A DNA stretch of 40,271 nucleotides from assembly GCF_011008565.1 (NCBI RefSeq), contig NZ_JAAIWK010000032.1, forward strand, positions 1 through 40,271, read 5' to 3'. Each line of letters opens with the position of its first letter. The stretch's first letter is position 1. The notes beneath the pieces are model-generated. The model searched no databases. It was not told the origin of the DNA and saw only the letters and a program-made list of their open reading frames with translations. The DNA comes from Heyndrickxia ginsengihumi (lineage in GTDB: Bacteria; Bacillota; Bacilli; Bacillales; Bacillaceae_C). The translations under genes were made by a program, and so were the position numbers. Shown one piece after another: positions 1 to 40,271 of this stretch.

Positions 1-5
1 AAAAC

Positions 6-50
6 GATTAAACGGCCTTAGCCCGATGGAATATAGAGCTAAAGCCGCTT
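6..50. terminator. Hairpin downstream of fdhD, likely bidirectional terminator
   Basis: The arms AAACGGCCTTAGC and GCTAAAGCCGCTT pair with G-U wobbles around a loop of about 15 nt. It lies after the fdhD stop codon on the minus strand, with T-rich sequence on both sides. It may also be a short dispersed repeat. Nothing else is recognised in positions 1-130. Confidence 0.5.
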
Positions 51-130
51 AAATCATTTTTATTATTTCCACTGTCTACTTGACAGGGGGCAGTTCATAT
101 GCAGCGGGTTCATTTATATGTTGACTCATA

Positions 131-937
131 TTAGGCGGTAATATTGATGTTGGCAATTCGTTCCGGTCGAGTATAAATATTCATTGAATTGTTGCGGATA
201 AATCCTACTGTTGTAATTCCTAACTCTTCCGCTGATTTTAAAGCAAATTCCGTTGGCGCTGATTTTGATAGAATAATTTCACAGCCTATTTTTGCTACTT
301 TTAATAAAATTTCCGATGAAATACGGCCGCTAAAGGCAATGATTTTTCCTTTTGTTGAAAGGTTATGCTTTAAACAATATCCGTAGATTTTATCTAAAGC
401 ATTATGCCGTCCGATGTCCATTCGACTAATAAGAACGCCATTAGCATCACATAATGCAGCGTTATGGACACCTCCAGTTTTTTGAAAAGTGGAAGCGGTT
501 TCTTGTAGTTGCCTCATTAAACGGAAGCAATGATCAGGTGTGATTTTTATATTAATACCACTTATTTTTTTTGCTGTTAAAGCATCATTTACAAAAACAA
601 ATGCTTGTCTGCTCATTCCGCAGCACGATGTAATGTAACGCTTATTTTGTAAGTTTTGGTAATAAGGGTTAATGTTATCAGTTTTGACGTGGACGAATCC
701 TTCTTTTTCTTGTATCCAAATATCCTTCACATCTTTATAAGTTTTTAAAACCCCTTCAGAAACTAAATAACCAATGACCATGTCCTCTATATGCTCAGGA
801 GTACAAACCATTGTTACAAATTCTTGCCCATTTACTTTCACTGTCACAGGAAACTCAGTCACGACTGTATCGATTGTTTGTTGCAGATGTCCATTGTGAA
901 TACGGATAATCCCCCGTTTCGTGTCAACCTCTTTCAT
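131..937 (-). CDS. fdhD: Formate dehydrogenase accessory sulfurtransferase FdhD
   Basis: FdhD carries sulfur from a cysteine desulfurase to the molybdenum cofactor of formate dehydrogenase, which makes the enzyme active; it acts in the cytoplasm. The protein is full length for the family. It has the conserved Cys-containing loop ITSCCGMSRQ (Cys105 and Cys106 in a 268-residue protein), where the E. coli protein has a CxxC motif, and the later GGVHNAAL and DIGRHNALDKIYG motifs. The longest frame starts at a TTG at 961. I prefer the ATG at 937 because AAGGAGTG lies 7 nt before it. DUF2294 is just upstream on the same strand (gap about 60 nt), and the formate dehydrogenase is divergent, which fits its role. 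Confidence 0.93.
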   Translation of the reverse strand: MKEVDTKRGIIRIHNGHLQQTIDTVVTEFPVTVKVNGQEFVTMVCTPEHIEDMVIGYLVSEGVLKTYKDVKDIWIQEKEGFVHVKTDNINPYYQNLQNKRYITSCCGMSRQAFVFVNDALTAKKISGINIKITPDHCFRLMRQLQETASTFQKTGGVHNAALCDANGVLISRMDIGRHNALDKIYGYCLKHNLSTKGKIIAFSGRISSEILLKVAKIGCEIILSKSAPTEFALKSAEELGITTVGFIRNNSMNIYTRPERIANINITA

Positions 938-998
938 GTTTTCACTCCTTGTGTTCTTCAAAGGTCAGTATGGAAATATTATTACTTGTCTTTATAAC

Positions 999-1343
999 TT
1001 AAACGATATGTTTATCAAAAACAAATACGGAGACGGCAATATTTTCTTCAAGCTTAATATCCGAAAATAAATGTACTAATTTGGCGCCGACGAGCTCCTC
1101 CATCCCTTTTGGCGGACTAACTGCATAAAGATCTTGTATCATTTTTGTTCTAGCCGAATGGATCATTTCTCTTCCTTCAGGTGTTTTGCAAAGGAAAATT
1201 TCTGTAGGAGTCAAGTTCCCATACAAGGTAGAGACAGCCATATTTTCGACGAAAACAGTATGAATGCGCTCAGGGCCTTTTCCAAATAGTTCTTTTCGAA
1301 GCTTGCGAATAATATCATTGAATTCATGAATTACTTGTGACAT
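999..1343 (-). CDS. DUF2294 family protein (YrhF-like)
   Basis: A 114-residue DUF2294 protein with the typical GKGPERIHTVFVENMAV and LTPTEIFL blocks. No catalytic motif, signal peptide or membrane segment is visible, so it is probably a small cytoplasmic alpha/beta protein. Its biochemical role is unknown to me. In B. subtilis a member of this family (YrhF) sits next to the YrhE formate dehydrogenase and the YrhD DUF1641 protein, and the same association is seen here. The start is an ATG preceded by GGGAGAG at 6 nt. It probably heads a two-gene unit with fdhD and shares a divergent promoter region with the formate dehydrogenase. A role in formate dehydrogenase assembly or regulation is inference from context only. 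Confidence 0.8.
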   Translation of the reverse strand: MSQVIHEFNDIIRKLRKELFGKGPERIHTVFVENMAVSTLYGNLTPTEIFLCKTPEGREMIHSARTKMIQDLYAVSPPKGMEELVGAKLVHLFSDIKLEENIAVSVFVFDKHIV

Positions 1344-1450
1344 TTAAATCTCTCCCGTTTTTTTACTCCTTACAATTTTTTAATCATAAAACAATTAGAA
1401 AAAAAATAAAAGGGGAAGAGCCTGAAAAAATTAAAAGTGGAATGACTATA

Positions 1451-1479
1451 TTGTTTATTTGGATAAGTGGAGTTATAAT
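1451..1479 (+). promoter_or_regulatory. Sigma-A type promoter of formate dehydrogenase
   Basis: TTGTTT (1451-1456), a 17-nt spacer, then a perfect TATAAT (1474-1479). Transcription would begin near 1486, giving a leader of about 170 nt before the start codon at 1655. The divergent DUF2294-fdhD promoter should also lie in 1344-1450, but no clear boxes were found for it. Confidence 0.7.
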
Positions 1480-1499
1480 CATAATATAAACGATGGTTG

Positions 1500-1519
1500 C
1501 ATAATAGTGTACTGTTATG
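1500..1519 (+). other. Upstream hairpin in formate dehydrogenase leader
   Basis: CATAATAG and CTGTTATG pair (8 bp, one G-U) around a TGTA tetraloop, near the predicted 5' end of the transcript. Together with the downstream terminator this suggests a structured leader. Confidence 0.45.
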
Positions 1520-1581
1520 GATCTATCATTCAATCAAATGGATTGGATTGGTATATTAGCAAGTTTTGTTATTAAACTATT

Positions 1582-1633
1582 CCACCATGATTTACATCCT
1601 TACTAGAGGACTGTATATCATGGTGGTTTTTTT
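1582..1633 (+). terminator. Intrinsic terminator inside the formate dehydrogenase leader
   Basis: A perfect 10-bp stem (CCACCATGAT at 1582-1591 with ATCATGGTGG at 1617-1626) closes a 25-nt loop and is followed at once by seven T residues. The loop can form a small CCT/AGG pair of its own. The ribosome binding site AAGGGGGAAA starts only a few bases later and the ATG is at 1655. No gene ends upstream on this strand, so the terminator lies in the mRNA leader and would act as an attenuator. Confidence 0.75.
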
Positions 1634-1654
1634 GTCTTTAAAGGGGGAAATGCA

Positions 1655-4594
1655 ATGGAAGATTACGATATTCATGTCAAAATCAACGGTTTAAACTATG
1701 AAGCAAAAGCCGGATCCAAAATTATAGAGATTATTAATCAATACAATATACCACATCCACAAATTTGTTATGTCCCAGAAGTAGATCCAATTCAAACTTG
1801 TGATACGTGTATTGTGGAAGCGAATGGAAAACTTGTTCGTTCATGCTCGACTATTGCTGAAGATGGAATGGATATTCAATTAGACGCAGCTAGAGCTCAA
1901 GAATCGCGGACAGAAGCAATGGACAGAATTTTGGCGAACCATCTGCTGTATTGTACAGTATGCGATAACAATAACGGAAATTGTAAAGTACATAATACAG
2001 CTGAATTAATGGGGATTGAAAGTCAAAAATACCCATATACGCCGAAAGTAGATCCAAGCGGTGTAGATATGTCGCACCCATTTTATCGTTATGATCCAAA
2101 TCAATGCATTGCCTGCGGTCAATGTGTGGAAGTTTGTCAGAGCCTGCAAGTAAATGAAACATTATCAATTGACTGGGAGGCTGATCGTCCTCGTGTTCTA
2201 TGGGACAAGGGGCTCTCCATTAATGATTCTTCATGTGTCAGCTGCGGCCAATGTGTAACGATTTGTCCATGTAACGCATTGATGGAAAAATCAATGCTTG
2301 GAGAAGCTGGCTTCATGACAGGGCTAAAAAGCGATATGCTAGATCCAATGATTGATCTTGTTAAAGAAGTTGAACCTAGCTACAGCAGTATTTTTGCAAT
2401 TTCAGAAGTAGAAGCGGCAATGCGGGAAACACGTACGAAAAAAACAAAAACTGTATGTACTTTTTGCGGTGTTGGCTGTACGTTTGAAGTATGGACAAAA
2501 GGACGAAAAATTTTAAAAGTGCAACCAACACATGAAGGACCTGTGAATGCTATCTCTACTTGTGTAAAAGGTAAATTTGGCTGGGATTTTGTAAACTCGA
2601 AAGAACGGTTGACAACTCCTTTGATCCGTAAAAATGGCCAATTCGTAGAAGCAAGCTGGGAAGAAGCGCTCAGTTTAGTAGCTAGCAAACTTGGTTCTAT
2701 AAAAGAAACATATGGAAAAGGTTCTGTAGGATTTATTTCTTCCTCAAAAATTACAAATGAGGACAACTATTTAATGCAAAAACTGGCTCGCCAAGTGTTT
2801 GAGACAAATAATATTGATAACTGTTCCCGCTACTGTCAATCACCAGCAACAGATGGACTATTTCGTACAGTTGGTATGGGCGGTGACGCTGGTACAATTA
2901 AAGATATTGCCAAATCGGGTCTTGTCATCATTGTTGGTGCAAACCCTGCAGAAGGGCACCCTGTCCTAGCAACAAGGATTAAAAGAGCGCATAAATATCA
3001 TGGTCAAAAATTGATTGTAGCTGATCTTCGCAGAAATGAAATGGCAGAGCGTTCAGATCTGTTTATTAGTCCAAAACAAGGTACAGACCAAGTGTGGTTA
3101 ATGGCTGTCACTAAATATTTGATTGATCAAGGCTGGCACGACCAAACATTTATCGAAGAAAATGTAAACTTTTTTGATGAATTTAAAGAAGTGCTTGAAA
3201 AATATACGCTTGACTATGCTGAACAAATTACAGGCATTTCAAAAGAACAATTGATGAAAATTGCTGAAATGATCCGTGATGCAGATGGTACTTGCATCCT
3301 TTGGGGAATGGGTGTAACACAAAACACTGGTGGCTCAGACACATCAGCAGCTATTTCTAACTTGCTGCTTGCAACTGGTAACTACCGCCGTCCAGGTGCA
3401 GGCGCATATCCGCTCCGCGGCCATAATAATGTTCAAGGTGCTTGTGATATGGGAACACTTCCCGGATGGCTGCCAGGCTATCAACATATTACAGATGATG
3501 AAGCTCGTGGGAAATTTGAAAAAGCATACGGTGTAACAATTGACAGCAATCCCGGGTTGAATAATATTGAAATGTTACATGCCATTGCAAAAGGTGACAT
3601 GAAAGCTATGTATCTAGTTGGGGAAGATATGGCACTAGTTGATTCTGATGCCAACCACGTACATGAAGTGCTATCAAGTCTTGACTTCTTTGTTGTACAA
3701 GATATTTTCCTATCTAGAACGGCTCAATATGCAGATGTTGTATTGCCTGCAACACCTTCGCTAGAAAAAGAAGGAACATTTACAAATACAGAACGTCGTG
3801 TTCAGCGTCTATACCAAGTACTTCCGACTTTAGGAGATGCAAAGCCGGATTGGTGGATTATTCAAGAAGTTGCCAAACATTTGGGCGCAGATTGGAACTA
3901 CGGACATCCTAGTGATATTTTTGCCGAAATGGTCAGCTTGTCACCACTTTTCAAGGAAGCAAGCTATGATGTACTTGAAGGCTGGAACAGTTTCCATTGG
4001 GGAAGCTTGGATGGAAAAAATACACCGCTCCTTTACCAAGATGGTTTTAACTTTCCAGATAAAAAAGCACGATTTGCTCTTTCGGATTGGGTAGAACCTG
4101 CTGAGTTTCCAGAAGAATATGATCTGTATATTAATAACGGGAGAATGCTTGAACATTTCCATGAAGGAAATATGACAAACAAATCAAAAGGTATTCAATC
4201 GAAAGTACCTGGAGTATTTGTAGAAGTTTCACCAACACTTTCAAGAGAACGTAATCTTGAAAATGGTGATCTCGTTCGTTTGAAATCACCATTTGGAGCT
4301 GTTAAATTAAATGTTTTAATTACAGACCGTGTAAAAGATAATGAACTTTATTTGCCAATGAACTCTGTAGATAAAGAATCAGCTATTAATTTCTTAACAG
4401 GTCCTATTTATGATACGCGTACAAATACGCCTGCATATAAGCAAACGAGAGTAAAGATGGAAGTTTTACGAAAAGGTGGGAATACGCCGCTTCCAAAATC
4501 AAATCCGCGTAATAAAAAACGGTACCCACAAAATGGCGTTGAGGTACAGCGTAAATGGAATCGTCCAGGTTATGTACATCTTACAGATCAATAA
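1655..4594 (+). CDS. fdhF: Formate dehydrogenase alpha subunit, molybdopterin type (YrhE/YjgC-like)
   Basis: Oxidises formate to CO2 at a molybdenum bis-MGD centre. The order of domains in this 979-residue protein is: an N-terminal [2Fe-2S] domain (Cys38, 49, 52, 64), a His-Cys3 [4Fe-4S] site (His96, Cys100, 103, 110), two ferredoxin-type clusters (Cys151/154/157/161 and Cys194/197/200/204), the molybdopterin-domain [4Fe-4S] cluster (Cys268, 271, 275, 303) and the catalytic core to the C-terminus. The active-site ligand is Cys394 in SRYCQSPAT, so this is a Cys and not a selenocysteine enzyme. There is no Tat signal, so it is cytoplasmic. The start ATG has AAGGGGGAAA upstream. The DUF1641 gene follows 67 nt later and fdhD is divergent. 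Expression probably depends on the leader terminator upstream. Confidence 0.95.
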   Translation: MEDYDIHVKINGLNYEAKAGSKIIEIINQYNIPHPQICYVPEVDPIQTCDTCIVEANGKLVRSCSTIAEDGMDIQLDAARAQESRTEAMDRILANHLLYCTVCDNNNGNCKVHNTAELMGIESQKYPYTPKVDPSGVDMSHPFYRYDPNQCIACGQCVEVCQSLQVNETLSIDWEADRPRVLWDKGLSINDSSCVSCGQCVTICPCNALMEKSMLGEAGFMTGLKSDMLDPMIDLVKEVEPSYSSIFAISEVEAAMRETRTKKTKTVCTFCGVGCTFEVWTKGRKILKVQPTHEGPVNAISTCVKGKFGWDFVNSKERLTTPLIRKNGQFVEASWEEALSLVASKLGSIKETYGKGSVGFISSSKITNEDNYLMQKLARQVFETNNIDNCSRYCQSPATDGLFRTVGMGGDAGTIKDIAKSGLVIIVGANPAEGHPVLATRIKRAHKYHGQKLIVADLRRNEMAERSDLFISPKQGTDQVWLMAVTKYLIDQGWHDQTFIEENVNFFDEFKEVLEKYTLDYAEQITGISKEQLMKIAEMIRDADGTCILWGMGVTQNTGGSDTSAAISNLLLATGNYRRPGAGAYPLRGHNNVQGACDMGTLPGWLPGYQHITDDEARGKFEKAYGVTIDSNPGLNNIEMLHAIAKGDMKAMYLVGEDMALVDSDANHVHEVLSSLDFFVVQDIFLSRTAQYADVVLPATPSLEKEGTFTNTERRVQRLYQVLPTLGDAKPDWWIIQEVAKHLGADWNYGHPSDIFAEMVSLSPLFKEASYDVLEGWNSFHWGSLDGKNTPLLYQDGFNFPDKKARFALSDWVEPAEFPEEYDLYINNGRMLEHFHEGNMTNKSKGIQSKVPGVFVEVSPTLSRERNLENGDLVRLKSPFGAVKLNVLITDRVKDNELYLPMNSVDKESAINFLTGPIYDTRTNTPAYKQTRVKMEVLRKGGNTPLPKSNPRNKKRYPQNGVEVQRKWNRPGYVHLTDQ

Positions 4595-4661
4595 GGAAAT
4601 GAAAAGTGCCGCGTTGTAGTCTTATTGAAGGCGAAATATATATTCAAAAGGAGGTAAAAAA

Positions 4662-5159
4662 ATGGCAGCTCCTATTACAGAGATTCATCGGCATGAGCCA
4701 ACAGAAGAAGAGATTAAACAACAAAAACTTGAGGAATTAAAAGACCTTGTAGCGGATCATGAAGATGCATTAAATAATATCTTTAAATTAATTGGTGAAG
4801 TAAACGATATTGGTGTTCTTGAAGCAGCGAATTCTATGATTCAAGCTAAAGACAAAATCGCTAAAATTGCACTTGATCAAATTTCAAGAGATCCGGTCAC
4901 AAATCTGATTAACACACTTATGGGAACGACGGGGGCTTTAATGAAGGCTGATCCTGAGCTTGTTACATCACTTATGAACAGTGTTGTGTCGGGGATGGAT
5001 GAAGGCAATAAATTCCTCGAGTCTAATAAAAAAGTCGGGGTCATGAACTTAATTAAATTGTTAAGCGATCCAGATATTAATCGTGCTGTTGGATTTGGTA
5101 TTTCCTTTCTAAAAGGAATGGGAAAAGCACTCGATTCAGCATCTAAAGAAACAAAATAA
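4662..5159 (+). CDS. DUF1641 family protein, formate dehydrogenase partner (YrhD/YjgD-like)
   Basis: A 165-residue DUF1641 protein, rich in Lys/Glu at the N-terminus and followed by helical segments such as LGEVNDIGVLEAANSMIQAK-like and GFGISFLKGMGKAL. No signal peptide or clear transmembrane helix is present. In B. subtilis the formate dehydrogenases YjgC and YrhE each have a neighbouring DUF1641 protein, so a role as a partner subunit passing electrons on, probably at the membrane, is likely but is inferred from that pairing. The start is well defined by AAAAGGAGG 7 nt before the ATG. The gap of 67 nt to the dehydrogenase and the terminator right after it make this a two-gene transcript. 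Confidence 0.88.
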   Translation: MAAPITEIHRHEPTEEEIKQQKLEELKDLVADHEDALNNIFKLIGEVNDIGVLEAANSMIQAKDKIAKIALDQISRDPVTNLINTLMGTTGALMKADPELVTSLMNSVVSGMDEGNKFLESNKKVGVMNLIKLLSDPDINRAVGFGISFLKGMGKALDSASKETK

Positions 5160-5198
5160 TCGCAATCAGTAAAGTTATATATGACACAATACGAAGTG

Positions 5199-5230
5199 CC
5201 GCTCGATCTTTATGAGACGAGCGGTTTTTT
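5199..5230 (+). terminator. Intrinsic terminator after the formate dehydrogenase operon
   Basis: CCGCTCG (5199-5205) pairs with CGAGCGG (5218-5224) around a 12-nt loop, followed by TTTTTT. Confidence 0.9.
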
Positions 5231-5350
5231 CTGCAGTTCTTGTTCCTTTGATTTTTTAAGTCAGTGATATATAGAAACAAAGATAGGGGAGATTATAAAA
5301 AAAGACAATATAACGAATAAGAAGTATTTTAATGCTTATGATTCAATTAT

Positions 5351-5379
5351 TTGAATCACCTTGTGTTTCATTCTATAAT
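5351..5379 (+). promoter_or_regulatory. Sigma-A type promoter of the lone short-chain dehydrogenase
   Basis: TTGAAT (5351-5356), 17-nt spacer, TATAAT (5374-5379); start codon at 5441 with GGAGG upstream. Confidence 0.6.
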
Positions 5380-5440
5380 CAGCTTATAGTTTTTTTGTGA
5401 ATATTTTGTTTGGCTAATATTTTTTACTTGGAGGTATTAG

Positions 5441-6184
5441 ATGAAACTATCTGGTAATACGATTTTAATTACAGGCGGTGCAGCTGGAATAGGTTTAGCA
5501 TTTGCTGAACGATTTCTAAAAGCTGGAAATGAAGTGATCGTATGTGGTCGCCGAGAAGAAAAGCTTGAGGAAGCAAAAAAAACATTTCCACAATTAAAAA
5601 CAAAAGTATGTGATGTTGGGGTAGAGGCTGAGCGTGTTGCTTTATATGAATGGGTCATTAAAGAATTTCCACATTTAAATGTAATCGTAAATAATGCCGG
5701 CATTCAACAAAGAATTGAACTGTTAAATCAAGAGCAAGACTGGAGCTATTATCAAAAAGAAATAGCCATTAATTTTGAAGCACCAATTCACTTGAACATG
5801 CTATTTTTACCGCATTTGGCTAAGCAAGAGTATGCGGCGATTATTAATGTATCATCAGGACTAGCATTTACACCGATGTCTATTGCCCCAATTTATTGTG
5901 CAACAAAAGCGGGAATCCACTCATTCACAACGAGCCTGCGTCATCAAGTAGAGAGCACTAATATTGAAGTGATCGAGGTTGCTCCGCCAGCAGTTAACAC
6001 TGATTTAGGCGGCCCGGGATTGCATACATTTGGTGAACCGCTTGACGCATTTGCAGATGGCATTTTTGAAGGGCTGAAAAATAATGAAATTGAAATAGGC
6101 TATGGTAGATCTGCTAAAGCAATGCGTATGTCACGCGATGAAATTGATCAAGAAGTAGAGCGGATGAACAGCCGTTTTAAATAA
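5441..6184 (+). CDS. Short-chain dehydrogenase/reductase, DltE-like
   Basis: A 247-residue classical SDR that should use NAD(P)H to oxidise or reduce a hydroxyl/keto substrate. It has the nucleotide-binding TGGAAGIG motif (residues 11-18), NNAG (about 84-87) and the catalytic set Ser138/139, Tyr152 and Lys156 (IYCATKAG). The C-terminal half resembles the DltE/YdfG-like SDR group (PPAVNTDLGG). The substrate cannot be read from the sequence. It starts at an ATG with TTGGAGG upstream, has its own promoter and is followed by a terminator, so it is a single-gene unit between the formate dehydrogenase and sorbitol loci. No other dlt genes are nearby, so a role in teichoic acid D-alanylation is not implied. 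Confidence 0.85.
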   Translation: MKLSGNTILITGGAAGIGLAFAERFLKAGNEVIVCGRREEKLEEAKKTFPQLKTKVCDVGVEAERVALYEWVIKEFPHLNVIVNNAGIQQRIELLNQEQDWSYYQKEIAINFEAPIHLNMLFLPHLAKQEYAAIINVSSGLAFTPMSIAPIYCATKAGIHSFTTSLRHQVESTNIEVIEVAPPAVNTDLGGPGLHTFGEPLDAFADGIFEGLKNNEIEIGYGRSAKAMRMSRDEIDQEVERMNSRFK

Positions 6185-6206
6185 CTTAACATAATGAATG
6201 TAGCCA

Positions 6207-6250
6207 ACCTCCATTGAATGGATTACTCGATGGGGGTGTTCTATTTTTTT
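6207..6250 (+). terminator. Intrinsic terminator after the lone SDR gene
   Basis: ACCTCCAT (6207-6214) pairs with ATGGGGGT (6230-6237), one T-G wobble, loop of 15 nt, followed by a run of T from 6243. Confidence 0.75.
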
Positions 6251-6358
6251 CTAAAACTCAAGCTGGGTTCCCTCACAGAAAAAAATAGTATATCTTCTAT
6301 TAGATGAAAAAGACCTTTACATACTGCTGCAAAATAAACTAAAAAGCACCCTTTGACG

Positions 6359-6389
6359 ATGTCTGAATATACCGTTCAGGCATTTTTTG
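6359..6389 (+). terminator. Second terminator-like hairpin before the sorbitol operon
   Basis: ATGTCTGAA (6359-6367) pairs with TTCAGGCAT (6375-6383), one G-U, 7-nt loop, followed by six T. No ORF of note lies between this and the previous terminator, so it may be a backup terminator or the end of a short untranslated transcript. Confidence 0.6.
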
Positions 6390-6433
6390 TTTCATGGATT
6401 GTTGTCTGCTCCTTTTAGGAATTTTAATTTATT

Positions 6434-6481
6434 CATTAATACGTCACTTTTCATTTTTAAGTGAAAAAATATGTATTAATG
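6434..6481. promoter_or_regulatory. Nested dyad upstream of sorbitol operon promoter, candidate activator site
   Basis: The outer arms CATTAATAC (6434-6442) and GTATTAATG (6473-6481) are a perfect inverted repeat. Inside them TCACTT (6444-6449) and AAGTGA (6459-6464) form a second perfect inverted repeat. The dyad ends 17 nt before the -10 box, so it covers the region where an activator would sit. The PRD regulator encoded in the operon is the natural candidate; this is inference. Confidence 0.55.
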
Positions 6482-6498
6482 TGCAATTTGAAAAAACT

Positions 6499-6517
6499 TA
6501 TAATGAAAGCGTAAACA
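6499..6517 (+). promoter_or_regulatory. Sorbitol operon -10 box with overlapping cre site
   Basis: TATAAT (6499-6504) overlaps TGAAAGCGTAAACA (6504-6517), which fits the CcpA consensus TGWAANCGNTNWCA at all but one position. No good -35 box is present, as expected for an activator-dependent promoter. Binding of CcpA here would block transcription when preferred sugars are present. Confidence 0.7.
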
Positions 6518-6552
6518 AAAGAGAATCGTGAAAAAATGAGGGGGAACATAAC

Positions 6553-7353
6553 ATGAGCAATTCATGGCTTGATTTAGAAGGAAAAGTTGCCATTGTTACA
6601 GGTGGCGCTTCTGGAATCGGTTTAACGATTACGAGGGAGCTGCTTAAAAATGGTGTAAAAGTAGTTGTTTCAGATTTAAATGTTGAGGAAGGACATCAAG
6701 AGGATGGTCCCTATTTTATTAAATGTAATGTTGCAAACAAAGAAAGCGTTGACAATATGGTGGCAAAAACAGTTGAATTATTTGGCTCTGTAGATATTTT
6801 AGTAAATAATGCGGGTGTGAATCTCCCTAGATTGTTAGTAGATGTTGCGGGAGAAAAGCCTGAATACGAGCTGAGCGAGCAAGATTTTGATTTCATGGTC
6901 AATGTTAACCAAAAGGGCCCATTCCTTTGCGCTCAAGCAGTCGCTAAAGAAATGGTAAAACGCAATAGCGGAGTGATTATTAATATGGCTTCAGAGACTG
7001 GTCAAGAAGGATCCGCTGGTCAAAGCTGTTATTCTGCAACAAAGGGAGCACTTATTGCTTTCACTAGGGCATGGGCAAAGGAATTGGGAAAATACAATAT
7101 TCGTGTAGTAGCATTGGCCCCTGGAATTTTAGAAAAAACCGGATTGAGAACAGATGCATACAACGAGGCACTCGCATATACTCGTGGAGTTACAGTAGAT
7201 GGGTTAGCGACTGATTATAGTAAATCCATTCCTCTAGGAAGAGAAGGAAATTTGAATGAAGTTGCCGATCTTGTTTCTTATCTTGCTTCAGACCGTGCAA
7301 GCTATATTACCGGTACGACACTTAATATTTCGGGTGGTAAATCTCGCGGTTAA
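6553..7353 (+). CDS. srlD: Sorbitol-6-phosphate 2-dehydrogenase (SDR)
   Basis: Oxidises sorbitol 6-phosphate, the product of the glucitol PTS, to fructose 6-phosphate with NAD+. The 266-residue protein is a classical SDR: TGGASGIG (residues 16-23), NNAG (85-88), Ser147, Tyr160 and Lys164, and the C-terminal GTTLNISGGKSRG typical of firmicute sorbitol-6-phosphate dehydrogenases. The ATG is preceded by GAGGGGGAAC. It is the first gene behind the cre-controlled promoter. A gap of 142 nt separates it from the regulator gene; no terminator is visible in the gap, so the operon probably reads through. The identification rests on the protein and on the glucitol PTS genes downstream. Confidence 0.9.
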   Translation: MSNSWLDLEGKVAIVTGGASGIGLTITRELLKNGVKVVVSDLNVEEGHQEDGPYFIKCNVANKESVDNMVAKTVELFGSVDILVNNAGVNLPRLLVDVAGEKPEYELSEQDFDFMVNVNQKGPFLCAQAVAKEMVKRNSGVIINMASETGQEGSAGQSCYSATKGALIAFTRAWAKELGKYNIRVVALAPGILEKTGLRTDAYNEALAYTRGVTVDGLATDYSKSIPLGREGNLNEVADLVSYLASDRASYITGTTLNISGGKSRG

Positions 7354-7495
7354 CAAAAACAGATTGTTTAAAGTCAGACAAAACCTTTTTGTGAATGGCT
7401 AACGAGGTTGGCAATGAGAAGAAAATAGATAAATATCTTAATTGTCTATTATACTTAGTGAATAGCACTCACATTATAGAAAAGGTGGTGATAAA

Positions 7496-9418
7496 ATGTC
7501 TGACATTTCGATTGACAATCGGCTATTCCAGCTAATTGAAATGACGAGAAAGAAAGAATATTGCACGTTAGATTATTTTGCACAAACGATGGATGTTAGT
7601 ACGAGAACGATTAGGAATTATATTAAACAGTTAAATAGTGATTTAAAAGGGATCGCTTCATTAGTGAGTGAAAGAGGCAAAGGCTATCGATTAATGATTC
7701 AAGATGAAGAACAGTTTAAGAACTTTATGAAAAAAGTAAACTCAGAGAACAGCCTTTTAGATTCACCGCAATCGCGGATCGCATTTATTATTGATCAGCT
7801 AATAAATAGCGAGGGAATGAATACGCTTGATGAAATGGCCTTCAATATGAATATTGGCAGGACAACACTTATTAATGAATTAAAAAAAGCAACAGTTTCC
7901 TTAAAAACTTATAATTTAGCCATTCATGGAAAACCAAACAGTGGAATGTATTTAAGCGGTACTGAACATGATTTACGATTTTTTATTTTAGATCATGTTT
8001 ATAATTATTTATATCGTTTCTATCCGTTGGATGAAGACATTAAAGAGTCAATTATAAGGATTGCGAATCGATATGATTTAGAATCTAATACTCAGCAATT
8101 ATTAATGCAGTTTATTATAGTAATGCTTGACCGGCTTTTACACGACCACCCAATACATGATATGAACGAGAAATATACGAAATTACTAGATACAAAAGAT
8201 TATGAGATTGCAAAGGAAATAGCTGCGGCCATTGAAAATCAGCTGCCAATTAGCATTCCTCAGCAAGAAGTTCTGTTTATTACATTGCCAATTGCAGGGC
8301 GAAGAACACCGACGAATAATCAAACGATGGTTGATATTGCGATTACCGATGATATTAAAAGATTGCTAAATTTGATTATTGAACAAATCGGCTTTGATGA
8401 AAGCGTTATTCAAGAAAATCGGTCTTTCTTTACAGACTTGCAATATCATTTAACTTTCATGTTAAATCGTTTAATGTTTGATCTACGCTTAAAAAACCCG
8501 TTGCTGTCAGATGTGAAGGAAAAATATCCTGTTGCATTTAAAATGGCAGAAATTGCCGGACAAGTAATTGAAAACGAATATGCTCTTAAAGTTTCTGAAG
8601 ATGAACTTGGCTACATTGCATTTTATTTTGGCGTTTTCATTACTCAAAATGATGTTAAAGTGAAAAACTTGAAGAAGGTAGCTGTTATTTGTGGTACTGG
8701 AAGAGGAACAGCAAAATTAGTTGCTATTCAATTACAACGCATTTTAAATCAGCATACAGCCATTGAATTATTCTCAGAAAATGAGGTAACAAAAGAGAGA
8801 TTGGCAGATTACGATCTTGTTTTTTCAACAGTAGAACTGTCATTTGAAACCGATTCTCCATTAATTATGATTAATGAGATTTTTGATGAAAGCAGCGTTT
8901 CACGTGAAATTGAAAAAGTAACTTATTTACAAAAGTTTAAACTAAAACAAGCCAGAAATCATTATTCTATTATAAGACTGTTAATAAATGAGGAAAAATA
9001 TTTCGTCTTAGATCATACGAAACGTTATTATGAAAACTTGGACCATATGGTAGATGTTTTAGTACAGCAAGGCTATCTGGACGACGATTTCAAAGAACGG
9101 CTTAAGGTTAGGAATGAAAAAGGGTCGATGGTCTTTGACCAGTATATCGCTTTACCTCATACCGTGAACTATAAGTCGGATCAGATTGAATTGGCACTCG
9201 GAGTATTTCCTGAAAAAATAAAAGCTGACGGAAAAGAAATTAAACTTGTCTTTTTATTAGGGATACCGAAAGAAACCGATAACGATTCTAGCCTTTTAGT
9301 AAAAATTTATGATGAAGTTCTTCGGATTGGGACTGATAAAGAGTTAATCGAGCGCTTGTCAAAAGCGACGAACTATATAGATGTTTCGCAATATCTTGAG
9401 CAGGCAAGTAGGTTGTAA
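7496..9418 (+). CDS. PRD-containing, PTS-regulated transcriptional activator of the sorbitol operon (GutR/MtlR-type)
   Basis: A 640-residue regulator. N-terminal helix-turn-helix (about 10-60, DVSTRTIRNYIKQL), a second winged-helix segment (about 85-160), PRD1 (about 175-285, with His216 and His218), PRD2 (about 290-390, with His318), an EIIB-like domain with Cys399 (VAVICGTGRGTAKL) and an EIIA-type domain with His555 (YIALPHTV). Proteins of this layout (MtlR, LicR) bind DNA, are switched by PTS phosphorylation and activate PTS sugar operons. PRD2 reads ELGYIAFYF where the family usually has a second His (YIALHF), so one common phosphorylation site is missing. The ATG has AAAGGTGGTG upstream. 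The nested dyad before the operon is its likely target. Confidence 0.88.
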   Translation: MSDISIDNRLFQLIEMTRKKEYCTLDYFAQTMDVSTRTIRNYIKQLNSDLKGIASLVSERGKGYRLMIQDEEQFKNFMKKVNSENSLLDSPQSRIAFIIDQLINSEGMNTLDEMAFNMNIGRTTLINELKKATVSLKTYNLAIHGKPNSGMYLSGTEHDLRFFILDHVYNYLYRFYPLDEDIKESIIRIANRYDLESNTQQLLMQFIIVMLDRLLHDHPIHDMNEKYTKLLDTKDYEIAKEIAAAIENQLPISIPQQEVLFITLPIAGRRTPTNNQTMVDIAITDDIKRLLNLIIEQIGFDESVIQENRSFFTDLQYHLTFMLNRLMFDLRLKNPLLSDVKEKYPVAFKMAEIAGQVIENEYALKVSEDELGYIAFYFGVFITQNDVKVKNLKKVAVICGTGRGTAKLVAIQLQRILNQHTAIELFSENEVTKERLADYDLVFSTVELSFETDSPLIMINEIFDESSVSREIEKVTYLQKFKLKQARNHYSIIRLLINEEKYFVLDHTKRYYENLDHMVDVLVQQGYLDDDFKERLKVRNEKGSMVFDQYIALPHTVNYKSDQIELALGVFPEKIKADGKEIKLVFLLGIPKETDNDSSLLVKIYDEVLRIGTDKELIERLSKATNYIDVSQYLEQASRL

Positions 9419-9445
9419 AATATTTAATTTTTAGGGGGTAGCGTT

Positions 9446-9901
9446 ATGCAAATATTTGTCATCATGATGTTTATTGCAGTTGCATTTATTGTGCAAACAG
9501 GTTTAGGTTATTTACAAATCAAGCATTTTTCGAAAGCGTATACAGAATTGCGTAAGATTGGAAAAGTAGCTATTGGTAAAAGACCTGGAAAAATTCGTGC
9601 GGGAACTATTGTACTCTTTGCAGTATCACAAAGCGGGAAAATTTTACAAGCAAAAAAAATACAAGGGGTTACAGTAATGGCGAAAGTTCGTGATTTACAA
9701 GGATTTACAGGCAAGAATATTAAAACATTAAATGAAAATGATTTGGAGGCTTGTAATAAGCTCTTAAAACAAGCGATTCTTGAGGCTGTGAGCAACTATA
9801 AGATCATTATGAGCGGTGGACAAATTCCAGAAAAAAATAGTCTCTTTAAACGAGTAATGAATCAGGCGGATCGTCTAGTATCTATAAAAAAACATAATTA
9901 A
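9446..9901 (+). CDS. gutM: Glucitol operon regulator GutM
   Basis: A 151-residue GutM-family protein. It has one N-terminal hydrophobic helix (about residues 3-22) followed by a soluble basic domain with IGKRPGKIRAGTIVLFAV, a hallmark of the family. In enterobacteria GutM (SrlM) is an activator of the glucitol operon; how the membrane-anchored form acts is not obvious from sequence. It lies 27 nt after the PRD regulator and 14 nt before the EIIC gene, so the genes are co-transcribed. The ATG has AGGGGGTAGC upstream. Confidence 0.9.
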   Translation: MQIFVIMMFIAVAFIVQTGLGYLQIKHFSKAYTELRKIGKVAIGKRPGKIRAGTIVLFAVSQSGKILQAKKIQGVTVMAKVRDLQGFTGKNIKTLNENDLEACNKLLKQAILEAVSNYKIIMSGGQIPEKNSLFKRVMNQADRLVSIKKHN

Positions 9902-9915
9902 GAGGTGAGAAGACA

Positions 9916-10467
9916 ATGGATATTATTGTTATGTTGGCACAAGGTTTTATGCATTTATTTCAAACGGGAGCAAAAACGTTTATTTCGTGGATGAAAGACA
10001 TCGTACCTGTTGTTTTACTATTAATGGTGGCGATGAATACATTAATTCAATTAGTAGGGGATAAACGTATTAACCGTTTAGCAATGGCTTCATCTAAAAA
10101 TCCACTATTAAGATATTTAGTGCTTCCACTAGTAGGGTCCTTTATGTTAGGAAACCCTATGGCATTGTCATTAGGACGCTTTTTACCAGAAAAATACAAA
10201 CCAAGCTACTATGCTTCAGGTGCTTATTTCTGTCATACGAGTAACGGATTATTCCCACATATTAATCCTGGTGAATTGTTTATTTGGCTCGGAATTGCAA
10301 CAGGCATTGAAAAACTAGGCTTAAATACAGCTGACTTGGCTGTACGCTATTTTCTTGTCGGTTTAGTAATGAATTTTTTTTCCGGGTGGATAACTGACTT
10401 TACAACAAAAATGGTTGAGAAACAACAAAATATTAAATTGAAATCAGATGTGAAATTAAATCATTGA
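9916..10467 (+). CDS. srlA: PTS glucitol/sorbitol EIIC component (SrlA/GutA)
   Basis: A membrane channel subunit of the glucitol PTS that carries sorbitol across the membrane while it is phosphorylated. At 183 residues it has the usual length of the small EIIC-Gut protein. Hydrophobic helices are visible at about 25-45, 65-85, 110-130 and 140-160, and it carries the conserved [20 protein letters not shown] and [17 protein letters not shown] blocks. The second membrane half of the permease is fused to EIIB in the next gene. The gap to gutM is 14 nt and to the EIIB gene 19 nt. Confidence 0.95.
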
Positions 10468-10486
10468 TGGTAAGGAGGTTATAATC

Positions 10487-11512
10487 ATGACGGAATATCG
10501 TTCTGTAAAAATTGTTCGAGGTAGTGGTGGTTTCGGAGGACCGTTGACGATTACTCCGACAGCTACAAAAAATAAAATTGTTTATATTACTGGTGGCGGC
10601 GCAAAACCAGCGATTGTCGACAAAATTGCTGAATTAACCGGTGCAGAGCCTGTTAACGGTTTCCAGACATCGGTCCCTGATGAAACAATTGCAGTTGTAA
10701 TTATTGATTGCGGTGGGACATTACGTTGTGGTATTTATCCACAAAAACGCATTCCAACAATTAATATTATGCCAACAGGCAGAAGCGGTCCATTAGCTAA
10801 ATTTATTACTGAAGATATTTATGTTTCTGCTGTTGATGTTGATCAAGTACAACCAGTTGAGGCGAGCGCTCTATCGAATATTGCAGCGGCAGCGGAAAAA
10901 TTGCCTGATTCTGAGTCTGAAAGAGAGTTTAAATATAGCAGTGATAAAAAGATCTCACAAACATTGGCTGCAAGCAGTAAAAAGAGTTTATTGACGAAAA
11001 TAGGGCTTGGCGCAGGTAAAGTCATTAACACTTTCTATCAGGCTGGTCGTGATGCAGTACAAACAATGATTAATACGATTATTCCATTTATGGCCTTCGT
11101 ATCCCTATTAATTGGGATTATTCAAGGTTCAGGAATCGGCAACCTATTTGCTAAGATGATGTCTCCGCTTGCAGGAAATATATGGGGGCTACTCTTAATC
11201 GGATTCATTTGTTCATTACCATTTTTATCTCCTTTACTTGGACCAGGGGCTGTCATCGCACAAATTATCGGAACACTAATAGGTGTAGAAATTGGCAAAG
11301 GCAATATTCCGCCAAACTTGGCACTGCCGGCGCTGTTTGCGATTAATACGCAAAATGCGTGCGACTTTATTCCTGTAGGATTAGGCCTTGCTGAGGCAGA
11401 AGCTGAAACGGTAGAGGTCGGTGTGCCAGCTGTACTTTATTCGCGGTTTTTAATTGGAGTCCCGAGGGTATTTGTTGCTTGGCTAGCAAGTTTTGGCCTA
11501 TATCAATCATGA
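10487..11512 (+). CDS. srlE: PTS glucitol/sorbitol EIIB component with membrane domain (SrlE)
   Basis: The phosphoryl-transfer and second membrane subunit of the glucitol PTS. The N-terminal EIIB domain (about 1-165) contains [17 protein letters not shown], with Cys75 at the position of the phosphocysteine in the E. coli protein. The C-terminal part (about 180-341) has four to five hydrophobic helices and the conserved [18 protein letters not shown] block. At 341 residues it is slightly longer than the E. coli protein. The ATG has AAGGAGG upstream. It acts at the membrane with the EIIC gene before it and the EIIA gene after it. Confidence 0.95.
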
Positions 11513-11583
11513 AAACTAGTTGAATTAAACTATGTAATAGGATGGGAGGTTAGTAGCACAGCAAAGGGCTCGTGCTAGAAGCG

Positions 11584-11958
11584 ATGAAAACAATTTATAA
11601 GAATCAAGTAAAAAGTATAGGTCCAATGGCAAACACCTTTCTTGATGAAAAAATGTTTATTTTATTTGGTAACGAAGCACCACAAGATCTAAAAGATTTT
11701 TGCTATAGCATTGATGTTGTCAATGTTGATGAGGAAATTCAAGCAGGTCAAGTACTTTATATTAATAATGAAGCCTTTAAAATCACATCTGTTGGTGATG
11801 TTGTTCAACAAAATTTAACGACTTTAGGTCATATTACGTTACGTTTTGATGGTTCAACAACTCCAGAACTTCCAGGCACTTTATATTTGGAAGAGAAAGA
11901 GATTCCTTCAATTGAACCGGGAACCGAAATAAAAATTGTAAGCGAGCAGGCATCGTAA
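11584..11958 (+). CDS. srlB: PTS glucitol/sorbitol EIIA component (SrlB), unusual phosphosite
   Basis: The soluble EIIA-Gut subunit, which passes phosphate from HPr to EIIB. The fold is clear from MKTIYKNQVKSIGPMA, ILFGNEAPQDLKDFC and GHITLRFDGSTTPELPGTL. I chose the ATG at 11584 (124 residues) because it aligns with the E. coli start. A GTG at 11572 with AAAGGG just before it is an alternative giving 128 residues. An in-frame stop at 11551 rules out an earlier start. As I remember the E. coli protein, the phosphorylated residue is His43 in CFIHCH. Here the aligned segment reads CYSIDVV with no His. The only His in the protein is in GHITLRFDG. Either firmicute EIIA-Gut proteins use a different His or this one is not phosphorylated in the usual way. 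Confidence 0.88.
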   Translation: MKTIYKNQVKSIGPMANTFLDEKMFILFGNEAPQDLKDFCYSIDVVNVDEEIQAGQVLYINNEAFKITSVGDVVQQNLTTLGHITLRFDGSTTPELPGTLYLEEKEIPSIEPGTEIKIVSEQAS

Positions 11959-11996
11959 TCTATTGAATTTTTTTCATTATAAAGCGACAAATTAGA

Positions 11997-12030
11997 AGGC
12001 TTAGTCTTTTATAGGTTAAGCCTCTCTTTT
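11997..12030 (+). other. Hairpin between EIIA and aldolase genes, possible partial terminator
   Basis: AGGCTTA (11997-12003) pairs perfectly with TAAGCCT (12017-12023), followed by CTCTTTTAT. The next ribosome binding site begins right after. It could reduce read-through into the last two genes or protect the 3' end of the PTS mRNA. Confidence 0.5.
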
Positions 12031-12046
12031 ATAAGGAGGAATAGGG

Positions 12047-12727
12047 ATGAGATTATATATTGATTCCGCTAATGTAGAAGAAATTGCTCATCTAATAGAG
12101 TATTATCCAATTGCAGGTGTTACAACCAATCCGTCAATTATTGTTCAGGAGCAACGCCCTTACCTAGAATTATTTAAAGAAATTAGAGAAGTGATTGGCG
12201 GAGAGAGAGAATTATTTATTCAAGTCATCGGAGAGTGTGCAGAAGAAATCGTAGCGGAAGCTAAATTTATAAGCAAGCAAATACAAGGGAATGTTGTTAT
12301 AAAAATTCCTGTAACAGAAGAAGCCATCAAAGCAACGAAAATACTTGTGAGCGATGGGATTGCCGTGCTTGGAACTGCAATATACACTCCGTTTCAGGCA
12401 TTGATGGCGGCGAAGGCTGGCGCCAAATATGTCGCACCATATGTGAATAGAATCGATAATTTAACTGGCAATGGAACAAAAGTAGTTGCGGAAATTGCAC
12501 AATTATTTTCTAACTATGAAGTGGCAACGGAAATTTTAGCAGCGAGCTTTAAAAATGTGCAACAAATACATGATGTTTGTCTTGCAGGAGCCCATACTGT
12601 AACCGTAGCCCCACAATTAATTTCAACGTTTGTATCATTTCCGGCTACCGTTAATGATATTGCTGCTTTTAAAAAACAATGGCAGCAAGCATATGGGAAA
12701 GATAAGTCCACATTAATAAATTCTTAA
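12047..12727 (+). CDS. fsa: Fructose-6-phosphate aldolase / transaldolase-like protein
   Basis: A 226-residue class I aldolase of the small transaldolase/FSA family. Asp6 (YIDSANVEE), the TTNPS motif (26-30) and the Schiff-base Lys86 in VVIKIPVTEE are all present. Members either cleave fructose 6-phosphate to dihydroxyacetone and glyceraldehyde 3-phosphate or act as transaldolases; sequence alone does not separate the two. Placement right after the glucitol PTS genes means its likely substrate, fructose 6-phosphate, is the product of the first gene of the operon. The ATG has AAGGAGG upstream. The HAD gene follows after 26 nt. Confidence 0.85.
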   Translation: MRLYIDSANVEEIAHLIEYYPIAGVTTNPSIIVQEQRPYLELFKEIREVIGGERELFIQVIGECAEEIVAEAKFISKQIQGNVVIKIPVTEEAIKATKILVSDGIAVLGTAIYTPFQALMAAKAGAKYVAPYVNRIDNLTGNGTKVVAEIAQLFSNYEVATEILAASFKNVQQIHDVCLAGAHTVTVAPQLISTFVSFPATVNDIAAFKKQWQQAYGKDKSTLINS

Positions 12728-12753
12728 CTACTCGGCCAATCTAGGAGGAAAAA

Positions 12754-13545
12754 ATGAAAAATAAGCAAACGATATTTTTTGATTTAGATGGCACACTTTT
12801 AACTAGTAAATTAACGGTAGCGACCAGTTCAATTGCTGCAATTAATAGATTAATTGAACAGGGGGCTGAACCTGTTATTGCTACAGGTCGCACACTCTGT
12901 GAGATCGGGCATATTTTAGAGAAAACTGGGATCCAATCTTGTGTAGCGATGAATGGGCAATATGTTATCTACAATGGAAAATTGATTTATGAAAATCCAT
13001 TTAATAAACAACAAGTAAAGTCCTTACATATGGAAGCGTCACGTAATGGTCATGAAATGGCCTTTTATAATGCTGATCATATTCATGTAACTGCAGCTCA
13101 TTCTGAATTAATTTCGAAAAATTATCAACGTGTAGGTGGTAAGTATCCAACAGTTGATAGCAGTATCTATTTAAAAGAGCCTACTCATCTAATGCTGCTT
13201 TTTTGTAAAGAAGGTGAAGAAAAGTATTACCAAGAGAGATTTCCTCATTTTCAATTTATACGAAATTCTCCATTTGGATGTGATGTATATCCTGTAGGAA
13301 CATCAAAAGCTTCTGGAATAGAACAGCTTATTTCTTGGCAGCAACAATCTTTAGAGTTCACTTATGCTTTCGGAGATGGTTTAAACGATATTGAAATGTT
13401 CGAGGTTGTAAAACATACGGTTGCTATGGGAAACGCAGTAGATGTTTTAAAAGAGAAGGCAGAGTATGTAACTACTTCTAACGATGAAGATGGAATCAGT
13501 AATGGTCTCCAGCTTTGCGGCCTATTACAGACGATACATTATTGA
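12754..13545 (+). CDS. Cof-type HAD-IIB phosphatase
   Basis: A 263-residue HAD hydrolase of the Cof subfamily. Motif I is FFDLDGTLL with Asp10 and Asp12, motif II is the IATGRT segment near residue 48, and motif IV is FGDGLNDIEMF near residue 210. These proteins remove phosphate from sugar phosphates or flavin/pyridoxal phosphates. Its place as the last gene of the sorbitol operon suggests a sugar phosphate substrate, perhaps to relieve sugar-phosphate stress, but this is inference. The ATG has CTAGGAGG upstream, and a strong terminator follows. Confidence 0.85.
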   Translation: MKNKQTIFFDLDGTLLTSKLTVATSSIAAINRLIEQGAEPVIATGRTLCEIGHILEKTGIQSCVAMNGQYVIYNGKLIYENPFNKQQVKSLHMEASRNGHEMAFYNADHIHVTAAHSELISKNYQRVGGKYPTVDSSIYLKEPTHLMLLFCKEGEEKYYQERFPHFQFIRNSPFGCDVYPVGTSKASGIEQLISWQQQSLEFTYAFGDGLNDIEMFEVVKHTVAMGNAVDVLKEKAEYVTTSNDEDGISNGLQLCGLLQTIHY

Positions 13546-13599
13546 GATGTTTTAAATAAAGATGACTGATTCCTTTTAGCATCTATAAACTACTAAAAA

Positions 13600-13624
13600 C
13601 CCAAAGGATTCTTTTTCCTTTGGG
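13600..13624. terminator. Bidirectional terminator between sorbitol operon and monooxygenase gene
   Basis: CCCAAAGGA (13600-13608) pairs with TCCTTTGGG (13616-13624). T-rich sequence lies on the 3' side on the plus strand and the A-run before it serves as a T-run on the minus strand, so it suits both converging genes. Confidence 0.8.
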
Positions 13625-13636
13625 CCTTTCTATCCA

Positions 13637-15067
13637 TTAAACTTCATGACTCACAGTCTTTGACCACTCGCCGATAAATTCTGCTTCATTATAGTTAAAG
13701 AAATCTTGTAACTTTTCATTCTTTTGATCGTGAAAGAGTTCATCTGCAACTGCTGCAACAAGTTTTGGTATACCTTGTTTCATACCAGACAAAGCAGAAG
13801 CTGAAAGTCCGCAACTAATTAAAGCTGAATAATTAAAGGCAAAAATTCCATGAAGCATTTTCTTACCTTTTTCATCGCGGCTTAAAAAAGCAAAACCAGG
13901 ACTTAAATAAGGATGTTCATCAATCACAGGGTTTTCTATTTTTTCAGGAGGATTATAGCAGTCTCCCCAGCGAGCAATATGTTTTTCAACGAGCTTCAGT
14001 TCCGGACGTAATGCTGGATCAGTAACGAGTCCAGTGCTAATAATCAAGAAATCAAAATCGAAAATGCCTTGCGGTGTAGTTACAGCTACTCCATTATTTA
14101 AAGCTTTAACATCGAGCCAAGGGGCACCTAAGTGCAAGTTAAAGCCAGGCCATGAAGAAGCACGTAGGAATGTATCATTTGTCGGTGGTTGGTTATGGTT
14201 AAAGAAATGAGACATGACCGCATATTTTTCTGCATCCGAAAGTACATGAAAATGTTCAATCATGCCGGAAACTTCCATTTGACGAATTGGATTGACTTGC
14301 GGTAATTTTTTACGACGAACAAAGACGTGCGTCTCTGCGGCTCCTTCAGAAAGGGCAACATTTGCATTATCAAAGGCGGACGCACCTCCTCCTAAAACGG
14401 CAAGCCTCTTTCCTTTTAGTGCTTTAAAATTAATCGCTTCAGACGTATGGGCATAGAGATGTGCTGGCAATTTTTTGCGAATCATTGGTGGAACATGCCA
14501 TTCGCCGCCGCCTTGAATCCCGGTGGCAAGAATAACTTTTCGGGTTAATATTTCGTTTGTTGGTGCCCCTGTCCCTCCGATATGCAATCGATGGATTCCA
14601 TCCTCTGTAGGTTCGATAAGGTTTAGTTTCACCTCGTTGATAACGGGAAGATTTAATATTTTTCGATACCAGCGTAAGTAGTTCATCCAGTCCCCGCGTG
14701 GAATCTTATCGATCGCTTCCCAGCTTTCTGTCCCAAATTGGGCTTCCCACCATGAACGAAAAGTAAGAGATGGAATACCAAGATCAAGTGGGGTTAAATG
14801 TTTCGGTGTTCTTAATGTCACCATTCGTGCATATGTCTCCCAAGGTCCCTCTAATCCTTCCCGGTTTTCATCAATAACGAGAATGTTTGGTATACGTTCA
14901 CGCAACAAACCAAATGCAGCGCCTAAACCACTTTGGCCGCCACCAACGATTACAACATCGAAAACATGTCCATCAGAATGGACAGTTGGCTGCACCCAAT
15001 CAGGTCCACCAAAGCCAAGATAGGAAAGATCTGTTTTCACTTGTTTATTTAATGCTTCTAAACTCAT
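13637..15067 (-). CDS. FAD-dependent oxidoreductase, flavin monooxygenase (BVMO/FMO)-like
   Basis: A 476-residue two-dinucleotide-binding-domain flavoprotein. The FAD site is VVIVGGGQSGLGAA (about residues 38-51) and the NAD(P)H site is LAVLGGGASAFDNA (about 223-236). It resembles flavin-containing and Baeyer-Villiger monooxygenases, which oxygenate ketones, amines or sulfur compounds. The BVMO fingerprint FxGxxxHxxxWP is not evident, so the exact reaction is open. The longest frame starts at 15097. I prefer the ATG at 15067 because AAAGGA lies 9 nt before it. It is a single-gene unit converging on the sorbitol operon. Confidence 0.8.
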   Translation of the reverse strand: MSLEALNKQVKTDLSYLGFGGPDWVQPTVHSDGHVFDVVIVGGGQSGLGAAFGLLRERIPNILVIDENREGLEGPWETYARMVTLRTPKHLTPLDLGIPSLTFRSWWEAQFGTESWEAIDKIPRGDWMNYLRWYRKILNLPVINEVKLNLIEPTEDGIHRLHIGGTGAPTNEILTRKVILATGIQGGGEWHVPPMIRKKLPAHLYAHTSEAINFKALKGKRLAVLGGGASAFDNANVALSEGAAETHVFVRRKKLPQVNPIRQMEVSGMIEHFHVLSDAEKYAVMSHFFNHNQPPTNDTFLRASSWPGFNLHLGAPWLDVKALNNGVAVTTPQGIFDFDFLIISTGLVTDPALRPELKLVEKHIARWGDCYNPPEKIENPVIDEHPYLSPGFAFLSRDEKGKKMLHGIFAFNYSALISCGLSASALSGMKQGIPKLVAAVADELFHDQKNEKLQDFFNYNEAEFIGEWSKTVSHEV

Positions 15068-15157
15068 TTTGTTCATTCCTTTCATGGATGTTAGCAAGGG
15101 GTGTGTGAAGATTCCTTACTTCTTTCTGTTAATAAAAGACTGCTTTCGTAAACTTTA

Positions 15158-15261
15158 TTGCTGTTCCATCAAACTATTTCAAGCTTGAAGAGCGGAAGGT
15201 ATGAGACTCTCACGGAAAGGGAGCATCCTAGAGCGGAAATCAATTTCTTTTACAACAGCAA
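15158..15261. repeat. Degenerate copy of a dispersed Bacillaceae palindromic repeat
   Basis: The segment is bounded by inverted TTGCTGTT (15158-15165) and AACAGCAA (15254-15261). It contains GAGCGGAAGG, GAGACTC, GGAAAGGGAGCATCCT and GAGCGGAAATCAA in the order I remember for a GC-rich repeat that is frequent in Bacillus-related genomes. The central part of that repeat seems to be deleted. The rest of 15068-15532 is AT-rich and holds nothing I recognise. Confidence 0.6.
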
Positions 15262-15532
15262 GCTTTTAGAAAAGATCTTATAAAAAATGATGATCTGCAT
15301 GATGAGAGATGGATTCAAAATTTCATAACATATTTGATGGAAAAAGCTTTTTCAGTAGATCTGTATTTATGACTTTATATTATCATTTTTCTGTAAATTC
15401 ATTATATGGGTATTGTATATAAAATTTCTTTCAAAGATTGTTAAGAATTACAAAAATGATGTTAGATAATCTTCCATTTAACTTACAGAATAGGCTAGTG
15501 GTTTATTAATAAAATGGAAAGTCGAGCTCTAC

Positions 15533-15736
15533 ATGGTAATTAGCGATGCATATATTGAAGAGAATTTGAATATGGTCCATAAACTAAAGTTGTTATGTTG
15601 GGGGATAGTTGGAGCTACTTTAGCAACTCACGTTATTGATGATGCTTATACATTAGGAATGTACAAAGCTTGCCACAAATGGGGCAAAAATTACTCTAGC
15701 GTTAAGAAAGCTTGTAAAGTTACTGGTCACTGGTAA
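15533..15736 (+). CDS. Small hypothetical protein with one hydrophobic segment
   Basis: A 67-residue ORF that I do not recognise. It has a hydrophobic stretch LLCWGIVGATLATHVI (about residues 20-35) followed by a Cys/Lys/Trp-rich tail (ACHKWGKNY, KKACKVTGHW) with three Cys in total. A terminator follows 10 nt after the stop, which is the main evidence that it is a gene. Ribosome binding sites are weak both for the ATG at 15533 and for an internal ATG at 15572 that would give MVHKLKLL. It could be a small membrane or secreted peptide. A random ORF cannot be excluded. Confidence 0.4.
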   Translation: MVISDAYIEENLNMVHKLKLLCWGIVGATLATHVIDDAYTLGMYKACHKWGKNYSSVKKACKVTGHW

Positions 15737-15742
15737 TAAAAA

Positions 15743-15770
15743 AGACTCGCACTTAGTGAGAGCCTTTTTA
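15743..15770 (+). terminator. Terminator after the small ORF
   Basis: CTCGCAC (15746-15752) pairs with GTGAGAG (15756-15762) with one mismatch, followed by CCTTTTTATTTTTC. Confidence 0.65.
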
Positions 15771-16195
15771 TTTTTCATTTTTTATTTGTTCAAATAGCTT
15801 TTTCAAATTTTTATAGGCCACCAAAAGCAGATACTTGATAATCCAAATACCACAATACAAACAACTAATATGAATATTAATAAATCCGTATTATCCTCTT
15901 GGAGAATATTTCGTTATTTCTTACTATTTAATGTTATATCATTTATTTTTTCCCATTAAAGAGGATAATTGTCATTAAAGCTACGGATAACTACGAACGG
16001 CTAATTATTGAAGAAGCATTACAAAAATGTGAGATAATGAAGGACGCTAGTGTGCTTTAGGAGTGGATGCTTCAACACTGTCAAGAAAAATGAAAAGTTA
16101 AATATTAACATTGCGAAAATGCAATAGATCATGCAATTTTGCAATTCTTGAAAAGTAGTTGTTTTATAAATAATGTATTCGCAACCAATCTTAAG

Positions 16196-16228
16196 TATCA
16201 ATTGCAAATTTGCAATTGATATTTTTTT
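16196..16228 (+). terminator. Perfect 26-bp palindrome followed by poly-T
   Basis: TATCAATTGCAAA (16196-16208) is the exact reverse complement of TTTGCAATTGATA (16209-16221), and T residues follow at 16222-16228. As RNA it gives a stem of about 11 bp with a tiny loop. No ORF worth naming ends just upstream, so it may be the end of a lost gene or of an untranslated RNA, or an operator. Confidence 0.55.
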
Positions 16229-16673
16229 GTGAAAAATACTATGTCTGATATGTTAACAAAAAACGAGATTAATATGAAAAGTACAGTTAGAATCAAACTA
16301 AAGGCAGGGTCATTCTAAAAGAAAAAGGGGTGGATGTATGAGGGAACTTTACAGATATACAGATATTGTATACACAGACAGTTGCAGCCGATCCAGTTTT
16401 GGTGCCGTCATTTTCTAAAATTAAGTTAGTAGCAATGGCTATATGTTTATAAGAAGCGCTTTGCAAATTTTCATTTACGCATAAATTGATGTTTAGACTG
16501 ATGATTAGTATTCCAATGTAATAGGGACGGATTTTATATAGTTTTATTTTCACATTTACAGCACCGATTGAAGAGGAATTAGAATGAGGAGCAATGATAA
16601 GTAAAATTACAAATTAAATAATTTGAAAATTAAAAAAATAATGCATTGTAGTTTTACAAAAGGAGATGGGATA

Positions 16674-18149
16674 ATGAGTAACTATTTAATGAAAGAGCCA
16701 AATGAGTTAGCTGTCAAAGATCCATCATTATATAATGAGGACCTTGCCCCTGTTTCTAAGGAGAAAAAGAATTGGAATTGGCTCAATTATACAACTGTTT
16801 GGATGGGAATGGTTCATAATATTGTTGCTTATGAAACAGCAGGAAGCTTATTAAGTTTAGGAATGAATGTATGGCAAGCGTTGGCCACTGTCATAGTAGC
16901 AAATGTCATTTTAATTGCTGCGATGTGGTTAAATAGTTCTTCTGGAGCGAAATATGGAGTCCCATTTCCAGTTTTAATCCGGGCGATTTTTGGCTATAAA
17001 GGTGCTCAAATTCCGATTATTATTCGTGCATTTGTTGCCATCTTTTGGTTCGCAGTCCAAGCGTATGCAGGTAGTAAGGCAGTCGGTGCAGTTTTAGGCG
17101 TATTAATACCGGGTTGGCACAGTTTAGCAAGTTTTCATCTTTTAGGCATGGGTTTAGATGATGCTATTGCGGTTGCACTTTTTTGGATCTTACATGCATA
17201 TGTCATTTCGCATGGGATGGAACGAGTCAAATTTTTTGAACTTTGGGCAGGACCACTTGTCATTGTGTTAGGATTAGGACTAGTCATTTGGGCAATTGTT
17301 GTATCGAAAGGCTTTGGTCCTTTATTTAGCGAACCATCAAAATTATCTGGAGGGGAATTCTGGGGAGTATTTTGGATTTCTGTTACTGGGCTTATTGGTA
17401 CATGGGCAACATTAATTCTTAATATACCTGATTTTACCCGTTTTTCTCGTAGTCAAAAGGACCAAATGATTGGTCAAGGAATTGGATTGCCTGGAACAGC
17501 CATTATTTTTTCAATTATGAGTATTATTACGACTTCAGGCACTATCATTGCCTTTGGTAAGCCGATTTGGGATCCGGTCGAGTTATTACAACAGTTTGGA
17601 AATCCAATTATTTTAATCTTAGGTGCAATCGCTTTGTTAATTGCTACTTTGTCTGTCAATGTAGCAGCAAACGTAGTTTCTCCAGCGTACGATTTAGTAA
17701 ACTTATTTCCGAAAAAGTTGAATTTCGTAAAGGCTGGTCTCATTTCCATCGTAATAGCATTATTCTTTGCCCCATGGCTTTGGTACAACAATTCTGGAAT
17801 CATTTTTAGTATTCTTGGAGCAATTGGAGGAGCACTCGGCCCAGTTGCAGGAATGATGATTGCTGATTATCATATCGTGCGCCGTGGTAAATATGATATG
17901 GCAAGTTTCTATAAAAAAGATGGGGAATATGAATATAAAAACGGATGGAACGTCAATGCCCTTATTTCATTGGCGATAGGGTTAATAGCTTCCTTTATCG
18001 GTTTAATATTCCCAGCATTAAAAGAGCTGTACAATTATTCCTGGTTTTTAGGGATTGGAGTTGGATTTATCTCTTATGTTATGTTGATGCGATCTTCTAG
18101 TAAACATCAAGAAAACATTCTTGAAAATATCCCAACTTCGATCGATTAG
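16674..18149 (+). CDS. NCS1-family permease (purine/cytosine/allantoin/hydantoin type, PucI-like)
   Basis: A 491-residue secondary transporter with about 12 hydrophobic helices, of the cytosine/purine/uracil/thiamine/allantoin permease family. Family features include NWLNYTTVWMGMVHN near the N-terminus, PVLIRAIFGYKGAQIP, LNIPDFTRFSRSQ and GMMIADYHIVRRGKYD. It imports a nucleobase or related ring compound with a cation. It resembles B. subtilis PucI, so allantoin is possible, but no purine catabolic genes are nearby. The frame is open from 16623, but the ATG at 16674 with AAAAGGAG about 8 nt upstream is the better start. A terminator follows. Confidence 0.88.
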   Translation: MSNYLMKEPNELAVKDPSLYNEDLAPVSKEKKNWNWLNYTTVWMGMVHNIVAYETAGSLLSLGMNVWQALATVIVANVILIAAMWLNSSSGAKYGVPFPVLIRAIFGYKGAQIPIIIRAFVAIFWFAVQAYAGSKAVGAVLGVLIPGWHSLASFHLLGMGLDDAIAVALFWILHAYVISHGMERVKFFELWAGPLVIVLGLGLVIWAIVVSKGFGPLFSEPSKLSGGEFWGVFWISVTGLIGTWATLILNIPDFTRFSRSQKDQMIGQGIGLPGTAIIFSIMSIITTSGTIIAFGKPIWDPVELLQQFGNPIILILGAIALLIATLSVNVAANVVSPAYDLVNLFPKKLNFVKAGLISIVIALFFAPWLWYNNSGIIFSILGAIGGALGPVAGMMIADYHIVRRGKYDMASFYKKDGEYEYKNGWNVNALISLAIGLIASFIGLIFPALKELYNYSWFLGIGVGFISYVMLMRSSSKHQENILENIPTSID

Positions 18150-18193
18150 CTTATAAATGATGTAAAAATATTTTATCAATACACTAATATCAT

Positions 18194-18238
18194 CCCCTGT
18201 ATGAACAAGAGCGGAGAGCTTACATACGAGGGGTTTTT
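18194..18238 (+). terminator. Intrinsic terminator after the NCS1 permease
   Basis: CCCCTGTATG (18194-18203) pairs with CATAC-G-AGGGG (18223-18233, one bulged G), followed by TTTTT. Confidence 0.8.
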
Positions 18239-18291
18239 CTTATGGAATGAGTAATGGTTTCATCATTTAAAGCATGTAAATAGTAAATGAA

Positions 18292-18666
18292 CTAGAATTG
18301 ATCCGATGATGTTCTAGCACTCTGATTTTTTAACAGAATGGTTCCTTTAACAACTATTTTATGTTGACACGTCCCTCTAAGTTTCATGTGTGCGCCTACT
18401 TTCTGTAGATAAATCGTAACTTGATCTCCTGCATAAACAGGGGAGATAAATGATAGGTCGAATTGATCAGGCCATTGAAATAAGGACAATTCGCTTGAAA
18501 TAGCACTCCATATTTTAGCCATCGTCAACATCCCATGAGCAATCTTGTCAGAAAACCCATATTGCTGTGCATATTTTTGGCTAAGATGAATCTGATTGTA
18601 ATCACCAGACAAGCTTGCATAAACTTCTATATCCTGCTCAGTAACTTGAAATTTAATGATCTTCAA
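18292..18666 (-). CDS. MaoC-type (R)-specific hydratase, catalytic subunit
   Basis: A 124-residue single hot-dog-fold protein. The hydratase motif is YASLSGDYNQIH, with catalytic Asp22 and His27, followed by AHGML. Such proteins hydrate trans-2-enoyl thioesters or dehydrate (3R)-hydroxyacyl thioesters. I place the start at the TTG at 18666, which has AGGTG 6 nt before it and overlaps the previous gene by 14 nt; a TTG at 18681 is possible. The upstream neighbour encodes the matching non-catalytic subunit, so the two probably form a heterodimer like mycobacterial HadA-HadB. It is the last gene of the BirA-type operon. Confidence 0.82.
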   Translation of the reverse strand: MKIIKFQVTEQDIEVYASLSGDYNQIHLSQKYAQQYGFSDKIAHGMLTMAKIWSAISSELSLFQWPDQFDLSFISPVYAGDQVTIYLQKVGAHMKLRGTCQHKIVVKGTILLKNQSARTSSDQF

Positions 18667-19057
18667 GCAGATCACCTGCAATTAATTCTGTTGTCCCTGT
18701 GAAGCAAAGTTGCTTATTATGATCATAAATCTTAAGATCTTGGCTGATAAACGTCTTTTTTTGGCGTTGTATGTGTTTTGTCAAAGTAATGAAACCAGTA
18801 TATGGTTGATCAATGTACATGATTTGATGGCATGTACATGTTTGTCTTCTATGAATAACAGGTGCCGTCAGCTTCCATGGTGTTTTGATTATCTTATAAA
18901 CAATTGTAGGCATTGTAGGAGGGACAGGAATCGTTCGATAACCGTATGACTTAGCTGTTTTATCACTGTAATAAATTGGATTTTGATCACCGACTAAGTG
19001 AATAAATTGGTGTACCTCAGCTTTTGTAAAAAGAAAGGAATAGGACTTTGTTTGCAT
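18653..19057 (-). CDS. FAS1-like dehydratase domain protein (HadA-like, non-catalytic MaoC subunit)
   Basis: A 134-residue protein of the MaoC N-terminal/FAS1-like dehydratase type. The segment LVGDQNPIYYSD aligns with the hydratase motif of its neighbour but has Tyr29 where the catalytic His should be, as in HadA/HadC-type partner subunits. RTIPVPPTMPTIV is also typical of this type. It should bind the acyl chain and complete the active site together with the downstream subunit. The ATG is preceded by GAGGTGATAGT. It lies 104 nt after the thiolase gene on the same strand. A TATAAT in that gap could be a secondary promoter, but its -35 is poor. Confidence 0.82.
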   Translation of the reverse strand: MQTKSYSFLFTKAEVHQFIHLVGDQNPIYYSDKTAKSYGYRTIPVPPTMPTIVYKIIKTPWKLTAPVIHRRQTCTCHQIMYIDQPYTGFITLTKHIQRQKKTFISQDLKIYDHNKQLCFTGTTELIAGDLLEDH

Positions 19058-19161
19058 ACTATCACCTCATAAAGGAGAATGGAGACACTAATATTAACGC
19101 TTATTGACCATTTACCTTGAAATTATAGTGGTTATGTAGGGATTTGAATTTTTTTGCCCAA

Positions 19162-20253
19162 TCACATCACTTTCAATAACATCGCAACGCCGACTCCACC
19201 GCCGCTGCCTATTGCAGCAACTACATATTGTACTTTTCGATTTCTTTGTACTTCATAAAACAATCTTGTAATTAAAATTGCTCCTGATGCACCATACGGG
19301 TGACCAATTGTAAGGGCACCGCCATTAACATTTAATTTTTCGTATGGGATCGAGAGTTCTTGGGAGCAAGAGACGATTTTCGACGCAAAGGCTTCATTGA
19401 TTTCAAATAGATCGATATCTTTAATCGTGAGATTATTTCTATTTAATAACTTCTGAATAGCGGGTACAGGTGCAATTCCAGGAAAATTTGGATGTACGCC
19501 TGAAATCTGGCTATCAATAAAGTATAAAACTGGCTGAAACCCAAGATCATGGGCTTTTCCTTCTTCCATAACTATTACTGCACAGGCACCATCGTGAATA
19601 CCACAGCTGTTGGCAGCAGTGACCGTTCCGTTCTGTTTGAAAGCCGGTTTGGCCCGTTTTAACAGCTTTTCGATGTTTCTTGTTCGGTATAATTCTTCGT
19701 CTCTTTTAAAGGAATCTATAGCCAATATTTCTTTCTCATAATGGGCAGCTTTAAAAGCGTCCCAACTCCGTTGATAGCTTAATAGAGCGTATTCATCCTG
19801 CATCGTTCTCGTAATATTGTATGTTTCAGCTACATATTCAGCTGCAATTCCCATATCAGGATCTCCGATACGGTTTGGCGAAAATTGTGCACGTTTATGA
19901 TAAGGAGAAGTGCTTGCACTTTCTACGCCACCTGCGAGATAGCATGAGCCGGCTCCTGCTTGCACGAGGTAACAGGCGATGCGAATCGCTTCAAGGCCTG
20001 CACTGCATTGCCGGTCAATCGTAAAGCCTGGAACGGAAAGGGGGAGTCCAGCTTCAAGAACAGATAAACGGGCGATATTTCCTCCAGGACCGACTACATT
20101 TCCGAGTATAACATCCTCGATATCCTCCTCAATACCTTTAGATAAGAAGGTTAGAAGTGGGGCAGCCAGCAGGTGTGGGACCAGTCCTTTAAGTATACCG
20201 TTTTTCTTACCAATCGGTGTACGCTTGGCATTGACAATGACAGCTTGATTCAT
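19162..20253 (-). CDS. yhfS: Thiolase-family protein (YhfS-like) lacking the second catalytic Cys
   Basis: A 363-residue thiolase, about 30 residues shorter than common acetyl-CoA acetyltransferases. The nucleophile Cys83 (DRQCSAGLEA), NEAFA (286-290) and His318 (GGALTIGHPYGASG) are present. The second catalytic Cys of biosynthetic thiolases, normally in a CxGGGxG segment, is replaced: here the segment is AAIGSGGGVG with Gly349 at that place. It may therefore catalyse only part of the thiolase reaction or use a different acid/base. The start ATG overlaps the stop of the ligase gene (TGATG), a sign of translational coupling. B. subtilis has the same gene order yhfU-yhfT-yhfS, as far as I recall under BirA control. 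Confidence 0.88.
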   Translation of the reverse strand: MNQAVIVNAKRTPIGKKNGILKGLVPHLLAAPLLTFLSKGIEEDIEDVILGNVVGPGGNIARLSVLEAGLPLSVPGFTIDRQCSAGLEAIRIACYLVQAGAGSCYLAGGVESASTSPYHKRAQFSPNRIGDPDMGIAAEYVAETYNITRTMQDEYALLSYQRSWDAFKAAHYEKEILAIDSFKRDEELYRTRNIEKLLKRAKPAFKQNGTVTAANSCGIHDGACAVIVMEEGKAHDLGFQPVLYFIDSQISGVHPNFPGIAPVPAIQKLLNRNNLTIKDIDLFEINEAFASKIVSCSQELSIPYEKLNVNGGALTIGHPYGASGAILITRLFYEVQRNRKVQYVVAAIGSGGGVGVAMLLKVM

Positions 20254-21713
20254 CAGAGCTTCACCATCGCATGTAATCGCTCCCTTAGTTCGGAGCGTGC
20301 AATTTTACCGCCTATGGTGAGTGGCATTTTTTCAATGAAAAACCATTTGCGCGGCACTTTATACGAAGCTAATCGCAAATTGCACCAATTTATTAGTTTG
20401 TTTTTCGATGTTTCTCCTTGAATAACAGCTGCAACGATTTGCCCCCAATAAGGATCTGCTAGTCCAATAACGGCTGCTCTTTCTACATCTGGATGTAAAG
20501 ATAATACCATCTCTATTTCCTCTGGAAAAATATTTATTGCCCCATATAAAATCATGTTATTTTCACGTCCAACCAAATATAAGTAGCCATCTTCATCTAA
20601 ATAGCCCATATCATGAACTGTAACCCAGCCGTACTCATCTTTAAGCGATTGCGTCGTTGTACTATGCTCACCCTCTATGTATCCTATAAATGCCATTTTG
20701 CTGTGCACATAAATTTTCCCTATTTCGTATGGTCCCGCAGTTTCTTGATTGTTTCTTCTTATCTGTATCTCCACATTGTGACAAGGTTTGCCGACAGATC
20801 CAGGTTTTTGCTCATCAGTTAAAAACGTAATAAAACTTAGTTCACTGGCACCATAAAATTCATATAAGGAATGTTGAGGAAAAAAGTTCTTCACTTTTTG
20901 CTTAGAATGTTCTTCCCATTTTGCTCCTGATGAAATAATTTTTATTGGAGTGTTGATCACCGCTCCCTTTTTTAGGAGCGCTTCGATCATTGTCGGTACA
21001 GTATAGATAACGGAAATAGGATGCTCGTGTAAAAATGAGATCGTTTCTGTAGCAGAAAATTTTGCGAGCAAATATACAGTTCCACCTAAAAAGAGAGTGC
21101 TGACAGCCCCATATAAAAAATGAGAATAGATTAAGGATCCTGGTATAAGGATGCGGTCGTTTTCTTGAATATGAAAATCAATAAGATTACACTTAAAACT
21201 TTCTATCCAAGATTGATGAGAACGAATAAATGCTTTTGGATTCCCTGTCGATCCGGAAGTAAATCCCATATAAAATGGGGCGCTACTATTATTCTCACGC
21301 AGTAGCTTCGTATGCAAATATTGTCTGATGCTTATTAAACAATCGTCCCACAACATAACATTTTCATATATGCTTTTTAGCTTTTTATAAAACTGTTTCG
21401 ATGTGATCCAAATAGAGGGGGAAGCTAATGCCCCACGTTTCAGCAACTCATTGTTTTTCCATTTTAAATCGAACGGAACTGCTATCCACCCTGCGGCTGC
21501 AGCGCCTGCAAAAACCTGTAAAAAAGGAATCCCATTTTCCATATAAATACCTACTATTTTATTAGTACTATGAAGAGTATGTAGCCAGTTGGCAGTTTGA
21601 TTGACTGCCTCATACCACTCACGGTAGCTTATTTTTTGTTCCTTTGTACAAATAGCAAGTTTATCTGGAAACTGTTTTGCGTATATCTCATAGGTGGAAG
21701 TAATAAGCGACAT
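20253..21713 (-). CDS. yhfT: Acyl-CoA ligase, class I adenylate-forming (YhfT-like)
   Basis: Activates a carboxylic acid with ATP and CoA. The 486-residue protein has the P-loop-like motif GFTSGSTGNPKAF (150-162), YEFYGASE (about 283-290), the hinge segment LVGRENNMILYGAINIFPEEIE and the C-terminal catalytic Lys in GGKIARSEL. The chain-length preference cannot be read directly. It is between bioY (gap 12 nt) and the thiolase (1-nt overlap), so it is part of the biotin-regulated operon. A pimelate or fatty acid substrate feeding biotin precursor supply is plausible but is inference. The ATG has AAGGAGG upstream. Confidence 0.88.
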   Translation of the reverse strand: MSLITSTYEIYAKQFPDKLAICTKEQKISYREWYEAVNQTANWLHTLHSTNKIVGIYMENGIPFLQVFAGAAAAGWIAVPFDLKWKNNELLKRGALASPSIWITSKQFYKKLKSIYENVMLWDDCLISIRQYLHTKLLRENNSSAPFYMGFTSGSTGNPKAFIRSHQSWIESFKCNLIDFHIQENDRILIPGSLIYSHFLYGAVSTLFLGGTVYLLAKFSATETISFLHEHPISVIYTVPTMIEALLKKGAVINTPIKIISSGAKWEEHSKQKVKNFFPQHSLYEFYGASELSFITFLTDEQKPGSVGKPCHNVEIQIRRNNQETAGPYEIGKIYVHSKMAFIGYIEGEHSTTTQSLKDEYGWVTVHDMGYLDEDGYLYLVGRENNMILYGAINIFPEEIEMVLSLHPDVERAAVIGLADPYWGQIVAAVIQGETSKNKLINWCNLRLASYKVPRKWFFIEKMPLTIGGKIARSELRERLHAMVKL

Positions 21714-21725
21714 GATTAAACCTCC

Positions 21726-22301
21726 TTAAAAAGGTGATTCATGTGCATTTTTTGAATTTGAAATACTCCGGTTGAAAAATGGATATTTTCGTAGTTTATA
21801 CACTAAAAAAGATGCAAAAATCGCTTTAACGATATCGCCGGGAATATAGACTAAACTTATTTTTATCGTTTTTAGAAGGGAAAGATGCATTATGAAAGCT
21901 TGTACCGGTATGCCAAGCAAATAAATTAAAAAAACGCCTACAGTAAGATTTACGATTAAAATATGTCTGAAACGTAATGAACGGAAAAGTGAAAAAATAT
22001 AGCCGATAAAAAAAGTGACGATTGGATATCCGAATAAATAACCAGCACTTGGTCCAACAAAAACGCTTAAACCACCGCGGCCTCCAGATAAAATTGGCAT
22101 TCCGACGGCAACAAGCAATAAGTAAAGAATTTGACTATAAGCTCCGAGTCTAGCTCCTAGTATGCCCCCAGCTAGAAGGAAGCCAATTGTTTGAAGTGTG
22201 ATAGGGACGGGGGTGAAAGTTAACATAATTGGTGGAATCAAGCCAAGAGCCCCCATTACGGCAGCAAATAAAGCAATATACATCATTTCTTTTGTCTTCA
22301 T
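21726..22301 (-). CDS. bioY: Biotin transporter BioY (ECF S component)
   Basis: A 191-residue membrane protein with six hydrophobic helices. The BioY signature GARLGAYSQILYLLLVAVGMP and GLSVFVGPSAGYLFGYP is clear. BioY binds biotin and imports it alone or with the shared ECF ATPase module, whose genes are not in this window. It is the first gene of a five-gene minus-strand operon, and a BirA-type operator overlaps its promoter. B. subtilis YhfU is the likely counterpart. Confidence 0.95.
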   Translation of the reverse strand: MKTKEMMYIALFAAVMGALGLIPPIMLTFTPVPITLQTIGFLLAGGILGARLGAYSQILYLLLVAVGMPILSGGRGGLSVFVGPSAGYLFGYPIVTFFIGYIFSLFRSLRFRHILIVNLTVGVFLIYLLGIPVQAFIMHLSLLKTIKISLVYIPGDIVKAIFASFLVYKLRKYPFFNRSISNSKNAHESPF

Positions 22302-22350
22302 TATAATTTCTCCTAACGTATTTTATTTTTGAAAGTGGGAATATATGGCC

Positions 22351-22380
22351 ATTTTAGCGCCGAATAACATAATATGTCAA
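22351..22380 (-). promoter_or_regulatory. Promoter of the bioY operon
   Basis: Read on the minus strand: TTGACA (22380-22375), an 18-nt spacer, TAAAAT (22356-22351). The -35 box lies inside the left arm of the BirA-type operator. Confidence 0.75.
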
Positions 22381-22406
22381 CGTAAAAATAATTTAAGTTA
22401 ACATAT
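22372..22406. promoter_or_regulatory. BirA-type biotin operator
   Basis: ATATGTCAAC (22372-22381), 15 nt, GTTAACATAT (22397-22406): an inverted repeat with one mismatch and the GTTAAC half-sites and spacing typical of firmicute BirA operators. It covers the -35 box of the bioY promoter, so biotin-loaded BirA would repress the whole operon. Confidence 0.85.
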
Positions 22407-22650
22407 TTGTAGTCAGTAAAAAATACAGTTCATTAAAAAATCGAGCATTACAAGTTCTGTTTTTTAAGAAGGAAAGATTGCATTCGTTGAGAAATGATTT
22501 TTAAAATTTGTTACAAGCAATTGAGGATTAAAATTGAAGTTAAAAATGTTATTGAAGGGGTATGATAATATTATTAGAGTACATTGAAAAATGTTTTACG
22601 AAGAAAAACAAAAAAGGTGAATGTAAGATCGAGATAAGGATGTGGAGAGC

Positions 22651-24192
22651 GTGTCAGAGACAGATATGTCGAAATACGAGAAGAAAATCATTGTAAGGAA
22701 TATCCGGATGGAAGACATAGATGAAATTATGAAGCTATGGAAACGCTGTTTTCCAGGAATGGAGCCGTGGAAGCGGGAACAGTTAGAAAGTCATATTCGT
22801 ATTTTTCAGGAAGGGCAATTCTGTGTGGAGTATGAGGATAAAATTGTTGGTTCCTGTTCAAGTTTAATCGTCAACTTTGATGAATACGATGACCAACATA
22901 CATGGAATACCATTACAGATAACGGATATATTACAAATCATGATCCTCATGGATTTAATCTATATGGTATTGAAGTAATGGTTGATCCTGAATATCGCCG
23001 CATGAAAATTGGACACCGTCTGTACGAAGCGCGAAAGGAGCTCGCACGTCAATTAAATCTTCAAAGTATTATTATTGGTGGCCGCATACCAAATTACTAT
23101 AAATATAAGGATAAAATGACGCCGCGTGAGTATGTGGCAGAGGTTGAAAAACATAGCATATATGATCCTGTATTGTCCTTTCAACTTTTAGAAGGATTTA
23201 AAATTAAACGTATTAATAGCCGTTACCTTCCGGATGACGTCGCATCTGCTTCATTTGCGACTTTGATGGAGTGGAACAATATTGATTATCTTCCAAAGTC
23301 ACGACGTGTTTATCGGGCATCATTTCCAGTACGAATTTGTGCAATACAGTACATGATGAAGAAAATTGATTCATTTGAGGATTTTACTAAGCAAATTGAA
23401 TATTATGTAGATGTTGCAGCCGACTTCGGTTCAGATTTTGCTGTTTTTCCAGAAATTTTTACGACTCAGTTGATGTCATATCTAGAAGAAAAACGGCCAG
23501 ATCGTGCTGTTCGCCGATTAGCCGAATATACTGATCAATACATCGAATTGTTTACAGAACTTGCAGTAAGATATAACGTCAATATTATTGGTGGATCACA
23601 TTTTGTTGAAGAAGATGGAGATATTTATAATGTTGGCTATCTATTTCGCCGAGACGGTACAATCGAGACACAGACGAAGCTTCATGTAACACCTAATGAG
23701 CGCAAATGGTGGGGGATTGCGGAAGGAAATGAAATTAATGTATTTGATACGGATTGTGGTAAAATTGCCATTCAAATTTGTTATGACATTGAGTTCCCGG
23801 AACTCGCGCGCATTGCAGTAGATAACGGGGCAAATATTATTTTTGTTCCGTTTTGTACAGATGATCGTCAAGGATATCTCCGTGTTCGATATTGTGCGCA
23901 GGCACGGGCGATTGAAAATCAAGTATATACTTGTATTGCAGGTACTGTTGGAAACTTAACACATGTAGAAAACATGGATATTCAGTATGCACAATCCGGT
24001 ATTTTCTCACCTTCAGACTTTGGATTTGCAAGGGATGGAATTGTTGGGGAGTGTGATGCCAATGTTGATACGGTGGTTGTCGGTGACGTCGATCTTGAAA
24101 AATTGAGACGTCATCGTAATAGCGGTTCCGTACGACAATTGCGAGATCGCAGAAGAGATTTATACAGGATTGAATTTAACGAATCCAACTAA
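22651..24192 (+). CDS. yhcX: GNAT acetyltransferase fused to a nitrilase-family amidohydrolase (YhcX-like)
   Basis: A two-domain protein. The N-terminal GNAT domain (about 15-200) has VDPEYRRMKIGHRLYEARKE, the acetyl-CoA-binding loop. The C-terminal carbon-nitrogen hydrolase domain (about 225-500) has the catalytic triad Glu268 (FPEIFTTQ), Lys343 (TKLHVTPNE) and Cys377 (IQICYDIEFPE). The frame begins at a GTG at 22642. I prefer the GTG at 22651, which gives 513 residues and a start MSETDMSKYEKK like the one I recall for B. subtilis YhcX. The fused domains suggest removal or transfer of an amide and acetyl group on a small molecule; the substrate is unknown to me. It is a single-gene unit. Confidence 0.88.
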   Translation: MSETDMSKYEKKIIVRNIRMEDIDEIMKLWKRCFPGMEPWKREQLESHIRIFQEGQFCVEYEDKIVGSCSSLIVNFDEYDDQHTWNTITDNGYITNHDPHGFNLYGIEVMVDPEYRRMKIGHRLYEARKELARQLNLQSIIIGGRIPNYYKYKDKMTPREYVAEVEKHSIYDPVLSFQLLEGFKIKRINSRYLPDDVASASFATLMEWNNIDYLPKSRRVYRASFPVRICAIQYMMKKIDSFEDFTKQIEYYVDVAADFGSDFAVFPEIFTTQLMSYLEEKRPDRAVRRLAEYTDQYIELFTELAVRYNVNIIGGSHFVEEDGDIYNVGYLFRRDGTIETQTKLHVTPNERKWWGIAEGNEINVFDTDCGKIAIQICYDIEFPELARIAVDNGANIIFVPFCTDDRQGYLRVRYCAQARAIENQVYTCIAGTVGNLTHVENMDIQYAQSGIFSPSDFGFARDGIVGECDANVDTVVVGDVDLEKLRRHRNSGSVRQLRDRRRDLYRIEFNESN

Positions 24193-24213
24193 ATAAAACG
24201 TATTGAAGGAACC

Positions 24214-24361
24214 AGAGGCTGGGACAAAACTCAAAAGTGGTTAGCTAAAGAAGAACATTGCACAAATCAGCTCCGGAAAGCGAAATATATTTCCTGAGCG
24301 GGGGTTGAGCGCAACATTCGCTATTTCTTTAGTTAATATACTTTTGTGCCAGCCTCTTTTT
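24214..24361. repeat. GGCTGGGACA-type inverted repeat element acting as terminator
   Basis: AGAGGCTGGGACAAAA (24214-24229) pairs with TTTTGTGCCAGCCTCT (24342-24357), then TTTTTA. Inside, TTAGCTAAAGAA pairs with TTCTTTAGTTAA, and GCTCCGGAAA with TTTCCTGAGC, giving a long branched hairpin of about 144 nt. Elements with this outer end are common between genes in Bacillales. It fills most of the gap between the yhcX-like gene and the oxidase gene. Confidence 0.7.
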
Positions 24362-24493
24362 AATGAAGACTGGGGTGTTAACTTTCAAATACAACATAAT
24401 CAATATGTTAAAATAAAGGTGAGACGTCATTGTCAGTAAAAAATAAGGTGAATCATTGATCGGAATAAATGAAAAAGAAAAGGTGTTTCTATC

Positions 24494-25618
24494 ATGCAAT
24501 CATATATCGTTGTCGGTGCAGGAATTTTGGGAGCTTCAACAGCTTATCATCTTGCTAAATCTGGGGCAAAGGTTACACTGGTTGACCGGAAAGAAGTAGG
24601 TCAAGCTAGTAGCGCCGCAGCCGGCATTATTTGTCCATGGCTTTCACAAAGAAGAAACAAAGCTTGGTACTCGTTAGCAAAATCTGGAGCTAGGTACTAC
24701 CATACTTTAATCAAACAATTAGAAATAGATGGCGAAACGAATACAGGCTATAAACAAGTAGGAGCAATTAGCCTCCATACAGACCGAGCAAAACTAGATA
24801 AAATGGAAGAACGTGCATTCACACGGCGAGAAGATGCGCCGGAAATCGGAGAAATATCTCGACTATCAGCAAGTGAAACAAAAACGCTATTTCCGTTGTT
24901 AGCGGAAGAGTACGCATCTGTTCATATTAGTGGCGCTGCCCGTGTAAACGGAAAAGAGCTTCTCCATTCTCTCATCAGTGCTGCTAAAAAGCATGGCGCT
25001 ACACTATATAAAGGTGACGCAACATTGACTGTAGAGAGAAAAAAAGTGGTGGGTGTTCAGGTGAATGGACATGCAATGGAATGTGATCAAGTCATTGTAA
25101 CAGCAGGAGCTTGGGCAAACGAATTATTGCAGCCATTAGGTATTCAGTTTCTTGTAACCCACCAAAAGGCACAAATTATGCATTTTCAGCTAAAAAATGT
25201 AGATACAAGCAGCTGGCCCGTTGTAATGCCGCCAAGTGACCAATACATTCTTACGTTTGAAAATGGTAGGATTGTAGCAGGAGCAACACATGAAAATACA
25301 GATGAATTTGATTGCAGTGTTACAGCTGGTGGCATCCATGAAGTTTTAACAAAAGCATTAAATGTTGCTCCAGGGCTTGCAAACAGTACAGTTCTTGAAA
25401 CACGAGTAGGGTTCCGTCCATTTACTCCAGGTTTTCTTCCTGTAATTGGGAAACTTCCTGAATATGAAGGGCTTCTTGTCGCCAATGGCCTCGGCGCTTC
25501 TGGATTAACTGCGGGTCCTTATCTTGGAGCTGAGCTGGCAGCGTTGGCCTTGGGTGGCCCAACAGAAATTGACTTGAGCCTTTATGATGTAGCAGGAGCA
25601 CTAGAAGTTCTAAATTGA
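24494..25618 (+). CDS. FAD-dependent oxidoreductase of the D-amino-acid oxidase family (YurR-like)
   Basis: A 374-residue flavoprotein with the N-terminal FAD-binding motif VVGAGILGASTAYHLAKSG (residues 6-24), AAAGIICPWLSQRR, ITVTAGAWANELL-like and the C-terminal RVGFRPFTPGFLPVIG and GLGASGLTAGPYLG blocks. The family oxidises amino acids such as glycine, sarcosine or D-amino acids. B. subtilis YurR has the same length class. The substrate is not evident. The ATG has AAAAGGTG upstream. It stands alone between the repeat element and the iclR gene. Confidence 0.85.
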   Translation: MQSYIVVGAGILGASTAYHLAKSGAKVTLVDRKEVGQASSAAAGIICPWLSQRRNKAWYSLAKSGARYYHTLIKQLEIDGETNTGYKQVGAISLHTDRAKLDKMEERAFTRREDAPEIGEISRLSASETKTLFPLLAEEYASVHISGAARVNGKELLHSLISAAKKHGATLYKGDATLTVERKKVVGVQVNGHAMECDQVIVTAGAWANELLQPLGIQFLVTHQKAQIMHFQLKNVDTSSWPVVMPPSDQYILTFENGRIVAGATHENTDEFDCSVTAGGIHEVLTKALNVAPGLANSTVLETRVGFRPFTPGFLPVIGKLPEYEGLLVANGLGASGLTAGPYLGAELAALALGGPTEIDLSLYDVAGALEVLN

Positions 25619-25660
25619 TAATTATTTATCGAAAGTTTCATTAAAACAGGTTGTGATTTC

Positions 25661-25721
25661 TCAGCGCTCCGACTAAAGCCTCCTCGATGTATGCCTTATG
25701 AAGGCTTAGCCGAAGTGCTGA
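25661..25721. repeat. Imperfect inverted repeat element
   Basis: TCAGCGCTCCGACTAAAGCC-T (25661-25681) pairs with AGGCTTAGCCGAAGTGCTGA (25702-25721) with a few mismatches, and the loop has its own GCCTT/AAGGC pairing. It is GC-rich against its surroundings, which suggests a dispersed repeat. The remaining part of 25619-26030 holds no gene I can support. Confidence 0.5.
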
Positions 25722-26030
25722 TCCCATTGAGTAATACTTGATGAAGAAAATAGCTGTTTTCCTTAATACTTAATCTACTATTCACTTACAACAGGGAAAA
25801 CTAACCTCTCTCATAATAGGTTACGGAAAAAGATATTCATTTTAGTTGTAAGAAGAACTTTCCCTCATTTTTATCCAAAGGCAGATGTGTAACAGCAAAT
25901 AGAAGGTATGTGAATGAAATATTATTGTTAGAATCATAGTTATAACCGTGATAAAGGGTCACGAGTCTGAGAGGATTTCAAATATTATGGTTGTTTTGTA
26001 CATACGAAGTTTGCCAACAAATTTTGAGCT

Positions 26031-26819
26031 TTACCTAAAAAATCTTGCGTCATATCCTAGTCGTTCTGATGCTTCTTTAGCGGCGTCTACAAGAATTCGT
26101 GCCATGCTTGGAATCTTGTAATCTGGTAATCTTTGCAAAGGTCCAACGATATTGATGGCAGAAACGACCTTTCCTGTGTAGTCACGAATTGGGGCAGCAA
26201 TTGAACGGGTTCCTTCAGTTAATTCTTCTGTACTGACAGCATAGCCTTGAGCTTTGACTTTATTAATTGCTGCTCTAAGTTCATCAGGATTTGTAATAGT
26301 GTTTTTTGCAAAAGGTTGTAGCCCATTTTGAATAACTTCTTCCAATAAATTACCGTCATGGAAGGCGAGCATCACTTTTCCTGAACTAGTACAGTAGGCG
26401 GGATTTTTCCTTCCAATATGGGTTAAAATCCGAACGGGATGATGGCATTCCTCTTTGAAAATATAAATCGTATCGAGGCCATCCAGAATCGCCAAATGTG
26501 CAGTTTCTTTTGTTTTTGCAACCACATCATTCAAAACGGGTATCGCTTCTTTGTTGATTTCTAAATTATTCGTGACCAAACCTCCAAGTGTTAGTACTGA
26601 TAGACCTAAGCGATAGCCATTTGTTTCTGGGTCTTTCATGACAAACCCTTCGCTCGCAAGCGTTTTCATAATTCTGCTTACAGTACTCTTTGCTAATCCT
26701 AATGATTGGGCTAGTTCACTGACTTTCACCGTTGGCTTAAACATGGAAAAACTTTTTAAGATTTGAAGAGCATTTTTCACAGAAGAAAGTGTACTTGGAT
26801 CATTTTTTGCCATTTCCAT
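26031..26819 (-). CDS. IclR-family transcriptional regulator of the catechol pathway
   Basis: A 262-residue IclR regulator. The N-terminal winged helix (about 12-75) has VSELAQSLGLAKSTVSRIMKTL; the effector domain (about 85-255) has YCTSSGKVMLAF, EELTEGTRSIAAPI and SAINIVGP, all typical. IclR proteins in aromatic pathways bind the aromatic or a pathway intermediate. Its gene is divergent from the meta-cleavage operon. A 17-bp palindromic site overlaps its own transcript start, and related sites precede both catechol promoters, so it is probably an autoregulated activator of the pathway. The ATG has GAGGAGG 5 nt upstream. Confidence 0.9.
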   Translation of the reverse strand: MEMAKNDPSTLSSVKNALQILKSFSMFKPTVKVSELAQSLGLAKSTVSRIMKTLASEGFVMKDPETNGYRLGLSVLTLGGLVTNNLEINKEAIPVLNDVVAKTKETAHLAILDGLDTIYIFKEECHHPVRILTHIGRKNPAYCTSSGKVMLAFHDGNLLEEVIQNGLQPFAKNTITNPDELRAAINKVKAQGYAVSTEELTEGTRSIAAPIRDYTGKVVSAINIVGPLQRLPDYKIPSMARILVDAAKEASERLGYDARFFR

Positions 26820-26836
26820 TAAACCTCCTCATCATT

Positions 26837-26853
26837 GTTCTTCATAGTGGAAC
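26837..26853. promoter_or_regulatory. IclR-type site at the iclR promoter
   Basis: The minus strand reads GTTCCACTATGAAGAAC, a near palindrome related to the two other sites. The minus-strand -10 box TATAAT is at 26869-26864, so the site covers about +4 to +20 of the iclR transcript and would fit autorepression. Confidence 0.6.
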
Positions 26854-26863
26854 ATCTTTATCC

Positions 26864-26869
26864 ATTATA
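26864..26869 (-). promoter_or_regulatory. -10 box of iclR
   Basis: TATAAT on the minus strand, 44 nt before the ATG; the -35 region is poor. Confidence 0.45.
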
Positions 26870-26964
26870 TTAATTGATTTGAATGCCGATGTATAGCGTT
26901 TTGTAATCGCTATCTTTTGTTAAATTGTAATGTTACTGAAAATATATAAAAAATTTTTTGAACT

Positions 26965-26981
26965 GTTCCGTATATAGGAAC
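26965..26981. promoter_or_regulatory. IclR-type operator of the meta-cleavage operon
   Basis: GTTCCGTATATAGGAAC, a palindrome with 5-bp arms, preceded by TTTGAA. The TATAAT box (27012-27017) begins exactly 30 nt after it. The same arrangement precedes the dioxygenase gene. Confidence 0.7.
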
Positions 26982-27011
26982 GATACGCTATGAATGAAAA
27001 AAAGCGGTTTA

Positions 27012-27017
27012 TATAAT
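27012..27017 (+). promoter_or_regulatory. -10 box of the meta-cleavage operon
   Basis: TATAAT with a poor -35 (TATGAA at 26989-26994, 17-nt spacer), as expected for an activator-dependent promoter. Confidence 0.6.
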
Positions 27018-27086
27018 AAGGAGCAAGAGGAAAAAATCTTCTGAAAAAAAGATCATTGCTGAGTAAATCCTAAAGGAGGCACTATT

Positions 27087-28547
27087 ATGCTTGCAACAGA
27101 AACGAAAGTTAAACCAATTGATTGTTATCATTATATTGATGGTCAATATGTTCCTTCAAAAAATGGCAAAACATTTGAAAATGTAAACCCAGCAACAGAA
27201 GAAGTATTAGGAGTTGTTTCTGAAGGTGGAAAAGAGGAAGTTGATTTAGCTATAAAAGCGGCAAGAAAAGCAATTAAAGGTGAATGGCGAAAAATGCCTT
27301 TAAGAAAACGTTCGGCTATTTTACGTAAAATTGGCGATTTGATTCTGGAAAGAAAAGACGAATTGGCGATGCTCGAAACACTTGATACAGGTAAACCATT
27401 GTGGCTGTCGACAAACGTTGATATTGATCGCGCCGCATACAATTTCCATTTCTTTGCGGATTACATGATTTCGGTGGGGAATGAAGCCTATCAGCAAGAT
27501 GATATTGCTATTCATTATTCCGTTAGTCGTCCAGTCGGGGTTGTTGGCCTTATCAATCCGTGGAATTTACCTTTATTACTTATGACTTGGAAATTAGCGC
27601 CCGCACTTGCAGCTGGTAACACAGTTGTGATGAAACCTTCTGAAGTAACCCCAATGACAGCAACTGTATTAGCGCAAATCTGTACAGATGCAGGAGTGCC
27701 TGACGGCGTTGTCAACATGGTCCATGGATTTGGAGAAACAGGTGCAGCAATTACTTCACATCCGGATGTAGATGCAATTGCTTTTACAGGTGAAACTGTA
27801 ACGGGCAGTGCGATTATGAAAGCTGCGGCACCAACATTAAAAAAATTGTCTTTTGAACTAGGCGGAAAAAATCCGAATATTATTTTTGCTGATGCAAATA
27901 TGGAGGATGTAATCGAAACGACATTGCGTTCTAGTTTTATGAACCAAGGTGAGGTTTGCTTATGCGGTTCAAGAATTTATGTAGAACGTTCAATCTACAA
28001 TGAATTCCTCGAAAAATTTGTTGCCAAAACAAAAGAATTGAAGGTTGGCGATCCACTTGATCCAAATACAAATGTTGGTGCATTAGTAAGTAAAGAACAT
28101 TATAACAAAGTCTTAAGTTATTTAGAACTTGCCCCACAGGAAGGCGGAACTTTCTTAACTGGCGGCAAGCCTCTCGAAGGATCAGAGAAAGGATATTTTG
28201 TTGAACCGACGATCATTACTGGACTGGGCAGAAATTCGCGGTGTGTGCGTGAAGAAATTTTTGGGCCTGTTGTAACCGTCCTTCCTTTTGATACAGAGGA
28301 AGAAGTGCTTGAACAAGTTAATGATACTCATTATGGTTTAAGCGCTTCACTTTGGACGGGTGACCTCAAACGCGCTCACCGAGTTGCAGGACAAATCGAA
28401 GCGGGGATGATTTGGATCAATACTTGGTTCTTGCGGGACTTGCGGACGCCGTTTGGCGGAATGAAACATAGTGGTATTGGACGTGAAGGCGGAGCCCATA
28501 GTTTTGATTTTTACACTGAGCTATCGAACATTACGATAAAGCTATAG
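27087..28547 (+). CDS. dmpC: 2-hydroxymuconic semialdehyde dehydrogenase
   Basis: An NAD+-dependent aldehyde dehydrogenase of 486 residues that oxidises the ring-cleavage product of catechol to 2-hydroxymuconate. Catalytic Cys291 (NQGEVCLCGSR), Glu257 (FELGGKNPNI) and the NPWNLPL segment with Asn160 are present. The NQGEVCLCGSR context is typical of the 2-hydroxymuconic/2-aminomuconic semialdehyde group. The companion genes for 4-oxalocrotonate tautomerase and decarboxylase favour the hydroxymuconic substrate. It is the first gene of a six-gene operon; the ATG has AAAGGAGG upstream. Confidence 0.92.
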   Translation: MLATETKVKPIDCYHYIDGQYVPSKNGKTFENVNPATEEVLGVVSEGGKEEVDLAIKAARKAIKGEWRKMPLRKRSAILRKIGDLILERKDELAMLETLDTGKPLWLSTNVDIDRAAYNFHFFADYMISVGNEAYQQDDIAIHYSVSRPVGVVGLINPWNLPLLLMTWKLAPALAAGNTVVMKPSEVTPMTATVLAQICTDAGVPDGVVNMVHGFGETGAAITSHPDVDAIAFTGETVTGSAIMKAAAPTLKKLSFELGGKNPNIIFADANMEDVIETTLRSSFMNQGEVCLCGSRIYVERSIYNEFLEKFVAKTKELKVGDPLDPNTNVGALVSKEHYNKVLSYLELAPQEGGTFLTGGKPLEGSEKGYFVEPTIITGLGRNSRCVREEIFGPVVTVLPFDTEEEVLEQVNDTHYGLSASLWTGDLKRAHRVAGQIEAGMIWINTWFLRDLRTPFGGMKHSGIGREGGAHSFDFYTELSNITIKL

Positions 28548-28560
28548 GAGGTATGCCTAA

Positions 28561-29355
28561 GTGAAAATTGAATACACAGGCAAAACGGAAAGTCTTGCGA
28601 AACATTTAGCAAATGCTTGGTATTTAGAAGAAGGCGTGGAACCAGTAACAGCATTGTATCCTGATCTCTCCGTGGATGAAGCATATCAAGTACAGCTATA
28701 TAAGGTTGAACAGTTAATAAAGGAAGGTCAACAAGTGACAGGGAAAAAAATTGGCCTAACATCAAAAGCAATGCAGGAAATGCTTGGAGTTGCTGAACCG
28801 GATTACGGTCACCTGCTTGATCAAATGAACATTGTTAATGGAGGAACCGTTTCATATAAACGTGTTTTACAGCCAAAAGTAGAAGCCGAAATCGCCTTTA
28901 TTTTAAAAAGGGATTTAATTGGCCCGAATGTAACGACATTTGATGTCCTGCTTGCGACGGATGCAATTGTCCCAGCACTTGAAATTGTAGACAGCCGGAT
29001 AAAGAACTGGAATATTACGTTAGCCGATACTGTTGCAGACAATGCTTCTTCCGGTTTATACGTTCTCGGTAAACACTCGAAAAAGATTACCGAAGTAGAT
29101 CTTAAACAAATTGGAATGGCGCTTTACCAAAATGACGTTTTGCAAAATACAGGTGTAGGGGCTGCGGCATTAGGAGATCCGGCGAAATGTGTAGCATGGT
29201 TAGCGAATAAACTTTCAGCTTATGGCATTGCTCTAAAAGCGGGGGAAGTGATTTTATCAGGGGCATTATCGGCTGCTATTGAAGCAAAACCTGGTGACCA
29301 TTTTTATGCGAAATTTGCCGGCTTAGGCGATGTAGAGGTTTCATTTACAGAATAA
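28561..29355 (+). CDS. dmpE: 2-oxopent-4-enoate hydratase (2-keto-4-pentenoate hydratase)
   Basis: Adds water to 2-oxopent-4-enoate to give 4-hydroxy-2-oxovalerate. The 264-residue protein has the family's metal-binding acids Glu108 and Glu110 ([11 protein letters not shown]) and Glu141 (EIVDSRI). It is a paralogue of the decarboxylase gene at 31407; the two were assigned by details such as [17 protein letters not shown] here against GPKMGITSEAKMRQM there, so a swap is possible but less likely. The start is a GTG with AGGAGG 9 nt upstream. In DmpE/DmpH-type systems the two enzymes form a complex. Confidence 0.85.
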
Positions 29356-29366
29356 AAGAAGGAGGG

Positions 29367-30254
29367 ATGATGATGAAAAAAGTAAAAGTCGGCATTATTG
29401 GTACTGGTAATATCGGTTCAGATTTAATGATGAAATTAAGACGTTCTGATGTGCTTGAATTAACAACAATGATGGGAATTGACCCAACTTCAAGAGGAAT
29501 GCAGCGCGCCAAGAGAGATGGCTTGCAAGTGTTTGATAATGGTGTGGATGGTTTGCTTGAGTATCCGGAATTGGTTGATATTCTTTTCGATGCGACAAGT
29601 GCAAAAGCCCATCTTCATAATGCGTCAGTAGCGAAGCAGCTTGGAAAACAAATGCTTGATTTAACACCTGCAGCCATTGGTCCATTCGTCGCACCGACTG
29701 TGAATATCGATTCCCATTTAGATGCTGAAAATGTCAATTTAATTACTTGCGGTGGTCAGGCAACGATTCCGATTGTCCATGCTATTAATGAAGTAGCAGC
29801 TGTTGAATATGCCGAAATTGTGGCGACTATTTCTAGTAAAAGTGCTGGTCCGGGAACAAGAGCAAATATTGATGAGTTCACAGAAACGACTGCAAAAGCA
29901 ATTGAGCAGGTCGGAGGTGCAAGGAAAGGAAAAGCGATTATCGTTCTTAATCCAGCAGATCCTCCGATTATGATGAGGGATACCGTCTATACAATTGTTG
30001 AAGATGGAAAAATGGATCGAAAAGCGATCATCGCTTCTATTGAGAGTATGGTGAAAAAAGTTCAGTCATTTGTTCCAGGTTATAAGCTTCGGACAGAACC
30101 GATTTTTGACGGCAATAAGATTACTGTGTTTCTTGAAGTTGAAGGCGCTGGCGACTATTTGCCTAAATATGCAGGCAATCTTGATATTATGACTTCTGCT
30201 GCAGTAAAGGTTGCTGAAGAGTTTGCCAAAAACCGTTTAAAATCGATTGTTTAA
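29367..30254 (+). CDS. dmpF: Acetaldehyde dehydrogenase (acylating)
   Basis: Converts acetaldehyde with NAD+ and CoA to acetyl-CoA, the last step of the pathway. The 295-residue protein has [13 protein letters not shown] (NAD binding), the nucleophile Cys128 in [11 protein letters not shown] and the conserved [20 protein letters not shown]. Three ATG codons stand in a row at 29367, 29370 and 29373; with GGAGGG directly before the first, the third (29373) has the best spacing. It should work in a channelled complex with the aldolase encoded next. Confidence 0.95.
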
Positions 30255-30289
30255 AAACTTAGATATTGAGTTAAGGAAGGAGGAGTAAC

Positions 30290-31333
30290 ATGACATTCGA
30301 AAAAGAAATTAAAATCACAGAAGTAGCTTTACGGGATGGAAGTCATGCCGTCAGCCACCAATACACAGTTGAACAGGTAACAACGATTGCAAAAGCACTT
30401 AATGAGGCAAGGATTCCTTACATTGAAGTCACCCATGGTGATGGACTTGGCGGTTCCTCATTACAATATGGTTTATCGAAAACGGATGAAATGAAATTAA
30501 TCGAAGCCGCTGTTGCGGTTAGTGACTTTTCAAAGATTGCTGTCTTATTGCTTCCGGGAATCGGTACGATTGAAGATTTAAAACAAGCCGCCAAAATCGG
30601 GGCAAAAATGGCGAGAATTGCGACACATGTGACTGAAGCAGATATTGCAAAGCAGCATATTGAAACTGCTAAAGATTTAGGAATGGAAACAGTCGGATTT
30701 TTGATGATGAGTCATATGGCTCCGGTCGAAAAAATTGTGGAACAGGCGAAGCTAATGGAAAGCTATGGAGCAGACACGGTCTACATTGTTGATTCCGCAG
30801 GTGCCTTACTGCCGGATCAAGTGCGGGCGAGAATTAAAGCTATTAGACAAGCTATCTCAATCAATGTCGGGTTTCATGCTCATAATAATTTGTCGCTTGC
30901 AATGGGAAATACGCTCGCTGCAATTGAGGAAGGAGCGACAAGAATAGATGGGAGTATTCGCTGTTTAGGTGCAGGAGCAGGAAATACGCAAACAGAGGTT
31001 TTAGTTGCTGTTCTCGATAGAATGGGGATCCAAACAGGAATTGATCTTTATAAGTTAATGGATGTATCTGAAGATGTGGTTTCACAAATATTACAGAAGC
31101 CGCAGATTATTAATCGGGATAGCTTAACGTTAGGATATGCCGGCGTCTATTCTAGCTTTCTATTGCATGCAAAACGTGCTGCTGAAAAATTTTCAGTAGA
31201 TTCACGGGATATTTTAATAGAGCTTGGCAAAAGAAAAATCGTCGGCGGCCAAGAGGACATGATCGTAGACGTTGCAGCAGAACTTTCTAAAAAGAAAAGC
31301 GGAAGCGCCTGCCCATCGACGTACACAACTTAA
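30290..31333 (+). CDS. dmpG: 4-hydroxy-2-oxovalerate aldolase
   Basis: Cleaves 4-hydroxy-2-oxovalerate to pyruvate and acetaldehyde. The 347-residue protein has Arg15-Asp16 (ALRDGSHA), His19 and the metal ligands His196 and His198 (GFHAHNNLSLA). Partner of the acetaldehyde dehydrogenase before it. The last 12 codons (from about residue 336, KSGSACPSTYTT) are encoded by a dispersed repeat, so the natural C-terminus appears to have been replaced; the catalytic core is intact. The ATG has AAGGAGGAG upstream. Confidence 0.93.
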   Translation: MTFEKEIKITEVALRDGSHAVSHQYTVEQVTTIAKALNEARIPYIEVTHGDGLGGSSLQYGLSKTDEMKLIEAAVAVSDFSKIAVLLLPGIGTIEDLKQAAKIGAKMARIATHVTEADIAKQHIETAKDLGMETVGFLMMSHMAPVEKIVEQAKLMESYGADTVYIVDSAGALLPDQVRARIKAIRQAISINVGFHAHNNLSLAMGNTLAAIEEGATRIDGSIRCLGAGAGNTQTEVLVAVLDRMGIQTGIDLYKLMDVSEDVVSQILQKPQIINRDSLTLGYAGVYSSFLLHAKRAAEKFSVDSRDILIELGKRKIVGGQEDMIVDVAAELSKKKSGSACPSTYTT

Positions 31334-31373
31334 GGAACTCCGACTGAGATAAAGGAAACACGGTAAGCCAGTA
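31295..31373. repeat. Partial dispersed Bacillus repeat overlapping the 3' end of the aldolase gene
   Basis: It begins with AAAAGCGGAAGCGCCTG (31295-31311) and contains CATCGACGTACACAACTT, CTCCGACTGAGATAAAGG and AAACACGG. I remember this order as the left half of a long hairpin repeat common in Bacillus-like genomes. The right half is missing. It supplies the stop codon of the aldolase gene and most of the gap to the decarboxylase gene. Confidence 0.6.
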
Positions 31374-31406
31374 TAAGAACATTAGAAGTTCTCTAGGAGG
31401 AAGGTC

Positions 31407-32195
31407 ATGGATAGTAACCAAATTAAAGAACTTGCTTCATATGTTCATCATGCAGAAAAGGAAAAATGTGAAGTTGAAAAAATTACCGCCCATTTATATC
31501 CGGGCCTTACTATTGAAGAAGCGTATTATGTTCAAGAAGAACTCATTAGGCAGAAATTAGAAGAAGGCTTTAACATAATAGGACCGAAAATGGGCATTAC
31601 AAGTGAAGCGAAAATGAGGCAAATGAATGTAAATGATCCGATTTACGGATATGTATTTGACTATATGGTTATAAATGACGGAGATTCCATTTCTTTAGCG
31701 AATTACATTCATCCAAAAGTTGAACCAGAAATTGGTTTTATTTTAGAGAAGGATTTGGAAGGTCCGGAAGTAACAGCACTGGATGTTTTACAAGCAACTG
31801 CTTATGTATTCCCAGCAATTGAGATTATCGATAGCCGTTATGAGAATTTTAATTTTACCTTGCCTGATGTAATTGCCGACAATACCTCGGCAAGAGGGGC
31901 TGTGTTTGGAACATATTTGCGAAAACCTGATGAACTAGAATTGGACGTTGTAGGGGTCACTTTATCGATTAATGGCGAAATACGATCTTTAGGTGCTGGA
32001 GCAGCTGTCCTTGGTCATCCTGCTAATTCAGTCGCTAGACTTGCCAATATGTTAAGTAGGAAAGGTGAAAAACTAAAAGCCGGTCAGCCCATTTTAACGG
32101 GCGGAATTACAGAAGCAATCAGGCTGGCAGCTGGAGATTTTGTCACAGCAAAATTAGGGGGACTAGGGGATGTTTCGTTTTTTGTAAAAGAATAA
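31407..32195 (+). CDS. dmpH: 4-oxalocrotonate decarboxylase (2-oxo-3-hexenedioate decarboxylase)
   Basis: Decarboxylates 2-oxo-3-hexenedioate to 2-oxopent-4-enoate. The 262-residue protein shares the hydratase fold, with Glu106 and Glu108 (PKVEPEIGFIL), Glu139 (EIIDSRY) and Lys61 in GPKMGITSEAKM, the form typical of the decarboxylase branch. The gap of 73 nt to the aldolase gene is made of repeat DNA. The ATG has CTAGGAGGAAG upstream. The tautomerase follows after 15 nt. Confidence 0.87.
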   Translation: MDSNQIKELASYVHHAEKEKCEVEKITAHLYPGLTIEEAYYVQEELIRQKLEEGFNIIGPKMGITSEAKMRQMNVNDPIYGYVFDYMVINDGDSISLANYIHPKVEPEIGFILEKDLEGPEVTALDVLQATAYVFPAIEIIDSRYENFNFTLPDVIADNTSARGAVFGTYLRKPDELELDVVGVTLSINGEIRSLGAGAAVLGHPANSVARLANMLSRKGEKLKAGQPILTGGITEAIRLAAGDFVTAKLGGLGDVSFFVKE

Positions 32196-32210
32196 AAGGA
32201 GGGAATAAAC

Positions 32211-32402
32211 TTGCCGTTTGTTCATATCGAAATTATGGAAGGCAGACCGCCGGAGAAAATAGAAGCATTGTTGAAAAATGTAACTGAAGCTGTCAGTAAG
32301 TCACTGGATGCTCCAAAGGAAAATGTACGAATCATCGTAAATGAAGTACCTAAAACCCATTGGGCTATCGGTGGTGTTAGTGCTAAAACATTAGGGAGAT
32401 AA
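32211..32402 (+). CDS. dmpI: 4-oxalocrotonate tautomerase
   Basis: Converts 2-hydroxymuconate to 2-oxo-3-hexenedioate. A 62-residue mature protein after loss of the start Met. The catalytic base Pro1, Arg11 (MEGRPPEK) and Arg39 (NVRIIV) are present, and Trp50 (KTHWAIGG) replaces the Phe50 of well-known members. The start codon is TTG with AAGGAGGG upstream. It is the last gene of the operon; a GC-rich hairpin follows. Confidence 0.93.
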   Translation: MPFVHIEIMEGRPPEKIEALLKNVTEAVSKSLDAPKENVRIIVNEVPKTHWAIGGVSAKTLGR

Positions 32403-32410
32403 TGAAAATT

Positions 32411-32429
32411 GGAGGGGGCCGCCCCTTCC
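32411..32429 (+). terminator. GC-rich hairpin after the tautomerase gene
   Basis: GGAGGGGG pairs with CCCCTTCC (one G-T) around a 3-nt loop, followed by a mixed C/T tract with TTTTT. Probably an incomplete terminator for the first catechol transcript. Confidence 0.6.
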
Positions 32430-32502
32430 CATTATTCCTCTTTTTCTTGAAAATATCATAGAAAAATAGATTAATCAAAAAATATAGAAAAAACTTTGAA
32501 AC

Positions 32503-32519
32503 GTTGCACATAGAGGAAC
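32503..32519. promoter_or_regulatory. IclR-type operator of the catechol dioxygenase gene
   Basis: GTTGCACATAGAGGAAC, preceded by TTTGAA at the same offset as in the operon site (26957). A TATAAT box begins exactly 30 nt after it. Confidence 0.7.
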
Positions 32520-32549
32520 AACTAGCTTTTGAATTGTTTTAGTCACTCA

Positions 32550-32555
32550 TATAAT
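32550..32555 (+). promoter_or_regulatory. -10 box of the catechol dioxygenase gene
   Basis: TATAAT with a weak -35 (TTTTGA at 32527-32532, 17-nt spacer). The transcript would begin near 32562. Confidence 0.6.
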
Positions 32556-32622
32556 AAAATCATGAACTAAAGAGTTTCATAAGGAAGTAGTAAGTATGAT
32601 CTGAATTTTTATTTCAAGTATT

Positions 32623-32636
32623 TGAAAGCGTTAACA
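32623..32636 (+). promoter_or_regulatory. Perfect cre (CcpA) site in the dioxygenase leader
   Basis: TGAAAGCGTTAACA matches the consensus TGWAANCGNTNWCA at every position. It lies about 60 nt downstream of the predicted transcript start, the place where CcpA acts as a roadblock. Confidence 0.8.
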
Positions 32637-32680
32637 GTAAGAAAATTAAAAAATATTTTTATTACTAGGAGGAGTTATCT

Positions 32681-33658
32681 ATGGAAAATGAATTAAAAAA
32701 ATTTGATGTTGCCCAATTAGCTCATGTAGAAATTTTCACTCCGGATCCTGACAAAACTTTATGGTTTTTTAAAGATTTATTAGGAATGATAGAAACGGAT
32801 AGAGAGGGACAGTCCGTTTACTTAAAAGCCTATGAAGATTTTTATCATCATACGTTGAAAGTGACTGAAGGCAAAGAAGCCGGTTTAGGTCATGTTGGTT
32901 GGCGGACTAGTTCAAAAAATGCGTTAGATCGTCGCGTTAAAGATCTTGAAAAGTCTGGATATGGAAAAGGCTGGATAGATGGCGACCTAGGTCATGGTGC
33001 GGCGTATCAATTTGTCACACCAGATGGTCATCCGATGGAAATACTATGGGATGTAGACTACTATCAAGTCCCAGAAAATGAAAAAACACAATTAAAGAAT
33101 CGTCCTCAAAAACGTCCAATTAAAGGAGTTCCTGTTCGCCGCATCGACCATGTGAACTTATTAGCCAGTGATGTAACAACAAATAAAAATTTTATGATGG
33201 ATGAACTAGGCTTCAATTTAAGAGAACATCTTGTTAATAATGATGGTTCAGAAGGTGGAGCTTGGTTAAGTGTTAGCCCATTAGTACATGAACTAGCATT
33301 TATGGGCGATCAATTGGGAGGTAAAGGCAGACTTCATCATGTTTGTTATTGGTATGGATATCCACAACATCTCCATGATCTTTCCGAAATTTTAACAGAA
33401 AATGATATAAAAATTGAAGCAGGTCCTGTTAAACACGGAGTATCACAAGCAATGTGTTTATATGCGATTGAGCCTGGCGGTAACCGTGTTGAATTATTCG
33501 GAGATTCTGGTTATCTCATTTTTGATCCTGATTGGAAACCTGTTACATGGAGAGAAGAAGAGGTAGATAAGGCAATCATTTGGTATGGCGCACCTCTTCC
33601 ATATGAATACTTCCGCTATGGAACTCCAATTATTAAAGAAAAAGTTGAAACAAAATAA
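32681..33658 (+). CDS. dmpB: Catechol 2,3-dioxygenase (extradiol, vicinal oxygen chelate family)
   Basis: Cleaves catechol beside its hydroxyl groups to 2-hydroxymuconic semialdehyde, using Fe(II) and O2. The 325-residue protein has two VOC modules. The C-terminal one carries the iron ligands His157 (RRIDHVNLL), His220 ([11 protein letters not shown]) and Glu271 (GGNRVELFG). His203, His252 and Tyr261 match catalytic residues of XylE, going from memory. The length matches thermophilic Bacillus PheB enzymes. It has its own promoter with IclR-type and cre sites. The ATG has TAGGAGGAG upstream. Confidence 0.93.
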
Positions 33659-33689
33659 AATGAAACGATTTCTTCATTAAAAAGATTCA

Positions 33690-33748
33690 ACCCTCTTAAT
33701 GCAAGGAAGCTATAAACATTTGCTTCCTCTAACATTAAGAGGGTATTA
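33690..33748 (+). terminator. Nested hairpin terminator after the dioxygenase gene
   Basis: ACCCTCTTAATG (33690-33701) pairs perfectly with CATTAAGAGGGT (33733-33744). Inside it AGGAAGC pairs perfectly with GCTTCCT. A modest T-rich tail follows. Confidence 0.7.
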
Positions 33749-33879
33749 TTTTGTTTTTCACAAATCTAGTGTTTATGTAATGATGAGGTAAAAAGGGCCC
33801 TTTATTCAATGGTTAAGACTGCTCAATGTCACCAGCAGAGAAAATTGGGGCAGGAAGGGAAATGATCGTTAAATAAAAG

Positions 33880-33937
33880 AATCGCCTACTCTATTAATGT
33901 AGTTGCAAAAATCATTAAACGGAGGCGATTTTTTTTT
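33880..33937 (+). terminator. Second terminator-like hairpin before the MFS gene
   Basis: AATCGCCT (33880-33887) pairs with AGGCGATT (33923-33930), with a 35-nt loop and eight or more T after it. The gene-free sequence between the two terminators (33749-33879) has no ORF and may be debris of a mobile element. Confidence 0.55.
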
Positions 33938-34027
33938 GCAATGATTCAATTGTTTAGTTAACAATTATTCTGCTTGATAGGACACACTTTTTTCTATCTA
34001 TTACTGACTCTTATCAGATTAACGAAA

Positions 34028-35296
34028 CTACTCTTCCAGTAGTTGAGTAACTTGATGGCTGTTTACTTGTTGCTTAACTTTTTTAATTGGGGCTGTTTCA
34101 ATTAAACCGATGGCGATAAAAGCAGCTATGAAGGATCCGATGCTTGCGATCCAAAGCGGGGCTGTTAAACCGATATGATCTGCTAATATACCAGCAATCA
34201 GGGGCATCAGTGCTCCGCCAACAAGCTCGCCTCCTCCTTGGACCATGCCGCCAACTGAAGCTGCTAATCTAGCAGGAACCGATTCACTGATTATGATGAA
34301 TCCTAAAAGTGGCATGCAGCCTTGACCAACTGCGGTTATAAAACCGATTAACACCATTATTGCAATCGAGGCATGGATGAATAAAAAGACAATTGGACAG
34401 AGGCAGGCAATAAAAGAAAAAATAATTAATGTTGGTTTACGTCCCAATTTATCAGATATCATTGGTACAAGAAATCCCCAAAAGAAGGAACCAAGTCCGA
34501 CCGCAGCCATAATGATGCCCATATCTCCAGCAGAATAATGATCGGCTTCTACTAAATACGTAGGAGCAAAAGCTGTAAATACAAATAACCACGTATTAAA
34601 AAGGGCAAACATAATTAATGATAATCCTACATTTCGATGCTTAAATCCATTTGCGTAGTCTGAAAAAGAAGTTCTTTTTTTCGGTGTTTGATCATTAGTT
34701 GAATGTAGTGAAACGAAGGAAGGTTCTTTTAAATACTTCCATAGTAGAAAAGCCATGAGGAGTCCGGGAATTGCTACCACATAAAAAGCGACATGCCAAT
34801 TTGAGGTTCCACTTATTTTTGTAACTACTATAGGTGTAAGTGCAGCCCCTATCAAACCGACTGCGCTTTGAGCTAACCCCATATTAAATCCGCGACGGTC
34901 CGGACTTGATTCATAAGATAATATTGCTTGACCTAAGGGCAGTACCGGCCCCTCAAACAGTCCCATAATCGATCTGACAAATAATAGAAGGATAAATGAA
35001 GAGACTACACCAGTAAAAATTGAACACAACGAAAAAACAACTGTGGAAAGAACAAGAATTTTTTTTCTTTTACCGCCAACATCTCCAATGCTGCTAAAAA
35101 GCCAACCTGATATTGCAAAACAAATAGCGAGAACGGATGTTATCAATCCAAGTTGGGCATTATTGAGATTTAGATCTTCTTTAATAAAGGGAAACAAAAA
35201 TGTGATGCTTAAACGATCCATAAATACAAAACCAATTGTGAAAAATATCATAAGTACAAGACCGTTTTGATATGTTCTAAATTTTCGCTCATGCAT
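34028..35296 (-). CDS. MFS transporter, unknown substrate
   Basis: A 422-residue major facilitator with about 12 membrane helices. The loop motif between helices 2 and 3 reads GDVGGKRKK, the central loop (about 195-220) is hydrophilic, and SDKLGRKP repeats the motif in the second half. It resembles anion/organic acid MFS carriers. Placed next to the catechol genes and converging on them, it could import an aromatic acid, but this is only a guess: no IclR-type site was found upstream. A partial cre-like sequence lies 165 nt upstream. The ATG has TTGGAGTG upstream. Confidence 0.85.
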   Translation of the reverse strand: MHERKFRTYQNGLVLMIFFTIGFVFMDRLSITFLFPFIKEDLNLNNAQLGLITSVLAICFAISGWLFSSIGDVGGKRKKILVLSTVVFSLCSIFTGVVSSFILLLFVRSIMGLFEGPVLPLGQAILSYESSPDRRGFNMGLAQSAVGLIGAALTPIVVTKISGTSNWHVAFYVVAIPGLLMAFLLWKYLKEPSFVSLHSTNDQTPKKRTSFSDYANGFKHRNVGLSLIMFALFNTWLFVFTAFAPTYLVEADHYSAGDMGIIMAAVGLGSFFWGFLVPMISDKLGRKPTLIIFSFIACLCPIVFLFIHASIAIMVLIGFITAVGQGCMPLLGFIIISESVPARLAASVGGMVQGGGELVGGALMPLIAGILADHIGLTAPLWIASIGSFIAAFIAIGLIETAPIKKVKQQVNSHQVTQLLEE

Positions 35297-35460
35297 TTGG
35301 GATCACTCCAATTTTATGATTAATATTTTTTACTTCATTTTTAGGGACTAATAATTTATTCAGAGAACAATTAATGAAAGAGTATATTGTTGCTTGCATT
35401 AGCCCTTTGTAGAAAATCTAACCTCAATTCGCTTTGGTCCATAGAAAATCGGTTAAGAAA

Positions 35461-35474
35461 ATCAAGCGCTTTCA
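35461..35474 (-). promoter_or_regulatory. Partial cre-like site upstream of MFS gene
   Basis: The minus strand reads TGAAAGCGCTTGAT; the first 11 positions fit the CcpA consensus and the last three do not. It is about 165 nt from the start codon. Confidence 0.3.
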
Positions 35475-36184
35475 TTTCTTGCTGTGCTTACTATCTACAC
35501 GAAATGCTTTGCTTCACTTTTTATTCACTTTATGACATGGTTTGGCTTTAAATAAATAAACTGCATTTTAAATATAAGGAACTTTTTATAGAAGACTATC
35601 TAATTGGATTGGAATCAACCCCTTTTTTCACTTACTTATCCATTTTTTCCGTAGTATTTCTTCTAAAACTTGAATATTGACTGAAACATCGTTTACCCAC
35701 CACCTCCAGGTAAATAAAGTAAAAATTAAACTATTATATAAAGACTATAAAAAATAGTCTCAATAACTGATTTGCTGGTAAGAATGAGGGATGCAGTTGC
35801 TGCTAAAGGTCTCAATAGCTTAGTTGCGATGTCATATATCGTTCGGAGGAATGAACATATTTGTCTTTGAATTTGTATAATCAGACATATTAGTAGGAGT
35901 GTTTATTTATCTGCTATTAATTTAAAAAATATTTATCGTTAGTGTATTCAAACTCGCGAAACGATACAATGCTGTAATTCCTTTATGTGGAACAGCATTC
36001 ATTTTTGCTTACATTCATGTTTATCATCATTGGAAACACAGGTCGCATTCGAGTAAATTGACAGAGCTATTGGGGCCGTAAAAGCTCTCCAAGAAGCAAT
36101 AGAGGAAATACGATATGAAGTATGTAGCCTTTAAATTAAATACAAGATTTTAGATGATACTATCGAGATTTAAACGATATAAAG

Positions 36185-36236
36185 AGCGGGACAAAATAGT
36201 ATCCCTGTATAAGGAAGGATATTATTTTGTTCCGCT
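36185..36236. repeat. GCGGGACAAAATA inverted repeat hairpin
   Basis: AGCGGGACAAAATA (36185-36198) pairs with TATTTTGTTCCGCT (36223-36236), one G-U. It shares GGGACAAAA with the element at 24214 and so may be a short relative of it. It could serve as terminator for the leftward MFS gene at 36412. Confidence 0.55.
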
Positions 36237-36411
36237 GAAATATTAGAAAAACAAGTATACTGTTTTTAAATTGTTACGAATTAGAGAAGAAATCTTATAT
36301 TCCATCAATAATTGAAATAAATAAAGTATAATAAACGGGAAGATTTCACAGTCAGAAACGAATACCTTTCAACATTGTTAATTCGAGTAACGAATTAATA
36401 TTGTAAAAACA

Positions 36412-37644
36412 TTAGTGACTAGCTTCTACACTGTCTACATGTTTTACATGATGGCGATTTGTTAAGACAAATATCACTGAGATAAGGACGAAACCCCCTC
36501 CGACAATAAATGGAATATGCGGTGAAAACCATTCTGCTAGTTTACCAGCAAGAAATGGAGAAATCGCACCTCCTATGAATCTTAAAAAGCTGTAGGCAGC
36601 AGAAGCTGTAGAATGTTCAATTGGTGCAGCCTTCATAACAGCAGTAGTAATTAATGTATTGTTGTTACCTAATAATGCGCCTGCGAAAATAACAGCAGCA
36701 ATGATGACCCATTGTGTTGAAGTCCAAATACCCATGATCAAGAGAACTAGAGCAAATACAGTTAACATCATACACATCGAGTTAACCGTTCCGAATTTTT
36801 GTTGTAGCTTTGGAGCCATATACACAGATGTAAATGCTAGCAATACCCCCCAGCCAATAAAGACGTAGCCGATTCCATGCGCATCCAATCCCATTACGAA
36901 AGGTGCATAAGCGAGCAAAGTAAAGAAACCGAAATTATAAAGACAAGCTGCAATTCCGAATACAACGATAGAGCGATGTTTCATTGCACGGAATGGATCA
37001 AGTAAAGAAGAAGATAAAGGCTTTGATATAGTAGTTTTCATATGTTGTTTCTTTGAATTGGGCATTAATGTAATGAGAAAAACAAATGCAAGAACCATTA
37101 ATACACCGACACCAATGAATGGTCCTCTCCATGAAATACTCCCTAACTCTCCGCCTAAAAGTGGCCCAACGGAGATTCCAAGACCGATGGCTGCTTCATA
37201 TAGAATAACAGCTTTTGCTGTTCCGTTTTTTGAAAGAGTAACAATCGCTGTTAAGGCAGTGGCTACAAACAGAGCGTTGCCAAGTCCCCAGCATCCTCGA
37301 AGTCCAACAATAGACCAAACATTACCTGATAGTCCTCCTAAAGTTGAAAATAGCGCGATAATTACTACCCCTGCAAGCAATGTTATTTTCGTACCAAGCC
37401 TGGTAGAAATGGCCCCGGTAATAAGCATAGCTACAGCCATTACCGCATTATAGCTCGTAAACAATAAAGTTACTTCGCTTGGACTTGCTTTTAATTGATT
37501 AGCAATCGCTGGTAAAATAGGATCAACGAGCCCAAGCCCCATAAAAGCAATAATACAAGCAAAAAATACAGCCCATACGGCTTTAGAGCGCCGATCTTCT
37601 ATTTTTACTGGATTAGGTGTTGACTGAATAATATTTGATTCCAT
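36412..37644 (-). CDS. MFS efflux transporter (DHA1-type)
   Basis: A 410-residue drug:H+ antiporter-like MFS protein with about 12 helices, N-terminal FMGLGLVDPILPAIANQL, the motif GAISTRLGTK after helix 2, and the antiporter motif near GIGLGISVGPLLGGEL in helix 5. The latter supports efflux rather than uptake. It starts 6 nt after the merR stop codon and its ribosome binding site (AAAAGGAGTAA) lies in the end of merR, so the two are translationally linked. It probably exports a toxic compound sensed by the MerR protein. Confidence 0.88.
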   Translation of the reverse strand: MESNIIQSTPNPVKIEDRRSKAVWAVFFACIIAFMGLGLVDPILPAIANQLKASPSEVTLLFTSYNAVMAVAMLITGAISTRLGTKITLLAGVVIIALFSTLGGLSGNVWSIVGLRGCWGLGNALFVATALTAIVTLSKNGTAKAVILYEAAIGLGISVGPLLGGELGSISWRGPFIGVGVLMVLAFVFLITLMPNSKKQHMKTTISKPLSSSLLDPFRAMKHRSIVVFGIAACLYNFGFFTLLAYAPFVMGLDAHGIGYVFIGWGVLLAFTSVYMAPKLQQKFGTVNSMCMMLTVFALVLLIMGIWTSTQWVIIAAVIFAGALLGNNNTLITTAVMKAAPIEHSTASAAYSFLRFIGGAISPFLAGKLAEWFSPHIPFIVGGGFVLISVIFVLTNRHHVKHVDSVEASH

Positions 37645-37650
37645 TTCATC

Positions 37651-38079
37651 TTACTCCTTTTCATATTTTTTTATCGCTTCACAGATGCGTATATAATATT
37701 GATCAGTATCCTCTTTGATTTCACTTATTTTTTTCATTTTTCTATCGATCATCATCCGCTGCTTATCTAACACTTCCTTAAATCGTAAAAGTTTTTGATG
37801 CTTAATGTCTGTGTCGACTGTTTGTTTCAAGTCTGTCATTTGATTGTTTATTTCTTCTCTAATCGCAATAAACTCTTGAATTTCCTGTAAAGAGATGCCG
37901 AGAACTTCTCGTGCGTTTATGATTTGATGAAGACGTTCGAGATGTTTGGCTGAATACTTACGGAAGCCGCCGTTCGTCCGCTCAGGAGGGGAGAGCAATC
38001 CGATTTCTTCATAATAGCGTATCGTCCGTTTCGTCAGCCCACATAATTTAGCTACTTCATCAATTTGGTATGTACTCAT
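37651..38079 (-). CDS. MerR-family transcriptional regulator
   Basis: A 142-residue MerR protein. The N-terminal winged helix (YQIDEVAKLCGLTKRTIRYYEEIGLL, RTNGGFRKYS) is typical, followed by a long dimerisation helix (about 75-120) rich in charged residues. There are no Cys metal ligands in the C-terminal part, so it is not a metal or redox sensor of the classic type. It is cotranscribed with the MFS efflux gene and a perfect palindrome overlaps its own promoter, so autoregulation and induction by an exported compound are likely. The ATG has AAAGGAGG upstream. Confidence 0.9.
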   Translation of the reverse strand: MSTYQIDEVAKLCGLTKRTIRYYEEIGLLSPPERTNGGFRKYSAKHLERLHQIINAREVLGISLQEIQEFIAIREEINNQMTDLKQTVDTDIKHQKLLRFKEVLDKQRMMIDRKMKKISEIKEDTDQYYIRICEAIKKYEKE

Positions 38080-38121
38080 TTGATCCTCCTTTCATTAAAT
38101 AAATATTTAAGTTGTTTAACA

Positions 38122-38158
38122 ATTATATCTATTTAGAATAATTAACGTCAACGTTAAT
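38122..38158 (-). promoter_or_regulatory. merR-MFS promoter with MerR-type palindrome
   Basis: On the minus strand: TTGACG (38151-38146), an 18-nt spacer, TATAAT (38127-38122). The palindrome ATTAACGT-CA-ACGTTAAT (38141-38158) covers the -35 box. The spacer is a little longer than the usual 17 nt, as is common for MerR-controlled promoters. Confidence 0.65.
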
Positions 38159-38198
38159 GTTGAAAAATAATAAAAATGATTTTTAAATATGAAATAAA

Positions 38199-38227
38199 AC
38201 ACCTTCTAATGTTGAGCTAGAAGGTGT
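38199..38227 (-). terminator. Terminator of the germination operon
   Basis: ACACCTTCTA and TAGAAGGTGT pair perfectly around a 9-nt loop; on the minus strand TTTATTTC follows. It lies 8 nt after the stop of the gerC-type gene. Confidence 0.8.
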
Positions 38228-38235
38228 CACTGTTC

Positions 38236-39393
38236 TTAATAATTTCGCGGTGAACGGCTGACGCGGGCATTCATCTTATTAATGCTTTTTAATGGAGATA
38301 TTTTTATATGAATATCCTCTTTCTTTAATGTTGGAAATGTTCCTTGATGATGACAAGTTTTCCAATCGCTGTTCTTATAGCGATACATATAATCTTCGAA
38401 TTGAAAGACATCACCGCCGATTGCTTGACTGTTCTTATATGATTGATAAACCTCGGTCCGTAATTTGTCTGCCAGAGCCTTTTTTACGTTCAGATTTATA
38501 ATGTTATGGTTAGATTCACGTATATTGGCTCTAATTTTAATATTTAATCCATATGCTAATGTATGATTTTTGGTGAAAACTCGCCTTTTTATTTTCGGAT
38601 TTAAAATTTCAATTGCTGTTTCTTCATCGTGTGCTCCTTTAAAAGTTACGAGAGATCGTACAGTTTGATTATTCACTTTTATAAAACCTTTAAGCTCTTT
38701 TTCAGATAAAATGCCTTTGTACGTTTGATCTTTTATGATGTATGCTCCATCAAAAGTAGACATCGTTACTTTATCGGTATTTTCCTTCATTGTATCGTTA
38801 TCCAATGAAATATTTGGCAGCATAATGGTTTTTGTTTTTTCATTATATTGATAAATCAGTTCCTGCAAGCTTATAGCGGGAATCGTTGAATCTTGCTGCT
38901 GCATAAAACTAGGTTCATTGATTCTTGAATAAATGAAGGGGTAATTAAATGGGACTTGGGATGTGAAAATATCTTCAAGCTTTTTCTCAGTTCCATAAGT
39001 TAATCCTGTTACACGAATATTATAATTTGTGTCCAGCGCTTGTAATGTTTTTCCGAGTTTGTGTTCTATCAACGATTTTCCAAATAGAATGACATTTAAT
39101 TGATCATAGTTGACAGGAAGCTGAACACCTTGATACATCTTTGTAAAAGCAGCTTCAATCGACTTTCCAGATCCCGAAGTTATCCATACAGAGCTTTTTT
39201 GAGGACTTTTCCCTTGTTCACTTTTAGCAACATTAGAGAAGTCTAAAAATTGCAAAAAAACTTTATACTCATCATCAATATAATCAATCCCGAGTCCAAC
39301 AGCGTATGCTTGAAATTGGATTTCATTAACTTGTGAACAGCCTGCTAGAGTAGACGTAAATAATATGATAAAAGCTAACATGATGTTTTTCAT
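38236..39393 (-). CDS. gerC: Ger(x)C-family spore germination lipoprotein
   Basis: A 385-residue GerC-type lipoprotein, the third subunit of a germinant receptor in the spore inner membrane. The signal peptide ends in the lipobox LAGC with lipidated Cys19. The N-terminal domain (IQFQAYAVGLGIDYIDDEYKV) and the C-terminal domain (LNIKIRANIRESNHN) follow the family. Its ATG follows directly after the stop of the gerA-type gene and has AGGTGA upstream, so the two are cotranscribed. The ligand of the receptor cannot be told. The terminator follows the gene. Confidence 0.92.
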   Translation of the reverse strand: MKNIMLAFIILFTSTLAGCSQVNEIQFQAYAVGLGIDYIDDEYKVFLQFLDFSNVAKSEQGKSPQKSSVWITSGSGKSIEAAFTKMYQGVQLPVNYDQLNVILFGKSLIEHKLGKTLQALDTNYNIRVTGLTYGTEKKLEDIFTSQVPFNYPFIYSRINEPSFMQQQDSTIPAISLQELIYQYNEKTKTIMLPNISLDNDTMKENTDKVTMSTFDGAYIIKDQTYKGILSEKELKGFIKVNNQTVRSLVTFKGAHDEETAIEILNPKIKRRVFTKNHTLAYGLNIKIRANIRESNHNIINLNVKKALADKLRTEVYQSYKNSQAIGGDVFQFEDYMYRYKNSDWKTCHHQGTFPTLKKEDIHIKISPLKSINKMNARVSRSPRNY

Positions 39394-40271
39394 TTATTCA
39401 CCTGCTCTTTTACGATCTTTTACATGTAGAGAACTATTTCTTTTTTTCATGAACGAATAAGGTAAGCGAATGAACGAATATATAATGTCCTTTGGGTTAG
39501 AAGAAGAGATATTTGCTAAATAAGGAATGCCAAACGATTTCAAATTTGATAAATAAAGCATGATAAAGAAAATAGAAAAAACAAAGCCATATATTCCAAA
39601 AGCATAACTTAAAATAAGGACAAAAAGGCGAACATAGAAAAGATTCCCTGCTATGGATTGATTTACAACGATATAGTTAGATATGGCCGTAATTCCAATA
39701 ATAACGAGCACAGTTGAAGAGGTAATCCCGCCTTGGATGGCTGCATCCCCAATGATTAAGGCGCCAATGACGGATACTGTTTGTCCGATTCCTTTCGGCA
39801 GACGGGCCCCGCCTTCTTTGAACAGTTCAATCATTAAGAGCATAATGAACATTTCCATAAAGGTGGAAAAAGGTAGACCAAGCCGTGAAACAGTAATGGT
39901 TGCAAGCAATGGCAGAGGCAGTTGTCCAACGTGATAAGTTGTTAATGCTGTATAAAAGCCGGGCAAGAAAATTGTCGTAGCTAGACCTAAAAACCTTAAC
40001 ATTCTTTCCAATGAGGCTGCGTAAAAGCTTGTATTGTCATCTTCGGCTGTTTTAAGTAGAAAGGTGAGATCTATAGGTGCGATGAGAACGGTTGGTGCTC
40101 CGTCAACAACAATCGCAAATTTCCCCTGATTCATCGATTCAACTACAAAATCGGGTCTCCCCGTATAATTAATGATATGCTCCCCTTTAGGTAGACAGAT
40201 TAAAAAATAAAAATCTGGCTGCTTATGGGGGAGTATTTGTTATGTCCAAAAGATCTTACTCTGCAGAAGAG
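39394..40271 (-). pseudogene. gerA: Spore germination GerA-type protein, 3' part, reading frame broken near window edge
   Basis: The C-terminal membrane domain of a GerA-family receptor subunit: TGRPDFVVESMNQGKFAIVVDGAPTVLIAP, then several helices, LPGFYTALTTYHVGQLPLPLLATI, GARLPKGIGQTVSVIGALIIGDAAIQGG and IPYLANISSSNPKD. Homology reaches upstream of the ATG at 40134 (TGRPDFVVES lies before it), so that ATG is not the true start. Reading further upstream the frame meets TAA at 40242-40240, with no start codon between. About 250 N-terminal residues are expected before this point. Another frame upstream has coding-like SSAE and DLLDITNTPP with stops. The gene therefore looks frameshifted or truncated, unless the sequence has an error here. 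The window ends before the 5' part. Confidence 0.6.

Follow-up and report, generated by a model that had tools for sequence, protein, structure and literature searches.

We found four related palindromes in a 40,271-nt stretch of the Heyndrickxia ginsengihumi genome (the whole analysed stretch, called the window below; Table 1), and these are probably operators of the IclR-family regulator encoded beside them. Judging from the sequence, it is likely that this regulator binds the operators, activates three catabolic promoters and limits its own synthesis. In the predicted regulon, operator 1 would serve the lower meta-cleavage operon, operator 2 the catechol 2,3-dioxygenase (C23O) gene, operator 4 an MFS transporter gene and operator 3 iclR itself. 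The initial annotation had proposed an IclR regulon over the catechol meta-cleavage genes, and our results support this: the palindrome accompanies iclR homologues, precedes orthologous genes and keeps its 30-nt spacing. All three sites listed there lie where it had placed them, but the total is four, operator 4 having been missed.

Table 1. Predicted regulatory sites, promoter elements and genes in the window (position 1 is its first letter)
Feature	Position	Strand	Details
iclR, IclR-family regulator, 262 aa	26031-26819	-	Pfam IclR_C 6e-47, HTH_IclR 3e-12
Operator 3	26837-26853	.	GTTCTTCATAGTGGAAC on +; iclR-proximal; score 13.3 (+), 8.4 (-)
Inferred -10 of iclR	26864-26869	-	TATAAT; 10 nt upstream of operator 3
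Operator 1	26965-26981	+	GTTCCGTATATAGGAAC; matrix score 24.8; before aldehyde dehydrogenase operon; composite mismatches 0
-35 position, dehydrogenase operon promoter	26989-26994	+	TATGAA, 2/6 vs TTGACA
-10, dehydrogenase operon promoter	27012-27017	+	TATAAT, 30 nt past operator 1
2-hydroxymuconic semialdehyde dehydrogenase-like	27087-28547	+	TIGR03216 651.5 bits, cut-off 693.25
2-oxopent-4-enoate hydratase-like	28561-29355	+	TIGR03220 305.9 bits, cut-off 408.8
Acetaldehyde dehydrogenase (acetylating)	29367-30254	+	TIGR03215 460.3 bits, over cut-off
4-hydroxy-2-oxovalerate aldolase	30290-31333	+	TIGR03217 537.6 bits, over cut-off
2-oxo-3-hexenedioate decarboxylase-like	31407-32195	+	TIGR03218 294.7 bits, cut-off 350.55
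4-oxalocrotonate tautomerase	32211-32402	+	NF002524 100 bits, over cut-off 86
Terminator-like hairpin	32411-32429	+	after first operon; 15 such in scanned stretch vs 7.7 expected
Operator 2	32503-32519	+	GTTGCACATAGAGGAAC; matrix score 26.6; before C23O; composite mismatches 1
-35 position, C23O promoter	32527-32532	+	TTTTGA, 3/6 vs TTGACA
-10, C23O promoter	32550-32555	+	TATAAT, 30 nt past operator 2
Catechol 2,3-dioxygenase (C23O)	32681-33658	+	TIGR03211 353.4 bits, over 320.2 cut-off
MFS transporter	34028-35296	-	MFS_1 1e-49; start 681 nt from operator 4
-10-like, operator 4 promoter	35941-35946	-	TACACT, 4/6; 30 nt past operator 4
-35 position, operator 4 promoter	35964-35969	-	TTGTAT, 3/6
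Operator 4	35977-35993	-	GTTCCACATAAAGGAAT; matrix score 20.4; toward MFS gene; composite mismatches 3

The 17-bp palindrome GTT-N11-AAC is present in operators 1, 2 and 3, and operator 4 ends in AAT. The exact 30-nt distance from operators 1 and 2 to TATAAT had been described before and agrees with the sequence. So does the description of both -35 boxes as poor: with hexamers assigned at a 17-nt spacer, they match TTGACA at the few positions given in Table 1, and a consensus promoter scan finds neither promoter. The operators end at -43, leaving the core promoter free, and a second operator over the -35 is absent at all three window promoters, where the best scores are negative.

The spacing is largely preserved in relatives. 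TAnnnT lies exactly 30 nt past the operator at 31 of 36 non-redundant promoter sites from the relatives and the window (46 of 52 when redundant sites are counted), and four of the five exceptions have it at 31 nt. The rule also holds in 15 of 28 additional non-redundant sites, the next commonest offset occurring in 4. Equal spacing had earlier been considered hard to explain by chance, and it is indeed beyond it: 5000 rotations give a mean of 1.4 and a maximum of 6 against the 31 of 36, and the composite of operator, N30 and -10 is found 3 times in the 3.74-Mb genome, each time in the window, and 0 times with a reversed control. In relatives and the window together, the -35 position averages 2.7/6 to TTGACA, with 4/6 in 3 of 31. 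The pooled sites have T at d=7 in 31 of 31 and TTG there in 15 of 31, which could signal a functioning -35. A TTTGAA previously noted as common to both promoters does end 2 nt upstream of operators 1 and 2, but it does not belong to the element; we rejected it as a third box, since only 2 of the 36 promoter sites carry it at this offset, both of them within the window.

Activation from about -51 combined with autorepression is our best mechanism, and we infer the sign of control from the promoter geometry. A regulator dimer would be centred near -51. It would bind just ahead of the non-consensus -35, with an unvarying 30 bp separating the site from the -10. With an aromatic effector, presumably the aromatic substrate or a ring-cleavage product, the bound dimer would touch RNA polymerase and activate the three catabolic promoters. 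Activation fits because the sites end at -43, the -35 boxes are non-consensus and the spacing is rigid. At iclR, occupancy of operator 3 would limit synthesis of the regulator. This site had been placed over the start of the iclR transcript, and in the inferred transcript it indeed occupies roughly +4 to +20. Counting the window, 33 of 56 non-redundant regions upstream of iclR have a proximal site that scores at least 12 with a matrix in-sample for them, compared with 0.7% of random stretches. Autorepression fits because operator 3 covers the first transcribed bases and because, across iclR upstream regions, the proximal site keeps only a loose distance to TAnnnT, as suits steric repression.

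It is doubtful that the same regulator, bound to the same operators, is instead an inducer-released repressor at the catabolic promoters. The fixed spacing would then reflect a defined complex of repressor and polymerase, or blocked upstream contacts. PraR, as far as known the nearest studied relative, which we take to be of the IclR type and the likely equivalent of the regulator in loci such as L111, was reportedly proposed by Kasai in 2009 to repress its operon, and L111-type loci share the operator and its spacing. Many relatives moreover have, at d=6, a GTT that overlies the -35. The window operators, however, end short of the -35 and have no second site over it, and promoters with such weak -35 boxes offer little to repress. 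In addition, steric repressors tolerate loose spacing, whereas the spacing here is rigid across unrelated targets. A dual regulator, holding the promoter off without effector and activating it with effector, seems improbable. Both roles are known in the IclR family, as are three-box and tandem sites, according to PMC8222616, and the GTT at d=6 in relatives would suit such a mechanism, but the window promoters are without the second box.

The protein itself is clearly of the IclR family, with 46.5 bits to HTH_IclR (cut-off 22) and 159.8 bits to IclR_C (cut-off 24). Its best NCBIfam match, TIGR02431 (PcaR/PcaU/PobR), scores 177.3 bits, below the 284.75 needed for membership. We consider it very improbable that the sites belong to another regulator. 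Ownership is read from sequence, and a loose first search of the genome gave 18 candidate iclR relatives, but only the window's iclR passes 1e-60. The palindrome is also close to iclR itself, and it remains upstream of iclR homologues whose divergent gene differs (L084, L098 and L111).

A scan of related genomes for the palindrome beside iclR and meta-cleavage genes had been suggested; we ran it, and the palindrome travels with iclR homologues. Of 59 non-redundant regions upstream of iclR homologues, the window not among them, 30 match GTTCC-N7-GGAAC at 9/10 or better. In the same 59 regions, spacers of 3-6 and 8-11 give 0 each, and a spacer of 12 gives 1. At least one site occurs in 49 of 56 iclR upstream regions when scored with a matrix that is in-sample for them. 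Residue 43 of the recognition helix was compared with the site: C14 occurs in 6 of 9 versus 0 of 26 (p 5e-5), and a letter other than C at position 4 in 9 of 9 versus 8 of 26 (p 3e-4), but both p-values make the case look stronger than it is, since a single change on the tree accounts for the N rows.

The orthologous aldehyde dehydrogenase gene has the palindrome in front of it in many loci; in a few, the palindrome stands before C23O-like and MFS genes. In L111-type loci, genes for a LigB-type dioxygenase and a 4-hydroxybenzoate 3-monooxygenase stand beside the lower pathway. Among 15 loci of relatives that contain a C23O-like match, only L084, L085 and L089 have a site scoring at least 16 directly before a C23O-like gene, and the arrangement in L089 (position 14315) is like that of operator 2. 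The closest C23O relatives lack a clear operator-C23O arrangement: L093 (C23O 78%) has a site scoring 15.5 with TATAAT at 29 nt, a search of L104 (70%) for sites scoring at least 14 gave none, and the site in L098 (63%), which scores 16.1, is two genes upstream. One MFS homologue (56%) comes closely after C23O in L098; in L119 a second (50%) is preceded by an operator that has TATTGT at 30 nt. Two points count against operator 4, namely its distance from the MFS start and a -10 of only 4/6. Searches of the 680-nt MFS leader for a lost gene, with tblastx and blastn against a first set of loci, match only copies of this stretch from the same genome (L080 and L126).

With a matrix trained on relatives, the window left out of training, the four operators take the top four places in the window. 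When the window is dinucleotide-shuffled 200 times, the best score by this matrix averages 12.7 and at most reaches 19.3, as against 26.6, 24.8, 20.4 and 13.3 for operators 2, 1, 4 and 3. The 13.3 of operator 3 is unexceptional by itself, with 0.55 matches of at least 13 per shuffle; what supports the site is where it lies and that relatives have counterparts of it. Genome-wide, GTTCCGYATAGAGGAAC has 15 matches with at most 3 mismatches and the reversed pattern 13, so single matches of this kind are mostly chance. Nonetheless, the window, with 1.1% of the genome, holds 4 of the 15 (Poisson 2.5e-5), and operators 1 and 2 are the only matches with at most 2 mismatches. We did not count matches outside the window as regulon members; of the five among these 11 whose surroundings were checked (L167-L171), three score at least 15, two of these inside ORFs, and TAnnnT follows at 30 nt in none. 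Across 397 genomes, when at most 3 mismatches are allowed, the composite occurs 100 times and the control about 68 times. Despite the similar genome-wide counts, the probability that the sites reflect chance or composition is negligible, given the empty composite control, the held-out ranking, the spacing in relatives, the shuffles and the specificity for a spacer of 7.

The predicted operators probably belong to a known class, and their rigid spacing is the interesting part. According to PMC8222616, group 1 of the IclR operators has a GTT-11-AAC subgroup, GTTYCRYW3RYGRAAC, that is overrepresented in Firmicutes and underrepresented at many aromatic-metabolism genes; the targets of IclR regulators are generally their own genes plus one or two neighbouring operons. 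The window palindrome has the same length of 17 bp and the same outer letters, but its positions 11-12 are mostly GA where the subgroup has RY. Operator 1 agrees in the left half and W3 and disagrees at positions 11-12, and position 4 of operator 2 is G. Positioning is measured from the translation start in that source, whose sections consulted here name no constant distance between operator and -10, whereas the fixed distance here runs from operator to -10.

Three known systems offer comparisons. GenR of Corynebacterium glutamicum has a similar motif, ATTCC-N7(5)-GGAAT, given in PMC8222616, and by a title cited there it both activates and represses gen genes. GenR serves the gentisate pathway, whereas the window encodes catechol meta-cleavage. 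The activating GenR site is reportedly centred near -41, compared with about -51 for the window sites. PcaR, PcaU and PobR likewise act in aromatic catabolism, but the motifs of PcaU and Pseudomonas PcaR have TCGAT..ATCG cores (Table 1 of PMC8222616). PraR of Paenibacillus sp. JJ-1b regulates protocatechuate 2,3-cleavage (praRABEGFDCHI) via 2-hydroxymuconate semialdehyde, as stated in PMC12455638. The window and its relatives resemble that system in having the regulator gene beside the lower meta-cleavage operon; the ring-cleavage entry differs, and the ring-cleavage gene of the window is a separate unit. In titles and the openings of abstracts (subscription papers being mostly out of reach), we found no account of this operator or its spacing in Bacilli.

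There is a good case that a branch of IclR regulators in Bacilli uses one rigid code, in which a 17-bp operator is placed 30 (rarely 31) bp before the -10 of a promoter with a non-consensus -35, whatever the gene. If so, ring dioxygenases, hydroxylases, ligases and transporters could join an aromatic regulon via one module, and regulons would be readable from sequence alone. Operator-N30-TAnnnT may thus provide a rule that predicts targets of IclR-type aromatic regulators in poorly studied Bacilli. The question of whether PraR-like proteins are activators or repressors would reduce to a simple spacing experiment. In Heyndrickxia ginsengihumi, operator 4 brings a transporter into the predicted catechol regulon.

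The initial annotation placed two 17-mers at 26965 and 32503, and direct reading finds both (operator 1, before the aldehyde dehydrogenase operon, and operator 2, before the catechol 2,3-dioxygenase (C23O) gene), each with TTTGAA 2 nt upstream and TATAAT after exactly 30 nt. The -35 boxes are as poor as described (2/6 and 3/6 matches to TTGACA), and a consensus promoter scan reported neither promoter. Operator 3 is also present, over the inferred first bases of the iclR transcript; it begins 10 nt past a TATAAT read in the iclR direction and immediately precedes the ribosome-binding region. Between operators 3 and 1 is an inverted repeat whose TATAGCG resembles the operator core, and which may be a further weak site.

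A relaxed consensus with up to three mismatches has 15 matches in the 3.74-Mb genome versus 13 for its reversed control, so single weak matches carry little meaning; four of the 15 lie within this 40-kb contig (Poisson 2.5e-5). The composite GTTCCRYATANAGGAAC-N30-TATAAT, again with up to three mismatches, has three matches in the whole genome, every one in the window, and its reversed control has none, which agrees with the earlier argument that the equal spacing is hard to explain by chance. The third match is a fourth operator, absent from the original count of three sites. It faces an MFS gene 681 nt away, and the intervening 680 nt (35297-35976), which contain no ORF longer than 54 aa, may be a long leader or what is left of a lost gene. 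Elsewhere in the genome (C13:44699-45625, locus L012) there is another C23O-like gene, 43% identical, and no composite element was detected in its vicinity.

Features of the window around the candidate operators
Feature	Position	Strand	Remarks
GNAT acetyltransferase domain fused with carbon-nitrogen hydrolase domain	22642-24192
IclR-family regulator	26031-26819	-	Domain match; nearest NCBIfam PcaR/PcaU/PobR, below model cut-off
Operator 3	26837-26853		iclR-proximal
Inverted repeat	26893-26913		ATAGCGTTT/AATCGCTAT
Operator 1	26965-26981	+	Before aldehyde dehydrogenase operon
Lower meta-cleavage operon			Behind operator 1; acetaldehyde dehydrogenase, aldolase and tautomerase above NCBIfam cut-offs; aldehyde dehydrogenase, hydratase and decarboxylase below
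Terminator-like hairpin	32411-32429		Between lower-pathway operon and C23O unit
Operator 2	32503-32519	+	Before C23O
C23O			Behind operator 2; passes NCBIfam cut-off
MFS gene	34028-35296
Operator 4	35993-35977	-	GTTCCACATAAAGGAAT; TACACT after 30 nt

Homologues of iclR were collected from whole genomes (3/34 in the family at 1e-60; at 1e-70, 24/397 in the order and 35/398 in the class; the own genome is counted in all three sets and genome G179 in two), and five named Bacillus species were added. Their upstream regions, window excluded, comprise 59 non-redundant examples (64 with redundancy). The palindrome proposed earlier, GTTCC-N7-GGAAC, matches at 9/10 positions or better in 30 of the 59, versus none at spacers 3-6 and 8-11 and one at spacer 12. 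At 8/10 or better, spacer 7 gives 50/59 and other spacers 6 to 19; random 480-nt stretches reach these two levels in 3.9% and 20.5% of cases, respectively. A matrix of 35 unique sites from relatives, window excluded, gives its four best scores within the window to exactly these four sites. With the window included and the matrix in-sample for relatives, 49/56 non-redundant regions have a proximal site scoring at least 12 or a distal site scoring at least 15, thresholds passed by 0.7% and 1.5% of random stretches. Three of the seven remaining regions fall just short (L090 and L108, 11.9; L118, 14.8).

The 30-nt distance is likewise conserved. The matrix, which was built without any -10 information, was run over 60 sequences: the window, the surroundings of iclR homologues (39 regions and five named loci), and a set of 15 shorter loci, of which some overlap those regions. 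In 52 cases a site scoring at least 16 is followed, no more than 1500 nt downstream and in the same orientation, by one of the tested pathway genes, and TAnnnT lies exactly 30 nt after the operator in 46 of them; with sites at least 75% alike removed, the count is 31/36, or 28/33 without the window. A null of 5000 rotations put the mean for a single offset at 1.4 and the maximum at 6. Of the five exceptions, four place TAnnnT at 31 nt and one is a match within a coding gene. A further 28 non-redundant sites, which include iclR-proximal ones, have none of the tested pathway genes behind them; 15 of these show the 30-nt distance, and the next best offset accounts for 4. For the sites proximal to iclR, the distance to TAnnnT is loose.

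The expectation that the sites also accompany meta-cleavage genes in relatives was borne out for aldehyde dehydrogenase (44 of the 52 sites, those of the window included; the others precede C23O, 4, MFS, 2, hydratase, 1, and tautomerase, 1), but only in part for C23O. C23O-like matches occur in 15 relatives' loci, with a site scoring at least 16 directly ahead in three: L089 (14315), L084 and L085, all with TATAAT at 30 nt. These three genes are 39-40% identical, just under the model cut-off, and in L084 and L085 the gene is the divergent partner of iclR. At the closest C23O relatives the picture is less clear: L093 (78%) has a site scoring 15.5 with TATAAT at 29 nt, L104 (70%) has no site scoring at least 14, and L098 (63%) carries a site scoring 16.1, with TATTCT 30 nt on, ahead of a peptidase S15-type gene that C23O and the MFS homologue follow. 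Locus L119 has a counterpart of the MFS arrangement (site 18468, TATTGT at 30 nt, MFS 50% identical). Some of the further sites stand before aromatic-metabolism genes, namely 4-hydroxybenzoate 3-monooxygenase (L117, also L111, where the site at 7125 has TAGACT at 30 nt) and, in L100, a Rieske oxygenase. The 30-nt spacing to TAnnnT is also seen for operators at L084:2792, L090:7939, L092:16629 and L094:6631, which stand before genes whose products, judged by eye, resemble the solute-binding components of uptake systems.

A search of 397 order-level genomes for the composite, three mismatches allowed, gives 100 matches in 76 genomes versus about 68 in control columns; most are therefore chance. 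With at most one mismatch there are 11, two in the window and nine outside. Eight of the nine precede genes for aldehyde dehydrogenase (2), MFS (1), C23O-like (2), AMP-ligase (2) or FAD monooxygenase (1), and two of these (G148 and G305) also lie within a mechanical ORF; the ninth (G342) has nothing recognisable downstream. At the 1e-70 threshold neither G148 nor G342 yields an iclR homologue. In G334, a two-mismatch site lies 334 nt ahead of another C23O-like gene.

If transcription starts 7 nt past the -10, the operator would span about -59 to -43 (centre -51), clear of the core promoter. The -35 departs strongly from consensus (mean 2.7/6; 4 reached in 3/31). Together with the rigid distance across unrelated genes, these features give the look of a polymerase-contacting activator, and we infer from sequence that the regulator activates the catabolic promoters. 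At iclR, the lack of a rigid distance would suit simple steric autorepression. The opposite sign at the catabolic promoters would follow by analogy with PraR, which Kasai in 2009 reportedly proposed to be a repressor; loci of the L111 type, in which the same lower pathway adjoins genes for a LigB-type dioxygenase and a 4-hydroxybenzoate 3-monooxygenase, resemble pra operons. Dual control would be allowed by a GTT-starting half site over the -35 (d=6 past the operator) in many relatives, including L091, L095, L096 (GTTGTATATGCAAC) and L122, but the window's own promoters lack it.

The palindrome goes with iclR homologues even when the divergent gene differs. Recognition-helix residue 43 varies together with site positions 4 and 14, but the N43 rows represent one change on the tree, so this link between regulator and sites is suggestive only. 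In the sections of PMC8222616 consulted and the literature searched, we found no mention of a constant spacing between operator and -10, although one may exist in print. That source describes a GTT-11-AAC operator class of IclR regulators, in excess among Firmicutes, as well as IclR regulons that contain meta-cleavage genes, and reports many aromatic-metabolism genes as underrepresented for the GTT-11-AAC subgroup (PMC8222616). The window operators belong to this kind and, since the class was already described there, are a new instance of it.
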